In this document: piece by piece, positions 1 through 64,000 of the stretch
Position numbering within the stretch: the stretch's first letter is position 1
How the letters are laid out: each line of letters starts with the position of its first letter
Source: Veillonella intestinalis
GTDB lineage: Bacteria; Bacillota; Negativicutes; Veillonellales; Veillonellaceae
Direction of reading: 5' to 3'
Assembly: GCF_943193155.1 (NCBI RefSeq)
Contig: NZ_CALPDB010000002.1
Span: 62,001-126,000 of the forward strand
DNA: 64,000 bases
Notes under the pieces: model-generated
Told to the model about the DNA's origin: nothing
What the model saw: only the letters and a program-made list of their open reading frames with translations
Databases searched by the model: none
Translations under genes and position numbers: made by a program

Positions 1-1259
1 ACATTACGAGCTTTCTCTTCACTAAAGTTAAATTGACTCATAACTTCTTCGACAGCCGTCCACTGTAGATGTAATTCCTCATGTTCCTGTGAAAAATACC
101 CTACTGATACACGACTCCCAATGTCAATGAAGCCTGCTTCCGGCACTAATTCACCAGTGATGGCTTTTAAAAGCGTTGATTTTCCCGCTCCATTAGGTCC
201 AATTAAAGCTACAGAGTCCCCGCGACGAATCATAAAGGAAACATCTTCTACAATATCTCGTTCACCATAGGATAAAAACAATTCTTCCACAGTTAATACT
301 TTATCAGCACTGAATTCAGCTTTCGGAAAAGTAAATTTTAACTGTTCAGAATGTTCTGGTGCTTCCAAACGTTCTAAACGATTTAACTGAGACTGGCGGC
401 CACGAGCCATTTTAGATTTAATCCCAGCCCTATACTTATCTATATACTCTTCTGTTTTGCGAATATACTCTTGCTGTTTCTCATAGGCAGACTGTTGCGC
501 CTTATATTGCGCTGCCCGTTGTTCTACATAGCGACTATAATTCCCGCGGTAACTAGTTGCCTTATGATGATCTAGTTCAACGATACGCGTCGTTACACGG
601 TCAAGAAAATAGCGGTCGTGACTGATAATTAAAATACCACCGCCATAGGAACTTAAATAATTCTCTAACCACTCTAGCATATCCATATCTAAGTGGTTTG
701 TTGGTTCGTCTAAAAATAAAAAGTCTGGGCGACGAACTAAGGCTTTTGCCAAATTAATTCTCGTCTTTTGCCCACCAGAAAACTCAGACACCGATTTAGT
801 TAAGTCTTCATCTGTAAAACCTAAACCATAAACAATACGGCGACTTTGTGCCTCATAATCATAACCACCTAGCCAATCTAACCGATCTTGAATATGAGCC
901 AATCGCTTAAGCAAACTTTCATCCTGTGGACTAGTTTCTAATTGTTTAGAAACCTCCAACAACTGTGCCTCCCATTGTTGCACATCAGCAAAGGCTTTTT
1001 GAATTTCAACAGCCAAACTATCGTCACCTAAATTGATATCCTGCTGTAAATAGCCAATTGTAGTGGCACTGTCTTTTACAACCTGCCCTTCGTCTGCTTC
1101 TTCAATCCCTAAAATACATTTCATGAGAGTTGACTTGCCGGCTCCATTAGTGCCTACTAAGCCAACACGCTCACCCTGTTTTATTTCAAAGGATACATTA
1201 GTAAACACTTGACGTATCCCAAATGATTTACCTAATCCAATTATTCGGATTCGCTCCAT
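1..1259 (-). CDS. ABC-F family ATPase, C-terminus cut by window edge
   Basis: Soluble twin-cassette ABC protein of the ABC-F family, which acts on ribosomes and is not a transporter. About 419 codons are visible from the ATG at 1257-1259. The first cassette has Walker A GTNGAGKST, signature SGGQKTRINLAKAL and Walker B FLFLDEPTNHLD. A charged linker rich in K, R, Q and Y follows, as in the interdomain arm of the family, and then a second Walker A, GPNGAGKST. The second signature and Walker B lie beyond position 1. No membrane segment is visible. It follows the secretin gene on the same strand after 38 bp and may be the last gene of that unit. Which ABC-F subgroup (Uup, YdiF or antibiotic-resistance type) it belongs to cannot be decided from the visible part. 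Confidence 0.9.
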   Translation of the reverse strand, partial: MERIRIIGLGKSFGIRQVFTNVSFEIKQGERVGLVGTNGAGKSTLMKCILGIEEADEGQVVKDSATTIGYLQQDINLGDDSLAVEIQKAFADVQQWEAQLLEVSKQLETSPQDESLLKRLAHIQDRLDWLGGYDYEAQSRRIVYGLGFTDEDLTKSVSEFSGGQKTRINLAKALVRRPDFLFLDEPTNHLDMDMLEWLENYLSSYGGGILIISHDRYFLDRVTTRIVELDHHKATSYRGNYSRYVEQRAAQYKAQQSAYEKQQEYIRKTEEYIDKYRAGIKSKMARGRQSQLNRLERLEAPEHSEQLKFTFPKAEFSADKVLTVEELFLSYGERDIVEDVSFMIRRGDSVALIGPNGAGKSTLLKAITGELVPEAGFIDIGSRVSVGYFSQEHEELHLQWTAVEEVMSQFNFSEEKARN

Positions 1260-1297
1260 CCTTCTGCCTCCGTTCATCTACATATGACTTTATTATA

Positions 1298-2485
1298 TCA
1301 TAGAGATGACGTACTTGGCTCTTCTAAGGCTTCAGCTTTTACAAAAATACATAGCTCTACCTTATCTTTAGTGCGGCGCGCATGTTGAAATAGTTTTCCC
1401 AGCAAAGGAATATCTCCTAAAATCGGAATTTTAGAAAACTGCTTGCCCTCCCGATTATCCATTAAACCTCCAATCACTAAAACATCGCCAGATTGCAAAT
1501 GCACTTTTGTATGTGCCTCTCGAGTGGTAATACGATAGGCTTTCATTTCAGATACAAGCGCAGGACTACTTACTTCGGCATGAATCTCCGCTTCAATGCC
1601 TTTATCCTCAGAAATAAAAGGTGTACAGGTAAGGCGAATGCCCGCTTCTTCGTATCTTGTAGTCGTTCGACTTTCATTACCATCTTTTACTTCTTCTACT
1701 ACAGGAATACGATCCCCTATCAATATCTTTGCTTCTTCACCATTCAAAGCCATAATGGATGGTCGCGCAATTAACACTGTTTTATCCGTCGTTTCTTGTG
1801 CCTTTATTTCAGGCTTAAACCAAAACGTATACGGTGTGCCTGAAGGGGCTCGGCCAAAACGAATCCCGCCATATGAATTGGTAGAATCTTCCCCATGTCC
1901 TGTAAGACTCTGCCAAGACCATTGAATACCCGTCTCTTTTACATAGGAATGTTCAAATGCCACAACTGCTACTTCTAAACGTACTTGTTTAGGCTGTACA
2001 TCTAAAGTAGGTAATATGGTCTGAACTTGCCTAAGTTCTGCAGCTGTCCCATATACGATAACTTGATTAGCCCCCTTTACAATACGAATGTTCTTTTCAG
2101 CTACAATAGCCCGTAGTGCCTCACTGAGGGCTAGCACTGATATATGTTTAGGCGCTATAATAGTCGCTATTCTTGCCTCTTTATCAGCCATTCCATTACC
2201 ATCAACTATCCATAGTCCATCTTCTTCATATAAAGTAAAATGTTTCAACCGTGCTAATCGCTGTAAAGCAGCTACCCCATTAGGCTCATTAAGGCGAATT
2301 GAAACAGTACCAGCTAATGTTTCTGCCCCTGTAATAGCCAAGCCTTCACTACGCGCAATAGACTGAACTAAACCGGCTAAACTACCATTATTAACAGTCA
2401 TCGATAAAGCACACACCGATTCACCACATAAATAAAACTGTAAACAACACAAAATACATATCCATAACTTTATACCCTTTAACAT
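1298..2485 (-). CDS. short secretin-family outer-membrane protein (PilQ/GspD-like)
   Basis: Secretins form outer-membrane rings for type II secretion or type IV pili. This 395-aa protein starts with a signal peptide (hydrophobic residues about 5-25, ending near VCALS). A small N0/STN-like domain follows at about 28-95 and an N1-like domain (IIAPKHISVLALSEALRAIV) at about 105-165. The C-terminal half carries the secretin core, recognisable by DVLVIGGLMDN and KIPILGDIPLLGKLF. It is short beside typical PilQ or GspD (600 residues or more), having only one N1-type repeat. The preceding gene encodes a PilP/GspC-like partner, which supports a trans-envelope assembly. No ATPase, platform protein or pilin is in view, so pilus and secretion roles cannot be told apart. 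Confidence 0.85.
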   Translation of the reverse strand: MLKGIKLWICILCCLQFYLCGESVCALSMTVNNGSLAGLVQSIARSEGLAITGAETLAGTVSIRLNEPNGVAALQRLARLKHFTLYEEDGLWIVDGNGMADKEARIATIIAPKHISVLALSEALRAIVAEKNIRIVKGANQVIVYGTAAELRQVQTILPTLDVQPKQVRLEVAVVAFEHSYVKETGIQWSWQSLTGHGEDSTNSYGGIRFGRAPSGTPYTFWFKPEIKAQETTDKTVLIARPSIMALNGEEAKILIGDRIPVVEEVKDGNESRTTTRYEEAGIRLTCTPFISEDKGIEAEIHAEVSSPALVSEMKAYRITTREAHTKVHLQSGDVLVIGGLMDNREGKQFSKIPILGDIPLLGKLFQHARRTKDKVELCIFVKAEALEEPSTSSL

Positions 2486-2513
2486 CTCAAACGCTCCCTT
2501 AATCTATACCTAT

Positions 2514-2561
2514 AAATACTACTCTACATATAACCAGCAAATACTACTCTACATATAACCA
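2514..2561. repeat. 25-bp tandem duplication at a gene end
   Basis: A 23-bp sequence at 2514-2536 recurs at 2539-2561, giving a 25-bp period. The right copy holds the last codons (WLYVE) and stop of the PilP-like gene. The left copy repeats that coding end and stop just downstream. It looks like a recent slippage duplication and does not change the protein. Confidence 0.85.
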
Positions 2562-3356
2562 ACGACTAGTATTACCATCACTAATTAATACGGCTTCACT
2601 CGTAATTGCCTGAATTATCAATTCCCCTGGACCTTCGCCAATACCATAACAAGCCTCACCCTTATCAGTGTGTAACATAGCTAAGTTAGTGTTCCCTCCT
2701 ACTATACCGGTTACTTGTATATTGGCCAATGTTACAACCTGAGAGGCTTTCTGATTATAATGACTACCTTTTGCAATAGCCTTACTCCCTTCATCAATGC
2801 CTCTATAACTTCCTCCGATTCGTTTTCCCCAAGTCTCCTGCCCTGAATGTTCTTGATAACTATCAGTGAATCTCTGAACCTTACTTACAGTGTCTGTTTT
2901 AACTAAACTATTGGTTTCTCCAGTAGCCAACTCCATATTTTCAGTTCGCAACGGATGTATAAAAGGATCATCAAAAGGATGACTTCGTAAAGCTGACGTT
3001 AATCCCATAATAGGAGTAATAAATTGTTCTCTAGTCTCAGTGTTTTTTGCTCTAGTTTGAGATGTATTATTATGTATACTATTACCCACTGAAGGTTTTC
3101 CTTTGTTGTTTTCTATCAGCCCACCACGAGTTCCCTTATTAGCGCCATATACTGAAATAGCCTCAGAATTATGACTAACTGATTCATCCGTGACATCTGT
3201 ACGATCACTCAATTCAGTTACCCGTTGCCACTGTGACGTACTAATGCCATAAAAACAAACAAGGCAAAATAAAAAGACCGCCCCATACAAGAGGCGACCT
3301 TTCTTAATTAACAAATTTCGCAAATCTTGTAGAGACAGTCTATTCATCATATTCAC
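2544..3356 (-). CDS. bitopic inner-membrane protein with PilP/GspC-like C-terminal domain
   Basis: 270-aa protein with a short cytoplasmic N-terminus, one membrane segment at about 22-38 (AVFLFCLVCFYGI), a long low-complexity polar region rich in S, T, N and G (about 45-205) and a compact C-terminal domain at about 208-270. That domain contains VTGIVGGNTNLAMLHTDKG, followed by an I-x-E-G-x-G and a V-L-I-S-D pattern, like the homology region of GspC and PilP, which dock onto secretins. The secretin gene follows directly. It begins 8 bp after galE ends, so the three genes are probably co-transcribed. The match is by pattern only; the long linker is not conserved in any family I recognise. Confidence 0.6.
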   Translation of the reverse strand: MNMMNRLSLQDLRNLLIKKGRLLYGAVFLFCLVCFYGISTSQWQRVTELSDRTDVTDESVSHNSEAISVYGANKGTRGGLIENNKGKPSVGNSIHNNTSQTRAKNTETREQFITPIMGLTSALRSHPFDDPFIHPLRTENMELATGETNSLVKTDTVSKVQRFTDSYQEHSGQETWGKRIGGSYRGIDEGSKAIAKGSHYNQKASQVVTLANIQVTGIVGGNTNLAMLHTDKGEACYGIGEGPGELIIQAITSEAVLISDGNTSRWLYVE

Positions 3357-3364
3357 TATCCTTT

Positions 3365-4351
3365 TTATGCTTTATAGCCATTCGGATGGCCTTGATGCCA
3401 TTGCCAAGCATCTTTAATAACTTGAGTTACATCGCTATGAATTGGTTTCCAGCCAAGCACAGTTTGTGCTTTTTCAGAGGAAGCAATTAAAGTGCCTGGG
3501 TCCCCTGCACGGCGTTCACCAATAACTACTGGAAAATCTACACCAGTCACACTCTTAGTAGTATCTACAATCTCTTTAACACTAAAGCCATTACCAGACC
3601 CTAAATTAAAGTAATTAGAGGCACCACCATCACGCAAATATTCCATACTCAAAATATGAGCTGATGCCAAATCATTAACATGAATATAATCACGCACACA
3701 AGTACCATCAGCTGTATCATAATCAGTACCAAAAATTGTAATATTAGGACGCTTGCCTAAAGCAGCTTCTAGAATAAGAGGAATTAAATGTGTTTCAGGC
3801 GTATGATCTTCCCCAATTTCACCACTACTATCAGCCCCAGCAGCATTAAAATAGCGCAAAGCTACATAACGTAAACCATAAATATTACTATAGTCTTGAA
3901 GCATTTGTTCAATCATTAGCTTAGTGCGACCATATACATTAGTAGGTGCTAATCGAGCATCCTCCTTAATCGGCACTACTTCTGGCTCCCCATATACAGC
4001 AGCAGTAGAAGAAAATACAAAATATTTTACACCAGCTTGACGAACAGCTTCAATAAGTTGAAATGAACCAACTACATTATTCTCATAATAAATCATAGGA
4101 TTAGTCATCGATTCACCGACTTGTGAATGAGCTGCAAAATGCATAACGCCATCAATTTGCTTTTCTTTTAACAAATTGACCAAAGCAGTATCAGCAATGT
4201 CCATATTAATAAATTCAACATTTGCTGGTAATGATTCAACATGTCCTCGTGATAAATTATCTAATACAACGGGCGTATGACCCGCTTTTTGTAAAGCTCG
4301 TACCGTATGGCTCCCAATGTAGCCTGCCCCACCAGTGACTAAAATATTCAT
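3365..4351 (-). CDS. galE: UDP-glucose 4-epimerase
   Basis: Short-chain dehydrogenase-fold epimerase interconverting UDP-glucose and UDP-galactose with bound NAD, supplying nucleotide sugars for lipopolysaccharide or exopolysaccharide. The 328-aa length is normal for GalE. The Rossmann motif GGAGYIGSH is at about 7-15, the SSTAAVYG segment carries the catalytic Ser/Thr region, and YGRTK is the Y-x3-K catalytic pair. The GalE signature NVYGRTKLMIEQML and the sugar-binding RYFNAAGAD are also present. It lies between pgi (39 bp upstream) and the PilP-like gene (8 bp downstream). A second, different epimerase sits at 9276-10196. Confidence 0.93.
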   Translation of the reverse strand: MNILVTGGAGYIGSHTVRALQKAGHTPVVLDNLSRGHVESLPANVEFINMDIADTALVNLLKEKQIDGVMHFAAHSQVGESMTNPMIYYENNVVGSFQLIEAVRQAGVKYFVFSSTAAVYGEPEVVPIKEDARLAPTNVYGRTKLMIEQMLQDYSNIYGLRYVALRYFNAAGADSSGEIGEDHTPETHLIPLILEAALGKRPNITIFGTDYDTADGTCVRDYIHVNDLASAHILSMEYLRDGGASNYFNLGSGNGFSVKEIVDTTKSVTGVDFPVVIGERRAGDPGTLIASSEKAQTVLGWKPIHSDVTQVIKDAWQWHQGHPNGYKA

Positions 4352-4390
4352 AACTACGCCTCCTACAACCCATCTACAGAATCACTTTGT

Positions 4391-5833
4391 TTACACTTCT
4401 TCGACTTGTTGCTCCGCTAATTTAGGACCTAATAATTTTTTATAAACTTCAACACCAGGCTGATCAAAAGCATCAACCCCAGCTAATTGTCCTTCATAGA
4501 AGATAGACCAGCAAAGCATAAACATAAATTCACCTAAATGGTATGCTGATAAGGTTGGCAATTCAAAGGTAATATTAAAGCGTTCATCCCCAGTTAAAGC
4601 TTCACTATTTGCATCTAAGGCAGTATTTAAAATAACACCTAAATCTAAACCGCTAAATGCTTTTAATGCTCCAAATTCATCGTAAGTATGTGGAACTATC
4701 GCTTTAGTTTCCCAATCCTTCACTTTTACAAAGGTAACAATCTTATTGAGACGCCCTTCTTGATGCTCTTGGGTTTGTGCATGCATATCAGTAGTCCCAA
4801 CAGCAACAACGGGAGTACGACCATAACGGCCTTTAGTTTTAGTCTGTTTCTTTCCTAAAGACTCAGCTAATAATTGTACATACCATTCAGCTAAAGATTT
4901 TAAGGAATCTCCATAAGGCATCATAATTTCAATGATACGACCATATTTTTCAGAGCTTATATATTTTAAAATTGCATTAAGTAACGCTGGGTTTTTAAGC
5001 ATATCACCACTTTGACAAGCTTCATCCATAGCTTTAGCCCCAGCTAAAAAGGCACGAATATCGAAACCAATAACAGCGCCAATAATAAGCCCTACTTCAG
5101 TAAATACAGAAAAACGACCGCCTACACCATCTGGTACAGCAAAAATAGGCCAGTCCTGTTGCACGGCTAGCTTATGAAGTAGCGTTTCTTTCTCATCATC
5201 GCGAGGATCTGTTACAGCCACACCTTCAACATTAATGCCGGCTGCAATCAATGCCTCTTGCACTACCATAAAATTCGACATAGGCTCAATAGTAGAACCA
5301 GATTTAGAGATTAAGATAAGCATAGCAGTAAAATCAGAACCTTTTTGAGCGGCACTGCGTTTTAAAGTCGCAATTAACTCATTAGTCCGCAAAGGATCTA
5401 CATTATTGCCACTGAAATACAATTGTGGATAACCATCACGCTCTGCTTCCGTTTTTTGATTCCAAAACTCACCACAATGTACATCAAAAAGAACTTTACC
5501 ACCTAAATAAGATCCGCCAATACCAAAACTTACAACGGCATCAACAGAATCTTTAGCGTGTTGCCCTAATTCAGTTAGGCGCTGTAACACCGCTTCATTA
5601 TTTAGGTTTTTATCTTCAATGTATGGTAATTGTGGAAAAAGTACAGCTTCAGGTGTACCATCTTTTGATAAATGACCATCTACAATCCCAGTTAGACGAA
5701 CACGAGTCGCTGCTTTTACAGCATTAGCAATTAAATCAAAATATGTATGAACATCTGCTTCAGTTACACCCCAAGCAGTAAATAAATTTGTATAATCAAA
5801 TGTAAAACCTGATGGCAGGATGATTTTCTTCAT
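4391..5833 (-). CDS. pgi: glucose-6-phosphate isomerase
   Basis: Interconverts glucose 6-phosphate and fructose 6-phosphate. In an organism that may use little sugar, it would chiefly feed hexose phosphates from gluconeogenesis into cell-envelope sugars. The 480-aa protein has the SIS-fold sugar-phosphate loops (FGIGGSYLGGKV and ISKSGSTIEP) and the PGI signature GVGGRFSVFTEVGL. The start codon is preceded by a strong GGAGGGG ribosome binding site. It stands directly before galE on the same strand, and galU is also in the window, so the sugar-nucleotide theme is consistent. Confidence 0.94.
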   Translation of the reverse strand: MKKIILPSGFTFDYTNLFTAWGVTEADVHTYFDLIANAVKAATRVRLTGIVDGHLSKDGTPEAVLFPQLPYIEDKNLNNEAVLQRLTELGQHAKDSVDAVVSFGIGGSYLGGKVLFDVHCGEFWNQKTEAERDGYPQLYFSGNNVDPLRTNELIATLKRSAAQKGSDFTAMLILISKSGSTIEPMSNFMVVQEALIAAGINVEGVAVTDPRDDEKETLLHKLAVQQDWPIFAVPDGVGGRFSVFTEVGLIIGAVIGFDIRAFLAGAKAMDEACQSGDMLKNPALLNAILKYISSEKYGRIIEIMMPYGDSLKSLAEWYVQLLAESLGKKQTKTKGRYGRTPVVAVGTTDMHAQTQEHQEGRLNKIVTFVKVKDWETKAIVPHTYDEFGALKAFSGLDLGVILNTALDANSEALTGDERFNITFELPTLSAYHLGEFMFMLCWSIFYEGQLAGVDAFDQPGVEVYKKLLGPKLAEQQVEEV

Positions 5834-5922
5834 TCTGACCCCTCCTTTAATTCACTTCTCTTATTGTACCTTGCTCACTAAAGAGACGCAATAGGTTATG
5901 AGATATGAATTATATATTATTT

Positions 5923-6648
5923 TCATAAATCAATCAATTTTGTCGTGCCCGCCTTAGCTAACTCATCGGCCTTTTCATTATAAACAACACCTGTATGAGC
6001 TGCTACTTTATGGAATACCGTTTTAACTTGGCGACGACTATTAAGAGTAAATTCAGCATACGCTTTGGTCAATGGATTATTCGCCTTCCAACGACCAGTA
6101 GCCCACATTTCAATCCCCATATAATCATAATAAATATGAACTTCTTTAATCTGTTTTGCAATCGCTGTCTTAATAACATGCATAGCGCCCAATAACTCAC
6201 CAGCTACGTTCCAATAGGCCGTGTACATTTCTTTATCAGTACCAAAAGAAAACGTTTCTTCTTGCCCTTCATAAAACATGATGCCCCCAGCCCCCACTAC
6301 ATTGCGTACTTTATCAAAGCTACCATCAATGTAGGCAAGCATACAACGGGGTCCCAGTTCAGCCAAAATTGATTCTGCTGTTATAGCTGGTGTAGCTTCT
6401 GGTTCTGCTACTTTTTTACGGCGTGACGACCGACGTGTTGAAGCTTTAGCCGTTTCCAAATACTCCGCCATTGACATGCCCTTAATCGGCGCTACTTCAT
6501 CAGCCATAAAGTCCTCCGCATCTTGCCGAGAAGTAAACGATTTATAAATTGCGCCCCCATATCCTTTAACTTGTCTCTCACAAGCAGCCCATGAATCAAA
6601 AATCCCCCGTACTCGCCCTTCTTTTACGGCATAATATTTTTTACCCAT
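5923..6648 (-). CDS. ribonuclease H with N-terminal viroplasmin (RNA-hybrid-binding) domain
   Basis: 241-aa protein in two parts. Residues 1-50 (KKYYAVKEGRVRGIFDSW, ending in a DAEDFM stretch) match the viroplasmin/caulimovirus-type domain found at the front of RNase H1. Residues about 100-240 are an RNase H fold with acidic residues in AYIDGSF, the GELLGAMHVI helix, IYYDYMGIE and HTGVVYNEKADELAKAG, which fit the D-E-D-D active site. A basic linker (RRSSRRKK) joins them. It should cut RNA in RNA-DNA hybrids. It stands alone, 89 bp after pgi in the direction of the window start. Confidence 0.88.
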   Translation of the reverse strand: MGKKYYAVKEGRVRGIFDSWAACERQVKGYGGAIYKSFTSRQDAEDFMADEVAPIKGMSMAEYLETAKASTRRSSRRKKVAEPEATPAITAESILAELGPRCMLAYIDGSFDKVRNVVGAGGIMFYEGQEETFSFGTDKEMYTAYWNVAGELLGAMHVIKTAIAKQIKEVHIYYDYMGIEMWATGRWKANNPLTKAYAEFTLNSRRQVKTVFHKVAAHTGVVYNEKADELAKAGTTKLIDL

Positions 6649-6752
6649 ACAAACTCCTTATAATTAGACTCAATCCATCCCATTAATCAACATATACTAT
6701 TTCTACCATAATCTATCCCTATACCATACCATTTAACTATAAAGCAAAAATT

Positions 6753-6770
6753 AAGAACCCCTAGGGTCTT
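6753..6770 (-). terminator. weak terminator candidate after the YbaK-type gene
   Basis: A short GC-rich near-palindrome (AAGACCC pairing with GGGTTCTT, one bulge) is followed on the minus strand by AATTTTTGC. It lies 12 bp past the end of the YbaK-type gene. The stem is short, so this is tentative. Confidence 0.4.
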
Positions 6771-6781
6771 CATATTTCGAC

Positions 6782-7270
6782 TTATTTCATAGTTAATGGT
6801 TCAAAATGAGCTGACACAACGGTTTGCAAGGCTTGAGGATTAACTTTAATCTGCATACCACGCAAACCTGCACTTACATAAATCTCACTAAACTTAGCCA
6901 TAGTCGCATCAAAATACGTGGGAAATAACTTCTTCATTCCCACTGGTGAGCAGCCGCCCCGTAAATAGCCAGTTAAACCTAGCAAGTCTTTTACAGCAAT
7001 AAGTTCTACTGACTTATTACCACTTACACGTGCTGCTTGTTTTAAATTTAATTCCGCAGCCACTGGAATGCAAAAAACTACTGGCCCAGTTACATTACCA
7101 CGACCTACTAATGTTTTAAATACTTGTTCTTCTGGTAAATGTAATTCTTCGGCTACATGTACGCCAGCGCCACGCCCCTCTTCCCATTCATAAGCAAGCA
7201 CTTCATAACTGACTTTTTGCGTATCTAATATACGCATTGCATTTGTTTTTTTGTGATCTTTCTTACTCAC
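6782..7270 (-). CDS. ybaK: YbaK/EbsC-type Cys-tRNA(Pro)/Cys-tRNA deacylase
   Basis: 162-aa member of the YbaK/ProRS-editing-domain family, which hydrolyses mischarged Cys-tRNA(Pro). Typical features are the N-terminal KTNAMRILD stretch, the HVAEELHLPEEQVFKTLV segment, the conserved lysine in ELNLKQAARVSG and the loop GYLRGGCSPVGMKK. The length fits YbaK (about 160 aa). The start is a GTG preceded by AAGGAACG. Neighbours are unrelated. Confidence 0.9.
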   Translation of the reverse strand: MSKKDHKKTNAMRILDTQKVSYEVLAYEWEEGRGAGVHVAEELHLPEEQVFKTLVGRGNVTGPVVFCIPVAAELNLKQAARVSGNKSVELIAVKDLLGLTGYLRGGCSPVGMKKLFPTYFDATMAKFSEIYVSAGLRGMQIKVNPQALQTVVSAHFEPLTMK

Positions 7271-7372
7271 TCGTATCGTTCCTTTTATATTTTACTACAA
7301 TTATTCCAATTTCTACTATATTTTATTTTAAAAATTAATTGATAACCAATAAAATGTTCATTCTTAAGGTAA

Positions 7373-8371
7373 TCATTTATTTAAAATCTTATTAATATTC
7401 TTAAGCTCAATTCGTAACGTCCCATCTGGATTTGTTACGATTTCTATAAATTCACTATTTTGCATATATTCAACAGGAAAACTAATTTCAATGCCCGTAT
7501 CAGTTTTAATTTTATGCTTTTCACCAATTTTACTAGCAAACTCACGATTTACTGGCAAAGGCCGTAACATATCCTGTTCTGCTAAAGCTTTTTTTGCTGC
7601 TTCTTTTTGTTGTGGTTGGTTCGCAAATACTGTATCTACAATAGTTTCAGGATTTAGAGTATCTGATACCTCTGCATTTTTAGAAATCATGGAACGAACT
7701 TTTACCAATTCTTCCACTCCGTCGCCTTCATGAGCCTTAGCTACTTTATCAACAATACGGCGCACTTTAGACACTGTATCACGAGATGACGGATTCGTGC
7801 CAATTTGTAGCACCTTATCCCCTAGAATATAAACAACTTCACCATCATATTCACCCTTAGGCTCAAATAAACGCACTGAAAAGTCCTCTAAATTAATAGC
7901 ACAAAAGGATCTTAACTTTTGAGTAGGACTTGGCAAAACAGCTCGGTTTGGAATTAACTCTGTAGTCAGTGTGCCATCTTCTTCATTAAACAGTTGATGC
8001 GTATACGCATCATGAGCTTGACAAAGTAATATGCATAAATACCGATGATTATCAGCCGCTTCACAAATAATCGTATCAATAATTACAGGGTCTGTAGCTT
8101 GTTTCATAAAATTAAACAACCGCTCCCCTAAGTCTTTGCCTAAAGTTACTAAATCAGTAGCACCTTCATTATACTGTTTTAATAATTGCCCTAACTGACT
8201 CGTTTCATTTAAATAGCCCGTTCGTAAGCCTGGGTCTTTAATTCCCTTACTTACATGAGCACTAACATATTCCTGTAAGGCTTCTTCCCCCATATTTAAT
8301 TCATTCTCTGAGTACACTGCCAATGAGGATGAAAAATCTAAAATTTGTAATACTGCACGATTGATTTGCAT
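7373..8371 (-). CDS. 37-kDa nucleoid-associated protein (NdpA/YejK family)
   Basis: 332-aa protein whose N-terminal INRAVLQILDFSSS, GLRTGYLNETSQLGQLL and C-terminal ISFPVEYM and ELKNINKIL segments match the NA37 family of nucleoid-associated proteins (E. coli YejK/NdpA). Family members bind DNA; their exact role is little known. The ATG at 8369-8371 was chosen because AAGGAG lies 5 bp before it; the longer GTG start at 8377 would overlap that site. A terminator-like hairpin lies 21 bp upstream of the start, inside the presumed leader. Confidence 0.8.
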   Translation of the reverse strand: MQINRAVLQILDFSSSLAVYSENELNMGEEALQEYVSAHVSKGIKDPGLRTGYLNETSQLGQLLKQYNEGATDLVTLGKDLGERLFNFMKQATDPVIIDTIICEAADNHRYLCILLCQAHDAYTHQLFNEEDGTLTTELIPNRAVLPSPTQKLRSFCAINLEDFSVRLFEPKGEYDGEVVYILGDKVLQIGTNPSSRDTVSKVRRIVDKVAKAHEGDGVEELVKVRSMISKNAEVSDTLNPETIVDTVFANQPQQKEAAKKALAEQDMLRPLPVNREFASKIGEKHKIKTDTGIEISFPVEYMQNSEFIEIVTNPDGTLRIELKNINKILNK

Positions 8372-8392
8372 AGCCACTCCTTAAATGGATAA

Positions 8393-8431
8393 AAGTGCCT
8401 TGTTTTAGCATACAGCCAAAACAAGACACTT
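8393..8431 (-). terminator. hairpin between the rubredoxin/4-TM gene and the nucleoid protein gene
   Basis: 14-nt arms 8393-8406 and 8418-8431 (13 of 14 pairs) with an 11-nt loop, followed on the minus strand by TTTT. It can end the upstream gene, but it also falls inside the leader of the nucleoid-associated protein gene, 21 bp before its ATG. Confidence 0.65.
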
Positions 8432-8571
8432 CAATAAGTTGTTAATATGAATCTTATACAACGTAAATATAAATACAACGCTAAGCGCCTCTTTAGCTTC
8501 AAGCTAACTCCTAGTTACATTGTCTAAGATATTATGAAAACAAGTTAAAAGACTTACCTTAGTGTAATACT

Positions 8572-8580
8572 ATTATACCA
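8572..8580 (-). promoter_or_regulatory. extended -10 promoter, probable promoter of the nucleoid protein gene
   Basis: Minus-strand TGGTATAAT is an extended -10 element just after the stop of the 8591-9190 gene. No good -35 is seen at 16-18 bp. A transcript from here would have a leader of about 195 nt that includes the 8393-8431 hairpin. Confidence 0.5.
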
Positions 8581-8590
8581 CACTCAATAG

Positions 8591-9190
8591 TTAACCTTGT
8601 ACATACGGACCAAATAGACCGGCAAATAAATGAGATCCTTTTTTACCCAAAATAGCTGCTGATAATGATGCAAATACACCTATAATAGCAATAATTAAGG
8701 CATTGCCTGCGTGCACCGTATACGCATAGGCTACATAAGCTTGAATAGCCGTCAAGATAAAGTATACAACACTCAAGTAAATTTTAAATTTCAAAACAGG
8801 CGCTGTCGTTGTTTTATAACGAAGTTTACCCCCGATGTAGCCAGAAATAGCACCTACAAGAACTAATAAAGGCATTACTAAGCATACCATCATAGCAAAA
8901 TCAAATAAACGATAGCTTAAAGAATAAGGTACTAATAAACCTAAGATTGGCAAACCTACTGTCATAGCTGAACCAGCAATTGGAAAATGCACAGCAATAG
9001 GATGTAAATGTAAATCTAATAAACGTTTACGAGTAGGGCTCAATTTACGTGGTGTGTATTCAGCCCAAACAGTTTTTGGAAAACCACAAGCAGGACAAGG
9101 TTGATCTGCTTTATCAGCCGTTTCAATATAGCCGCATACGCGACAAATAATATACTGAATCTTTTTTTCTTCTTGTTTTTTTGTTTCCAT
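8591..9190 (-). CDS. rubredoxin-like zinc/iron ribbon fused to a four-helix membrane domain
   Basis: 199-aa protein. Residues about 10-40 carry a CxxCG...CPxCG knuckle pair (IICRVCGYIETADK and QPCPACGFPK), like the C-terminal rubredoxin-type domain of rubrerythrins, binding Fe or Zn. Then comes a short segment with LDLHLHPIAVHFPIAG, a histidine-rich entry into a DUF2231-like domain with four hydrophobic helices at about 68-85, 92-115, 130-155 and 160-180. There is no signal peptide, so the ribbon should face the cytoplasm. A membrane-anchored electron carrier is plausible but this is inference; a structural zinc ribbon is the alternative. An 85-bp gap separates it from the upstream epimerase gene. 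Confidence 0.7.
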   Translation of the reverse strand: METKKQEEKKIQYIICRVCGYIETADKADQPCPACGFPKTVWAEYTPRKLSPTRKRLLDLHLHPIAVHFPIAGSAMTVGLPILGLLVPYSLSYRLFDFAMMVCLVMPLLVLVGAISGYIGGKLRYKTTTAPVLKFKIYLSVVYFILTAIQAYVAYAYTVHAGNALIIAIIGVFASLSAAILGKKGSHLFAGLFGPYVQG

Positions 9191-9275
9191 GTCAATCTCC
9201 TTAGAAAATAATTACCTTATTCTTATTATTACATATTTTATTTGAATCAACAATTTTAAATTATGTACAGCGTAA

Positions 9276-10196
9276 CTATAATTTAGTATCGAAATAATGA
9301 TACGTGTTTGCTAGGCCTGTTGTCAAATTAATTTTCGGCAAATAATTTAACTCAGTCATCATTTTTTTTGTACTTAACAAGGAATGTTTAATATCACCGG
9401 CTCGTTCTGCTTCATAATGAACTGCAAAATCATGTCCCACAATCGTCTTAAATTGAGCCACTAATTCATTTAAAGATGTGCCTACTTCTGTACTTACATT
9501 AATAACCCCTGTTAAATCTGGCTTTTCCAAAGCTTTCAAATTAGCTGCTACCACATCATCTACATAAACAAAGTCTCGCGTTTGCTCTCCATCACCAAAA
9601 ATTGTAATATCTTGTTGTTTTTGAAGTTGTTCACAAAAAATACTAATCACGCCACCTTCACCACCATGTCCTTGACGAGGACCATATACATTGGCATAAC
9701 GAAAACAAATATAAGGCAAACCAAAGGCTTCATAATAGAGGCGTAAATAACTTTCAGTAGTCAATTTAGTTAAACCATAAAAAGAAGAGGGATGGCCTAT
9801 CATAGTTTCTGTTAAAGGCAAGGTTTCTAAATCACCATATACAGCAGCAGAAGACGGCATTATAATCTTAGCCACCCCCACACTACGACATGCATTTAAA
9901 ACATTAATAAGCCCCATTAAATTGACATCACAATCAAAAGCAGGGTCTTCCATTGAAGTAGGCACCATAGTCTGAGCCGCTTCGTGGAAAATATAAGTAG
10001 GCTTAAATTCAGCTAATAAACTAACTAATTCCCTATCACGAATATCCATTTCCACAAACTGTGCCTTAGGGTTCACATATTCACGGCAACCAGTACTTAG
10101 ATTATCAATAACTAGTACCTTATGACCTTGTTCGATAAGTCTATCTACAAGGTGTGAGCCTATAAAGCCAGCCCCACCAGTTACACAAATATTCAT
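9276..10196 (-). CDS. NAD-dependent nucleotide-sugar epimerase/dehydratase
   Basis: 306-aa extended short-chain dehydrogenase with GGAGFIGSH at the N-terminus, PSSAAVYGDLE around the catalytic Ser, YGLTK as Y-x3-K, and RYANVYGPRQ plus DFVYVDDVVAAN in the substrate domain. These resemble UDP-glucose or UDP-N-acetylglucosamine 4-epimerases of surface-polysaccharide pathways. It differs from the GalE at 3365-4351 in lacking the RYFNAAGAD signature, so a different sugar substrate is likely; it cannot be named from sequence. The brnQ gene ends 78 bp upstream on the same strand. Confidence 0.85.
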   Translation of the reverse strand: MNICVTGGAGFIGSHLVDRLIEQGHKVLVIDNLSTGCREYVNPKAQFVEMDIRDRELVSLLAEFKPTYIFHEAAQTMVPTSMEDPAFDCDVNLMGLINVLNACRSVGVAKIIMPSSAAVYGDLETLPLTETMIGHPSSFYGLTKLTTESYLRLYYEAFGLPYICFRYANVYGPRQGHGGEGGVISIFCEQLQKQQDITIFGDGEQTRDFVYVDDVVAANLKALEKPDLTGVINVSTEVGTSLNELVAQFKTIVGHDFAVHYEAERAGDIKHSLLSTKKMMTELNYLPKINLTTGLANTYHYFDTKL

Positions 10197-10274
10197 ACTT
10201 CTATGCCTCCTAATACAAGTTTTTACGCAATAGCTATTAGCTAGTTCTTTAATACTTTCTATACCTAAAAAATT

Positions 10275-11627
10275 TTAAGCCACTGTGTTAGATTTTTTAA
10301 TGCTTATATAAATAAGCCCTAATACAAAACCTATAGCTGATGGTACGATCCAACCCATTCCTAACTCAAAGAAAGGCAAACTTTTATATAATTGCAAAGT
10401 ATTTTGCACCAAAGCATTTTGCCCTAAAAAGGCAGGTAAAGTATTGAGCGCATCACCAATCGCTGCCAATAACGCAAATAGAGTCGTAATTAAATACACC
10501 GCTTGACGACCTTTAAATACTGGTGCCAAGAAGGTTAATAAAATGATAGTAATTGTTAATGGATACAACAACATTAAAATAGGGATCGCTAATGAAATAA
10601 TCTGAGTCAAACCTACATTCCCAATTAAAAATGATACAAGAGCAAATGTATAAGCATACTTCTTATAACTAATAGAATTTTGGAATAATTCGACAAAGGT
10701 TTCAGAGCAAGCACAAATTAAACCTACCGCTGTCTTCAAACACGCTAAGGTAACAATAATCGCTAATAAAACAGCCCCGATAGAACCAAAATAGTAATGA
10801 GCAATCTGCGCTAAAGCAATACCACCATTAGCTGAAAGTTGTAATACACCTAAACTGGACGCCCCTACATAAGCTAAGAAAGCATAAATAATTACCATTA
10901 AGATAACTGTTACAATCCCCGCCTTTACCATGCCAATAGCAATATCTTTTGGCTCCTTAACGCCAACTTCTTGCATAGCACGAATAACAATGATACCAAA
11001 AGCAAGAGCAGCTAAAGCATCCATTGTATTATACCCTTCTGTAAAGCCTTTAAAAAATGGCATAGTTAGGTAATCACCAGTAACTGGCGCCGAACTAATT
11101 TCTCCCATAGGAGAAACTAAAGCGACTGCTAATAAAATTGCCAAAAATACTAAGAATAGTGGATTTAAAATTTTGCCAATATAGGTCATCAATTTCCCTG
11201 GGTTCATCGAGAAAAATAAGCCCAATGCAAAAAATACAAAGGTGAAGCCTGCCAATGCCATAGTTTGCATATCATCACCAATATAAGGTGCTAAACCAAT
11301 TTGGTAAGACACCGTGGCTGTACGAGGTAATGCAAAAGCAGGTCCAATTGTTAAATATAATAATACGGTAAATAATTTTGCATAGGTCGGGTGAATGCGA
11401 GTAGCTAAATCATATAAGCCACTGCTCCGTGAAATACCAATAGCTACTACTCCTAAAAAAGGTAACCCAATAGCAGTAATTAAAAAACCTAAGGTAGCAG
11501 GCCATACATCAGCCCCTGCTTCTTGCCCCATATGCACTGGGAAAATCAGATTCCCTGCCCCAAAAAACATGCCAAATAGCATAGACCCAATTACAATAGC
11601 TGAACTTAACGACAATTTACCATTCAA
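10275..11627 (-). CDS. brnQ: branched-chain amino acid transporter, BrnQ/LIVCS family
   Basis: 450-aa polytopic membrane protein with about twelve hydrophobic helices. The N-terminal FGMFFGAGNLIFPVHMG motif is diagnostic of BrnQ carriers, which import leucine, isoleucine and valine with Na+ or H+. Further family signs are GEISSAPVTGDYLTMPFFKGFTEGYNTMDALAALAFG, cited here as separate blocks (FFKGFTEGYNTMDALAALAF). The start is a TTG with GGAGG 9 bp before it. It follows uvrC after 50 bp on the same strand with no clear terminator between them. I saw no T-box leader. Confidence 0.92.
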   Translation of the reverse strand: MNGKLSLSSAIVIGSMLFGMFFGAGNLIFPVHMGQEAGADVWPATLGFLITAIGLPFLGVVAIGISRSSGLYDLATRIHPTYAKLFTVLLYLTIGPAFALPRTATVSYQIGLAPYIGDDMQTMALAGFTFVFFALGLFFSMNPGKLMTYIGKILNPLFLVFLAILLAVALVSPMGEISSAPVTGDYLTMPFFKGFTEGYNTMDALAALAFGIIVIRAMQEVGVKEPKDIAIGMVKAGIVTVILMVIIYAFLAYVGASSLGVLQLSANGGIALAQIAHYYFGSIGAVLLAIIVTLACLKTAVGLICACSETFVELFQNSISYKKYAYTFALVSFLIGNVGLTQIISLAIPILMLLYPLTITIILLTFLAPVFKGRQAVYLITTLFALLAAIGDALNTLPAFLGQNALVQNTLQLYKSLPFFELGMGWIVPSAIGFVLGLIYISIKKSNTVA

Positions 11628-11677
11628 GATATAATACCTCCCACATTACATTATGTATTTTAAAATATTAACTGCTA

Positions 11678-13522
11678 CTAACTACCCCGAATATCTCTTT
11701 CAATGGTAGCACGCTTTTCCTCTTTCGACAAACGGAAAAACTCAAAAACAGCCTCTGCCGTTTTTTGATTCATACCAGGCACACTAGCTAACTCCTCAAC
11801 AGAAGCAGCTTTTATCCTTTCTAAATTACCAAAGGCCTGCCATAAAGCTTTACGCCGCTTAGGTCCAATCCCATCAATATGATCTAAGATAGATTCTAAA
11901 TTGCGTTTTCCGCGCAATTTGCGGTGATAGGTAATAGCAAAACGATGTGCTTCATCACGAATTTGCTGTAATAATTGTAGTTCTGGAGAATGATGGGATA
12001 ATATAATACTCTCCGACTGCCCTTCTACAAATACTTCTTCAATGCGCTTAGCTAAGGAAATAACGGGCACATCCGTTACCCCTACGGCACGAATTAATGG
12101 TAAGGCTGCATTCAATTGACCTTTGCCCCCATCAATAATAATCAAATCAGGCATAGGCCAATCAGTTTCATTACCATAACGTCGTTCCATAATTTCTGCC
12201 ATAGACTTAAAATCATCAGGCTTACCTTGCACCGTTTTTAATTTAAAACGTCGATATTCTTTCTTAGCTGGTTTACCATCTTCAAAAACTACCATAGATG
12301 CAACGGTCTCACTCCCTTGAGTATGAGAAATATCGAAACATTCCATCCGTTCTGGCAAACGTGGTAAATCCAACACTTCGGCCAATTTTTTAACAGCGCC
12401 GCCACTTTTATCTAAATCGTATTGCCATTGACGACGTCGCTCTGCTAAAAAGTTTTGCGCATTTTCAGCCGCCATTTTTATCAAATCATGTTTATAACCT
12501 CGTTGCGGCACGGATACCTCCACTACTTGCCCTTTCATTTCAGAAAACCATGTAGCGAAGAGTTCACGCTCGTCAGTATCATAAGGTAAAAGCACTTCTT
12601 TAGGTACAAAAGACGCACCACTGTAATATTGCTTCACAAAGTCGGTCATAATTGTTACAGCCTCATCGCCCTCATTTTTGATAAAGAAGTTCTCTCGTCC
12701 TAACAAACGACCTTGACGGATAAAAAAGACTTGAACACAAGCCATAAGGCCTTCCATAGCTATCCCCACTACATCAATATCACCACGCTGTGTAACCATA
12801 CGCTGTTTCTCACGAAGCTTTTCTAAGGCCTGTAATTGATCGCGTAAAGTAGCTGCTTTTTCAAAATTTAATTCATCGGCCGCGGTCTCCATCTGCGCCT
12901 TTAAGTCTTGCAAAAGTGGAATTGGCTTTCCCTCTAATACCTGTACAATCTGATCAATATACGTACTATATGTTTCAGGACTTACCCAACCTTGACAAGG
13001 AGCTTCACAATATCCCATGTGATATTGTAAACAAGGGCGTGGCACTTTCATATTCTGACAAGTGCGCAAAGGAAAATGACGACGAAATAACTTTAAAGTC
13101 TGATGCACGGCGGTTACATCTGTAAAAGGACCAAAATATTTAGCCCCATCCCGTACCATGCGCCGCACCATAAGCACTCGTGGATACTCTTCTTGTACCG
13201 TAACTTTCACATAAGGATAGGTCTTATCATCACGAAGCATAATATTATACTTAGGATGATGCTCCTTGATGAGCGTATTTTCAAGAATAAGCGCTTCCAT
13301 TTCTGTCTTAGTCTGAATGACTTCTACATCTACGGCCCGCTTCATCATAGCAGCTACTTTAGGAGCCCGATTACTATCTTGACGCACATACGAACGCACT
13401 CGATTTCGCAGATTAATAGCCTTGCCAACATAAATAATACGTTTATATTGATCGCGCCATAAATACACCCCTGGCGTAGTTGGCAAATGACTAATCTTCT
13501 CTAATACAGTTTCTGTAACCAT
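11678..13522 (-). CDS. uvrC: excinuclease ABC subunit C
   Basis: 614-aa UvrC, the nuclease that makes both incisions in nucleotide excision repair. It has the N-terminal GIY-YIG domain (TTPGVYLWRD, IIYVGKAINLRNRV), a zinc-type cysteine cluster (FPLRTCQNM and a PRPCLQYHMGYCEAPC stretch), a UVR motif (ELNFEKAATLRDQLQALEKL), the RNase H-like endonuclease domain (ECFDISHTQG, DLIIIDGGKGQL) and two C-terminal helix-hairpin-helix motifs (IDGIGPKRRKALW, SVPGMNQKTAEAV). Its start codon overlaps the uvrA stop by one base, so the two are translationally coupled. Confidence 0.96.
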   Translation of the reverse strand: MVTETVLEKISHLPTTPGVYLWRDQYKRIIYVGKAINLRNRVRSYVRQDSNRAPKVAAMMKRAVDVEVIQTKTEMEALILENTLIKEHHPKYNIMLRDDKTYPYVKVTVQEEYPRVLMVRRMVRDGAKYFGPFTDVTAVHQTLKLFRRHFPLRTCQNMKVPRPCLQYHMGYCEAPCQGWVSPETYSTYIDQIVQVLEGKPIPLLQDLKAQMETAADELNFEKAATLRDQLQALEKLREKQRMVTQRGDIDVVGIAMEGLMACVQVFFIRQGRLLGRENFFIKNEGDEAVTIMTDFVKQYYSGASFVPKEVLLPYDTDERELFATWFSEMKGQVVEVSVPQRGYKHDLIKMAAENAQNFLAERRRQWQYDLDKSGGAVKKLAEVLDLPRLPERMECFDISHTQGSETVASMVVFEDGKPAKKEYRRFKLKTVQGKPDDFKSMAEIMERRYGNETDWPMPDLIIIDGGKGQLNAALPLIRAVGVTDVPVISLAKRIEEVFVEGQSESIILSHHSPELQLLQQIRDEAHRFAITYHRKLRGKRNLESILDHIDGIGPKRRKALWQAFGNLERIKAASVEELASVPGMNQKTAEAVFEFFRLSKEEKRATIERDIRGS

Positions 13523-16398
13523 TAGTTACCTACCTTACTATCTTTACTAGAGGCATTAGCAGCTGCCATAAATTTCTTTGTTTTAGCTAATACTGGTGCT
13601 AAAAATTTACCCGTATAACTAGCTTCTAATTTACAAATTTGTTCTGGTGTACCGGTACCAACAATTGTACCACCTCGTATTCCCCCCTCAGGGCCTAGAT
13701 CAATAATATGATCCGCTGTCTTGATTACATCTAAATTATGTTCAATAACAACGACCGTATCTCCACCATCTACTAACTTTTGTAACACATCTAGCAATTT
13801 ACGAATATCTTCTGCATGAAGCCCCGTAGTTGGTTCATCTAAAATATAAAGCGTTTTACCCGTACTACGGCGAGCCAATTCAGTAGCTAATTTCACCCGC
13901 TGTGCTTCCCCACCAGACAAGGTTGTTGCAGGCTGCCCTAACCGAATATAGCCAAGCCCCACTTCCTGTAAAGTTACAAGCTTGCGATGAATTTTAGGAA
14001 TGGCTTTAAAAAATTCAACCGCTTCATCCACTACCATGTCTAAAACTTCAACAATGGTTTTACCCTTGTATTTTACTTCTAAAGTCTCTCGATTATAGCG
14101 CGCACCTTTACAGACTTCACAAGGTACATATACATCTGGTAAAAAGTGCATTTCTATTTTAATAATGCCATCTCCACGACAAGCTTCACAACGACCGCCA
14201 CGCACATTAAAACTAAACCGGCCTTGCTTATAGCCACGCATTTTCGCTTCTGGCGTTTGACTATACAATTCACGAATTGAATCAAATACACCTGTATAGG
14301 TAGCCGGATTAGAACGTGGTGTTCGCCCAATCGGACTTTGATCAATATTAATAATCTTATCTATATGTTCTGTGCCTCGAATTTCCTTATGAGCACCTAC
14401 TTTATGATAGGAGCGATATAAATGATTCGCTAAACCTTTATATAAAATCTCATTAATTAATGTAGATTTACCAGATCCACTCACCCCAGTTACAACCGTA
14501 AATACACTAAGAGGGAATTTCACATTAATAGTCTGTAAATTATTTTCAGAAGCTCCACGAATTTCTAAATAATTACCATTGGGCTTGCGTCGTTTCGCTG
14601 GCAACGCAATAAATTTACGACCACTTAAATATTGACCAGTAATCGATTGCTCATTGGCCATAACTTCTTGTGCCGTTCCTTGGGCGATAATCTGTCCACC
14701 ATGTTCACCAGCTCCAGGGCCTATGTCCACTAAATAGTCAGACGCTAACATAGTATCTTCATCATGTTCCACCACAAGTAATGTATTTCCTAAATCACGT
14801 AAACCTTTAAGGGTAGCAATGAGTCGATCATTATCTCGTTGATGTAAACCAATAGACGGCTCATCGAGAATATATAATACCCCTACCAGACCAGAACCAA
14901 TCTGAGTGGCTAAGCGAATACGTTGTGCTTCACCACCCGATAAAGTGCCAGCATTACGACTCATCGTTAAATAGTCCAAACCTACATTATTAAGGAACAT
15001 CAAACGAGCATTGATTTCTTTCAAAATCTGATTGCCAATAAATTGTTCTCGTTCTGTTAATGGCACGGTTTGAAAAAAATCCACCGCTTCACTAATAGTC
15101 ATATTGGTCACTTCATGAATATTCTTAGGGCCTACACGAACAGCTAATGCTTCTGGTTTTAATCGAGCACCACCACAGGTTTTACAAGGTTTTATCGACA
15201 TAAATTCTTCAAAAGCTTCCCGCTGTGAATCATTCAAAGCTTCACTATGACGGCGTTTTACCATAGGCAAAATACCTTCATACTCCGTATGGAATGTCTT
15301 TACTTCCCCACGCATATTTTCATAGTCGAAAGTTACCTTATCCGTACTACCATTCATAACTAAATCTTGTACCTTTTTAGGTAATTCATTAAAGGTAGCA
15401 TTCAAATCATAGCCATGAGCCACTAATAAACCTTCTAATTGTCGCATAAACCAAGCATTTGGATTGGAACTTAACGGTACAACAGCGCCATCAGCGAAGG
15501 ATATATCACCATCAGGAATTACACGATCTTCGTCCACTTCCATAGTGCTTCCAATACCAGAGCAGGCCGGACAAGCCCCAAAAGGACTATTAAAAGAAAA
15601 CATACGAGGTTCAATAGCAGGCAGTGAAATATGACAATCTGGGCAAGCAAAATGCTGACTGTACATATGAGTAGGACCTTCTACTTCTTGCACTACCACC
15701 AAGCCTTCGCCCCACTTGGCCGCTGTTTCCATAGAATCAGCTAAACGACTTTCAATGCCTTCTTTTACAACTAAACGGTCTATGACAATTTCTAAATCAT
15801 GTTTTTTAGTCTTAGCCAACTGAATATCTTCATCTAAGGTGTGAATTTCACCATCAATTTGAACTCGCGTAAATCCTTCTTTACGCAATCGTTCTAATAA
15901 TTGTTTATGCTCTCCCTTCTTACCACGTAATAAAGGAGCCATAACTAAAATTTTAGTCCGTTCTGGCAAAGTCATTACATCATCTGTCATTTGTTCAATG
16001 GACTGCTGAGAAATAGGTTTGCCACATTCTGGACAATAGGCACGACCTACGCGGGCAAATAAAAGCCGCAAATAATCATAAATTTCCGTCACTGTCCCCA
16101 CTGTAGAACGAGGGTTGCGACTGGTAGTTTTTTGATCAATGGAAATGGCTGGTGATAAACCTTCAATATAATCCACATCGGGTTTATCCATTTGTCCTAA
16201 AAATTGGCGTGCATAAGCGGACAACGACTCCACATAGCGCCGTTGCCCTTCTGCATATATCGTATCAAAGGCTAAGGACGATTTACCCGAACCACTAAGC
16301 CCTGTAATCACGATAAATTTATCTCTTGGCAAAGCAACATCAATATTTTTTAAATTATGTTGCCTTGCTCCTTTTACTATAATTTCTTCTTTCACCAT
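13522..16398 (-). CDS. uvrA: excinuclease ABC subunit A
   Basis: 958-aa damage-sensing ATPase of nucleotide excision repair. Two ABC modules are present: Walker [20 protein letters not shown] with signature [17 protein letters not shown], and Walker [16 protein letters not shown] with [17 protein letters not shown]. Zinc-finger cysteines lie in [18 protein letters not shown] and in the later CEACRGDG...PCEVCKG pair. The length is normal. It lies between uvrB (29 bp upstream) and uvrC (1-bp overlap), so all three Uvr subunits come from one transcript, which is not universal: uvrC is often elsewhere. Confidence 0.97.
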
Positions 16399-16427
16399 AA
16401 CCTCCTGGTTAAAAGAACGTATATTTA

Positions 16428-18662
16428 TTATCTACGACGTTTGGGTTTCATCTCATGGGCATCTTGCAAATCAGATAATTGTTGACGCAATTGGCCTAAC
16501 TTATCACGCAATTCAGCCGCTTTTTCAAACTCTAACTGCTTCGCCGCGGCCTTCATAAGACGCGTCGTTTCTTCAATTTCATTAAATACATCTTCAACCG
16601 TTACAGCTGGTGCTACTGATGTATCCGCTGTTTCACCATAAGTAGCCCCATCTTCTGCTACTGCTTGCAATCCTGTTACAGCCGATTGTGAAGACTTAGT
16701 CTTACCCAAGCCTTTAGTAGTAGCTTTCGAAACCTTAGCTGTACTAGCTCCTTGGCTTCGCCCTTTACGTTTAGTACGCCCCTGACTACTATCAACAGTT
16801 GCACTACTACCTGCCTCTTCTTCTAACTTCGTCAACTCAATCAATTCTTTAACCTCTTTGCGAATTGATTTTGGCGTTATATTATGCTCTGTATTATAAG
16901 CCTGTTGCACCTCACGACGACGTTCAGTTTCACTAATAGCCCGCTCCATAGAGCCGGTAATACGATCAGCATACATAATAACACGACCATGTTCATTACG
17001 AGCTGCCCGACCAATAGTCTGAATTAAAGAGGTGTCACTACGCAAGAACCCTTCCTTGTCAGCATCTAAAATCGCTACCAACGATACTTCTGGCATATCG
17101 AGACCTTCACGTAGGAGGTTAATCCCGACTAATACATCAAATACACCAGCTCGTAAATCCCGAATAATATCAGCCCGTTCAATCGTAGCAATATCAGAAT
17201 GTAAATAGCGAACGCGAATACCAACTTCTTTTAAGAATTCAGTTAGATCCTCCGCCATTTTTTTAGTGAGCGTTGTCACAAGAACACGCTCATTCTTAGC
17301 TGTGCGTAATTTAATTTCCCCCAATAAATCATCCATTTGACCGCGAATAGGTCGTACTTCAATAACCGGATCTAGCAATCCTGTAGGGCGAATAATCTGC
17401 TCAGCTACATTTGTTTGTACTTCCATTTCATAAGGTCCTGGCGTAGCGGATACATACACAATCTGATTAATTCGCTCTTGAAACTCTTCAAATTTCAAAG
17501 GACGATTATCTAATGCTGAAGGTAAACGGAAACCGTATTCTATCAAATTTTCCTTGCGTGCTCTATCCCCATTGTACATAGCTCGTACCTGTGGCATAGT
17601 CACATGAGATTCATCAATAAGAATTAAAAAATCATCAGGAAAATAATCAATCAAAGTAAAAGGCGCTTCCCCCGGTTTACGATTAGAAAGCAAACGTGAA
17701 TAATTTTCAATGCCTGAACAATATCCCATTTCTTGCATCATTTCTATATCATACCGAGTGCGCTGTTCCAATCGCTGTGCTTCTAACAGGCGGTCTTTAG
17801 ATTTTAACAATTTTAATTGTTCATCTAATTCGGCTTCAATACGCTCAATGGCAACTTGTAGTTTTTCACGAGTCGTTACATAGTGAGATGCTGGATAAAT
17901 AGCTACATGTTTACGATCTACAATGATTTCGCCAGTCAAGGCATCCACTTCAGATAAACGATCAATTTCATCACCAAAGAGTTCTATACGTACCACCCGT
18001 TCACTATAAGCAGCAGGAAATACTTCAATCGTATCACCATGAACCCGAAATGTACCACGTGTGAAGTTTATATCATTACGGGTGTATTGAATATCTACTA
18101 ATTTCTTTAAAATATCATCGCGACTTTTTTCTTGCCCCAACCGTAGGGAAACCACTAAATCACTATAATCTTCTGGATCCCCTAAACCATAAATGCAACT
18201 TACCGATGCCACAATAATCACATCACGGCGCTCAAATAAACTCATCGTAGCAGAATGTCGCAATTTATCAATTTCATCATTAATAGACGCATCTTTTTCA
18301 ATATAAGTATCGGTAGATGCAATATATGCTTCTGGCTGATAGAAATCATAATAAGACACAAAATATTCTACCGCATTATTAGGAAAGAAACTTTTAAACT
18401 CACTAGCTAGCTGCGCCGCCAAAGTCTTATTATGAGCAATAACTAACGTAGGCTTTTGTACGCCCTCTATCAGTTTTGCCATAGTATACGTTTTCCCTGT
18501 GCCAGTAGCACCTAATAAAACTTGTGCCCAATCGCCATTTTCAACACCCTTCACTAACGATTGTATAGCCGCTGGTTGATCACCCATAGGCTGAAAAGGG
18601 GCTTCTACTTTAAAGGGATTCATTGGGCCTTCGTAATTACGATGAATACTTGGATGTGCCAT
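16428..18662 (-). CDS. uvrB: excinuclease ABC subunit B with an enlarged linker
   Basis: 744-aa UvrB, the helicase that checks damage and recruits UvrC. Helicase motifs include [14 protein letters not shown] (Walker A), [27 protein letters not shown] in the beta-hairpin region and QTIGRAARN (motif VI). The C-terminal UVR domain is [20 protein letters not shown]. UvrB is usually about 660-680 residues; here about 76 extra residues at 614-689, rich in S, T, K, G and A, separate the helicase core from the UVR motif. The ATG at 18662 follows GAAGGT; an internal ATG at residue 14 ([10 protein letters not shown]) is a possible alternative start that fits the family alignment better. Confidence 0.96.
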
Positions 18663-18663
18663 A

Positions 18664-19110
18664 TTATTTACCTTCTTCAGCCATCAAACGTTCCGCTTCC
18701 GCGGCTGCTTGCGCCGCTTCTTCAGCACGTACGCGGTCAATATGCTGCTGTAATACCTTACGTTCTTCTTCATTTAATTCTGTACGCTTACTATCTTCTA
18801 ATTGTTTTGGCGTATCAGCACCTTCCAATACTTCAATGAGCAAGGCAACAACTCGTTTATCAAGGCCCACTTTAGTTGCCACATCAGTAGCAAATGCCCA
18901 TTCTTCCTCTGAAAAATTATCAATGCGCTCATTTAATTCAGCCCAATTCGCCAACATAAGGCGCGTTACAGGGCGATACATTTCATTGCCCACATACGCT
19001 AATAAATCACCTAAAGTTTCAATAGCTTCTAAAGGCGCTCCATACTTATTAGCACGGTTCTCAGCTTTTGCATAGGCTATTAATTCTTCACGACTCATCT
19101 CATTTTTCAT
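18664..19110 (-). CDS. unknown 148-aa soluble helical protein between ftsY and uvrB
   Basis: I do not recognise this family. It is predicted soluble and mostly helical, with an acidic alanine-glutamate-rich C-terminal helix (residues about 118-148, ending [12 protein letters not shown]) that could form a coiled coil. It has no cysteine and no signal peptide. Its start overlaps the end of ftsY by 11 bp and its stop is 1 bp before the uvrB start codon, so it is embedded in a tightly coupled unit and is very probably real. Position alone does not tell whether it serves the signal-recognition, chromosome or repair functions around it. Confidence 0.8.
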
Positions 19111-20047
19111 TACTACTCATTCCTTTATCAAACAATGCATTGGCAAAGTCCTTCGCGTTAAATGGCTGTAAATCATCAATTTTTTCACCAATGCCAATCC
19201 AACGCACAGGAACGCCCAATTCCTCTTTAATTGAAATAACCACGCCCCCCTTAGCAGTGCCATCCAATTTTGTAACAATAATCCCTGTAATTGGCACAGC
19301 TTGACCAAATAATTTAGCTTGGCTTACTGCATTTTGACCAGTAGTACCATCTAAAATCAGTAAGGTTTGATGTGGCGCACCAGGAACTTGGCGGTCCGCT
19401 ACACGACCAATTTTTTTCAATTCTTCCATTAAATTCGTCTTAGTATGTAAACGACCAGCCGTATCAATAATTACAATATCTGCATTACGAGCTTTTGCCG
19501 ATGCTAAAGCATCATACACTACAGCGGCCGGGTCAGCCCCTTCTTGATGCTTAACAATTGGCACATCAGCCCGTTCAGCCCAAATAGTTAACTGTTCAGA
19601 GGCAGCCGCACGAAATGTATCCGCTGCTGCTAAGACAACTTTTTTACCTGCTTCTTTATAATAATGTGCTAATTTAGCAATCGTTGTAGTCTTACCAACG
19701 CCATTAACCCCTACTACTAAAATAACTTCTGGCGCATGCATTTCTAAAGTTTCTTCCTGATCTTCCAAAATTTTAGTAATGTATTCTTCAATATAGCCCA
19801 TTACTTCATTGGTATGATTAATTTTACCTTCCGTTACACCACGACGAATTTCTTTCATCAATAATTCCGTAGTTTTACTACCTAAATCAGCAGTAATCAT
19901 AGCGATTTCTAAGTCATCGAGAAAATCATCATCAATCTTAGCATAACCAATAACTACTGTTTCAATAGCTTCTGTAAATTTCTTTTTTGTATTTTCTAAT
20001 GCATTACTAATGCCTAATAATTGTTTTGTACGATTCCAAAATCCCAT
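19100..20047 (-). CDS. ftsY: signal recognition particle receptor FtsY
   Basis: 315-aa SRP GTPase that docks ribosome-SRP complexes at the membrane. The N domain (about 1-100) lacks the long acidic A region of E. coli FtsY, as in Firmicutes. G-domain motifs are [15 protein letters not shown] (G1), [11 protein letters not shown] (insertion box), DTAGR (G3), [10 protein letters not shown] (G4) and [12 protein letters not shown] (closing motif). The start overlaps the smc stop by one base; smc-ftsY adjacency is also seen in Bacillus. Confidence 0.97.
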
Positions 20048-23000
20048 TACATATCCTCCTCTATATCATCAAAGGCTACTGTTAATAATCGTGAAACGCC
20101 TCGTTCTACCATTGTCACCCCTTGTAATACTAAAGCCGCTTCCATAGTCCGCTTACGATGCGATACAACAATAAATTGTGTATCAGCCCCTAAACGCTGC
20201 AAATAACTGCCAAATCGTTCTACGTTTGCTTCATCTAAAGCAGCATCTACTTCATCAAGTACGCAAAATGGAGCAGGTCGATAGTCTAAGAATGAGAACA
20301 ATAAAGCAATAACTGTTAAAGCTCGTTCACCGCCAGACAATAATGTTAATTGCTGACGTTTTTTACCAGGTGGCTGTATATAAAAATCAATCCCACTAGT
20401 TAAAATATTATCTGCATCAGTTAATACAATTTGTGCCGTACCGCCCCCAAACAATTGACTAAACACCGCTTGGAATCGGTCCCCTACTATATCTAAGACT
20501 TCACTAAGTTGAGTCGACATTGCTTTATCAATCTCCGCAATAACAGACTCAAGCTGTTGTTTCGCTAATTCTAAATCAGACCGCTGTTCTTCGTAAAAAC
20601 TTTGCTTTTTTAACGCTTCTTCATATTCAGCAACTGCTTCAGGGTTAATAGGCCCCAATGCTTCTAATTGAGCTTGTAATTGGCCTTGTGCTAAACGCCA
20701 ATCCCCAACAGCGCCCTCTAAATGAAGTGATTGTGCCTCCTCTTTCGTAAAGCCTAACTCACCGATTTTAGCCACCGCTTGGGTACTGTTCATTTCATAT
20801 TTAGCCAACTGCCCTTCCATCTGCAATAATCGCTGTTGAATACGCTTTTGTCGTACATCTAAATCATTACGTCGAGTAGCTAATTCTTCTAAATTCTGCT
20901 TTTGAGTACTATGCAATTCATAGAGGGATTGTCGCTCTTTTTGCAAAGCCCCTGACTTTGACGCCTGTGTAGCATAGGTTTCAGTTAAATGTGACAACTG
21001 TTGTGGCAACGTTATATCCACTAACTCAGTTTGCCTCATTAACTGTTCTTGTAAAGGCTTCATTTTAGCGGTATTCGCCTCAATAGCAGCCTGCCATTCA
21101 GCAATTTGACTTTGTCTATATACCTGTTGTTGACGACTTTGTTCATAAGCCAAACGGGCTTCATTCCATATGGCATTTGCTTCCCCTTGCGCCTGCTGAG
21201 CTGCTTCTAATTGAGCTAATGTAACACTACCTTCACCAGCCTCAGTCAATTTTATCTGCAAAGCTTGTAAACTAGCCTCCCCCGCTTTTAGCTGACCCTC
21301 AATAGTCTGCTGGGTATCTTCCAAAATTTTCACTTTAGTTGTATTTTCAACCACTAAGCGCTCTTTACGAGCCTTACGCTCACCCAAGGTTTGACATAAA
21401 GTCTGTGCTGTTAATAATAAGGTATGTAATTCGTCCCAACTATCTTTTTCAGCCTCCATAGTAGCGGTTAACGCTTCTATGTCTTGCTCTTTTTTTTGTA
21501 TGGTAGTTTGATCGGCCTCTATCTTCTGTTGCAAAGTTGTAAGTTTTGTTGTAAGGGTCGTAAGCTCTTCTTTACGAGCCATGACAGAGGCTTTGCGACG
21601 CTTAGTCACACCACCTGATAAAGAGCCACCAGGCTGAAATTGTTCGCCTCCTAAAGTAACAATACGCAACTGTTGTTTGTATTTTTTTTGTAACTCTATT
21701 GCTCGTTCCATAGACTCAACAACGATGGTACGGCCTAATAAATATGTAAAAATCCCTTTATATGTATCGTCAAAAGTAATACAATCAACGGCACGCCCTA
21801 GTACACCAACTTCAGCTAATGCAGGGGTCTCAAGGGCATGACCTTTTACCGTTTCAAGGGGTAAAAAAGTAACGCGGCCACCCTGTGTTCGTTTTAAATA
21901 AGCAATACAATCTGCAGCGACTCGACTTGTACTAGCAACTATGTGATTAATACTACCACCTAAAGCAATATCTAGGGCCGTTACAAACTTAGGCTCTACT
22001 GTAAATAAATCACCAATGGCCCCATGCAAATCCTTACGCCAGCTTTCGTTAGCTTGTAAAGCATTACGCGTACCTTCTGCATAGCCTTCATGTTGCTCTG
22101 CCCACTGGGCCAATACTTGTAAACGCCCTTCTAATTGTTGTTCTTCACGGCGACTCGCTTGATTTTCTTTTTCCAATTGTTGACGACTAGTCCGCAATTC
22201 ATTTAACGCATTTTGCTGTGTTTGACGAACTGCTTCTTGTTCTTTCTTACTAGCTTCCAAACGCTGTTGCTTCGCTAAGGCCGCTCCTTCTTCCACAGCG
22301 ACGTCGGCTACTTCTTGGGTCAAAACTTCTACTAATTTCCGCCCTTCTTGCAACTCATCGGCTACACGCTGCAATTCAGACCGATATTTTTCAACTCGTC
22401 CTACTAAACTTAGTTGCTCTTCATGGCGACTAGCCGCTTCTTTTTGCACAGCTTGAAAGGCTTGCTGTACCTCTTGCAAGGTAGCTTTAGCTATTTCATA
22501 AGCATCTTCTTTTTGATGTACCACTTCCGCCTGCTTAGCTAATTCAGCTTCACTATCAGCCACTAACTTTTGGTGAACTAATACCTTCTGACTATCGCCC
22601 GCAATAGTCGCTTCCATTTCATGTATGCGATATTGTAGCTCTTGTACCTCTTTTGTAGCAGAACGTAACTGTTCCTCTACCAGCTTCTGCTCCCCTTGCA
22701 ACCGTTCTTCTTCGCGCTGCGCCTGTGCTACCGCTTCTTCACAAGCTCGAAGTGCTAACTGCTGTTCATCATTATGAAGTTTCAAACTTTGTTCGGATGC
22801 AGCTACAGTCGTTAATTCTGTTTGTATTTCAATATCTTCTTGTTCTAAGGCTATCTTTTCATTCTCTTGTTTAGTAAAAAGTCGATCAGCTACCTTAAAA
22901 TCATGAAAAGCCAAAGCCCCATCATATAAGCGTTTTTGCTGACTCAAACGACCATGTTCTTCTGTTTTATCAGCCTTTTCTTTTAGAGGTCCCATTTGTT

Positions 23001-23598
23001 CCTCTAAATTAGCCATTAAATCAGCAACACGCTCCATATTTCGATCAGTCTGCCCCATGCGGCGCAAAGACTCTTCTTTATTCATTTTGAAACGAGCAAT
23101 ACCTGCTACTTCTTCAAAAATTAAACGTCGTTCTTCCGGCTTACTATTTAAAATAGCATCTACTCGATTCTGACCAATAATAGCCATAGAGTCACGACCT
23201 AAGCCTGTATCAGCCAATAAGGCTTGAATATCTTTTAAACGACAAGCTTTTTTATTAATATAAAATTCGCTTTCCCCACTGCGATAAATACGCCGTGTTA
23301 AAGCCACTTCTGCTAAATCAGGATGTAATCGTTTATCACTATTATCAAAGATTAACGTTACTTCAGCCGTACTCATGGGACGACGTTTTTCTGTGCCTGA
23401 AAAAATAATATCTTCTGCTTTTTGACCACGTAATTGGCGTACATTTGATTCACCTAAGACCCAGCGCATAGCATCCGTAATATTACTTTTGCCGCTCCCA
23501 TTTGGGCCTACAATGGCCGTCATGCCTGGTGAAAATTTTACAATTGTTTTATCAGCAAAGGACTTAAATCCCTTTAACTCTAATCGTAAGAGTTGCAT
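20047..23598 (-). CDS. smc: chromosome partition protein SMC
   Basis: 1183-aa SMC ATPase that forms the condensin-like complex with ScpA and ScpB. The N-terminal Walker A is GPNGSGKSNI; long coiled coils at about 170-500 and 670-1010 flank a hinge at about 510-660 (ALDIALGGSINHIV); the C-terminus has the signature LLSGGERALTVIALLFSF and Walker B FCVLDEVDAALDE. The start was placed at the ATG at 23596-23598 (MQLLRLELKGFKSF), which follows AGAAAGGTGG; the longer reading frame adds eight residues without a better site. An extended -10 promoter lies about 50 bp upstream. Confidence 0.96.
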   Translation of the reverse strand: MQLLRLELKGFKSFADKTIVKFSPGMTAIVGPNGSGKSNITDAMRWVLGESNVRQLRGQKAEDIIFSGTEKRRPMSTAEVTLIFDNSDKRLHPDLAEVALTRRIYRSGESEFYINKKACRLKDIQALLADTGLGRDSMAIIGQNRVDAILNSKPEERRLIFEEVAGIARFKMNKEESLRRMGQTDRNMERVADLMANLEEQMGPLKEKADKTEEHGRLSQQKRLYDGALAFHDFKVADRLFTKQENEKIALEQEDIEIQTELTTVAASEQSLKLHNDEQQLALRACEEAVAQAQREEERLQGEQKLVEEQLRSATKEVQELQYRIHEMEATIAGDSQKVLVHQKLVADSEAELAKQAEVVHQKEDAYEIAKATLQEVQQAFQAVQKEAASRHEEQLSLVGRVEKYRSELQRVADELQEGRKLVEVLTQEVADVAVEEGAALAKQQRLEASKKEQEAVRQTQQNALNELRTSRQQLEKENQASRREEQQLEGRLQVLAQWAEQHEGYAEGTRNALQANESWRKDLHGAIGDLFTVEPKFVTALDIALGGSINHIVASTSRVAADCIAYLKRTQGGRVTFLPLETVKGHALETPALAEVGVLGRAVDCITFDDTYKGIFTYLLGRTIVVESMERAIELQKKYKQQLRIVTLGGEQFQPGGSLSGGVTKRRKASVMARKEELTTLTTKLTTLQQKIEADQTTIQKKEQDIEALTATMEAEKDSWDELHTLLLTAQTLCQTLGERKARKERLVVENTTKVKILEDTQQTIEGQLKAGEASLQALQIKLTEAGEGSVTLAQLEAAQQAQGEANAIWNEARLAYEQSRQQQVYRQSQIAEWQAAIEANTAKMKPLQEQLMRQTELVDITLPQQLSHLTETYATQASKSGALQKERQSLYELHSTQKQNLEELATRRNDLDVRQKRIQQRLLQMEGQLAKYEMNSTQAVAKIGELGFTKEEAQSLHLEGAVGDWRLAQGQLQAQLEALGPINPEAVAEYEEALKKQSFYEEQRSDLELAKQQLESVIAEIDKAMSTQLSEVLDIVGDRFQAVFSQLFGGGTAQIVLTDADNILTSGIDFYIQPPGKKRQQLTLLSGGERALTVIALLFSFLDYRPAPFCVLDEVDAALDEANVERFGSYLQRLGADTQFIVVSHRKRTMEAALVLQGVTMVERGVSRLLTVAFDDIEEDM

Positions 23599-23647
23599 GC
23601 TAACCACCTTTCTGTGAGTCAAAAATTCTTATAATAACGTACCTTTT

Positions 23648-23656
23648 ATTATACCA
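23648..23656 (-). promoter_or_regulatory. extended -10 promoter candidate for smc
   Basis: Minus-strand TGGTATAAT overlaps the stop of the radical SAM gene and lies 50 bp before the smc start. The same TGTGGTATAAT context occurs before the nucleoid-associated protein gene (8572-8580). No good -35 is seen. Confidence 0.45.
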
Positions 23657-24914
23657 CAGTATACCTAATATTATCGATAATCAAACACACATTCTCTTTA
23701 TTTTTCGCCATATAACTATGGTTCAGTCCTTCAGTAGTTTTTGCCGCCTTAACTTCATCGCTCGCATCGCCAATCACAAAACCAGTTACTTCCCATTTAG
23801 ACCATATATTTTGAGCCACCTTAGAATCCCATTCACACCACTGCCAATTATACTGACTATATTTTGTAGCAAAATACTTCATATTCCGTTGCTTTTCTCC
23901 ACGCAGTTTCGAAGTCAATGACCGTGGATATATAATGGTAATCAGCTTTTTACGCTGTCTCTGAGAGCCTAAAGTAGAGACAGTATGTGATGCAAACATA
24001 AACTCCGCTTCATGAGCCTGTAATACGCCTTCCAGCTTTTGCTGCCATTGACAATTAACAACCAATTCGCCCATAGCTGGTTCATAAGGTCCGCCCACTA
24101 GGCCGATGCCAGCATCTAATTCTGGCGTACTTTGCAGACCTGTCCGTATTACTTCAATCTGCTTATCTTCAAAATAAGTTTTTAAAAACGCACTATAGGC
24201 TACTGCTTCCTCAACGGTTAAAGGCGTATAAGTCCCTTCAGCTACTGCCTCTGCCAATTCCGTATCAGCAATAACTAATACAGGGTAAATACGTACAAAA
24301 TCAGGCTGTAAACGGCCTACCTTCACTGCCGTAGGCACCAAAGTATGCCAATTTTCACCAGGTAAACCAGGTAATAATTGTATACCTACAGTTAAGCCAC
24401 GTCTTTGTAAACGCCCTACCGCCCCTACAACGTCAGCACTTGTATGCCCTCGTTTAGAGTTAACAAGAATGGTCTCATCCATGGATTGTACTCCTATTTC
24501 AACTGTACTCACCCCATAGGCTACGAGCAAATCAATAGCTTCATCACTTAATGCATCAGGTCGTGTAGAACAACGGATGCCATCAATAAGACCACCTTGT
24601 AAAGCTTCATAAGCAGGCTCTAATAAAGAAATCTGTAATTCTTTGGGTAAAGCAGAAAAACTGCCCCCATAAAAAGCCACTTCCCAGTATTTTAACTCTC
24701 GTTCAGTGCCTATATATTCTTCAATAGTCGCTTTCACATCCACTGCAGTAGCTCGTGCACCACCACTAGAAATCCGATGCTGATTACAAAAAATACATTG
24801 CTGTGGACAACCTGCATGAGGAATATAAAAAGGAATAAGGCCATGCTTTTTCTTTGTTAGACCTTTAGAAGGTACCGCAATATCTGATTTCATTATTTCA
24901 ATGCTTACAGCCAT
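23649..24914 (-). CDS. radical SAM protein, Elp3-like family
   Basis: 421-aa radical SAM enzyme. The cluster motif is HAGCPQQCIFCNQ (CxxxCxxC), followed by the glycine-rich SAM strand VAFYGGSFSALP, TVEIGVQSMDE and GIQLLPGLPGE, typical of the Elp3-like branch. Such a gene is often found beside rnc and smc in Firmicutes, but its substrate is unknown; the Elp3 acetyltransferase domain is absent, and the C-terminal 130 residues resemble nothing I recognise. The ATG at 24912-24914 was preferred over an upstream GTG because GAAAGTGAG lies at a fitting distance. A terminator hairpin ends 22 bp before the start codon. Confidence 0.85.
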   Translation of the reverse strand: MAVSIEIMKSDIAVPSKGLTKKKHGLIPFYIPHAGCPQQCIFCNQHRISSGGARATAVDVKATIEEYIGTERELKYWEVAFYGGSFSALPKELQISLLEPAYEALQGGLIDGIRCSTRPDALSDEAIDLLVAYGVSTVEIGVQSMDETILVNSKRGHTSADVVGAVGRLQRRGLTVGIQLLPGLPGENWHTLVPTAVKVGRLQPDFVRIYPVLVIADTELAEAVAEGTYTPLTVEEAVAYSAFLKTYFEDKQIEVIRTGLQSTPELDAGIGLVGGPYEPAMGELVVNCQWQQKLEGVLQAHEAEFMFASHTVSTLGSQRQRKKLITIIYPRSLTSKLRGEKQRNMKYFATKYSQYNWQWCEWDSKVAQNIWSKWEVTGFVIGDASDEVKAAKTTEGLNHSYMAKNKENVCLIIDNIRYTVV

Positions 24915-24940
24915 AAGATGACTCACTTTCTATACGAAAA

Positions 24941-24961
24941 AGGAGCGGATTAGCCGCTCCT
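24941..24961 (-). terminator. terminator after rnc, end of the fatty-acid operon
   Basis: Perfect 8-bp GC-rich stem (AGGAGCGG and its complement), loop of 5, then TTTTT on the minus strand (24936-24940). It lies 19 bp past the rnc stop and only about 22 bp before the start of the radical SAM gene. Confidence 0.8.
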
Positions 24962-24979
24962 CTATTTACATATACCTAA

Positions 24980-25732
24980 TTATAACTGACAAGCTCGTTT
25001 GCCTTCTAAATAATCTAACGTAACTTGTGCTGCATTTTGTTCTGCTTCTTTTTTACTCTTACCAGTACCTGAACCATAAGCAACGCCTTCAATACGCACT
25101 TCCATGCAAAAAATCTTGTCATGGTCAGGTCCAGACTCACTTAGTAAAGTGTAAACAATTTGCTTTTCCCCATCTTGTTGCACATATTCTTGCAACATTG
25201 TTTTATAATCTTTGCCAAGCTTACCAGCTTTAGCCTTTTCTAAATATCCTTTCAAATGACTCAATACGAACTGTGCTGCTACTTCATAGGAAGTATTTAC
25301 ATATAAAGCGCCTATAACCGCCTCAAATGTATCCGCCAAAATAGAGGCGCGTTCACGGCCACCAGAAGTCGCTTCACCGCGACCTAATAATAAATAGTTG
25401 CCAAAATTTAATTTAGCACTACAAGTAGCTAGTGACGTTTCACAAACAGTAGCTGCCTTTATCTTCGTCAGTTCACCCTCAGTCATTTGAGGATATGTAG
25501 TAAACAGATACTCACCGATAATTAAATCTAATACAGCGTCTCCTAAAAATTCAAGACGCTCATTATGTTTAACGCGAGCTGCTCTATTCTCATTGGCATA
25601 AGACGTATGCGTAAACGCTCTGTCGAGCAAATTAATATCTGTCAAAGGAATCCGCAAACGCGCCACAAGCTCTCGAAGCGCTGCTTCGCGAGCTTGGTGC
25701 GAGATTGTCTTATGAGTCTTACGGCCGCTCAA
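24980..25732 (-). CDS. rnc: ribonuclease III
   Basis: 250-aa double-stranded-RNA endonuclease for rRNA and mRNA processing. The signature NERLEFLGDAVLDLII is at about 44-59, the second acidic pair is in ILADTFEAVIGALYV, and the C-terminal dsRNA-binding domain runs about 175-245 (KTMLQEYVQQ, GTGKSKKEAEQNAAQ). The start is a TTG directly after the fabF stop, with GAGG 5 bp upstream, so translation is coupled to fabF. The gene order fab-acpP-rnc-smc-ftsY matches Bacillus. Confidence 0.95.
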   Translation of the reverse strand: MSGRKTHKTISHQAREAALRELVARLRIPLTDINLLDRAFTHTSYANENRAARVKHNERLEFLGDAVLDLIIGEYLFTTYPQMTEGELTKIKAATVCETSLATCSAKLNFGNYLLLGRGEATSGGRERASILADTFEAVIGALYVNTSYEVAAQFVLSHLKGYLEKAKAGKLGKDYKTMLQEYVQQDGEKQIVYTLLSESGPDHDKIFCMEVRIEGVAYGSGTGKSKKEAEQNAAQVTLDYLEGKRACQL

Positions 25733-26977
25733 TTAGTCCTCGTAACGACGAACTAGTAACGTCGCATTATGTCCGCCAAAACCAAAGGAATTGGAAAGAG
25801 CACAATTAACTTTTAACTCACGAGCTCCTTCTTTTACATAATCCAAATCAAGTTCTGGATCTGGGTTCGTTAAGTTAATAGTTGGGTGAATTTTGCCAGT
25901 TTCAATAGCCATAGCCATTACAATAGCTTCAATAGCACCAGCAGCCCCCAATAAATGGCCTGTCATAGATTTAGTGGAGTTAATTGCTAATGTATTAGCA
26001 TGTTCCCCAAATAATTCTTTGATTGCCATAGTTTCATTCTTGTCATTAAGACCAGTAGATGTACCATGAGCATTGATATAATTAATTTCGCTAGGATCAA
26101 TACCAGCGTCTTTAATTGCCAATTCCATACATTTACGCGCTTGTAAACCACCTGGTGCTGGCGCTGTAATGTGATACGCATCACCATTGCTACCATAACC
26201 AATTACTTCTGCGTAAATATGAGCACCACGAGCTTTCGCATGTTCTAATTCTTCAAGAACAACGATACCTGCCCCTTCACCCATTACAAAACCATCACGG
26301 TCTGCGTCAAATGGACGAGATGCTTTTTCAGGTTCATCATTGCGTGTAGACATTGCTTTCATAGCAGCAAAACCAGCTACAGCCGCTGGAGAAATAGCCG
26401 CTTCAGTACCACCAGCAAACATAATATCAGCATCCCCACGAGCTACGATACGGAATGCATCGCCAATGGAGTTAGTGCCAGAAGCACAAGCAGTAATATC
26501 TGTAATCGCTGGGCCACGAAGACCAAGTTCAATAGATACACGGCCAGATACCATGTTAGCAATCATCATAGGTACAGCAAATGGACTTACACGATTAGGT
26601 CCTTTGTCAAATAACGTTACATATACATCGTGGATAGAGTCAATCCCACCGATACCAGTACCTACTACAGTACCACAACGGTCACGATCTTCTTTATCCA
26701 AATCAAGATCAGAATCGCGCAAAGCAAGAACTGCTGCAGCGATTGCAAATTGAGAGGAACGGTCCATACGACGGGACTCTTTCTTCTCTACACCATATTC
26801 AGTAATATCAAAATCCTTCACTTCACCAGCAATGCGGGTAGCATATTCTGAAGCATCAAAATGCGTAATCGGACCGATACCAGATTTACCTGCTAATAAC
26901 GCTTCATAAAAAGCCTCTTTACCAGTGCCTACAGGCGTTACAGCCCCTAAACCAGTAATAACAACACGTTTTTCCAA
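25733..26977 (-). CDS. fabF: 3-oxoacyl-ACP synthase II
   Basis: 414-aa condensing enzyme that elongates acyl-ACP with malonyl-ACP. The catalytic cysteine is in TACASGTNSIGDAFR; the two histidines are in NAHGTSTGLND and NSTKSMTGHLLGAAG, giving the C-H-H triad of KAS II. The start is a TTG with GAGGTG 6 bp before it. It ends the fab part of the operon and is followed immediately by rnc. Confidence 0.96.
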   Translation of the reverse strand: MEKRVVITGLGAVTPVGTGKEAFYEALLAGKSGIGPITHFDASEYATRIAGEVKDFDITEYGVEKKESRRMDRSSQFAIAAAVLALRDSDLDLDKEDRDRCGTVVGTGIGGIDSIHDVYVTLFDKGPNRVSPFAVPMMIANMVSGRVSIELGLRGPAITDITACASGTNSIGDAFRIVARGDADIMFAGGTEAAISPAAVAGFAAMKAMSTRNDEPEKASRPFDADRDGFVMGEGAGIVVLEELEHAKARGAHIYAEVIGYGSNGDAYHITAPAPGGLQARKCMELAIKDAGIDPSEINYINAHGTSTGLNDKNETMAIKELFGEHANTLAINSTKSMTGHLLGAAGAIEAIVMAMAIETGKIHPTINLTNPDPELDLDYVKEGARELKVNCALSNSFGFGGHNATLLVRRYED

Positions 26978-27015
26978 TTATTTCACCTCACATGTAAACT
27001 ATGCATTGAAATACA

Positions 27016-27972
27016 TTAATCAATCTGGGAAACTTCCTTCAATAAACGAGCGAAAATTTCCTTAACTGGCAAAATCTCATCTACTTTGCGCATATTATTG
27101 CCGGAGAATACTAAACCATTCTCCACATCACCTTGTTGTGCTCGTTCCAGTGCTTTAATTAAACAGAATCTATGAGAGCAATGTTTTAAACAACGATCAC
27201 ATTCAGTTGGTGGTGGTACAGTACCATCCAATACAGTGGTGGCAAATTTGTTGCGTATTGCCTGTCCTGGTAGACCCACTGGACTTTCTATTAACACTAC
27301 ATCTTCCGGTTTCGTTGTACGTACGTACATTTTTTTCAATTCGTCCGATGCATTGCATTCTACACTAGCAGCAAAACGGCTACCCATTTGGACGCCATTA
27401 GCACCTAGCTTAATCATTTCTACAATATCTTTCCCGTCTAACACACCGCCCGCGCCAATTACAGGAATATTTTTAACGGCTTTTACAACTTCAGGTACAA
27501 TTTCACGAGATGAGCGATTCGTACCTAAATGACCGCCTGCTTCACTGCCTTCAACGATGACAGCTGCCGCACCTAATCCTTCGGAAATACGAGCTAATTT
27601 TCCAGAGGACACAATCGGTACAATGGGCGTACCTGATTCTTTCCCCATACCAAACATATCACGAGAAAAACCTGCGCCTGCAACGACAAGGTCAATGCCT
27701 TCTTCAATTGCAGTTTGCACAAGGCCAGCAAAACCAGAGGCTGCTACCATTGCATTTATACCAATAATACCCGTAGGTGATAATTTTCGAGCTAATTTAA
27801 TTTCATAACGTAATTCATCAAATGGCATACCGGAGGCCGCAATGAGACCAATGCCACCTTCATTAGCTACAGCCGCAGCAAGACGTGCTGTAGACAATCT
27901 GATTGCCATGCCACCTTGAATAATGGGCACCTTTGCCACCAGATTTCCTATGCGAAGTTCAGGGAGCTTCAC
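27016..27972 (-). CDS. FMN-dependent nitronate monooxygenase / FabK-like protein
   Basis: 318-aa TIM-barrel flavoprotein of the 2-nitropropane dioxygenase/FabK superfamily. VPIIQGGMAIRLS, EGSEAGGHLG and IPVIGAGGVLDG, NGVQMGSRF mark the FMN and phosphate-binding loops. The C-terminal CDRCLKHCSHRFCLIKAL stretch, with four cysteines, is not present in the FabK proteins of this window and could bind a metal. Its place between acpP and fabF suggests a lipid role (enoyl reduction or removal of a toxic nitronate), but the true substrate is open. The start is a GTG after AGGAGG. Confidence 0.8.
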   Translation of the reverse strand: MKLPELRIGNLVAKVPIIQGGMAIRLSTARLAAAVANEGGIGLIAASGMPFDELRYEIKLARKLSPTGIIGINAMVAASGFAGLVQTAIEEGIDLVVAGAGFSRDMFGMGKESGTPIVPIVSSGKLARISEGLGAAAVIVEGSEAGGHLGTNRSSREIVPEVVKAVKNIPVIGAGGVLDGKDIVEMIKLGANGVQMGSRFAASVECNASDELKKMYVRTTKPEDVVLIESPVGLPGQAIRNKFATTVLDGTVPPPTECDRCLKHCSHRFCLIKALERAQQGDVENGLVFSGNNMRKVDEILPVKEIFARLLKEVSQID

Positions 27973-28036
27973 TATAAATTCCTCCTGTTACGTATACCGA
28001 CTAGGGGGCGTACAGCCCCCTAACGGTGCACAAGTC

Positions 28037-28273
28037 TTACGCTTCTTTGATAGAATCGATGTATTCTACCGTATCTTTCACTGTTTTAATTTTTTCAGCT
28101 ACATCATCAGGAATTTCAACATTGAATTCTTCTTCGAAAGCCATGATCAATTCAACGATGTCTAAGGAGTCAGCTCCTAAGTCGTCAATGAATGTAGAAT
28201 CAATCTTAACTTCAGCTTCGTCAACGCCTAACTGTTCCACAACGATCGCTTTTACTTTATCAAACGTGGTCAT
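28037..28273 (-). CDS. acpP: acyl carrier protein
   Basis: 78-aa acidic carrier protein; the phosphopantetheine is attached to Ser in [15 protein letters not shown]. The start was set at the ATG at 28271-28273 ([10 protein letters not shown]), which has AAGGAGGTG at 28285-28293; the longer frame would begin inside that site. It lies between fabG and the NMO gene, and the strong ribosome binding site fits the high demand for ACP. Confidence 0.97.
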
Positions 28274-28313
28274 TGTGATTTCACCTCCTTTCACTATTGC
28301 ACTATATATGTAC

Positions 28314-29057
28314 CTACATCACCATGCCACCATCAACATTAATGACTTGACCAGTAATGTAACTTGCCATATCACTTGCTAAGAAGGTAGCTACTACAGC
28401 TACTTCTTCTGGTTCAGCCATACGTCCTAATGGAATTGTCTGAACCATTGCTTCTTTCACTTTATCAGGTAAAACATCTGTCATATCAGTGTGAATAAAA
28501 CCTGGTGCAATCGCATTTACCGTAATACCACGGCTTGCCAATTCTTTAGCACAAGTTTTAGTAAAACCAATTACCCCTGCTTTAGAAGCACTATAATTAG
28601 CTTGACCAGCATTACCAGTCACACCAACTACAGATGTCATATTTACAATTTTACCACTACGCTGTTTCATCATAATTTTTGAAACGGCTTTGGTTACAAG
28701 ATATACGCCTTTAAGATTGATGTTCATAACATCATCCCAGTCATTGTCTTTCATGCGCATAAGCAAGACATCACGAGTGATACCTGCATTATTCACTAAA
28801 ATATCAATACGACCAAATGCTGTATGAGCTTCTTCAACCATAGCAGCCACTTCTTCAGCATTGCCTACATTAGCTTTTACTTTAATCGCTTTGCGACCAA
28901 GCGCTAAAATAGCATCTACTGTTTCTTGCGCAGCGCCTTCACTGCCACTGTAGTTTACAACTACATCAGCCCCTTGCTTTGCCATTAAAATAGCAATCGC
29001 ACGGCCAATACCACGAGAAGCACCTGTTACTAAAGCAACTTTATCTGTTAAATGCAT
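28314..29057 (-). CDS. fabG: 3-oxoacyl-ACP reductase
   Basis: 247-aa NADPH-dependent short-chain dehydrogenase for the first reduction of each elongation round. [12 protein letters not shown] binds the cofactor, NNAGITRD is the NNAG motif, and the catalytic Ser and YSASK are in the middle. The start was placed at the ATG at 29055-29057 ([10 protein letters not shown]), 1 bp past the fabD stop with GGGGG upstream; the longer frame would overlap fabD. Confidence 0.96.
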
Positions 29058-29058
29058 T

Positions 29059-30000
29059 TTATCGAACCCCCTGTAAAAATTCAAGAGTTTTTGCTAAGGA
29101 ATCTACATCTTCAACATTCGCTAATTGCATTTCCTTATTAATCTTCTTCGTAAACCCAGTTAATACTTTACCTGGACCTACTTCTACAAATGCACCAACA
29201 CCTTCATTAATCATAGTTGCTACACAGTCTTCCCAAAGTACTGGATGAGCAGCTTGCACTACAAGAGATTTTTTAATAGCATTGGCATCGGTTAAAATTT
29301 CACCAGTTACATTGACGACTACTGGAATCGCTGCATCGTTTACAGTAATTTTGTCTAATTCTTCTTTCAAACGAGCAGCTGCTGGTTCCATTAAACGACT
29401 ATGGAATGGAGCACTTACCGGTAACATAACAGCCCGTTTAGCGCCTGCTGCTTTCATTTCTTCCGCTGCTTTTTCTACCGCTGCAGTAGCACCAGCAATA
29501 ACGATTTGACCTGGGCAGTTAAAATTAACCGCTTGTACAGAACCTACTTCGTTATTAATTTTTTCACAAATAGCTACTACTTCTTCACGAGGTAAGGCTA
29601 AAATAGCTGCCATAGCACCTTCGCCTAATGGCACAGCATCTTGCATGAATTCGCCACGTTTATGAACAACGTATACGGCATCTTTAAAATCAAGGACACC
29701 TGCTGCAACTAAAGCACTATATTCACCTAAGCTATGACCACCTACAATATCAGGAGTAAAGCCTTTTTCTTTGAGTATTTCATAACATGCTACACTAGCT
29801 GTCAAAATAGCTGGCTGTGTATTAGCAGTCTTAACTAATTCAGTATCAGGTCCTTCAAAGCATAATTTAGAAATAGAATAACCTAATGCTTCATCTGCTT
29901 CAGCAAAACGCTGTTTTACAATGTCATATTCATTGTATAAATCTTGAAGCATACCTACTTTTTGAGAACCTTGGCCAGGAAATACAAATGCTGTTTTCAC
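29059..30000 (-). CDS. fabD: malonyl-CoA:ACP transacylase
   Basis: 313-aa acyltransferase that charges ACP with malonate. The nucleophile elbow is GGHSLGEYSALVAAG, the N-terminal FPGQGSQKVGML loop supplies the oxyanion region, and the catalytic His is in VSAPFHSRLM. It sits between fabK and fabG, spaced by 17 and 1 bp. Confidence 0.96.
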   Translation of the reverse strand: MKTAFVFPGQGSQKVGMLQDLYNEYDIVKQRFAEADEALGYSISKLCFEGPDTELVKTANTQPAILTASVACYEILKEKGFTPDIVGGHSLGEYSALVAAGVLDFKDAVYVVHKRGEFMQDAVPLGEGAMAAILALPREEVVAICEKINNEVGSVQAVNFNCPGQIVIAGATAAVEKAAEEMKAAGAKRAVMLPVSAPFHSRLMEPAAARLKEELDKITVNDAAIPVVVNVTGEILTDANAIKKSLVVQAAHPVLWEDCVATMINEGVGAFVEVGPGKVLTGFTKKINKEMQLANVEDVDSLAKTLEFLQGVR

Positions 30001-30017
30001 TAGTAACGCCTCCTGTA

Positions 30018-30962
30018 TTATTTAATGATTTTCTGTAAGCCACCAATTACGGTTTCAGTTTCGCTCATAATATCTTTAATGATTTGAGCACATGGTTTTA
30101 CATCATGTAACATACCAGAAATCTGCCCAATCATAACAGAGCCATTTTTAACATCCCCTTCAATAGCGGCTTTACGAAGCGCGCCAGCACCTAATTCTTC
30201 TAACTGTTCTTTTGGTGCCCCACTGAATTCTAATTCTTGATATTGATGGGATAATAAGTTTTCTAAAATACGAACTGGATGTCCTGTTGTAAGACCTGTC
30301 ATTACTGTAGAGCGGTCTTTTGCTTTAAGTACTGCTTCCTTGTAATTTGGATGGGCAATACATTCTTCGGATAATACGAAACGGCTACCCATTTGTACTG
30401 CACTAGCACCTAAAGCAAATGCAGCCGCTGCGCCACGGCCATCGGCAATACCACCAGCAGCAATAACTGGTACATTAACAGCATCAGCAATTTGAGGAAT
30501 TAAACACATAGTCGTAATTTCCCCTACGTGACCACCTGATTCAGTACCTTCAGCTACCACTGCATCAATCCCACCACGCAATAAACGTTTAGCTAACAAT
30601 ACAGACGCTACTACAGGAATTACTTTAGTGCCGATTTCTTTTAATGCTGGCACATAAGTACTTGGATTGCCAGCACCAGTTGTAATAACTGGTACTCGTT
30701 CTTCTAATACCACTTGCATAACTTCTTTTACAAATGGTGACATTAACATAATATTACAACCAAATGGTTTGCTTGTACGTTCTTTTAATTTATGAATTTC
30801 ATTACGAAATACATCTGGTGGCATATGACCAGCCCCAATAATGCCAAGACCGCCTCCTTCAGACACAGCCGCAGCAAGTTCAGCGGTACCGAGCCAAGCC
30901 ATACCACCTTGGAATATAGGATACTCAATCCCTAATAAATCACAAATATCAGTCTTAATCAT
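30018..30962 (-). CDS. fabK: enoyl-ACP reductase II (FMN-dependent)
   Basis: 314-aa flavin-dependent enoyl reductase that replaces FabI in many Firmicutes. The N-terminus IEYPIFQGGMAWLGTAELAAAVS, read in blocks IFQGGMAW and AELAAAVSEGGGLG, plus GTESGGHVGE, VIAAGGIADGRG and AVQMGSRFVLSEEC, match FabK closely. Its place between fabH and fabD in the fatty-acid operon fixes the function. No fabI is visible. A paralogue at 39207-40148 shares most of these motifs. Confidence 0.94.
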   Translation of the reverse strand: MIKTDICDLLGIEYPIFQGGMAWLGTAELAAAVSEGGGLGIIGAGHMPPDVFRNEIHKLKERTSKPFGCNIMLMSPFVKEVMQVVLEERVPVITTGAGNPSTYVPALKEIGTKVIPVVASVLLAKRLLRGGIDAVVAEGTESGGHVGEITTMCLIPQIADAVNVPVIAAGGIADGRGAAAAFALGASAVQMGSRFVLSEECIAHPNYKEAVLKAKDRSTVMTGLTTGHPVRILENLLSHQYQELEFSGAPKEQLEELGAGALRKAAIEGDVKNGSVMIGQISGMLHDVKPCAQIIKDIMSETETVIGGLQKIIK

Positions 30963-30977
30963 GATGGTTGTTCCTCC

Positions 30978-31973
30978 TTAGTACCATTTCATTACCAAGC
31001 CTGCCCAAGTTAAGCCAGCTCCAAAGCCAGCAAAGGCGACTGTATGATCTCGTTTTACAAAGCCAGATCGTACCGCTTCATCCAAAGCAATACCAATGGA
31101 TGCAGCTGATGTATTGCCATACTTTGGCAAATTAATAAATACTTTTTCTTCTGGCATTTTTAAGCGATGTGCAGCCGAGTCAATAATTCGTTTATTTGCT
31201 TGGTGAGGAATGAAACGGTCCAAATCCTCTAACTTCAAACCGGCCCGGTCTAAAGCTTTAAGAGCTGTACGCCCCATAGTTTTTACTGCAAATTTATAAA
31301 CTTCAGCGCCATCCATATGAATATAGGTTAGGCCTTCTTCAATGCGTTTATCATTCTGAATCATGGCAGTGCCACTCGCAGGAATGCATAAAGCCATTCC
31401 ACCAGCGCCACTCGCCCCCATATCCATACCTAACATACCATATCCTTCTGGTACGGTCGATACAACAGCAGCACCAGCGCCATCACCAAATAAAACACAG
31501 GTGCCTCTGTCTTGCCAATTAATAACGCGGGACATTACTTCAACGCCGATAACTAGTACATGTTTAAATAACTGGTTACTTACATAACTTCCAGCGGTAA
31601 TTAAACCATATACAAAGCCTGAGCAAGCAGCACCTAAATCAAAAGCAGCTGCATTAGTAGCTCCCAAGTTAGCTTGTACTAAACAAGCCGTGGAAGGAAT
31701 ACTCATATCGCCAGTTAAAGTCGCTACAATAATACAATCAATATCTTCAGCCGTCAAGCCTGCACTGTCCATAGCGCGACGAGCCGCTTCAGTTGCCATA
31801 TCAGAGGCATTCATACCTTCTGGGGCAATGCGACGTTCTTCAATGCCGGTGCGTTCACGAATCCATTGATCATTCGTGTCTACGATTTTTTCTAGATCAG
31901 CGTTAGTCACAATATTATCTGGTACAAAACTACCTGTACCAATAATACCGACTGGCTTAGTCCACATCGTCAT
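30978..31973 (-). CDS. fabH: 3-oxoacyl-ACP synthase III
   Basis: 331-aa initiating condensing enzyme, joining an acyl-CoA to malonyl-ACP. The catalytic Cys is in LGAACSGFVYGL, the His in IPHQANKRI and the Asn in YGNTSAASIG, giving the C-H-N triad. The start at 31971-31973 follows AGGAGC and overlaps the plsX end by 17 bp, which suggests coupling. Confidence 0.96.
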   Translation of the reverse strand: MTMWTKPVGIIGTGSFVPDNIVTNADLEKIVDTNDQWIRERTGIEERRIAPEGMNASDMATEAARRAMDSAGLTAEDIDCIIVATLTGDMSIPSTACLVQANLGATNAAAFDLGAACSGFVYGLITAGSYVSNQLFKHVLVIGVEVMSRVINWQDRGTCVLFGDGAGAAVVSTVPEGYGMLGMDMGASGAGGMALCIPASGTAMIQNDKRIEEGLTYIHMDGAEVYKFAVKTMGRTALKALDRAGLKLEDLDRFIPHQANKRIIDSAAHRLKMPEEKVFINLPKYGNTSAASIGIALDEAVRSGFVKRDHTVAFAGFGAGLTWAGLVMKWY

Positions 31974-32985
31974 ATTTGATAGCTCCTTCTTCTTCTATAC
32001 TCTGTTGAATGTTTTGAATAATTTTTTGTTCCACCAACTCACTAGCAATTTTAATCGCTGTTAAGATTTCCTTTGCTTTTGAACTGCCATGGGAAATTAA
32101 AAACACACCATTCACACCTAATAAAGGAGCACCGCCATTTTCTGTATGGTCAAGGCGTTTTCGAACCTTTTTAAATACAGGGGCAATTAAAGCTGCTCCA
32201 ATTTTAGCTAATAAACCACCATTTTTGATGCCATCTTTAATAATTTGCGTCATAACCCCTACAAGGCCTTCAGCTAATTTTAGCACCACATTACCAGTAA
32301 AGCCATCACATACAACTACATCTACAGTTCCTTTAGGAATATCACGGCCTTCTACATTTCCTTTAAACGGAATTGTTTTTAGCTGTTCTAATAAAGGATA
32401 TGTAGCTAAACACAAGTCATTACCCTTAGTTGATTCTTCACCAATATTAAGCAAGCCAACAGTCGGGTTTGTTTTACCAAACATTAAACGTGCATATTCA
32501 AAGCCCATAATAGCCCCCTGTACCAAATGTTTTGGTTTACAGTTTGCATTTGCTCCTGAATCAAGCATAACGGTAACACCTTGTGGCGTAGGAATAGGTG
32601 TTGCAATCATAGGTCGATCAATACCTTTAATACGCCCTAAGCCAAATAAGGCTGCCGCTACCGCAGCACCGGTACTACCTGGTGCAATCACGGCATCACA
32701 TACTTTTTGCTTCACCAAGCGAGTGGCTACTATAACAGACGCATCTTTTTTCTTGCGTACTGCCGTGCCAGGATGCTCACTCATTTCAATAACTTCACTG
32801 GCATGTTGAATAATCAATTGTGGATTATTTTGTTGCCCAAATTCTTCTAATACTTGACGAATCTGTGCTTCATCACCCACTAAAAATATTGTTATCTTAG
32901 GAAATGCTTTTGCTGCATCAATCGCACCACGTACAATTTCGTAGGGTGCGAAATCACCACCCATAGCATCTACTGCAATTTTCAT
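31957..32985 (-). CDS. plsX: phosphate acyltransferase PlsX
   Basis: 342-aa enzyme making acyl-phosphate from acyl-ACP, linking fatty-acid synthesis to phospholipid assembly through PlsY. The N-terminus IAVDAMGGDFAPYEIVRGA is the family hallmark; DSGANANCKP and LNIGEESTKGN are further family blocks. It follows fapR by 4 bp and overlaps fabH, the standard Firmicute order. Confidence 0.95.
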   Translation of the reverse strand: MKIAVDAMGGDFAPYEIVRGAIDAAKAFPKITIFLVGDEAQIRQVLEEFGQQNNPQLIIQHASEVIEMSEHPGTAVRKKKDASVIVATRLVKQKVCDAVIAPGSTGAAVAAALFGLGRIKGIDRPMIATPIPTPQGVTVMLDSGANANCKPKHLVQGAIMGFEYARLMFGKTNPTVGLLNIGEESTKGNDLCLATYPLLEQLKTIPFKGNVEGRDIPKGTVDVVVCDGFTGNVVLKLAEGLVGVMTQIIKDGIKNGGLLAKIGAALIAPVFKKVRKRLDHTENGGAPLLGVNGVFLISHGSSKAKEILTAIKIASELVEQKIIQNIQQSIEEEGAIKYDDVD

Positions 32986-32989
32986 ATAC

Positions 32990-33550
32990 TTACACCCTAT
33001 TCTGAATGGGCTCCATTATGAACTTCGCCCGAAAGACTTCTTTTACCTTATCCTTAATTGTGACCCAGATAAAATACTTCTCACCTCGTTGACGTACTAC
33101 GGAGGCTTTGGCCACTAAATTACAATCCGCTTTGACCGGACTTTTATATTTAATATTACCAACGCCAGCTAAAACAGCAGGTACACCCAACACTGCTTTA
33201 GCTAGAGAGTCAGCCTGTGCATATAAATACTGTGGCTCTACATAACCATTACAATCTGTCATGTCCTCTCTGGTTCGCAATATACTAAGACCCTGTTCAC
33301 CAGCGGTAAGATCAATTAATTCCCCTACAACTTCTATATGACCATGATCATTGGCACTTGGTGCTAGTCCTTCTACACGCGCTCTAATGCGTTCCCTTAA
33401 TTCTGGAATCCCTAATTCTAACCGATCAAGGCGAATCGTTGGCACGCTGACATTAAAAAAGATGGCCAACTCCTCATCGGTAACGAAGGGCGTATTATTC
33501 AGTTTTTCTTGCAATAACTGCTGTCGCTCTTGCTTCTTTATCCGACTCAT
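32990..33550 (-). CDS. fapR: fatty-acid biosynthesis regulator FapR
   Basis: 186-aa repressor with an N-terminal helix-turn-helix (FVTDEELAIFFNVSVPTIRLDRLELG, read as TDEELAIFFNVSVPTIRLDR) and a C-terminal hotdog domain (about 75-180) that senses malonyl-CoA or malonyl-ACP in Bacillus. It is the first gene of the plsX-fab operon. The start was set at the ATG at 33548-33550, preceded by AAAGGTGG; the longer frame adds twelve residues upstream of that site. A consensus promoter and a small palindrome at the predicted transcription start suggest autoregulation. Confidence 0.92.
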   Translation of the reverse strand: MSRIKKQERQQLLQEKLNNTPFVTDEELAIFFNVSVPTIRLDRLELGIPELRERIRARVEGLAPSANDHGHIEVVGELIDLTAGEQGLSILRTREDMTDCNGYVEPQYLYAQADSLAKAVLGVPAVLAGVGNIKYKSPVKADCNLVAKASVVRQRGEKYFIWVTIKDKVKEVFRAKFIMEPIQNRV

Positions 33551-33569
33551 GGTACCACCTTTTATGACC

Positions 33570-33583
33570 AAGTAATAATACTT
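33570..33583. promoter_or_regulatory. small palindrome at the fapR transcription start
   Basis: AAGTAATAATACTT has 5-bp arms and lies at about +1 to +14 of the predicted fapR transcript. It could be an operator for FapR itself, but it does not clearly match the Bacillus FapR box. Confidence 0.3.
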
Positions 33584-33590
33584 CATTACA

Positions 33591-33619
33591 ATTATATGTC
33601 ACAAAGGGCGATTATGCAA
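33591..33619 (-). promoter_or_regulatory. promoter of the fapR-plsX-fab operon
   Basis: Minus strand: -35 TTGCAT at 33614-33619, 17-bp spacer, -10 TATAAT at 33591-33596. Predicted start near 33584, giving a leader of about 34 nt before fapR. Confidence 0.75.
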
Positions 33620-33688
33620 GTAAAAATTATAAATGACTAAAAAAATGACTTAAAAACAGTTTCCATTTTAAATATGTAGCCCTAGCTA

Positions 33689-33717
33689 CTGAAAACTATT
33701 TTCAACTCCATTATAAT
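33689..33717 (+). promoter_or_regulatory. promoter of the DUF438/PAS gene with Fur-family-like palindrome
   Basis: -35 CTGAAA at 33689-33694, 17-bp spacer, -10 TATAAT at 33712-33717. The 15-bp palindrome TGAAAACTATTTTCA at 33690-33704 covers the -35 and part of the spacer and fits the 7-1-7 layout of Fur/PerR-family boxes. Confidence 0.55.
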
Positions 33718-33835
33718 GAAAATATAAGCAGAACACAACTGCTTCCCTATTATTATTACATATATATTAATACTATATATTGCACAGTAAAGAAACTAAT
33801 AATGTAAAACTAGCATACACAAAGGAGACTTACTT

Positions 33836-35452
33836 ATGACTACTATGAAATCAGCCCTTGGCTTAGACAATGATCAACGCTTAGCAAAAATGATTGAAAT
33901 TAAAGACAATTATTTAAGCGGTAACTTATCCCTTGAAGAAGGACAAGCACTTCTAAAACAATATATTGGCACCTGTACACCAGATGAATTTGCCTATGGA
34001 GAACAGCAATTAAAAGGATCTTATACGGATGAAGAAATTACCCATCGCATGGATGATTTACTCGCCTTATTTGATGGCATTTTAGTAAGAGCTGACAACA
34101 CATATCCAGAAAATCATCCGCTATGGGTATATGTAGCTGAAATTACAGCAGGACTTACCCTCATGAACGAAGCAGAGGAACTCCTTAAAACGCCCCATTT
34201 CATCAAAAATCCATGGCTTGGCGTATATGACAAACTAAGCGAATGGTCTCGTCATTTATCACGCAAACAAAATCAACTATATCCAGCACTTGAAAAATAC
34301 GGCTTTGATCGCCCTACTAAAATTATGTGGACCTTCGATGACAAAGTGCGTGACCTAATTAGCGAAAGTCGTCGCCTATTACAAGCAGATGAAGTAGACC
34401 AATTCTTAACCCTTCAACCTAAGATGATTGATGCCTTCCGCGATTTAGCTGATAAAGAACAAGAAGTATTACTTCCTACAGCATGGAAACTTGTAAACGA
34501 AGATGAATTTAGCTATATGAGTCGCGGTGATCATGAAATAGGTTTTGCTCTAATTACTCCACCACCTTACTACGGTGACATGAAGGTAACAGGAAAAGAT
34601 ATTGCAACCTCACCTATAGATATTACTGACACTAAAACAGCAAACTTTATGCAAGACTTGGCCGCGCTCTTAGGCAAATATAATATGAACCCTATGCCAT
34701 CACCTGAAACTGAACTCGATGTAGCCACAGGCAAACTCTCTTTAGAACGTATCAATTTACTTTTCAAACATATGCCCGTTGACCTATCTTATGTAGATGA
34801 GCATGAATTAGTTAAATTCTACAGCGACACTAAACATCGCATCTTCCCTCGCAGTGCTAATGTTATTGGCCGCGAAGTGCGCAACTGTCATCCTGCCAAA
34901 AGTGTTCATTTAGTAGAAGAAATCATTGAGAAATTCCGTTCCGGCGAACAAGACAAAGCTGAGTTTTGGATTAATAAACCAGAAGCCTTCATCTATATTC
35001 TCTATACAGCCGTTCGTGATGAAGCTGGTAATTTTAAAGGCGTACTTGAAATGATGCAAGATTGCACACGCATTCGCAGTTTAGAAGGCTCCCGTACCCT
35101 CTTAACTTGGGATTCTGAAACTCACGGAGATACAGTTGATGCCGCTACAACAGACTCAGTAAATACAGCCCTTGATAAAAATACTACACCAGAAGCTACA
35201 GCCCATACTATCACTATTAAAGGTATTACTATTACAGCAGATACGAAACTCTTCGACCTCTTCGATAAAGTAGAAGGTTTACGCCAATATATGCCAACTA
35301 TTAATAGCAGTTTTAAAATGCTCAATACGCCATTCGGTAAAATTATGGCACGCAAAGCAACGATTGGGATGGCCTGCGAGCGAACCGGTATGAGCCAAAA
35401 AGATATAATCGATGCTATAGCCAATTACATTAAAGCCCATTATAAAGGCTAA
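33836..35452 (+). CDS. DUF438/PAS-domain protein with C-terminal DUF1858 domain
   Basis: 538-aa cytoplasmic multidomain protein. Residues about 10-75 resemble DUF438; about 90-230 are a helical, hemerythrin-like region (WSRHLSRKQNQLYPALEKYG, then PTKIMWTFDDKVRDLI); about 300-425 are a PAS domain (DLSYVDEHELVKFYSDTKHR, then GREVRNCHPAKS and VLEMMQDCTRI); about 470-535 fit DUF1858. In most relatives I know DUF1858 is at the N-terminus, so the order here is unusual. There is no output enzyme domain. A redox, oxygen or nitric-oxide sensing role is inferred from the PAS and hemerythrin-like parts. AAAGGAG precedes the ATG. It is transcribed away from fapR. Confidence 0.75.
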   Translation: MTTMKSALGLDNDQRLAKMIEIKDNYLSGNLSLEEGQALLKQYIGTCTPDEFAYGEQQLKGSYTDEEITHRMDDLLALFDGILVRADNTYPENHPLWVYVAEITAGLTLMNEAEELLKTPHFIKNPWLGVYDKLSEWSRHLSRKQNQLYPALEKYGFDRPTKIMWTFDDKVRDLISESRRLLQADEVDQFLTLQPKMIDAFRDLADKEQEVLLPTAWKLVNEDEFSYMSRGDHEIGFALITPPPYYGDMKVTGKDIATSPIDITDTKTANFMQDLAALLGKYNMNPMPSPETELDVATGKLSLERINLLFKHMPVDLSYVDEHELVKFYSDTKHRIFPRSANVIGREVRNCHPAKSVHLVEEIIEKFRSGEQDKAEFWINKPEAFIYILYTAVRDEAGNFKGVLEMMQDCTRIRSLEGSRTLLTWDSETHGDTVDAATTDSVNTALDKNTTPEATAHTITIKGITITADTKLFDLFDKVEGLRQYMPTINSSFKMLNTPFGKIMARKATIGMACERTGMSQKDIIDAIANYIKAHYKG

Positions 35453-35522
35453 ATGCATTTCCTAAAAGTACTACCATTGTTAATAGCGCTCTACCATTAA
35501 TATGTGCTCTACGCAACAGAAG

Positions 35523-35602
35523 AACCCCTCTTATATGTTATACTTTATATAGTAACTAGCTCAACAGCAAACTACTATCAGTAAGTATCATAAAGAGGGG
35601 TT
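35523..35602 (+). terminator. large-loop hairpin over the ribosome binding site of the glycosylase gene
   Basis: AACCCCTCTT at 35523-35532 is perfectly complementary to AAGAGGGGTT at 35593-35602, with a 60-nt loop and TTTTTA after it. It may end the upstream transcript. The right arm is also the likely ribosome binding site of the next gene. Confidence 0.5.
35536..35544 (+). promoter_or_regulatory. extended -10 promoter candidate for the glycosylase gene
   Basis: TGTTATACT (extended -10 form) lies inside the loop of the 35523-35602 inverted repeat. A transcript from here would begin near 35551 and lack the left arm. I see no convincing -35. Confidence 0.4.
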
Positions 35603-35608
35603 TTTATT

Positions 35609-36265
35609 ATGAATGCAACTACAACAAAACATACAAAACTATCTAAAGCAAGGTCAGCCAATAAAATAGACCATATAACCAATCAGCCTGTAGAGTCGCT
35701 TCCATTTCCCCCATTTCTACCACCGCAAGCGACTGTTATGTGCATGGGCACCTTCCCACCAGCCGCCGATAAACGAGCCATGCAATTCCACTATCCTAAT
35801 TTCCAAAATGATATGTGGCGGGTCTATGGATTAGCTTTTTTCAATGATAAAGATTATTTTAGAGCTGGTGATGCCAAAGCCTTCGATGCCGACAAAATTA
35901 AATCCTTTCTTACAGAAAAAGGTATTGCTTCTTGCCCAACGGTGTGGCAAGCTATTCGTGAGCGCGGCAATGCCTCAGATGCCTTTTTAACAGTAGTAGA
36001 TCCCGTTCATATTCATGAAGTATTAGCGCAAATACCTCATTGTCAATATATCGGCACCACTGGCGGCAAAGCAACAGAGGTACTACTTAGCTTGGCTGAC
36101 AACAAAGTAAAATCACCTAAAACAGGCGAAACAATTGAACTCCAATTTGGTACCCGCCATATTAAGCTTACTAGGCTACCATCTACTTCTAGAGCGTATC
36201 CTCTAAGCCTGACTAAAAAAGCAGATGCCTATGCTAAGTTTTTTCAATCAGTAGGCTTACTATAA
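35609..36265 (+). CDS. uracil-DNA glycosylase superfamily protein
   Basis: 218-aa protein with a DNA-glycosylase fold. TVMCMGTFPPAADKRAMQFHY (read as MGTFPPAADKRAMQF) and YPNFQNDMWRVYGLAFF correspond to the N-terminal active-site region of the Mug/hypoxanthine-type branch; LTRLPSTSRAYP is the C-terminal LPSTS motif. It probably removes a deaminated or mismatched base. The first 30 residues are polar and may be disordered. A perfect inverted repeat spans its promoter and ribosome binding site. Confidence 0.8.
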   Translation: MNATTTKHTKLSKARSANKIDHITNQPVESLPFPPFLPPQATVMCMGTFPPAADKRAMQFHYPNFQNDMWRVYGLAFFNDKDYFRAGDAKAFDADKIKSFLTEKGIASCPTVWQAIRERGNASDAFLTVVDPVHIHEVLAQIPHCQYIGTTGGKATEVLLSLADNKVKSPKTGETIELQFGTRHIKLTRLPSTSRAYPLSLTKKADAYAKFFQSVGLL

Positions 36266-36269
36266 ACTA

Positions 36270-36333
36270 AAAACCGTCTTAGTTTTATCCGTTAACTACG
36301 TAAATATTAACGAACATACACTAAGACGGTTTT
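36270..36333. terminator. bidirectional terminator between convergent genes
   Basis: Perfect 13-bp arms 36270-36282 (AAAACCGTCTTAG) and 36321-36333, enclosing a second small inverted repeat (CGTTAA ... TTAACG). A-tract on one side and T-tract on the other let it serve the glycosylase gene and the acyl-CoA dehydrogenase gene. Confidence 0.85.
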
Positions 36334-36437
36334 AATTTTTATATAAATTTAACTGCTATAAAATTGACTACTCTTTTACAGCCTTAAGCGCTATAAAATT
36401 TACTGTACAAGTATGTGTCACCATTACGCCATAAGAA

Positions 36438-37574
36438 TTAGCGTAATAAAGCACCACCAATTACCATTTGTTGGGCCTCATTGGTCCCTTCATAGATCTG
36501 AGTCACTTTAGCATTGCGCATTAAACGAGCTACTGGATAATCTTCACAATAACCATAGCCACCAAATAATTGCACAGCTTTTGTGGTTACCTCCATAGCT
36601 ACATCAGAACAGAACTTTTTAGCCATAGAAGCAGATACGGTATATGGTTGGCCAGCCGTTTTATCTTGCCCCACATTATACAACATTAAATTAGCGGCTT
36701 CTACTTGAATCGCCATCTCCGCTAATTGAAATTGAGTATTTTGAAACTTACTCAAAGGTTTACCAAATTGCACACGCTCTTTAGTATACGCAATGGACTT
36801 CGCTAAAGCAGCCTCTGCCAGGCCAGTAGCTTGTGCCGCAACTCCAATCCGACTGCTATCCAAGGTCGTCATAGCAATTTTAAAACCGTCCCCTTCACGG
36901 CCTAATAAATTAGCGGCTGGCACTCTTACATTATTAAAATATAAACTACTACAAGTTGATGTATGTAAACCCATCATAGAGTCTCTAGGGCCAACAGTAA
37001 AACCAGCCATATCTTTAGTTACAATAAAGGCAGACATTCCTTTTGTACCATTCTCAGGCTGCGTCATGGCAAACACAATGTATACGTCTGCTTCACCAGC
37101 ATTTGTAATATATACTTTTTCACCATTTAAAATATATTCATCACCAGTACGTTCAGCCTTCGTCTGTACACCACTCGCATCCGTCCCTGCTTCTTTTTCA
37201 GTCAAAGCAAAGGCACCTATCGCTTGACCAGCTACTAAAGGCTTTAAAAACTGTTCTTTTTGTGCCTCTGTTCCAAATCGAGCAAGAGGTTCACAACATA
37301 GACCTACACAGACCGATACGGTAATGGCTAAGCCATCATCATATTTAGCCAATTCTTTCAACGCCACAGCATAGTTCATAAATTCTTCGCCTAAACCACC
37401 GTATATAGTAGGCCAATAAATACGGGTTAATCCTAACCCTAACACCGCATTCACTAAAGAACGGTCAAAAATTTGTGCTTTATCCCGTTCAATGACAGTT
37501 GGTTCTACCTTTTCCAAACAAAACTGTCTAACTTTTATCTGCCACCTAGTTTGTGCTTCAGTCAATGGAATCAT
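36438..37574 (-). CDS. acyl-CoA dehydrogenase
   Basis: 378-aa FAD enzyme that introduces the 2,3 double bond in acyl-CoA. Family blocks are FALTEKEAGTDASG (flavin/substrate loop), GEKVYITNAGEADVYIVF, ERVQFGKPLSKFQNTQFQLAEM and the C-terminal QLFGGYGYCEDYPVARLMRNAKV followed by IYEGTNEAQ, where the Glu is the usual catalytic base of short- and branched-chain enzymes. It is a single gene with no electron-transfer flavoprotein nearby. AGGAGG precedes the ATG. Confidence 0.92.
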   Translation of the reverse strand: MIPLTEAQTRWQIKVRQFCLEKVEPTVIERDKAQIFDRSLVNAVLGLGLTRIYWPTIYGGLGEEFMNYAVALKELAKYDDGLAITVSVCVGLCCEPLARFGTEAQKEQFLKPLVAGQAIGAFALTEKEAGTDASGVQTKAERTGDEYILNGEKVYITNAGEADVYIVFAMTQPENGTKGMSAFIVTKDMAGFTVGPRDSMMGLHTSTCSSLYFNNVRVPAANLLGREGDGFKIAMTTLDSSRIGVAAQATGLAEAALAKSIAYTKERVQFGKPLSKFQNTQFQLAEMAIQVEAANLMLYNVGQDKTAGQPYTVSASMAKKFCSDVAMEVTTKAVQLFGGYGYCEDYPVARLMRNAKVTQIYEGTNEAQQMVIGGALLR

Positions 37575-37721
37575 GAGATAAACCTCCTTTTATGAATTAT
37601 ATACCTATTAGCTAAAAGATATGGAATACATATAAAAACTTCTTGTTACCGCTACTATAACACAAACCAGTAGTACCGTCTATCTACATTTAACAGCAAT
37701 AACAAGCCTATATTAAACGAC

Positions 37722-37756
37722 AAAAGCGTGGATATCCAATGGATATCCACGCTTTT
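37722..37756 (-). terminator. terminator after rpmF
   Basis: Perfect 16-bp stem (37722-37737 with 37741-37756), 3-nt loop, ending in TTTT on the minus strand, 31 bp past the rpmF stop. Confidence 0.9.
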
Positions 37757-37787
37757 ATAGTAGAGCTATTCATTAGCTCAGCAGGTC

Positions 37788-37970
37788 TTATTCAGCGATC
37801 TTATTTACAACCTGAGTTCCTTTATAATGACCGCATGTAGGGCAAACCCGATGAGGCATCATAGGTTCGTGGCATTGCGGACAAGCTACAAAACCTGGAA
37901 CAGTTAATTTCCAGTTCGCACGACGACGGTCGCGACGACATTTGGACAATCTACGCTTTGGTACTGCCAT
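37788..37970 (-). CDS. rpmF: ribosomal protein bL32
   Basis: 60-aa large-subunit protein. MAVPKRRLSKCRRDRRRANW is the classic N-terminus and the two CxxC pairs (FVACPQCHEP and RVCPTCGHYKG) form the zinc site of the zinc-binding form. The start was placed at the ATG at 37968-37970 because GGAGGTG lies 6 bp upstream; the longer frame starts inside that site. It follows the YceD-family gene by 38 bp, the usual pairing. Confidence 0.97.
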   Translation of the reverse strand: MAVPKRRLSKCRRDRRRANWKLTVPGFVACPQCHEPMMPHRVCPTCGHYKGTQVVNKIAE

Positions 37971-38008
37971 TATCTGCACCTCCTTAACATAATCACTGGG
38001 ACTTCTAA

Positions 38009-38527
38009 TTAATCATCATCTTTTTCATCGAGCAGTGTACGAAGCACCGCCAATCGAGGATCCACTACAAAGGATTCACAAGAACAAGGTGAAACATTTT
38101 TATTTGCTCCGCAATGAACGCACAATCCTTTGCAATCATCCTGACATAACACTTGAGATGGCTCATTGATGATTAATGTATCCCGAATGAGATCCGTTAA
38201 ATCAATGGTCTCACCATCAAAAGGAACAACCTCTGACGCCTCAACATCGTCCCATTCCTTGAGGACCCCAAAGGTTTCATTAAATGGCGTTGTTTGTGAA
38301 TAAGCAACCTCGCATAAACAACGAGTGCACTCATAATCACCATTGGTTGTTACGGTTCCTTCTACGATGAAATTCTGTCCATCGTAACGAAAATCACCAC
38401 TAATGGTTATATCATGACGGCTCCAAGGAAAAGCAGTTACATCCCCTAACTGAGTAGCTGGTTCAGTAAATTGAAAAGGAAAAGACTTTCCTATGTGTTC
38501 TTTTGCTTGCTCTACTTGCAGTTTCAT
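38009..38527 (-). CDS. YceD/DUF177 family protein
   Basis: 172-aa acidic protein. The CTRCL (about 105-109) and the later C-x3-C-x3-C-x2-C cluster (QVLCQDDCKGLCVHCG) match DUF177 proteins, which precede rpmF in most bacteria and have been linked to 23S rRNA accumulation. A consensus promoter lies just upstream, so yceD-rpmF form one unit with a clear start and terminator. Confidence 0.9.
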   Translation of the reverse strand: MKLQVEQAKEHIGKSFPFQFTEPATQLGDVTAFPWSRHDITISGDFRYDGQNFIVEGTVTTNGDYECTRCLCEVAYSQTTPFNETFGVLKEWDDVEASEVVPFDGETIDLTDLIRDTLIINEPSQVLCQDDCKGLCVHCGANKNVSPCSCESFVVDPRLAVLRTLLDEKDDD

Positions 38528-38547
38528 AATTTTACCTCGACTATAAT

Positions 38548-38576
38548 ATTATAGCTATCTAACCTATCTTTGTCAA
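38548..38576 (-). promoter_or_regulatory. consensus promoter of yceD-rpmF
   Basis: Minus strand: TTGACA at 38571-38576, 17-bp spacer, TATAAT at 38548-38553, a perfect sigma-70/sigma-A promoter. Predicted start near 38541, leader about 14 nt. Confidence 0.9.
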
Positions 38577-38697
38577 ACTGTTCTCTACAATTCTTAGTTG
38601 ATTTTCTTAGAAAAATCAACAACTCTTTAAATTGTCTCAAACAAATTTATTAATTCATACGACTACCTGGCGATTCCATATAGCCATATGATGAGAA

Positions 38698-38719
38698 AAG
38701 CCCCCTTTACAGGAGGCTT
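38698..38719 (-). terminator. terminator after the rubredoxin gene
   Basis: 8-bp stem (AAGCCTCC with GGGGGCTT, one G-U pair) and 6-nt loop, followed on the minus strand by TTTTC, 36 bp past the rubredoxin stop. Confidence 0.75.
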
Positions 38720-38754
38720 CTATATTTTTAGTTCATGATTTAGATTACAATCAA

Positions 38755-38889
38755 TTACATTTTTTCGAATTGATCTTTACCTACGCCACAAATTGGGCAA
38801 ACATAATCATCTGGTTGATCAGCGAATTTAACACCTTCTACAGCTTCGTCATAGATCCAACCGCATACTACACATACGTATTTTTCCAT
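38755..38889 (-). CDS. minimal rubredoxin (44 aa)
   Basis: Small gene with the sequence pattern [13 protein letters not shown]...[18 protein letters not shown], which holds both CxxCG knuckles that bind one iron. Rubredoxins are usually 52-54 residues; here the loop between the knuckles is about eight residues shorter, leaving [11 protein letters not shown]. It carries electrons to oxygen-defence enzymes such as superoxide reductase or rubrerythrin; a superoxide reductase gene is at 58121-58513. AGGAGG precedes the ATG. It has its own promoter and terminator. Confidence 0.93.
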
Positions 38890-38920
38890 CACTTGCGCCT
38901 CCTTTCATTATAAAATAGAC

Positions 38921-38934
38921 ACTGTATCTACAGT
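38921..38934. promoter_or_regulatory. palindrome at the rubredoxin transcription start
   Basis: ACTGTATCTACAGT has 6-bp arms around a 2-bp centre and lies at about -3 to +11 of the predicted rubredoxin transcript, a position that suits a repressor site. Confidence 0.4.
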
Positions 38935-38937
38935 CAT

Positions 38938-38966
38938 AGTGTATCATAAATATCGATTATGTTCAA
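38938..38966 (-). promoter_or_regulatory. promoter of the rubredoxin gene
   Basis: Minus strand: -35 TTGAAC at 38961-38966, 17-bp spacer, -10 TACACT at 38938-38943. Confidence 0.6.
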
Positions 38967-39110
38967 TATTTTTTTTATCTTTTTCAAAATTTTATGAACC
39001 CTCTAATTTATTAGATTCTACAAGGCTTTTAATACATTTTACAAAATTAAATTTTATAAATTAGTAAGGTGTTTTTCAAACTTCCCCTATATTTTTTTTG
39101 CAAATACCTT

Positions 39111-39155
39111 TATAATTAGTAAAAGAAGTAATATTCATTTTCAATTACTTCTTTT
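39111..39155 (+). promoter_or_regulatory. -10 element and 12-bp inverted repeat before the FabK-like gene
   Basis: TATAAT at 39111-39116 is followed by perfect 12-bp arms (AAAAGAAGTAAT at 39121-39132, ATTACTTCTTTT at 39144-39155) with an 11-nt loop, so the repeat starts at the predicted transcription start. No good -35 is seen. The rest of this 317-bp gap (38890-39206) holds the rubredoxin promoter and AT-rich sequence. Confidence 0.45.
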
Positions 39156-39206
39156 TAATTCTGATTTCATAACATTACATAATAATAGTTTTATAGGAGG
39201 TATTAC

Positions 39207-40148
39207 ATGAAAACAAAATTTACAGAACTCCTCGGTATTGAATATCCGATTATCCAAGGTGCTATGGCTTGGACCTCAGAACATAAATTAGCTGCTGCCG
39301 TAGCTAATGCTGGTGCTACTGGTGTAATTGCTACTGGTGGTCGCGATGCAGAATGGGTACGTCAAGAAATCCGAGCTGCCAAAGCATTAACTACTAAGCC
39401 TTTTGGTGTTAATTTAATGCTTATGGCAAAAAATATTGACGAGCTTGTAGAAGTTATTAAAGAAGAAAAACCTGCCTTTGTAACATTAGGCGCTGGTAAT
39501 CCAGTACCATTCATCGAACCTATGCATGCTGTAGGGATTAAAGTAATTCCTGTTGTACCAAATGTTAAACTAGCTAAACGCGTTGCCGCTGCAGGTGCTG
39601 ATGCTCTTATCGTAGAAGGCCAAGAAGCGGGTGGTCATATTGGCACGCAAACAACGATGGCCTTAATGGAAAACGTACTTCCAGAAATTGATATTCCTGT
39701 GATTATTGCTGGTGGTATTGCCGATGGCCGTGCCTTAGCAGCAGCATTAACAATGGGGGCTGAAGGCGTACAAATGGGCTCTCGCTTTATTCTAGCTGAA
39801 GAATGCCAAATGCATCAAAATTGTAAAGACGCTATTATTAAAGCAACTGACACTGATTCTGCAGTAACTGGTTTAACTAGCGGTCATGGTGGTGTTCGTT
39901 CCTTAAAAAACGAATTCACAGAAAAATACTTAGCTGCTGAATTTAGCTGCACTGATAAAGAAACATTAACAGCCATGTCTGTAGGTACTAATCGTAAAGC
40001 AGCCGTTGAAGGGGACATCGTAAATGGTGCGGTACAATGTGGTCAAAGTTTGAATCGCTTAACTAAAGTAGAACCAGCTAGCGCTATTGTAGAATCTGTT
40101 ATTGCCGAAGCTAAAGAAGCTATTAAAGGGGCTCAACGCTTTTTATAA
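39207..40148 (+). CDS. FabK-like FMN-dependent enoyl reductase / nitronate monooxygenase
   Basis: 313-aa flavoprotein very like the FabK at 30018-30962: IEYPIIQGAMAWTSEHKLAAAV (blocks IIQGAMAW, KLAAAVANAGATG), EGQEAGGHIGTQTTMALM (block EAGGHIG), VIIAGGIADGRALAAAL (block AGGIADGRA) and EGVQMGSRFILAEEC. It stands alone with its own promoter and an inverted repeat at the transcription start. It may be a second enoyl-ACP reductase used under another condition, or a nitronate monooxygenase. TAGGAGG precedes the ATG. Confidence 0.85.
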   Translation: MKTKFTELLGIEYPIIQGAMAWTSEHKLAAAVANAGATGVIATGGRDAEWVRQEIRAAKALTTKPFGVNLMLMAKNIDELVEVIKEEKPAFVTLGAGNPVPFIEPMHAVGIKVIPVVPNVKLAKRVAAAGADALIVEGQEAGGHIGTQTTMALMENVLPEIDIPVIIAGGIADGRALAAALTMGAEGVQMGSRFILAEECQMHQNCKDAIIKATDTDSAVTGLTSGHGGVRSLKNEFTEKYLAAEFSCTDKETLTAMSVGTNRKAAVEGDIVNGAVQCGQSLNRLTKVEPASAIVESVIAEAKEAIKGAQRFL

Positions 40149-40222
40149 TACTTTGGTCCCCTATGCTAGCTGATTTATAACTTATTTATAACCATTAAAT
40201 CAAATGCATAGAACCATACCGT

Positions 40223-40246
40223 AGAGGCAATCCTAGTATTGCCTCT
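40223..40246 (+). terminator. terminator after the FabK-like gene
   Basis: Perfect 9-bp stem (AGAGGCAAT with ATTGCCTCT), 6-nt loop, then CTTTG. The T-tract is short. Confidence 0.6.
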
Positions 40247-40248
40247 CT

Positions 40249-40277
40249 TTGTCAAATACGACAATCTAATGTATACT
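40249..40277 (+). promoter_or_regulatory. promoter of the carbonic anhydrase gene
   Basis: -35 TTGTCA at 40249-40254, 17-bp spacer, -10 TATACT at 40272-40277; it begins right after the preceding terminator. Confidence 0.65.
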
Positions 40278-40335
40278 AAAAATTAAGTATTTATACTTTT
40301 AATATAATAAATTCACCTAATTAGGAGTGATCATT

Positions 40336-40884
40336 ATGTTACCATTTAACGGAAAATACCCTAAACTTGATCCAAAAAGCTGTCTTATGCCAGGTGCTGA
40401 AATTGCTGGTGATGTGGAGCTTAAAGAATTTGCCTCCCTTTGGCAGAATGTGGCGGCTCGTGGCGATGTAAATAAAATTGTCGTAGGTCGTTATACCAAT
40501 GTACAAGATAATTCAGTCCTTCATGTTGACGACGATAAAGCATGTATTCTCGGCGATTATGTAACCATTGGCCACGGTGCTATCGTTCACGCTTCTACCT
40601 TAGAAGATAATGTACTAGTTGGCATGGGTGCCATTGTTTTAAGTGGCTGCCATATCGGTACTGGCTCAATCATCGCAGCCGGTGCTGTTGTATTAGAAAA
40701 TACAACAATTCCGCCTTACTCTTTAGTGGTAGGCTGCCCTGCCAAAGTAATTCGTACTGACGAATCTCAAATTGATCGCATTCATAATCAGGCCTTAAAA
40801 TACAAAAATCTTTGGACTGAAAAATATGGTTTATTGCCAAATGCAGGCGGTGAAATGTATAAAGAAGGGGCTAAAATAGTCTAA
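40336..40884 (+). CDS. gamma-class carbonic anhydrase-like hexapeptide protein
   Basis: 182-aa left-handed beta-helix protein with repeating [LIV]GxxxxV hexapeptides at about 25-145. The three histidines expected to bind the metal are present in NSVLHVDDD and in IGHGAIVHAS, and the GMGAIVLSGCHIG and GCPAKVIR blocks are typical of the YrdA/CaiE/Cam family. Carbonic anhydrase activity is plausible, but many relatives have not been shown to have it. The ATG at 40336 was chosen (TAGGAG 8 bp upstream) over a GTG three codons earlier. Confidence 0.88.
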   Translation: MLPFNGKYPKLDPKSCLMPGAEIAGDVELKEFASLWQNVAARGDVNKIVVGRYTNVQDNSVLHVDDDKACILGDYVTIGHGAIVHASTLEDNVLVGMGAIVLSGCHIGTGSIIAAGAVVLENTTIPPYSLVVGCPAKVIRTDESQIDRIHNQALKYKNLWTEKYGLLPNAGGEMYKEGAKIV

Positions 40885-40897
40885 TAGTTCTACTACG

Positions 40898-40935
40898 AAA
40901 AAGAGCTAGCAACAACATTGTTGCTAGCTCTTTTT
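40898..40935. terminator. bidirectional terminator after the carbonic anhydrase gene
   Basis: Stem of up to 17-18 bp (AAAAAGAGCTAGCAAC and complement) with a tiny loop and a T-tract to 40936. The A-tract on the left lets it also end nrdG, which finishes at 40964 on the other strand. Confidence 0.9.
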
Positions 40936-40963
40936 TAGTATAAAACAAAATCTATTAAATTTC

Positions 40964-41461
40964 TCAAACCATAGCAAGCACTACCTCGCCGGTAGCTAAA
41001 CTCTGTTTAACATCAATAATGCGTTGATTCTTCGAGCCTCGAAAACGTAAACTAGGATCTCGCAATGCATCAACAAATTTTCCATCTACTAACACATCAC
41101 AGTGTGCCAACAACGCCCGCTTATTAGGACATTCTACAATCTCATCCCAAGTATAACCGGAATAAGCCCATATATCCTTATGCGGTACAATTTCACGCAC
41201 TTTAGTCACTACAGGCAATAAGCCATCTACATTTTGAAATGGTTCGCCTCCCAATAAAGTTAAACCTGCCACATTAGGGTCACTTACATAACGTATAACC
41301 TCTTCAGTTTCCTTATCGGTCCAAACAGAACCAGCCTGTGGATTTTGATATTCTTCATTAAAACAATTAAAGCACTTATGCGTGCAGCCTGTAACAAAAA
41401 TAGACGTGCGAATCCCATTGCCATTGGCAATATCGTATTTTCGAATTTGTCCATAATTCAT
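40964..41461 (-). CDS. nrdG: anaerobic ribonucleotide reductase activating enzyme
   Basis: 165-aa radical SAM enzyme that puts the glycyl radical on NrdD. The cluster motif CTHKCFNCFN is CxxxCxxC at about 26-33, followed by the GGEP-like LTLLGGEPFQN. It starts 167 bp after nrdD ends, with a hairpin between them that may tune the relative amounts. Anaerobic growth is implied. Confidence 0.94.
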   Translation of the reverse strand: MNYGQIRKYDIANGNGIRTSIFVTGCTHKCFNCFNEEYQNPQAGSVWTDKETEEVIRYVSDPNVAGLTLLGGEPFQNVDGLLPVVTKVREIVPHKDIWAYSGYTWDEIVECPNKRALLAHCDVLVDGKFVDALRDPSLRFRGSKNQRIIDVKQSLATGEVVLAMV

Positions 41462-41538
41462 TACTGGTTCGCCTCCTCTACTGTTACCTCATTATTATAT
41501 GCGTGCCATTATCCGCTATAAATTATTTACTGAAACGA

Positions 41539-41565
41539 ACAGGTCATGCCAGCGACATGACCTGT
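41539..41565 (-). terminator. hairpin between nrdD and nrdG
   Basis: Perfect 10-bp stem (ACAGGTCATG and complement), 7-nt loop. The following minus-strand sequence TTCGTTTC is a poor T-tract, so it may be a partial terminator or a processing hairpin. Confidence 0.55.
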
Positions 41566-41628
41566 ATTTAATATAATTTTTAAGTAAACGCTAAGCTATA
41601 CCTAAACGCTAAATAAGCTTTAATACAC

Positions 41629-43779
41629 TTAGATATGCATTACTCTATCTTTAATTTCTTTTGTGCGCCCTTCATTCCAGAAATTTTCGCCTAAGTAGCC
41701 ACAAGTCCGACGAATAACAGTTAATTTATCACGATCTGTGTTATGGCAACGTGGGCATTCCCAATCATTATGGTCATTTACTTTGATTTCTCCATCAAAG
41801 CCACAAACATGACAATAATCAGATTTCGTATTAAATTCTGCATACGAAATATTATCATAAATATACTGCATCATAGTTAATACAGCTGGAATATTATTTG
41901 TCATATTAGGAATTTCAGCATAGGAAATACAACCACCAGTTGACTTTTTCTGGAATTCTGACTCAAAGGAGAATTTATCAAATACATTGATTTCTTCCCG
42001 TACATTTACATGATAGCTGTTCGTATAATAGCCCTTGTCCGTAATGTCTTCAATTTCACCAAACCGTGCTCGGTCTAAAGAGCTGAAACGATTTGTCAAG
42101 CTTTCAGCTGGGGTACCATATAAAGCAAAGCCCATATTATGGCGCTGTTTCCAAGTTTCAATGGCTTCATTTAAACGATCCATTACTTTCATGGCAAATA
42201 CACGCCCTTTTTCACCCGTATTGGACTCACCAGTAATTAACTTCGTTGCTTCATACATACCAATATAGCCCATGGAAATAGTAGCATAACCACCAATTAA
42301 GAACTGACTAATGGACTCACCTTTCTTAAGGCGTGCAATAGCTCCATGTTGCCAATGAATTGGAGACACATCACTGGTTACATTCTTTAACAATTCATAG
42401 CGTAATAACAAGGCTTTCTCTACTAGGTCAAGGCGTTTATCTAAAATTTCAAAGAAACGCTCTTCACTATGGCGCGCTAAAATACCAATTTGAGGTAAAT
42501 TTAAACTCACTACGCCCATATTAAAGCGGCCATCAAATACATATTCACCAGCTTCATTTTTCCATGGTGATAAAAAGGCACGACAACCCATAGGACTAAA
42601 TACATTGCCTTCATAAATTTCTTTCATTTTCTTAGCAGAAATATAATCTGGATACATCCGTTTAGCTGTGCATTGAGCCGCTAATTCAGTTAAATAATAA
42701 TATGGTGAATCAGGATGTACATTATGCTCATCCAACACATAAATTAATTTAGGAAATGCTGGCGTAATATATACATTCGCTTCGTTTTTAACGCCCATAA
42801 TGCGCTGTTTTAAAATCTCTTCATCAATAAGCGCTGCTTCTTTGGCATATTCACTATTAGGGTCAAAATGCATAAATAAAGTAACAAAAGGTGCCTGCCC
42901 GTTTGTTGTCATAAGCGTATTAATTTGGTACTGAATCGTTTGAATACCATCTTTAACTTCTTTACGAGTTCGTTTCCATGCAATTTCTTCCGCTTTTTCC
43001 ATATTTGGCTTCATACCATAGATTTCAACTTGCTCTTCTAACACATTCGCTAAAATCTTATCATATGACTTACGCACAAAAGGCGCTAAAATACGATCAA
43101 TGCCATTAATGCTTTGACCACCATACTGCCCAGAGGCTACTTGTGCAATAATTTGAGTCGTCACTGTACATGCTACTTGGAAAGATTTAGGTGTATCAAT
43201 TTTCTTACCATTAATAACAGTACCATTAGTTAACATATCATTTAAATTAATCAAGCAACAGTTAAACATAGGCTGAATAATATAATCCATGTCATGAAAA
43301 TGAATGGCCCCACTATCATGAGCCTGTACAATATCAGCTGGAATTAATTTACGCCGAGCAATATCCTTACTCACTTCCCCAGCAATTAAATCACGCTGTG
43401 TAGACACAATTGCCGCATCTTTATTAGAGTTCTCATCTAACAAGGCAACATTACTACGATCCAGCAAACCAAATACATCTTTATCCGTCGTATTTTCTTT
43501 ACGCTTAAAGCTTTGAACAGCCTTGTAGTTTTCATAGGCTCGTGCAGTGGCTGGATTATTATATTCTAATAGTTTGTAATACACTTGATCTTCAATGGCA
43601 TAAATAGTCAAGGTTTTCCCAATCTTATGGGCATATTCTTCAATTTCATTAGCAATGCGATCCGCTAAACCCGCTTCATACAAACCCGTACTACTGTTCA
43701 TGGCTTTTTCTATGGCGATTACAATTTTTGACTTATCGAATGAAACTTTTTGTCCATCCCGCTTAATTACCTCTAACAC
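41629..43779 (-). CDS. nrdD: anaerobic (class III) ribonucleoside-triphosphate reductase
   Basis: 716-aa oxygen-sensitive reductase making dNTPs. The N-terminal ATP-cone (VIKRDGQKVSFDKSKIV, about 3-90) senses ATP/dATP. The C-terminal zinc site is CHVCGFDG...CPRCHNTD and the glycyl-radical loop is RRTCGYLGENFWN. The start is a GTG with GGGAGG upstream. A sequence like an NrdR box overlaps its likely -10 region. nrdG follows. Confidence 0.96.
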   Translation of the reverse strand: MLEVIKRDGQKVSFDKSKIVIAIEKAMNSSTGLYEAGLADRIANEIEEYAHKIGKTLTIYAIEDQVYYKLLEYNNPATARAYENYKAVQSFKRKENTTDKDVFGLLDRSNVALLDENSNKDAAIVSTQRDLIAGEVSKDIARRKLIPADIVQAHDSGAIHFHDMDYIIQPMFNCCLINLNDMLTNGTVINGKKIDTPKSFQVACTVTTQIIAQVASGQYGGQSINGIDRILAPFVRKSYDKILANVLEEQVEIYGMKPNMEKAEEIAWKRTRKEVKDGIQTIQYQINTLMTTNGQAPFVTLFMHFDPNSEYAKEAALIDEEILKQRIMGVKNEANVYITPAFPKLIYVLDEHNVHPDSPYYYLTELAAQCTAKRMYPDYISAKKMKEIYEGNVFSPMGCRAFLSPWKNEAGEYVFDGRFNMGVVSLNLPQIGILARHSEERFFEILDKRLDLVEKALLLRYELLKNVTSDVSPIHWQHGAIARLKKGESISQFLIGGYATISMGYIGMYEATKLITGESNTGEKGRVFAMKVMDRLNEAIETWKQRHNMGFALYGTPAESLTNRFSSLDRARFGEIEDITDKGYYTNSYHVNVREEINVFDKFSFESEFQKKSTGGCISYAEIPNMTNNIPAVLTMMQYIYDNISYAEFNTKSDYCHVCGFDGEIKVNDHNDWECPRCHNTDRDKLTVIRRTCGYLGENFWNEGRTKEIKDRVMHI

Positions 43780-43800
43780 GACAAGGCCTCCCTATGGTTG

Positions 43801-43816
43801 CTACAAAATATAGTAT
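43801..43816. promoter_or_regulatory. NrdR-box-like site upstream of nrdD
   Basis: Minus strand ATACTATATTTTGTAG agrees with the known NrdR box (ACACTATATATTGTGT) at 12 of 16 positions, including 11 of the 12 central ones. A second box at the usual distance is not clear. Confidence 0.4.
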
Positions 43817-43898
43817 ATAAAAATAAACGTAAACGAATTGTTTTTATGACCCTCTGGCCATCAATTTCCTATATGAAGCATTTGCCTATACATATAAA

Positions 43899-43927
43899 CA
43901 ACTGGTACCGTAAACGGCTACCAGTTG
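43899..43927 (-). terminator. terminator after the acyl-CoA ligase gene
   Basis: 9-bp outer stem (CAACTGGTA and complement) with an inner CCGT/ACGG pair; minus-strand continuation TTTATATG. It lies 52 bp past the ligase stop. Confidence 0.6.
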
Positions 43928-43979
43928 TTCGGTTCTTGCTTATTATACAATATCTTGTAGTTTATTTCAATAAATAATA

Positions 43980-45314
43980 CTATATATTATTATCATGCTT
44001 ACCTGCAGAAGTCTCATATATGCTTCGTAATTGTTTAGTATCTACCTTAGAACAAGCCGTCAATGGCAAGTGTTCAAGCCAAATAATCGCCTTCGGCCGT
44101 TCCTTAGACGTAAAATGCATAGCAATGTCAGCTACTATATCTTGTATCGCTCTTGTTTTATTGTGAACTAAAAAAGCAATCGGCTGTTCACCACGTAACT
44201 CATCAGGCACACCAATAACGGCACCATCCATAATGCCCTCTATATCTAGTAATTTTCCCTCCACATAAGGAATAGATAATTTATAGCCCCCTCTATTTAT
44301 CATCGCACTGCGGCGCCCCTTAAATAAAAGGCGTCCCGATTCACTCCAAGCGCCTTCATCACCTACTGAATACGGCAATTTAATACCTTCAATACCATAT
44401 GGTGTATCCACATATATTAACCCCATTTCATCAAGAGTAACCGTAACTCCTGGAAATGGATAGCCCACTGTATTTGGTTCTGCCAACCATTCCTCAGCTG
44501 TACAATACGTAATATAATTTAGCTCACTAGCACCATAATATAAAATAAACGCCGTATGAGGTTGTTTCTGTTGTAATTGGTTTAATAATTTATGATCTAA
44601 TGTTTGAGACCCAGTAAAAATTAGTTGCAAGGTTGGCAACGCATTCTGTAACATATTGACAATCAAACGAAGCTTTGTGGGTAATAAATACCAATGTGTC
44701 ACTTTCCACTGCTCACATAATTGTACCCAAGTCCGCGGTGACATATGAGCTGAGGTAATAATTGTGCCACCTTCATAGAGCACACTGAGTAAACTATTTA
44801 AGTTGCCAGTAAAACTCAAACTACCTTGGCAAAATAACACAGTTTTATTATCAACTTTAAAAATTTTATTTTGCCCCTCAAAAAAATCTAGCCAACTGCT
44901 TAAAGAGCGCCATAATACTTTAGGCAATCCCGTTGTGCCAGAAGACAAAACCCCAAAGTCAGCTCCACTTGGAATTGTTTGGCCTTGTAAATACGTTTTT
45001 TCCAATAAAGCTATTCTAGCTACCTCTAAATCAGGATGACATAAAATAGGCTTATATCCCTTGAGTAGACCTTGTAACCATTGTGTTAACTGTAACCATA
45101 CATCATTACTTTGAATTGTTCTAGCTAACTCCTTTTTAACAGTACTCGCTTTTTTAGTAGTTAGCGGTATCTCTTTAGACTCAGTAGTATCCATCAAAAC
45201 AGCTTGCCATAAATCACTATATGTATAAACAGTTGAATCTATAACAATAGCCGTTTTAGAACCTTGTGTTTCATTATAGCTAGCTAATCGCTGTAATAAA
45301 TCATTCATATACAA
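43980..45314 (-). CDS. AMP-dependent acyl-CoA synthetase (YhfT-like)
   Basis: 444-aa member of the ANL adenylating superfamily. Motif A3 is SSGTTGLPK, A5 is YYGASELNY, A7/A8 is SVGDEGAW and GRLLFKGRRSAMINRGGYKL, and the A10-type lysine region is LPLTACSKVDTKQL. It activates a carboxylic acid to an acyl-CoA through the acyl-adenylate. In gene order after bioY and a thiolase it matches the B. subtilis yhfUTS set, where the ligase is YhfT. The substrate is unknown; pimelate or another biotin precursor is an inference from the BirA-type operator upstream. Confidence 0.82.
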   Translation of the reverse strand: MYMNDLLQRLASYNETQGSKTAIVIDSTVYTYSDLWQAVLMDTTESKEIPLTTKKASTVKKELARTIQSNDVWLQLTQWLQGLLKGYKPILCHPDLEVARIALLEKTYLQGQTIPSGADFGVLSSGTTGLPKVLWRSLSSWLDFFEGQNKIFKVDNKTVLFCQGSLSFTGNLNSLLSVLYEGGTIITSAHMSPRTWVQLCEQWKVTHWYLLPTKLRLIVNMLQNALPTLQLIFTGSQTLDHKLLNQLQQKQPHTAFILYYGASELNYITYCTAEEWLAEPNTVGYPFPGVTVTLDEMGLIYVDTPYGIEGIKLPYSVGDEGAWSESGRLLFKGRRSAMINRGGYKLSIPYVEGKLLDIEGIMDGAVIGVPDELRGEQPIAFLVHNKTRAIQDIVADIAMHFTSKERPKAIIWLEHLPLTACSKVDTKQLRSIYETSAGKHDNNI

Positions 45315-45358
45315 TCACCTTATATCTTATATATAGATATATTAAATCAATAGCACTC

Positions 45359-46471
45359 CTATACTAGACGCTCAATCAGTATAGCTGTCCCCATACCACC
45401 AGCCCCAGCGATAGCGCAAATACCATAACGCCCCTGACGATACTCTAAAGCTGCCATCGCATGAAGTAATATAATAGCACCTGAACAACCAAAAGGATGT
45501 CCATAAGCCAATGCGCCACCTAGCTGATTGTATTGCCCTTCATACGCACCATACGTGCGAGCAAATAACACATCAATAACAGCAAACGCCTCATTCCACT
45601 CAATTGCATCTAAATCGGCCATTCTTAAACCAGTGCGCTCTAATAATTGTTCCGTAGCTTGCCAAGCTCCTTCAGGACTATATAGTGGATCCCCTCCATA
45701 TTGCAACGCGCCTACAATCCGAAAGGGTCCTGGCTCTTCACTTAAAACAACAAAAGCGGCCCCATCATGAGTATAACAAGCATTTCCCGCAGTAGTAACT
45801 GTTCCTTCACCTAAAATAGGCTTCATACGATCTAAAATCTTTTGCTGTAAGCGTGGTTTAATACTTTCATCTTTATACCCTGCCCCCATATCAAAAATAT
45901 AAGGGCTTACAATACCTTCTTCACGAGCTTTAACAGCCAAACGATGACTACGCAAGCTCCAATAATCGAGTTCTTCTTTCTTCACATCATATTTTTGGGC
46001 TGTTCGCTCTGCTCCTTGCAACATAGCTAACGCATCATTTTCGTGAGGTGAAAACTGCGCGACCATATATGACCCTTGTCGTTCATCATCAGACGCATAA
46101 GTTCGCAGTGGTTGTAAAGAACTACTTTCTACCCCACCAGCGATTACAGTATTTGCCATCTTACTACGAATCGCCCGATAACCTTGTATAATCGCAGCTC
46201 CAGCACTGGCACATTGCATGTCAACCGTATAAGCCGGTACTGATTTCCCATACGCCGAATATAAAGCTGTCAAACGGCCTATATTACCACCCGTGCCTAC
46301 TGCATTACCACAGATAATCTCGTCTACAGAAGCATAGCGTTCATGTAAAACATCTAACAAGCGCGCCCCTAGTTGTTCAGGTCTTATGTGTTTAAATTGG
46401 CCCTTATATGAACCAATGGGCGTCCTAAGGCCGCCCATTATATACACAGAAGACAGCATTTGATTTTGCAT
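45359..46471 (-). CDS. thiolase family protein (YhfS-like)
   Basis: 370-aa thiolase. The nucleophilic Cys is in DMQCASAGAAIIQGY, and the C-terminal blocks are EWNEAFAV and GGALAYGHPFGCSGA, which carry the catalytic His and second Cys region. It either condenses or cleaves 3-ketoacyl-CoA. The N-terminal 'GGLRTPIGSYKGQFKHI' start is typical. It lies between bioY and the acyl-CoA ligase gene, as yhfS does with yhfU and yhfT in Bacillus. GGAGG precedes the ATG. Confidence 0.88.
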   Translation of the reverse strand: MQNQMLSSVYIMGGLRTPIGSYKGQFKHIRPEQLGARLLDVLHERYASVDEIICGNAVGTGGNIGRLTALYSAYGKSVPAYTVDMQCASAGAAIIQGYRAIRSKMANTVIAGGVESSSLQPLRTYASDDERQGSYMVAQFSPHENDALAMLQGAERTAQKYDVKKEELDYWSLRSHRLAVKAREEGIVSPYIFDMGAGYKDESIKPRLQQKILDRMKPILGEGTVTTAGNACYTHDGAAFVVLSEEPGPFRIVGALQYGGDPLYSPEGAWQATEQLLERTGLRMADLDAIEWNEAFAVIDVLFARTYGAYEGQYNQLGGALAYGHPFGCSGAIILLHAMAALEYRQGRYGICAIAGAGGMGTAILIERLV

Positions 46472-46500
46472 TTCAAACCTCCACTAAATACATTGTCTTC

Positions 46501-47025
46501 TTAAATATTCAATTTTGCTGCTTTTGTACCTAACCATGCTGCCATAGCACATTTCATAATATCGCCAGGAATAAATGGTAACGCATAACCTACTAGCGCT
46601 GCTTCAAAATTAATACCTGTAACAATCATACCACCAATCATGCCAAAAATATAAGTAATAGGAATTGTAATGACAACAGAACGCCAGAAATAAGTCAGAA
46701 AGGATGGCTTTTTACCTTTACAAATACTAAGCAAAGTATAAGCAATCGGATAGCTCCAAATAAAACCACCTGTAGGTCCTAAAATTTTCCCTAAACCACC
46801 AATGCCCCCAGCAAATACAGGTAAACCAACAGCCCCAATTAAGATGTACACACAAAGAGCAATAAAAGTTTCTTTAGGTGGCAACATAAAAGCAATCAAA
46901 CAAAATACTAAAGTTGATGCGGTTACCATAGCCGGCGTAAAAGGCAATGGAAAGGAAATATAAGCGGACACACAACATAAAGCTATTAATAACGCCATTT
47001 TTGTTAATTTACGAGTATCTGACAT
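46501..47025 (-). CDS. bioY: biotin transporter BioY (ECF-type S component)
   Basis: 174-aa integral membrane protein with about six helices that binds biotin. Family blocks are ISFPLPFTPAMVTASTLVF (read as PLPFTPAMVTASTLV), GAVGLPVFAGGIGGLGKILGPTGGF (read as LPVFAGG and LGPTGGFIWSYP) and ALPFIPGDIMKCAMAAWLG. The start was set at the ATG at 47023-47025 with GAGGTG upstream; the longer frame adds an unlikely 43-residue hydrophobic lead that overlaps the preceding gene. No EcfA/EcfT genes are here, so it must share an energising module or work alone. Confidence 0.93.
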   Translation of the reverse strand: MSDTRKLTKMALLIALCCVSAYISFPLPFTPAMVTASTLVFCLIAFMLPPKETFIALCVYILIGAVGLPVFAGGIGGLGKILGPTGGFIWSYPIAYTLLSICKGKKPSFLTYFWRSVVITIPITYIFGMIGGMIVTGINFEAALVGYALPFIPGDIMKCAMAAWLGTKAAKLNI

Positions 47026-47089
47026 AAAAACACACCTCAATATATAAAATAATACCAATACTACAATTAATAATAAAACGAAACAGACC

Positions 47090-47629
47090 TCATGTCCAAG
47101 TGCAAGTAAAAACAGCCTTTTCAGCGGTATATCCCTGAATCGTACTACCCTCACAAGTAACAGATACTAACTCGTCTTCAAATGTAGGTCGTCGAAAACG
47201 AACTGAAATCGATTGTGCTAAATCATTTAGATCATGGGTAATATATTTTGCAAGCATTTCTAACACTAAACAACCTGGCACAACAGCCTGTATTTGTTGA
47301 TGAATGGGATTACCATCTTTTACAGCAGTAACAAATTCTATAATCTCAGAACGAGAAAATCTATGCCAAGGTACTACCATCGTAGGTATTGTTACAGACA
47401 ACGGTAGCTTTTTAGGCTTTATAGGTAAATAAGTAGATTCTATTTCCTTTAAACGAGCTGTTAACTCTTGGTTACCCCGAGCGATGGTCGTTTCATACCA
47501 CTTTCCTTTTTGCCTTATAGCTTCATATTGAGCAGACTCAGCTAAGCGTCGCCAATGCAACTGAGCAATCACCATTGTCCGTGGCAGGCCCTTATTAACC
47601 TCAATAAGGGCTCTAAACAATTCACGCAT
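47090..47629 (-). CDS. hotdog-fold (MaoC-like) dehydratase-related protein
   Basis: 179-aa protein whose C-terminal 110 residues fit a MaoC/hydratase-2 hotdog: FSRSEIIEFVTAVKDGNPIHQ keeps the D-x-N-P-x-H catalytic pattern, and ISVRFRRPTFEDELVSV is the usual strand pair. The N-terminal 70 residues are of unknown type. Enoyl-CoA hydratase or hydroxyacyl dehydratase activity is plausible. It is the first gene after the BirA-type operator and precedes bioY, a thiolase and a CoA ligase, so it could complete a small acyl-chain pathway. The B. subtilis set has no counterpart that I know of. Confidence 0.65.
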   Translation of the reverse strand: MRELFRALIEVNKGLPRTMVIAQLHWRRLAESAQYEAIRQKGKWYETTIARGNQELTARLKEIESTYLPIKPKKLPLSVTIPTMVVPWHRFSRSEIIEFVTAVKDGNPIHQQIQAVVPGCLVLEMLAKYITHDLNDLAQSISVRFRRPTFEDELVSVTCEGSTIQGYTAEKAVFTCTWT

Positions 47630-47663
47630 CGCTTCGCCTCCTTTTATCGCTAATCTCTTTCAA

Positions 47664-47692
47664 ATTATATATAATTCATGCTAATTCGTCAA
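47664..47692 (-). promoter_or_regulatory. promoter of the hotdog-bioY-thiolase-ligase operon
   Basis: Minus strand: -35 TTGACG at 47687-47692, 17-bp spacer, -10 TATAAT at 47664-47669. The BirA-type operator overlaps the -35. Confidence 0.8.
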
Positions 47693-47717
47693 CTATCAAG
47701 ATAAATAGTGTTAACAA
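47686..47717. promoter_or_regulatory. BirA-type biotin operator
   Basis: Minus strand TTGTTAACA, 14-bp spacer, AGTTGACGA. The right half differs from a perfect inverse of the left (TGTTAACAA) at two of the eight core positions. This is the half-site and spacing of the biotin repressor BirA, and it covers the -35 of the bioY operon. Confidence 0.75.
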
Positions 47718-47720
47718 TAA

Positions 47721-47766
47721 AAGCTGATTTGCAATAAACTCCTTTTGAAGACTTGCAAATCAGCTT
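47721..47766 (-). terminator. terminator after galU
   Basis: Perfect 14-bp stem (AAGCTGATTTGCAA and complement), 18-nt loop. On the plus strand it faces no gene end, so its T-rich exit points at the bioY operon side: reading minus, the bioY promoter lies before it and galU lies beyond. It may therefore sit ahead of galU only in position; the stem is clear but which transcript it ends is uncertain. Confidence 0.5.
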
Positions 47767-47786
47767 CTAAAAACTAAATCAAACTA

Positions 47787-48653
47787 TTATAAGGTTTCTA
47801 CTAACTCTTTTAAATACAATTTAAATTGATCCTTAAACATATCAGCGCGCAAACCATATTCTACAGTAGCCTGCAAATAGCCTAAACGATCACCAATATC
47901 ATAACGACGTCCTTCATAAGCTAAAGCAAACACATCACTGTCTAATCGAGCTAAACCATCCGTTAGTTGTAATTCATGACCAGCTCCCAGTGGTGTTTTT
48001 TCTAGCACTTCAAAAATCTCTGGTGCTAAAATATAACGACCTAAAACAGCTAAATTAGAAGGTGCCAAATCACGACTTGGCTTTTCTACTAAGCCATCTA
48101 CTTTATAAACATTAGGCTTAACTTCATGACCTGCCACAATGCCATACGAACTCACTTTATCAGCTGGTACCCTTTGAGTGCCTAAAACAGAACCGCCCAT
48201 TGTTTCATAACAATCTATCAATTGTTTCAAACAAGGATAGTCCGGGTTATATACTACATCATCACCTAATAAAACAGCAAACGGCTCATTACCAACAAAC
48301 GCTTTGGCACATAAAATAGCATCCCCTAATCCACGCGGAGCCTTTTGGCGGATAAAATGAACGCGAATATCTGCTAAAGCGCGTACCATATCAAGTTGTT
48401 TCTGCTTTCCCTGTTGTTGTAATAATTGTTCTAATTCAACACTAGTATCAAAGTGATCTTCGATAGCCCGTTTATTACGCCCCGTAATAATCAATATTTC
48501 TTCAATGCCCGATGCTAACGCTTCTTCAATGATATATTGAATAGCTGGGGTATCAACAATAGGTAACATTTCTTTAGGTTGTGCTTTTGTTGCTGGTAAA
48601 AAGCGTGTACCAAAACCAGCAGCTGGAATAACGGCTTTACGTACCTTACCCAT
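47787..48653 (-). CDS. galU: UTP-glucose-1-phosphate uridylyltransferase
   Basis: 288-aa nucleotidyltransferase making UDP-glucose, the substrate of GalE. The N-terminal VIPAAGFGTRFLPATKAQPKEML (blocks PAAGFGTRFLPATKAQPKEM) and LLGDDVVYNPDYPCL are the diagnostic nucleotide and metal sites; VEKPSRDLAPSNLAVLGRYI is another family block. The start was moved to the ATG at 48651-48653, which follows AAAAGAGG. The gene ends near 47787 and a hairpin lies just beyond at 47721-47766. Confidence 0.95.
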   Translation of the reverse strand: MGKVRKAVIPAAGFGTRFLPATKAQPKEMLPIVDTPAIQYIIEEALASGIEEILIITGRNKRAIEDHFDTSVELEQLLQQQGKQKQLDMVRALADIRVHFIRQKAPRGLGDAILCAKAFVGNEPFAVLLGDDVVYNPDYPCLKQLIDCYETMGGSVLGTQRVPADKVSSYGIVAGHEVKPNVYKVDGLVEKPSRDLAPSNLAVLGRYILAPEIFEVLEKTPLGAGHELQLTDGLARLDSDVFALAYEGRRYDIGDRLGYLQATVEYGLRADMFKDQFKLYLKELVETL

Positions 48654-48692
48654 AACTAACCTCTTTTCCAATACGTATTACAAAAAGTAAAG

Positions 48693-48724
48693 GCTTAGAA
48701 GAAGGGAATTCCCTTCTTCTAAGC
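48693..48724 (-). terminator. 32-bp perfect palindrome, terminator after the LptD-like gene
   Basis: A 32-bp perfect palindrome (each half GCTTAGAAGAAGGGAA) followed on the minus strand by CTTTACTTTTTG. It lies 57 bp past the LptD-like stop and 40 bp before galU. Confidence 0.8.
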
Positions 48725-48781
48725 AACCTTCAATTGACAACAACAAAACATGATATAAACCAAAAAGTGAGATACTTAAGA

Positions 48782-50326
48782 CTAAAAGTCTTTAGCTACT
48801 ACTGTATACGACCATTTCTTTTGTTTCGATTGATATGTAAGCCACCCTTCAAAGGAGTGCATATCACGATGCCAAGTATAATCAACATAACGTAAATCGC
48901 CATTCTCTACATCTCGTTTCGTTGTAATCGTAAATGTATCTAAGCGAGTTAATCTAATCGACGCACCAATTGTCCAATCTCGATTTAACTCCTCACGGTC
49001 AAATCGATAGGGTGAATTATTACGACGGTCCATATTATTTTGACGATAACTAGTAAAAGCTGTCACTCTTGAATTTAATTTCCAGCTAGATGTAACGCCC
49101 CAATACGGCATGCTTCGAATGTGATCATTATAACCATAATAATCGCGTTGATAACCACCATAAAAACGTATACCTGCATTTTTTGATAGTTTTATACGAT
49201 CATGACTAACCTCACCAAAGAACATAGCATGACTACCCTTAATACGGTCTTCTTTCCAATAACCTATATTACCGCCACCACGAATCGTAAATGGTGTCTT
49301 ACCAATATAATACTGATTGGTGTATACAGACAATTCTGGGCGCTTTTCAACCCAAACAGTACGGGCATTTAATTTAGATGATTCACGACTTACACCGAAG
49401 GTAGCAACGCCCCAAGGTAAATATTCTCGGTAACCAAAGCTTGGTTTGAAACCCTCTTTTGTCATCCATTGATATTTAAGAAATAATTCACCATTATCAC
49501 CGATTGGATATTGAATGCTTCCTTTTAAGCCAAACCCATCATCACTATTATAAGTTGGCCGTGGAATTAAAGAGAATAAATTAAATTCACCATCACGGTC
49601 ACTACGTAAAGATACTACATACTTAGGCATACTTAGAATTTTGCCATTTTTGATAAATAGCTTCGCATCGCGAATAATTGCCTTATCACCAGGATACACT
49701 TCAATTGTGCTCCCTTCGATGCGATAGTCAGGTACCCCTTTATAGGCCATAGCATGTTTAGTTGTTAACCAACCTTTAGTGATTAACCCTTCTTGACCAT
49801 TATATTCAACTTTATCAGCTTTTACATAATAAGGTTCAACATAACCAATTACATTAGGTGCTGACATAGCATTGGTACCACTGTTATACACTAAATTAGT
49901 ACCTCGTAAATCTTTAGTAGCCCCTTTATTCTCTAGAAAGTGAAATTCTCCATCGGTTGTATATTCCTGCGATTTTGTATTTCCCAATAGCTTTTCACTA
50001 TGAATTTCTTGAGTCCCTTGAATAGCATCTACTTTGCCTACAGCCACTACATTTCCAGTAGCACCACTATAATACATGCTATCTGCATCTACCTTAACTG
50101 GTTGTGAGCTATTATCAACAGTCGCAACCGGTTTACCACGGCGAACAACACGTATAAGGGCTCCATCTGACTCATTCATAGTTGCTATGCTTACAGGATC
50201 TGAATCATAGGCAATATCTTGTGTATTTTCATAAATCAATCCTTTATTATCAGCCGCTTCCACTGACAACAAAGGCATAACGACTAAAGCGGCACTTAAT
50301 GCATACCTAGCCTTCTTCATTACCAT
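48782..50326 (-). CDS. lptD: LptD/OstA-like outer-membrane beta-barrel protein
   Basis: 514-aa protein with a signal peptide (MKKARYALSAALVVMPLLSVEA region), an N-terminal OstA/LptA-like beta domain (about 60-200: VDADSMYYSGATGNVVAVGKVDA read as DADSMYYSGATGNVVAVGK, and VKADKVEYNGQEG) and a C-terminal region of alternating strands rich in Y, W and R that ends in phenylalanine, as outer-membrane barrels do. LptD inserts lipopolysaccharide into the outer membrane. It is shorter than E. coli LptD (about 780 aa), so a reduced or Negativicute-type form is likely. Two secreted unknown proteins precede it in the same operon. The first of two ATGs was kept because of GAGG spacing. Confidence 0.75.
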   Translation of the reverse strand: MVMKKARYALSAALVVMPLLSVEAADNKGLIYENTQDIAYDSDPVSIATMNESDGALIRVVRRGKPVATVDNSSQPVKVDADSMYYSGATGNVVAVGKVDAIQGTQEIHSEKLLGNTKSQEYTTDGEFHFLENKGATKDLRGTNLVYNSGTNAMSAPNVIGYVEPYYVKADKVEYNGQEGLITKGWLTTKHAMAYKGVPDYRIEGSTIEVYPGDKAIIRDAKLFIKNGKILSMPKYVVSLRSDRDGEFNLFSLIPRPTYNSDDGFGLKGSIQYPIGDNGELFLKYQWMTKEGFKPSFGYREYLPWGVATFGVSRESSKLNARTVWVEKRPELSVYTNQYYIGKTPFTIRGGGNIGYWKEDRIKGSHAMFFGEVSHDRIKLSKNAGIRFYGGYQRDYYGYNDHIRSMPYWGVTSSWKLNSRVTAFTSYRQNNMDRRNNSPYRFDREELNRDWTIGASIRLTRLDTFTITTKRDVENGDLRYVDYTWHRDMHSFEGWLTYQSKQKKWSYTVVAKDF

Positions 50327-50352
50327 CTTCTACTTACCTCATTTTCATTGGA

Positions 50353-51531
50353 TTAGTTTCGTTTCACAACCACGATAGGTTGCGAAGGAGCGTCATTTGT
50401 CTGACTAGGTTCTTCCTCTACAGTGTCTTCTTCAGCCACCTCTGTATCAGCCTCTTCTACCACATCTTCATTATCATCAGCTATTGTTTCTTCTGATTCA
50501 TCAGTGTCTTCAACACTACTATCATTAGCAGGTACTAATGTAACAGGCTCAGACGCATCACCTAAGGCATAATCATCATAAGAATCCTGAGTTACAGCTT
50601 CACTAGCTGTATGCGCTTGCCCATCACCACCAACAACAACACCTTGTACGGTAACCATTTCCTGTGGCTGTACATAAATAGTAGCTCCTTCTGGTAAATC
50701 AATATTTTTCCCTTTAACAAAGAAGCCCCCTACTAAGCCTACAGGCCCTAGCAATACAGCACCAGCTACAGAAGCGCCTGCCGCTTTTAATTCTTGCTTA
50801 GTCTTAGCTTTCGCCTCTTCCCCTTGAATAGCTACAAAATCAGTGCCATCAAGAGCAGGTACTGTATCAAATGTTAAATCTAATTTACCATTACGACCAA
50901 AGGAAGATGCTTTTTTCAATTCTGAAATATGCCCTTCCCCCACAGTGCCAGCTGGCACCAACAATACATTACCATCCATAATATCTTCAGCTACTGTAAA
51001 GCTAAACACATCGCCCACCTTACTTGTAGCGGTATTAATTGGCGTATTCAAAGTAACAGCAAATACTTCTGTACTCGCTACTGAGCCAATTTGGGTTGTT
51101 ACTTTAAGCGGTGCCCCATTAATCGTTTTACCTAACGCTTGAATCCGACTTTCTAAAGAGCCTGTTCCAATACGCCCTGATACACTGCGTTCCAACTGCT
51201 CTACACGAGATACTAAAGAACCACGGCCTACCTTATTTTGATAGGTCCATTCTAACATAGATAATTGCTGATTTACCGACACTTTACCACGTACATTGCC
51301 TTCAATAGAATCATATAATGAATCTACTTGAGAGTTAAGTGTACCTGAACCTGTACGACCATATACAGTCTGTCCAATTTGTTGCACCCGATCTACCAAA
51401 GCCCCAACCTGAGTTGAGCCATATACTGTATTCTCTAAGGCATCTGTTTTTTCTAATACTGTTTCAGGAGCTGCCCATACATTACTTGAAAAAAGTGCGG
51501 CTACAGCTAACATGACTACTTGTTTTTTCAT
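50353..51531 (-). CDS. secreted repeat protein of unknown function, upstream of lptD
   Basis: 392-aa protein with a signal peptide (MKKQVVMLAVAALFSSNVWA). Residues about 31-133 are five degenerate 19-22-residue repeats built on a G-x-G-[ST]-L-x-S-x-[VI]-x-x-L core (for example GRTGSGTLNSQVDSLY and GRIGTGSLESRIQAL). About 145-300 is a beta-rich domain with VGDVFSFTVAEDI and LLVPAGTVGEGHI, recalling TrbI/VirB10-type segments. The C-terminus is an acidic E/D/T-rich tail. It is 26 bp upstream of the LptD-like gene. The start was moved to the ATG at 51529-51531 (GGAGG upstream). No family is recognised with confidence; an envelope scaffold is a guess. Confidence 0.8.
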   Translation of the reverse strand: MKKQVVMLAVAALFSSNVWAAPETVLEKTDALENTVYGSTQVGALVDRVQQIGQTVYGRTGSGTLNSQVDSLYDSIEGNVRGKVSVNQQLSMLEWTYQNKVGRGSLVSRVEQLERSVSGRIGTGSLESRIQALGKTINGAPLKVTTQIGSVASTEVFAVTLNTPINTATSKVGDVFSFTVAEDIMDGNVLLVPAGTVGEGHISELKKASSFGRNGKLDLTFDTVPALDGTDFVAIQGEEAKAKTKQELKAAGASVAGAVLLGPVGLVGGFFVKGKNIDLPEGATIYVQPQEMVTVQGVVVGGDGQAHTASEAVTQDSYDDYALGDASEPVTLVPANDSSVEDTDESEETIADDNEDVVEEADTEVAEEDTVEEEPSQTNDAPSQPIVVVKRN

Positions 51532-51577
51532 ACATCCTCCAACCATATGAGACTAAGGTCATTACGCCCTTAGACTA

Positions 51578-52021
51578 TTAAATCTTCAAGTCAATAATAG
51601 CAGATACACCTACACCTTGAATACGAGACGCATTCACAGGATTCATGCTATCAATTGGCACTAACCCTTTGACACGGGCTACACCATTGAAACTAGCTTC
51701 AACCTGTGCTACCGCTTCAACACGTTCCACTTCAGAAGCAGGACCTGTTACTTGTGCAGCCCCGATATAGCCATTATTACCAACACTAACAATTGGTACT
51801 ACCTTAGTTGTATAAGTAGTACTTAAATTATTTTGGCTTAAAATTTTATTTAAAAAGTCATTAATCTGACCACCAAAGCGGTCAACTAAAATCCCTACAC
51901 CACCAACTTTAAGGACGCTACCTAAGTTAAAATTGCCAAGGCTAAAAGCCTGTGCTGGACCAGCAAATACACCAGTGGCAATTGACATTGCCATTACAGT
52001 TGCTAATAATTTCTTTTTCAT
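51578..52021 (-). CDS. small secreted protein of unknown function, first gene of the lptD operon
   Basis: 147-aa protein with a clear signal peptide (MKKKLLATVMAMSIATGVFA, cleavage near AQA). The mature part is beta-rich with no cysteine, and includes VVPIVSVGNNGYIGAAQV and SRIQGVGVSAIIDLKI. It is not a family I recognise. It lies 46 bp before the repeat protein and two genes before the LptD-like gene, so a periplasmic or outer-membrane job is likely. Confidence 0.8.
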   Translation of the reverse strand: MKKKLLATVMAMSIATGVFAGPAQAFSLGNFNLGSVLKVGGVGILVDRFGGQINDFLNKILSQNNLSTTYTTKVVPIVSVGNNGYIGAAQVTGPASEVERVEAVAQVEASFNGVARVKGLVPIDSMNPVNASRIQGVGVSAIIDLKI

Positions 52022-52072
52022 ATGTCATCCTCCTTGTTGTCGAGTCTTTACAATACTACGTATGCTAGTCTG

Positions 52073-52101
52073 ATTATATCATATATCAAAGAATTTGTCC
52101 T
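52073..52101 (-). promoter_or_regulatory. promoter of the secreted protein-lptD operon
   Basis: Minus strand: -35 AGGACA at 52096-52101, 17-bp spacer, -10 TATAAT at 52073-52078. The leader is about 45 nt and ends in AAGGAGG. Confidence 0.55.
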
Positions 52102-52151
52102 TTTTGAGCATGAAAAGTTCCCTATAATACACGCTTTCATCAATAATTTCA

Positions 52152-53555
52152 CTAAATTTTTATATGCTGCCATACACCACTACGAAAACGCCAACCTGCA
52201 AACACCATCCGCAAGCTTTGGTCAATTAACAAGGCAATCCAGGCGCCATAGAGCCCAAAGCCCCAAGTAAAGCAAAGCAAATAAGTTATAATAGGTCGGA
52301 AAATAGCAATCACAAACAAGGAATACTTCATAACATAAAAGTTATCGCCGGCCCCTTTGAGAACACCAGAATAAACTAATTGAAAAGCCTGAGGAAAGCT
52401 AGCTATCGCCATAAGAATCATGATTTGTGAACCCAACTGCCATACACCTTGGTCCTGAGTAAAGAAATCAAATACAACATTACGCAAACCAAAATATACA
52501 ATCAAGCCTACAATAGAAATAAATAAAGCAATGCGAATGCCTATTTTACCATAAGCCACTGCTAAATCAGGCCGCTTCTTGCCTAAGGACTGACCCGTAT
52601 AAGAAGCACCTGAATAACTTAAGCCCATAGCAAAATAGTAAAAAATATCAATGAGGTTCATACAAATATGATGTGTCGCTAAAGCCACAACGCCCAAAGA
52701 AGCAACCATTTTAGTATAAGCAAACATCCCAAATCGCTCAAAAGCCTGCTCCCCTAACGAACTACCACCTATATAATATATGGATCGTAAAATATCCTTA
52801 TCAAATCGCCAACTGCCTTGCTTCCATGATAAATGTTTATCCTTTGTATGAATGGCTCGCCACAAAAGTAGGCAAATCAATATATAGCTAGTCATCGTAG
52901 CAATCCCAGAGCCTATTACGCCTAAAGCAGGAATGGGCCCCCAGCCATAAATCAATACAAAATTCAAGCAAACATTAAGAACATTGCCAATAGCGTTCGA
53001 TGTAAAAATAATCCTTGTATTACCTACACCAATTAAAGCGGCCCCCATCATAACCGACAACGCAGAAAAGAAAAGACCAATAACAATAAACTCACCATAG
53101 CCAACTGCTGTAGTAATATAGGAGGGTTGAGCCCCAGCAAAAGATAAAATAGCCGGTAAAAAATAGTAGCTTAAAGCCAACAAGGGTAAATAAAATAATA
53201 TCGTCAATATAACCCCTTGCTTTAGCACTGAATTCATAGCTACATAATTCTCTTCCCCTTTACGACGTGCTACGATAGCCGTAATAGCGATAGCTGCTGA
53301 CCGCACAAAAACAAGCATAACCATCAAGGGCTGACTCATAATCCCTACAGCAGCTAACGCATCAGCACCTAAAGCGCCAACCATAGCTAAATTAATCGCC
53401 GTCATCAACTGCAACAAGAGTCCTTGCATCGTGGCAGGCCAAGCTACATCAATATATTCCTTATAAATGCTCTTAGTAGCTGGTACTGGCCCCAACCGAG
53501 CTGCAACAGGCAGAATATAATCTATCCCAAAGAACCTTCTAATTCCCAATAACAT
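52152..53555 (-). CDS. MATE family multidrug efflux protein
   Basis: 467-aa protein with about twelve membrane helices in two similar halves. The family blocks are AWPATMQGLLLQLMTAINLAMVGALGADALAAVG, read as MVGALGADALAAVG in the first half, and SLGVVALATHHICMNLIDIFYYFAMGLSYSG, read as LGVVALATHHI in the second. It probably exports cationic compounds against Na+ or H+. It lies alone after the M16 protease gene, separated from it by a terminator. Confidence 0.9.
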   Translation of the reverse strand: MLLGIRRFFGIDYILPVAARLGPVPATKSIYKEYIDVAWPATMQGLLLQLMTAINLAMVGALGADALAAVGIMSQPLMVMLVFVRSAAIAITAIVARRKGEENYVAMNSVLKQGVILTILFYLPLLALSYYFLPAILSFAGAQPSYITTAVGYGEFIVIGLFFSALSVMMGAALIGVGNTRIIFTSNAIGNVLNVCLNFVLIYGWGPIPALGVIGSGIATMTSYILICLLLWRAIHTKDKHLSWKQGSWRFDKDILRSIYYIGGSSLGEQAFERFGMFAYTKMVASLGVVALATHHICMNLIDIFYYFAMGLSYSGASYTGQSLGKKRPDLAVAYGKIGIRIALFISIVGLIVYFGLRNVVFDFFTQDQGVWQLGSQIMILMAIASFPQAFQLVYSGVLKGAGDNFYVMKYSLFVIAIFRPIITYLLCFTWGFGLYGAWIALLIDQSLRMVFAGWRFRSGVWQHIKI

Positions 53556-53596
53556 GACCTACTCCTTATGTGAAATAATATTGTGCAATTTCTAAA

Positions 53597-53640
53597 AAAC
53601 ACCCCTAAACAAAGGTATCATCCCCTGCTTAGGAGTGTTT
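53597..53640 (-). terminator. terminator after the M16 protease gene
   Basis: 12-nt arms with 11 pairs (AAACACTCCTAA and near-complement), 20-nt loop, then TTTTTT on the minus strand, 11 bp past the protease stop. Confidence 0.85.
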
Positions 53641-53650
53641 ATATCTTGCC

Positions 53651-56563
53651 TTATTGTGGCAAGGAAATTACTTGGCTAAATGTAGAGCCAGCATTTTTAA
53701 TCTTCTGTTCGTTCCCCATTACACTAATATGAGAATCCTTCATAACAGCTCCGACTAAATCTGCCAAACTACGAATATCCTCTTGACGACAAGCAATTAC
53801 TTCTTTACGCAGCTGTTCAGCTGCTTCTGGCGTCCCTTCGCCAAAGTACTCACTCATAGCACGAGGACCTCGTAAAGCTGGTGTAATTGGCGTATCTAAC
53901 GTGCTCATAGTACCAATAATATATTTACGCATTTCACGATCTGAAATTTCAAAAGTCTGTAAATATTCGCTTAACGCTTCATAAACCGATAATGTTTCAG
54001 TCAAGTTTGGATCACGATAACTACAAAGTACAAAGTTACCATTATTATAGAAATTAGCAAATGCTCCATAAGCGCCACCTTGCACGCGAATACGAGTCCA
54101 CAAGTATTCATAGCGAAGAATGGTTTCCAATACTTTCATGGCACCCCTTGGTGTAAAGCCATGGTCACGGAAATTACCACCTTGAGCCACATATTGCACC
54201 TTCCCAGATGTAACAATCCCTTCATTCACATACTCTTTTGTGATTTTTAATTGTCCCTTTGGATAAGAACCCTCTGTCCAAGTTGTTAAAGCCGTTTCTA
54301 ATAATTCTTTAAATTGTTCAAATTCATAGGCTTCACCTACAAAGGAAATATCAACATTAGAAGGACGGAATAGTTTTGCTGCTACTGCTGCTAATTTAGC
54401 AGGCAAAGCTTGTAAAGCAGCTTCATCAGCAACCAAGGTTGCTAGTTGTTCAAAATAGCCCAAACTATCTAAATCACGGAATTTTCCTACTTCAGTCACC
54501 TGTGCTGTTACACGATTTGATACGATAGTATGGCCACGACGGAATGCTTCTGTATCCCAAATCGCTTTAGTCTCTTTCACAAGTTCTGTTAAGCGACTTA
54601 CATCTGTATATTCACTATGGCTGACTAATTCAGAAATAATACGAACTAATTCAGGCAATTTAGCATGCAAGGCTTTAGCACGAACAATAAATAATGGTGT
54701 GTAACCATCACGGTCATTATACTTTGTTAAAGCTGCTATATTGGCACTGAAACCACCTAAATTCATATTAATATCTTGAGCAATCGCATCATAGGTCCGT
54801 TCTTTGGTATTAACACGGGCTAATATATCACTTAACAGACTCGCGTAAAATAGTTCCGTTTCAGTTAAGCAATCCAAATGGAAATAAAAAGCAGTATAGT
54901 TAATGCCTTTAGCCTGAGCAGGTACAAAGTGGAGTTTAGCCTCACCTAACACACTATCTTCACGTTCCACTCGTTCTACAGCAGGTGATAAGTCATCTAA
55001 TTCCAAAAGAGGAATCGTGGCTAATGCTTCTTCAGTATCAGGCGCCGCTTGACGCGCTTTTAATGCTTTTGTTTGCTCTACAATCGCATTAATTTCTTCA
55101 GTCGTCATGTTAGCCTTAATAGCTGCTAATTTTTCTTTTTCAGCCTGCTCTTTTTGCTCTTGTAACCCTTTTTCAGGATAAATAGATACTAAAGCTTTAT
55201 GTTGATTTTGTAATAATGCTCGTTCGATTAAATCTTCAAAGTAACGAGTATGTAAGCCTTCACGCAATGTAGCTAAAGCGCCTTCGTAGCGAAGGGCTTC
55301 AATTGGATCTTTATCATAATTCCATTGATCCATAACGCGAATGCCATAAGCTAACCCGATTGGACGACCACCAAAATCAGCTTCTCGCAAAGCAAATTCA
55401 GTAATATTTAAAGAAGCTTCTAATAATGATGTATCAAGACCGTCTTTAACTAAACGAGCCAACTCTGCTTCTACTAATTCCTGTAAACGACTTTGTTCCT
55501 TCATTTCAGAACCAGTAACAGAAATATTCCAAATTGGCTGACGTAGGCTATCTAAATAATAACCGCTAATGTCACTACCTACACCAGCTTTTACTAATAA
55601 TTCTTTTAACGGTGCTGCTGGTGATGTTAATAAAGCATGTGTCAAAATTTCAAAGCCCAAACTATCTGCCACTGTCATTTCAGGCATTACATACGTCAAA
55701 GCATGCATTGTCTTACCTGCTTCATTTTCATCAGAACCAATGCTATAAGGATACGATGCCACTTTGCCTTTTTCAAATGGAGCTTGTACTGCAATGGTAG
55801 AATCTACAGTAATTGCATCAAAGTTTTGCAAATATTCTTCATCAATGAAACTTAGCTGTTCCTCAATATCCATCGTGCCATATAAGAAAATATAACTATT
55901 CGCTGGATGATAATATTGTTTATAAAACGCTTGGAACCCTTCATAGGTTAAATCTGTAATGTTATCAGGATTACCACCAGAGTCTACACCATAAGTCGTA
56001 TCTGGGAATAATTCAGCCATCATATGAGTTTCTAAAATAGAGTCAGGCGAAGAATATACACCCTTCATTTCATTGTATACAACACCTTTATATGTCAACT
56101 CATCTTCAGCAGAATCCAATTCATAATGCCAACCTTCTTGCATTACAATTTCCTTATCCTCAGCTACCCGTGGATAGAAAACAGCATCCAAATACACATC
56201 CATTAAATTGTGGAAGTCCTTATCATTTTTACTAGCCACAGGATACATTGTCTTATCAGGATACGTCATAGCATTTAAAAAGGTATTTAAAGATCCTTTT
56301 ACAAGTTCTACAAATGGCTCTTTTAATGGGAATTTACGAGATCCACATAACACAGAATGCTCCATAATATGGGCAACCCCTGTACTATCTTTTGGAGGTG
56401 TGCGAAAGGCAATCGAAAAGACTTTGTTCGTATCTTCAGCATCAATATAAAGCAAACGAGCTCCTGATTTTTCATGATGCATTAAATAGGCTGTGCTGCT
56501 TAATTCAGCAACAGATTCCACCCGCTCTACTTTAAAACCACTATATATTTCATTTAGTTTCAT
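53651..56563 (-). CDS. M16C insulinase-family metalloprotease (PreP-like)
   Basis: 970-aa clamshell zinc protease. The inverted zinc motif HIMEH (H-x-x-E-H) is at about residues 65-69, with the downstream Glu helix in KGVYNEMKGVYSSPDSI (YNEMKGVYSS). Four M16 repeats and the central helical linker rich in K, E and Q (about 455-500) give the length of presequence-protease homologues. No signal peptide is present, so it acts in the cytoplasm on small peptides. It has its own promoter. Confidence 0.93.
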   Translation of the reverse strand: MKLNEIYSGFKVERVESVAELSSTAYLMHHEKSGARLLYIDAEDTNKVFSIAFRTPPKDSTGVAHIMEHSVLCGSRKFPLKEPFVELVKGSLNTFLNAMTYPDKTMYPVASKNDKDFHNLMDVYLDAVFYPRVAEDKEIVMQEGWHYELDSAEDELTYKGVVYNEMKGVYSSPDSILETHMMAELFPDTTYGVDSGGNPDNITDLTYEGFQAFYKQYYHPANSYIFLYGTMDIEEQLSFIDEEYLQNFDAITVDSTIAVQAPFEKGKVASYPYSIGSDENEAGKTMHALTYVMPEMTVADSLGFEILTHALLTSPAAPLKELLVKAGVGSDISGYYLDSLRQPIWNISVTGSEMKEQSRLQELVEAELARLVKDGLDTSLLEASLNITEFALREADFGGRPIGLAYGIRVMDQWNYDKDPIEALRYEGALATLREGLHTRYFEDLIERALLQNQHKALVSIYPEKGLQEQKEQAEKEKLAAIKANMTTEEINAIVEQTKALKARQAAPDTEEALATIPLLELDDLSPAVERVEREDSVLGEAKLHFVPAQAKGINYTAFYFHLDCLTETELFYASLLSDILARVNTKERTYDAIAQDINMNLGGFSANIAALTKYNDRDGYTPLFIVRAKALHAKLPELVRIISELVSHSEYTDVSRLTELVKETKAIWDTEAFRRGHTIVSNRVTAQVTEVGKFRDLDSLGYFEQLATLVADEAALQALPAKLAAVAAKLFRPSNVDISFVGEAYEFEQFKELLETALTTWTEGSYPKGQLKITKEYVNEGIVTSGKVQYVAQGGNFRDHGFTPRGAMKVLETILRYEYLWTRIRVQGGAYGAFANFYNNGNFVLCSYRDPNLTETLSVYEALSEYLQTFEISDREMRKYIIGTMSTLDTPITPALRGPRAMSEYFGEGTPEAAEQLRKEVIACRQEDIRSLADLVGAVMKDSHISVMGNEQKIKNAGSTFSQVISLPQ

Positions 56564-56640
56564 AAAAAACTCCTTTTATTACATAGAAAGCACAGATACA
56601 TAACATACCTGAACCTTATAATTAACTGTATACAATGTAT

Positions 56641-56669
56641 ATTATACTAAAATTGAGGAATATTTTCAA
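56641..56669 (-). promoter_or_regulatory. promoter of the M16 protease gene
   Basis: Minus strand: TTGAAA at 56664-56669, 17-bp spacer, TATAAT at 56641-56646, immediately after the aspartate kinase terminator. Confidence 0.8.
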
Positions 56670-56675
56670 AATAAA

Positions 56676-56711
56676 ACAGACTTTCTCCCACCTATGAGGG
56701 AAAAAGCCTGT
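56676..56711 (-). terminator. terminator after the aspartate kinase gene
   Basis: 14-nt arms (ACAGGCTTTTTCCC with GGGAGAAAGTCTGT, 12 or more pairs) followed on the minus strand by TTTTATTTTG, 25 bp past the stop. Confidence 0.85.
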
Positions 56712-56736
56712 TCTTACTTAACTTAAGAAATCCTTC

Positions 56737-57966
56737 TTAGCCACGTTTATCAATGACTAAATTGTCATGAATGGCACGAATAGCATCTTTTACTCGTTCT
56801 TCTGCAATTAAGCAAGTAATACTAATTTCAGAAGTACTAATAATTTCAATATTAATATTTTCTTCACTTAAAATGCCAAACATCTGAGCTGCCACGCCTG
56901 GTTGACCTAACATACCAGCCCCAACGATTGATACTTTAGCCATTTGTTCATTAATAACAAAATCTTCAATGTCGCCTGCAGCTTTCAAAGATTCCAACAC
57001 TTCGCGCGCCATTACAACATCATCCAAAGTAATTGTAAATACAATATCAGTAATTGTGTCTTCAACTGTACGAACGCTTTGTACAATCATGTCTACGTCC
57101 ACATTTTTATCAGCCAAGCTTTGGAAAATAAGATGCGCAATACCTGGTTTATTTTTAACCCCTACAAGAGATACTTTTGCTACATTAGTGTCATCCGCCA
57201 CGCCTTGAATTACATGTTTATTTGCTTCCATGGTATAATCCTCCCGAATAATGGTACCTTCTTTATCACAAAATGTGGAACGTACATGAATAGGTACGCC
57301 ATAGCGACTGCCCATTTCAACAGCACGAGGTTGCATTACACCCGCCCCCAAGCGAGCCATTTCCAGCATCTCACCATATGTAATTTCATCTAATTTCATC
57401 GCATTCGGTGCGATACGTGGGTCCGTAGAATACACACCTTCTACATCGGTAAAAATCTCACACACATCAGCCTGCATAGCCCCCGCCAATGCAACCGCTG
57501 TCGTATCAGAGCCACCACGACCTAAGGTTGTAATATCACCACAATCAGTAATACCTTGGAAACCAGCTACGACCACAATATTGCCTGCATCAAGCGCTGC
57601 AAATACACGGCTAGGATCAATCGTTAAAATACGAGCTTTGCCATGATTATCACTACTCAAAATACCAGCCTGTGCCCCTGTCATAGATACAGCAGGTTGA
57701 CCTTTTTCCATAAAAGCCATCGCTAATAAGGCAATGGAAATCTGTTCACCAGTAGACAATAAACGATCCATTTCACGACCAAATGGTCTAGATGTAACAG
57801 CCCGTGCTAAGGATACTAAATCATCCGTAGTATCACCCATGGCCGATACAACCACCACAACGCGGTCATCTTCTTTTTTATCACGTAATACGCGATCTAC
57901 TACATTGTAAATTTTTTCCGGGGAAGCGACAGAACTGCCACCGAATTTTTTAACAATTAAGGCCAC
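56737..57966 (-). CDS. lysC: aspartate kinase
   Basis: 409-aa enzyme phosphorylating aspartate, the first step to lysine, diaminopimelate, threonine and methionine. KKFGGSSVASPEKI is the N-terminal signature; GRGGSDTTAVALAGAM is the substrate/ATP region. Two ACT domains at about 265-400 (VSLVGVKNKPGIAHLIF and VSIVGAGMLGQPGVAAQMF) mediate feedback inhibition. The start is a GTG after AGAGGG. The leader is too short for a lysine riboswitch. It is a single gene. Confidence 0.95.
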   Translation of the reverse strand: MALIVKKFGGSSVASPEKIYNVVDRVLRDKKEDDRVVVVVSAMGDTTDDLVSLARAVTSRPFGREMDRLLSTGEQISIALLAMAFMEKGQPAVSMTGAQAGILSSDNHGKARILTIDPSRVFAALDAGNIVVVAGFQGITDCGDITTLGRGGSDTTAVALAGAMQADVCEIFTDVEGVYSTDPRIAPNAMKLDEITYGEMLEMARLGAGVMQPRAVEMGSRYGVPIHVRSTFCDKEGTIIREDYTMEANKHVIQGVADDTNVAKVSLVGVKNKPGIAHLIFQSLADKNVDVDMIVQSVRTVEDTITDIVFTITLDDVVMAREVLESLKAAGDIEDFVINEQMAKVSIVGAGMLGQPGVAAQMFGILSEENINIEIISTSEISITCLIAEERVKDAIRAIHDNLVIDKRG

Positions 57967-58049
57967 TGTAATCCCTCTTTATCTCTAAAACAACTATAAG
58001 AATATATAAAGATACTCTATCATATAAAGGCTATATCTGTAAAGTATAA

Positions 58050-58079
58050 AAAGCGCCAAGACTAAAGTCTCAGCGCTTT
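58050..58079 (-). terminator. terminator after the superoxide reductase gene
   Basis: Two-part stem (AAAGCGC and AGACT with complements), 2-nt loop, then TTTTTATA on the minus strand. Confidence 0.85.
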
Positions 58080-58120
58080 ATGTAAGACAATATTAACCAG
58101 CTTTAAAAAAGCTTGATTTC

Positions 58121-58513
58121 TTATTGTACTACGATATCTTTTTCAGATTCCCATAAACCATGGATATTGCAGTAAGAAGTAGCAATCAATTTACCAGATT
58201 TTTTGAAGGAAGCTACTACAACACCAGCTGCTTCAGCAAATACTGGACCTTCGTTAGCACCAGCTGCTGCTTCACCATGTACGTTGAATTCAAGACGAGC
58301 TACTTCAAATGGAAGCGTTGTACCTTCTTCTACATAGTATAATTTAATCCAAGAAATATGATGTTCTGTAGTGTTTGGATGTGCAATATCTTTGCCTACT
58401 TCTAATTCAATTTTTACTTTTTCACCAGCTTTTACAGTGTCAGGTGCTGTAATTACCGGAACGTGTTTTTCATTTTTGAAGTCTGCAGATTTTACATAGT
58501 TACTTAATGCCAT
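58121..58513 (-). CDS. superoxide reductase (1Fe, neelaredoxin type)
   Basis: 130-aa enzyme that reduces superoxide to hydrogen peroxide without making oxygen. The iron ligands are visible: His in EKHVPVI, the HPNTTEHHISWIKLYY stretch and the Cys/His pair in SYCNIHGLWES. The N-terminal desulforedoxin domain of 2Fe types is absent. The start was moved to the ATG at 58511-58513 after GGAGG. Rubredoxin (38755-38889) is its usual electron donor. It has its own promoter and terminator. Confidence 0.93.
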   Translation of the reverse strand: MALSNYVKSADFKNEKHVPVITAPDTVKAGEKVKIELEVGKDIAHPNTTEHHISWIKLYYVEEGTTLPFEVARLEFNVHGEAAAGANEGPVFAEAAGVVVASFKKSGKLIATSYCNIHGLWESEKDIVVQ

Positions 58514-58593
58514 TGTGATAACCTCCTTGGTCATAAGAATATATCCTATAAGAACTTACTTATAGTTTAAAATAATATACTGCTTATAATTTT

Positions 58594-58621
58594 ATTATAG
58601 CATGTACCTTTATTTTTTCAA
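58594..58621 (-). promoter_or_regulatory. promoter of the superoxide reductase gene
   Basis: Minus strand: TTGAAA at 58616-58621, 16-bp spacer, TATAAT at 58594-58599. The leader, about 75 nt, contains an inverted repeat (CTATAAG at 58546-58552, CTTATAG at 58559-58565). Confidence 0.7.
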
Positions 58622-58657
58622 GAGTCTATTACGACTTTTTTCGATTTATTTACAATA

Positions 58658-59260
58658 TTAAAACTCAATGCCACGGGCTGCTTTAATGCCCTGTTCATAC
58701 GCATGTTTCACCACTTGCATTTCCGTAACTGTATCAGCTTTAGCAATGATTTCAGGCTTAGCATCGCGCCCAGTTAAGACCATATGCAAACGGGTCGGCT
58801 TTGCTTCCAACAACGTAACTACTTGTTCTACCGGCAATAGACCAAATTTAATGGCGTAATTAATTTCATCTAAAATGACTAAATCCCAATTGTCAGACAT
58901 AACTTCATCCGTTAACATTTGCCAAGCATCTTTAGCAGCCGCCTTATGAGCTATCAAATCAGCTTCTGAAGTTTCTTTATTGTGGAAAATAAAACCTTTC
59001 CCCATAGGACGAATTTCAATAGGTAAACCAGCTGCTTGCAATGCTTTGATGCCTTTCAATTCGCCATAGGTAGAACCACCTTTTATGAATTGCAAAATAA
59101 GAACTCGTAAGCCATTACCAACTGCGCGGAGTGCTACACCTAAAGCCGCTGTTGTTTTACCCTTCCCATTCCCTGTATTAACTAAGATTAAGCCCCTTTG
59201 GGATGGCGTAACAACACGCTCATCGCCATCAACCGATGTTTTCGTATCTACTGTGGTCAT
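58658..59260 (-). CDS. cobO: cob(I)yrinic acid a,c-diamide adenosyltransferase
   Basis: 200-aa CobA/CobO/BtuR-type enzyme adding the adenosyl group to the corrinoid cobalt. The P-loop is NTGNGKGKTTAALGVALRA; further blocks are ILQFIKGGSTYGELKG (FIKGGSTYGEL) and LVILDEINYAIKFGLL (LDEINYAI). It starts 2 bp after cbiA ends, so the two are coupled, and it is the last of this cobalamin group in the window. Confidence 0.94.
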   Translation of the reverse strand: MTTVDTKTSVDGDERVVTPSQRGLILVNTGNGKGKTTAALGVALRAVGNGLRVLILQFIKGGSTYGELKGIKALQAAGLPIEIRPMGKGFIFHNKETSEADLIAHKAAAKDAWQMLTDEVMSDNWDLVILDEINYAIKFGLLPVEQVVTLLEAKPTRLHMVLTGRDAKPEIIAKADTVTEMQVVKHAYEQGIKAARGIEF

Positions 59261-59262
59261 CC

Positions 59263-60654
59263 TTACGCCTCCTTAGCACGATAGGCACGCGCCTTAGCAA
59301 TAAATTGTGCTGCCGCTGACTCATTGCCAGCAAAGTTCAAATGTAAGTAAGTAGCTAAAATATTGCCATGACTATAACCACCATTATAAGTTTGTCCTTT
59401 ACGGCCACCTTCAAAATGAAACGCCCACGGGAATGTATCAACTGTCATAGGCTCTACAGGCTCCATGGTAGAAAAGTGGAATTCATGACCTCTTAGACTA
59501 CTGCCTTTAGGAGCTAACAGCGTATCCTGTAGAGCTGTTGCCGTTACATAACCAACTTTTTGTAGTTTAGCCTGCATAACACATTGTGCTGGTACTAAAC
59601 CTACCATAGGCCGTACATTACCTTCAAAGTCAGTAACAGCTTCACATAAATACATTAAGCCGCCACATTCTGCATAAATAGGCATACCCGAAGCAGCCGC
59701 TTCACGAATAGAATGCAACATAGACTGATTTTCACTTAATTGAGTCAAAAACATTTCAGGGAAACCACCGCCAAATAATACGGCATCTACTGATGGCAAT
59801 TCCATATCGGTAAGAGGACTAAAATATACTAAATCAGCCCCTTCATCGGCTAACGCCTGCAAACTCGCAGGATAGTAAAAGGAGAATGCTTCATCATAAG
59901 CAACTCCAATACGCACCTTTGGTTCTGCACTTGCTTTAGCCACTATTTCAGGCACCATAACAGCTGGAGCTGCTTCTGCCAATTTAACTAAAGCAGTTAA
60001 ATCAACGCTTTGCTTAATCGCTTCACGAATAGTATCTAAGGCTGTTTGAGGATTCACTTCCGTAACAGGGGTAAGCCCCAAATGCCGCTCCGGTGAATGC
60101 ATCCGTTCATCACGACGAATAACACCAATCACAGGAATACCCAAACGCTCCATAGCAACACGAATCATATGCTCATGATTATCCGAACCGATGCGATTCA
60201 ATAATACACCGGCTAAATTAACCGTAGGGTCATATTCTTTAAACCCTTTAGCAATCGCCGCTGCACTTTCACCCATCGCTTTGCAATCGATTACTAAAAT
60301 AACAGGTGCCTCTAACGATTTCGCAATTTCCGCAGTCGAGCTAACGCCTTCACGGCCTCCATCATACAGCCCCATTACGCCTTCAATGATAGCTAACTCT
60401 GCATCTCCTGCCATATCAGCAAAAAATGGTTTCATCTTCTGTGGTGGTACTAGCCAAGTATCTAAATTATAACAATCTCGACCACTAGCTAATTTATGAA
60501 ACCCTGGATCAATATAGTCAGGGCCTACTTTAAAGGCTTGTACTTTTTTACCTTGTTCATAAAATGCAGCCAACAAACCCGCTACAATCGTTGTTTTGCC
60601 AACACCAGAATTTGTACCAGCGATGACAACTCTCGGAATAGCATATGATTTCAT
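59263..60654 (-). CDS. cbiA: cobyrinate a,c-diamide synthase
   Basis: 463-aa ATP- and glutamine-dependent amidating enzyme of cobalamin synthesis. The N-terminal P-loop is AGTNSGVGKTTIVAGLLAA, with KVGPDYIDPGFH and VEGVMGLYDG following, and the C-terminal glutaminase domain has the nucleophile in YAECGGLMYL and a GHEFHFS block. The start is 4 bp after cobI/cbiL ends. It gives the substrate for cobO. Confidence 0.95.
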   Translation of the reverse strand: MKSYAIPRVVIAGTNSGVGKTTIVAGLLAAFYEQGKKVQAFKVGPDYIDPGFHKLASGRDCYNLDTWLVPPQKMKPFFADMAGDAELAIIEGVMGLYDGGREGVSSTAEIAKSLEAPVILVIDCKAMGESAAAIAKGFKEYDPTVNLAGVLLNRIGSDNHEHMIRVAMERLGIPVIGVIRRDERMHSPERHLGLTPVTEVNPQTALDTIREAIKQSVDLTALVKLAEAAPAVMVPEIVAKASAEPKVRIGVAYDEAFSFYYPASLQALADEGADLVYFSPLTDMELPSVDAVLFGGGFPEMFLTQLSENQSMLHSIREAAASGMPIYAECGGLMYLCEAVTDFEGNVRPMVGLVPAQCVMQAKLQKVGYVTATALQDTLLAPKGSSLRGHEFHFSTMEPVEPMTVDTFPWAFHFEGGRKGQTYNGGYSHGNILATYLHLNFAGNESAAAQFIAKARAYRAKEA

Positions 60655-60658
60655 AGTC

Positions 60659-61366
60659 TTAGCGATCCTTACGCTTAGCCAATACAGTGGATAAATAATT
60701 TAATTTCAAATCAGCCGGTAGTGTATCAAGGCCACGATATACTTCTTCACCATCAAGACCAACGCGACTAATCATAACAGCATCATCAGCCATATTATGT
60801 TTTTTAAGCGTTTCTTGTACTTCGTGGAAATTACGGTATACCTTCATAATAACAGCATCATCAGCCACTGCTAATACTTTATCAATTTTTTCCTTAGGAG
60901 CTGTAGCTGGTACAATGGCAAGCACTTCTTCTTTTTCTACAATAGGATATCCTAAATGCGAGCCAATAGCACAGAACGCAGTCACCCCTGGGATTGTTTC
61001 AATTTCAAAACCTGTGTTTTCAATCAAACGATATACATACATATATGTGCTGTAGAACATAGGATCCCCTAACGTTAAGAAGACTACATTTTTACCAGCT
61101 TCCAAATAACCTAAAATAACTTTTCGAGCTTCTTCCCAACCAGCGGCTTGTGCATCATCATCAAGCACCATAGGAAATACCACTGGCACAATTTCAGTGT
61201 GAGCCTGAATATATGGTTTAGCAATATTAAGCGCTACAGATCCGTCTTTCTTTTCTGTTTTAGGTGTAATAATAATATCTGCTTCACCTACAATACGCGC
61301 TGCTTTCACAGTCATTAATTCTGGATCTCCAGGTCCTACACCAATACCGTACAATTTACCTTTCAT
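60659..61366 (-). CDS. cbiL: precorrin-2 / cobalt-factor-II C20-methyltransferase
   Basis: 235-aa SAM-dependent tetrapyrrole methylase. GIGVGPGDPELMTVKAARI is the N-terminal family motif; FLTLGDPMFYSTYMYV and IPGVTAFCAIGSHLGYP are the SAM and substrate loops, and 'FCAIGSHLGYPI' is typical of C20-methylases. It makes cobalt-factor III in the anaerobic route, which fits with cbiK upstream. The gene is called cobI in the aerobic nomenclature. Confidence 0.92.
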   Translation of the reverse strand: MKGKLYGIGVGPGDPELMTVKAARIVGEADIIITPKTEKKDGSVALNIAKPYIQAHTEIVPVVFPMVLDDDAQAAGWEEARKVILGYLEAGKNVVFLTLGDPMFYSTYMYVYRLIENTGFEIETIPGVTAFCAIGSHLGYPIVEKEEVLAIVPATAPKEKIDKVLAVADDAVIMKVYRNFHEVQETLKKHNMADDAVMISRVGLDGEEVYRGLDTLPADLKLNYLSTVLAKRKDR

Positions 61367-61472
61367 GGTTACGCTCCTATCTGTTCATATACTTTATATT
61401 GAATACATACCTTATTATTGTATGCGTTAAGCCTACAATCGGGCAAGTATTAATTCTGCGGAAATAATGATT

Positions 61473-62327
61473 TTATTTTATATTAGGAATAGCTGGTCTA
61501 TGGGAAACACGCCCCTCATAGCGCCCAGCCATAGCATCAGCCAAGTGCTCTACATATAATTGCTGCACTGCCCGATATTCACCGAGCCCTTTCATATGAC
61601 GCACTACTTCATAACCAGCAGCTTCTAAGGACGTTTGCACACTATCTTCCTCATCACCAAAAATATCATTAAGGGCATGATCACCAGCTACTAGCAAAAG
61701 AGGATGAACATGAATTCGACCAGGTCGTTTATTATCCACCCATTCCCAAGGCATCGCCATATCTTCTAATTCTGGAAAACATTCTAAAGTTATGATACGC
61801 ACATTATAATAGCCTTTGCGGAATAATTTTAGTTGCAACGCACTATAAGAGGCATTGCCTACACTCATGCCACCGTGGCCAACCAATAATAAACCTTCTT
61901 CTTTAGGAATTTGTAATGTATCAATAAATTGTTCAATCAAAGCCTCATAATCATCTGGTCGCTCTTCTTGACCTAAGAAGTATAATAATGGACGGCCTAT
62001 TGCAATATGTTGCAAAGAGCCCTGCCCTTGATAGGCCAAAATATTCTGTTTTAATTTATCAAATTCTTCACCACCAATTAGATGTAATGGTTGCACTACA
62101 ATAGACTCATAGCCTTGATTAATTAAATCTTCAATAGCACTTTGTTCGGTATCAATTGTTTCGCCCCGTTCCCGTAAACGCTTAACAATAATACGTGAGG
62201 TAAACGCCAAGCGTACTTCATGCTCTTTATATTGCTTTTTAATAAATTCCACAACAGGATTAATTTGATTTTGACGGGCTGATTCAACCGTCGTGCCAAA
62301 GGCCACTACTAAAATAGCTTGTTTCAT
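61473..62327 (-). CDS. cbiK: sirohydrochlorin cobaltochelatase
   Basis: 284-aa class II chelatase inserting cobalt into sirohydrochlorin, the entry to the anaerobic cobalamin route. The expected metal-site residues of Salmonella CbiK are all recognisable: the acidic pair in PLHLIGGEEFDKL (E87/E88), His151 in LLVGHGGMS and His217 in VAGDHALNDIFGDEEDS. No signal peptide is present. It is 106 bp before cobI/cbiL and is preceded by a terminator hairpin that stands 18 bp from its start codon. Confidence 0.93.
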   Translation of the reverse strand: MKQAILVVAFGTTVESARQNQINPVVEFIKKQYKEHEVRLAFTSRIIVKRLRERGETIDTEQSAIEDLINQGYESIVVQPLHLIGGEEFDKLKQNILAYQGQGSLQHIAIGRPLLYFLGQEERPDDYEALIEQFIDTLQIPKEEGLLLVGHGGMSVGNASYSALQLKLFRKGYYNVRIITLECFPELEDMAMPWEWVDNKRPGRIHVHPLLLVAGDHALNDIFGDEEDSVQTSLEAAGYEVVRHMKGLGEYRAVQQLYVEHLADAMAGRYEGRVSHRPAIPNIK

Positions 62328-62349
62328 ACACCCTCCTATGTGACAAAAA

Positions 62350-62369
62350 CGGTCCTCCTCTGAGGACCG
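62350..62369 (-). terminator. terminator between the cbiK-like gene and cbiK
   Basis: Perfect 8-bp GC-rich stem (CGGTCCTC and complement), 4-nt loop, then TTTTT on the minus strand (62345-62349). It ends 17 bp before the cbiK start codon. Confidence 0.85.
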
Positions 62370-62408
62370 CTATTTATGTACTATATGTCTTGCTAATTGA
62401 CTAAACAA

Positions 62409-63290
62409 CTAAGGCTTCACGACTCTCCCCCGCAATGAAGGCTGTCCTGCTTCCTTATTTGATTGACTTGCTTGTTGTTTACGTTCAATCATACGAATTG
62501 ATTGTGCTAAATGTTTTAAGAATAAATCTTGGATAAATGGATTTTCCCCTAGCCCTTCATTCCATATAGTAACGCCATACCCTTCTTCGGTTAATAAGGT
62601 CGCTACAGAATCAGAACGATCACCACCAAGGAAATCCATTAAATGCTCCGATCCGATAAGGGCCAATGGCACCACTAATACTTCCTTATGATCTAAACGC
62701 TCTAATAAGGTTAAAGCCTGTTTAAAATTAGGAAAACCATTGGAAGTAAAGACAGCTACATTTTGGCCATTACCATATAAACATTTTAATTGCAAAGCAC
62801 TAAATTCTAATTGATTCTGTCCATTAGCCATTAATAAAATAGACTTATTTAGAGCGCGAATATTTACATGCTTCATAATCGCATCAATGGTGGCTACATA
62901 ATCATCCGCATAATTTTTTACCCCTAAAGAACTGAGCAATGGCTTCCCTACATGAATACGCATTACATTGCGGTCACAATTATAAGTAAATGTAGCAATC
63001 GCTTTGCGCATCTTTTGATAACATTGATCAGCTACTAATGCAAAAGGTAATACAAAAACATCTCGTACATCTGTATTTTTAAAATCAGTTAACACATCTT
63101 CTAAAGACTGTACAGGATTCTTATATTTTTCGTTCCACTTCTCGATTAACGCATCTGCTAAAAATACACGACGAATTACTGCATCAGGATAGGCTTTTTT
63201 TATTTTAGCTTCCATAATGCCTACGGATTTCTCTACTGCTTCACCATAAATAGACCCAAATGTGGCTAAAATAATACCCTTTGTACTCAT
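62409..63290 (-). CDS. CbiK-like protein lacking most chelatase metal ligands
   Basis: 293-aa protein of the CbiK fold, colinear with the cbiK product at 61473-62327 but with a changed active site. The block PLHLIGGEEF becomes PFALVADQCY (acidic pair lost), LLVGHGG becomes LLMANGQ (His replaced by Asn156), and only the third ligand, His216 in IGSEHLMDF, remains. Conserved fold blocks such as SALQLKC and GGDRSDSVATLL persist. A Fur-family-like palindrome overlaps its promoter, and a terminator follows it, so it can be expressed apart from cbiK. It could chelate or carry another metal or tetrapyrrole. GGAGG precedes the ATG. Confidence 0.85.
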   Translation of the reverse strand: MSTKGIILATFGSIYGEAVEKSVGIMEAKIKKAYPDAVIRRVFLADALIEKWNEKYKNPVQSLEDVLTDFKNTDVRDVFVLPFALVADQCYQKMRKAIATFTYNCDRNVMRIHVGKPLLSSLGVKNYADDYVATIDAIMKHVNIRALNKSILLMANGQNQLEFSALQLKCLYGNGQNVAVFTSNGFPNFKQALTLLERLDHKEVLVVPLALIGSEHLMDFLGGDRSDSVATLLTEEGYGVTIWNEGLGENPFIQDLFLKHLAQSIRMIERKQQASQSNKEAGQPSLRGRVVKP

Positions 63291-63424
63291 TTATAAATCC
63301 TCCGATATCAAGAATACCTACACACCATCGTAATGATGTCTACTCTAAAATCAGACTGAAATTTGTCATATTTTACATAATCGAAAATATTCAAAATACA
63401 TGTCACACTTTATTTGTTGGTATA

Positions 63425-63453
63425 ATGATACGTTAGATTTAGTTTTTAGTCAA
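63425..63453 (-). promoter_or_regulatory. promoter of the cbiK-like gene
   Basis: Minus strand: TTGACT at 63448-63453, 17-bp spacer, TATCAT at 63425-63430. Predicted start near 63418, leader about 128 nt. A plus-strand extended -10 (TGGTATAAT, 63418-63426) overlaps it. Confidence 0.65.
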
Positions 63454-63470
63454 TGAGAATTTTTCTCATT
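63452..63470. promoter_or_regulatory. Fur-family-like palindromic operator
   Basis: AATGAGAA-TTT-TTCTCATT, a 19-bp perfect inverted repeat that fits the 7-1-7 layout of Fur/PerR/Zur boxes. It overlaps the -35 of the cbiK-like gene by 2 bp. Confidence 0.6.
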
Positions 63471-63620
63471 TTATAATTTATCAATGAATATCAGTGAGAA
63501 ATTAAATATTTAATTTAATTTTCACTTTCTATATCTATTTATGTCGTTCCAGTTTCATTTTTATCGATATAAAGATGTTTTATCGCCTTCTTAGCCAACA
63601 AAGCTTCACTCTCAAAAACA

Positions 63621-63650
63621 GGTATTTTATTAATCAATTTAATAGATACC
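63621..63650 (-). terminator. candidate terminator for the right-edge gene
   Basis: Arms GGTATTTTATTAA (63621-63633) and TTAATAGATACC (63639-63650) pair with one bulge; the minus strand continues CTGTTTTTGAG. It lies about 140 bp past the right-edge gene. Confidence 0.45.
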
Positions 63651-63721
63651 TTATTTGCTACGGTCCTAACAAATAGTTTCTATTAAAAATAGACAATTTA
63701 ATTTTTTAAGAATTTTTATTC

Positions 63722-63748
63722 AATAATGTATAGTAACTATACATTATT
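63722..63748. promoter_or_regulatory. 27-bp perfect palindrome, possible operator
   Basis: Two perfect 13-bp arms (AATAATGTATAGT and its complement) around a single A. There is no T-tract on either side, so a protein-binding site is more likely than a terminator. Confidence 0.4.
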
Positions 63749-63791
63749 TAGTATTAAAAAACTATATAACTTCTTATATAATTGATAACCA

Positions 63792-64000
63792 TTATGGTTG
63801 CGAAAATACTCTTGGTGCTGCTACTTCAAATATTTCAGCAATCATTTTCAAATATTTACCTTCAATTAATGTCCGTTTCCGTTCACTTTTCGTAATCAAC
63901 CACAACTGGCGACCATTATAGGTAATTCGCAATAAACTATTAATATATTCATTAAAGTCCTCTTCACCCATAGCGTCTTGCAAGGCTAACAGTTTTGAAT
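63792..64000 (-). CDS. C-terminus of a protein with a DnaA domain I-like fold (cut by window edge)
   Basis: The last 69 codons of a gene that runs off the right edge; the frame is open to 64000. The pattern L-x5-EEDFNEYINSLL, then ITYNGRQLWLITKSERKR and LIEGKYLKMIAEIF, resembles the N-terminal domain I of DnaA, which binds helicase and regulators, but here it ends the protein. Replication-initiation or regulatory proteins sometimes carry such a module. The rest of the protein is unseen, so the role is open. Confidence 0.55.
   Translation of the reverse strand, partial: SKLLALQDAMGEEDFNEYINSLLRITYNGRQLWLITKSERKRTLIEGKYLKMIAEIFEVAAPRVFSQP

Follow-up and report, generated by a model that had tools for sequence, protein, structure and literature searches.

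Class II chelatases grip their metal with two histidines and one glutamate (PMC11301274). In the cobaltochelatase CbiK of Salmonella the catalytic pair is His145 and His207 (PMC7689651), and in a related chelatase the loss of either histidine abolishes activity (PMC4063343). The heme-handling protein HmuS binds heme at a class-II-like head/neck interface (PMC12583661), which shows that a ring can be bound by class-II-like folds other than for the usual chelatase reaction. Our literature search found no paper joining the terms 'CbiK' and 'pseudoenzyme'.

Here we examined a CbiK-fold protein, referred to as PARA, that is encoded in the window (the whole 64,000-nucleotide stretch of DNA analysed) of a 2.03 Mb Veillonella genome. 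Its open reading frame (62409..63290, minus strand; 293 aa) has exactly the coordinates first noted for it and is preceded by a good Shine-Dalgarno sequence. PARA matches the Pfam CbiK family (PF06180) over its full length, with 139.5 bits across residues 4-265 against a cut-off of 26.2 bits. The score against the NCBIfam equivalog NF047852 is 103.7 bits for a cut-off of 400, which the intact neighbouring cbiK also misses (183.4). AlphaFold2, supplied with a 42-row alignment, predicts a two-lobed class II chelatase fold (pLDDT 90.9), and the top-ranking structures that it resembles are FetB, Salmonella CbiK (TM 0.90 to 1qgo) and Desulfovibrio vulgaris CbiK-P. An earlier note on this DNA had held that the fold motifs are kept, and both the full-length family match and the superposition on Salmonella CbiK bear this out. 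By eye, the N-terminus (MSTKGI) runs straight into the first strand and no hydrophobic leader was seen. Orthologues with 79-94% identity occur in V. seminalis, V. ratti, V. magna and further Veillonella.

Alignment places N156 of PARA at the position of Salmonella His145, N184 at that of Glu175 and H216 at that of His207. Glu175, located by alignment, is presumably the third ligand of Salmonella CbiK, in line with a paper on SirB/CfbA; the role of the corresponding Glu in CbiK-P was reportedly described by Romao in 2011. Salmonella Glu89, invariant in 55 of 55 canonical rows, is C90 in PARA, and this cysteine is itself replaced by serine in 2 of 51 orthologue rows. These 51 rows come from ~28 genomes, some of them counted twice, and N156, N184, Q89, D88, Q158, Q160, E162, S214, H216 and D219 are invariant throughout. 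Since N156, N184, Q89 and H216 never vary, the substitutions are neither chance nor sequencing error. The new invariants D88, Q89, Q158, Q160, E162, N184, S214 and D219 indicate that the pocket has apparently been re-tooled, not decayed. H216 and H260 are the only invariant histidines and no cysteine is invariant; the N-half motifs (FGS and ADQCY) contain no invariant histidine, and the N-lobe positions used by SirB and CbiX-L have gained no histidine, so that a rebuilt two-His metal site appears unlikely. PARA is a member of the CbiK fold family but lacks the metal site that defines a cobaltochelatase, with N156, N184 and H216 in 51 of 51 rows where two histidines and one glutamate would stand.

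The earlier note had compared PARA with the neighbouring CbiK and read a change of GGEEF to ADQCY and of GHGG to ANGQ, with the third ligand histidine retained; both changes are real, the retained histidine is H216 (51 of 51 rows), and Asn156 and Gln89, whose fixation it left to an orthologue alignment, are fixed in all 51. Its view that the canonical site is dismantled holds, although it missed the loss at the Glu175 position (N184). What it called an acidic pair was correct for the conserved glutamate, now C90, and incorrect for Q89, whose position is variable in working enzymes (E, A, D, I, M, S or others) and is not a ligand position. Its suggestion that PARA may carry or deliver a metal is unlikely because H216 is the sole pocket ligand remaining.

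A class-wide search found PARA in 28 of 28 Veillonellaceae genomes and in no other family of the same order. The N156, N184 and H216 states were fixed in all 28, and pairwise dN/dS among near species is ~0.02-0.07. Between genome G000 and genomes G002, G003 and G006, dN is 0.05-0.06 for PARA versus 0.14-0.17 for cbiK; in most pairs within genus g1 the cbiK value is some two to three times that for PARA (G000/G002: 0.054 for PARA vs 0.150), and in the closest pairs the two are about equal (G000/G005: 0.061 vs 0.055). PARA is under strong purifying selection, and its fixed states, low dN/dS and mostly lower dN than cbiK show that it is not decaying.

Five other Negativicutes genomes contain relatives of PARA with the same His-to-Asn change and with D88, Q160 and E162. 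In these Asn relatives an aromatic residue replaces the Asp of ND and, unlike in PARA (N184), a Glu or Asp is kept at the second ligand position, so that the histidine was probably lost before the glutamate. The inspected strong matches elsewhere in the phylum, outside the class, were all canonical with H and E intact. In a quick tree built without the motif columns, PARA and the Asn relatives fall together (support 100). Placing PARA in a clade with Veillonella cbiK instead lowers lnL by 24 without these columns and is not rejected (AU p 0.137), nor was it in an earlier quick test on a larger tree (AU p 0.569), whereas the full set of columns rejects it (AU p 0.0001). With this tree, and with the AU tests split, an origin of PARA as a simple tandem copy of the neighbouring cbiK appears disfavoured.

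The Asn relatives adjoin genes for CobN and/or nitrogenase-like NflHDK, a TonB receptor, a BtuF-like protein and methylmalonyl-CoA mutase, with several cobalamin riboswitches among them, and no Fur-like site was found beside the non-Veillonella relatives; the ancestral context would thus have been corrinoid, not iron. Three Asn relatives from three families share 70-71% identity, which points to horizontal transfer. The Negativicutes clusters at L129, L130, L131, L133 and L135 hold CobN and/or NflHDK, several cobalamin riboswitches and genes for a TonB receptor, BtuF-like protein, CbiZ and methylmalonyl-CoA mutase; the CobN gene beside the PARA relative at L131:12429-14383 is in fragments and apparently a pseudogene. 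Two other Veillonella genomes have CobN, ChlD-like, BtuF-like, CbiZ and NflHDK genes on one stretch each (G002:C29:15655-26487 and G003:C11:78798-89773). CobN and NflDK had no match in the window's own genome and are patchy in other Veillonella, which rules out CobN or nitrogenase-like genes as a requirement for PARA.

The region upstream of PARA contains a Fur-box-like palindrome, AATGAGAAAAATTCTCATT (63452..63470, minus strand), 161-180 bases before the start codon. With up to one mismatch, 0 matches to it are expected in the window and no shuffle of the window gave one as good; upstream of PARA its best score was reached by 0 of 1000 shuffles. A promoter, TTGACT-17-TATCAT (63425..63453, minus strand), overlaps the end of the palindrome with its -35 element, and the two are conserved together in genera g1 and g2. 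The box is directly followed by GAC in g1, g2, g3 and most g4 genomes, its last two bases opening the TTGAC of the -35 element. Box scores before PARA (maximum 16) are 13-15 in g1, 14-15 in g2 and 15 in g3, and those in five representatives were reached by 0-1 of 1000 shuffles, while scores before cbiK are at chance level. Genus g4 has two weaker, degenerate boxes, and in genome G009 the best score was reached by 228 of 1000 shuffles. A Fur-type operator overlapping the promoter is therefore conserved among orthologues, strongly in g1, g2 and g3 and weakly in g4, and box and promoter are kept in six g2 genomes where PARA lies away from the cob genes on its contig. Exact matches to the generalised pattern AATGANAANNNTTNTCATT occur three times in the window's own genome: upstream of PARA, of a DUF3793-flavodoxin operon and of a gene for an Fe/Mn superoxide dismutase; with one mismatch the pattern has 7 sites against 4 for a reversed control pattern, so these weaker matches are uninformative. 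Genes for flavodoxin and superoxide dismutase are classically controlled by Fur. The PARA promoter thus looks like one carrying a putative iron-repressor (Fur) site, an assignment made from sequence alone through motif, placement and co-targets. The DUF3793-flavodoxin operon (L245:321-1519, on G000:C2) follows its exact site at 302696-302714; we know of no function for DUF3793.

Downstream, an intrinsic-terminator-like hairpin, CGGTCCTCAGAGGAGGACCG followed by TTTTTG (62350..62369, minus strand; z-score -4.0), separates PARA from cbiK and suggests that PARA forms a predicted transcript of its own. The canonical cbiK that follows immediately (61473..62327; H151, E182 and H217 intact, by profile match and alignment) precedes cbiL, encoding cobalt-factor II C20-methyltransferase (60659..61366; family match), both on the minus strand. 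The rest of the cobalamin block (58658..60654, minus strand) comprises cobB-like (59263-60654) and cobO-like (58658-59260) genes, named from resemblance of their translations and from conserved order with cbiK-cbiL. A desulfoferrodoxin-domain protein (58121-58534, minus strand) ends the block and keeps this place in most Veillonella genomes seen. The own genome has a third CbiK protein just outside the window (L005:4777-5808), with a signal-peptide-like N-terminus judged by eye and a btuF-like gene after it. No cobalamin riboswitch was found upstream of PARA; the nearby one (L005:4382-4551) precedes this periplasmic CbiK. Upstream of PARA lies a gene for a 114-aa protein, orf114 (63793-64000, continuing outside the window; L005:3793-4137, minus strand), with a weak match to DnaA_N (E 0.0024, below cut-off). 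It stays with PARA in g2 genomes where PARA has moved, and in another family it lies beside the periplasmic CbiK. We rejected orf114 as a functional partner: it is linked to PARA in g1 and g2 yet not near it in g4, so the linkage probably reflects shared ancestry of position.

The lost ligands together with the iron-repressor-like site suggest that the likely task of PARA at low iron is to handle a ring of heme or B12 type, not to insert cobalt. Our tentative preference, which we hold as a possible reading, is for an iron-responsive, cytoplasmic, non-chelatase tetrapyrrole-binding protein that buffers or carries the ring. PARA would be made when iron is short and stay in the cytoplasm, where its cleft may bind sirohydrochlorin, siroheme or heme; H216 alone could then serve as axial ligand, and the floor would be rich in Asn/Gln. 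Less sirohydrochlorin- or heme-type ring would then pass to iron insertion while iron is scarce. Binding of such tetrapyrroles is plausible, the more so given the iron-type operator; an operator of this kind before the gene for a ring-binding fold suggests that PARA takes part in the ring economy at iron shortage. Iron-holding rings should be in demand because Veillonellaceae carry ferrochelatase and siroheme-type reductases. Both families occur in 14 of 14 Veillonellaceae genomes searched, and none of 9 relatives from other families has ferrochelatase; as PARA orthologues all come from this single clade, the co-occurrence counts are not independent. A more doubtful, wider proposal is that PARA belongs to an unrecognised class II chelatase subfamily in which NG-x-x-Q-x-E replaces the catalytic HG (His to Asn), which abandoned metal insertion for ring handling, and which in Veillonella may be wired to iron starvation and set how B12, siroheme and heme share the uroporphyrinogen-derived ring pool.

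An unlikely alternative is that iron-starved cells use PARA to strip heme or siroheme of its iron, the CbiK cleft working in reverse with H216 and an amide-rich floor. The iron-type operator would suit this, as would the CbiK-like FetB of Porphyromonas, which according to a review may exchange porphyrin metal (PMC13402209), and HmuS, a de-chelatase (PMC12583661) whose class includes the CobN found beside PARA relatives. However, FetB keeps all three ligand positions, the PARA cleft offers no second His or Glu as metal acceptor, and CobN is absent from PARA's own genome. It is likewise unlikely that PARA remains a chelatase whose metal choice or mechanism has changed, for instance the siroheme ferrochelatase of Veillonella. 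Its universal presence in the family fits this reading, and the siroheme-type reductases imply that Veillonella must make siroheme, but H216 and H260 are the only invariant histidines, there is no invariant cysteine, no histidine has shifted to the N-terminal lobe, where SirB and CbiX-L have theirs, and siroheme iron can come from canonical CbiK itself (PMC7689651).

Also unlikely is that PARA, without catalysis of its own, assists or regulates CbiK or the periplasmic CbiK. PARA adjoins cbiK in g1, g3 and g4, and in g3 and g4 its gene runs divergently to that of the periplasmic CbiK, but it lies far from both in the six g2 genomes, and it has its own conserved promoter and operator and a predicted terminator before cbiK; the earlier suggestion that it regulates its partner is not supported by these features. 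That PARA is a recent duplicate of cbiK becoming a pseudogene is barely credible. Adjacency, homology and the joint clade not rejected without motif columns are compatible with duplication, but the clade fails with all columns and a gene fixed, intact and strongly purified in every genome examined contradicts decay.

Veillonella combines B12 synthesis, ferrochelatase and siroheme-type reductases, so that three metal branches draw on related rings. PARA, being genus-wide, strongly conserved, unable to chelate in the known way and preceded by an iron-type operator, offers a specific candidate, open to testing, for control of how rings are apportioned when one metal runs short. The automatic label 'sirohydrochlorin cobaltochelatase' is probably wrong for it.

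Among described systems, HmuS shares with PARA an iron/heme context and heme at a class-II-like interface (PMC12583661); it is class I, CobN-like and five times the size, whereas PARA resembles the class II fold only. FetB of Porphyromonas gingivalis (9b86) is the top Foldseek match (TM 0.87), and its heme/porphyrin handling in an anaerobe resembles the role proposed here, but it is a surface protein according to its literature and keeps the three ligand positions. Salmonella CbiK (1qgo, 2xwp), a sirohydrochlorin cobaltochelatase, shares the fold (TM 0.90 normalised to target length, at 21% identity), the third His and the C-terminal GLGEN motif; PARA differs in the Asn residues at the His145 and Glu175 positions, the Cys at Glu89, the changed ND after the third His and the Fur-like operator. 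D. vulgaris CbiK-P (2xvx, 2xvz), periplasmic and heme-binding, also has the fold (TM 0.86-0.87), and work by Lobo from 2017 reportedly makes it the precedent for a CbiK turned heme binder. Unlike PARA, for which no export signal was seen by eye, CbiK-P is exported and keeps H154, E184 and H216; its Veillonella counterpart is the third paralogue at L005:4777-5808.
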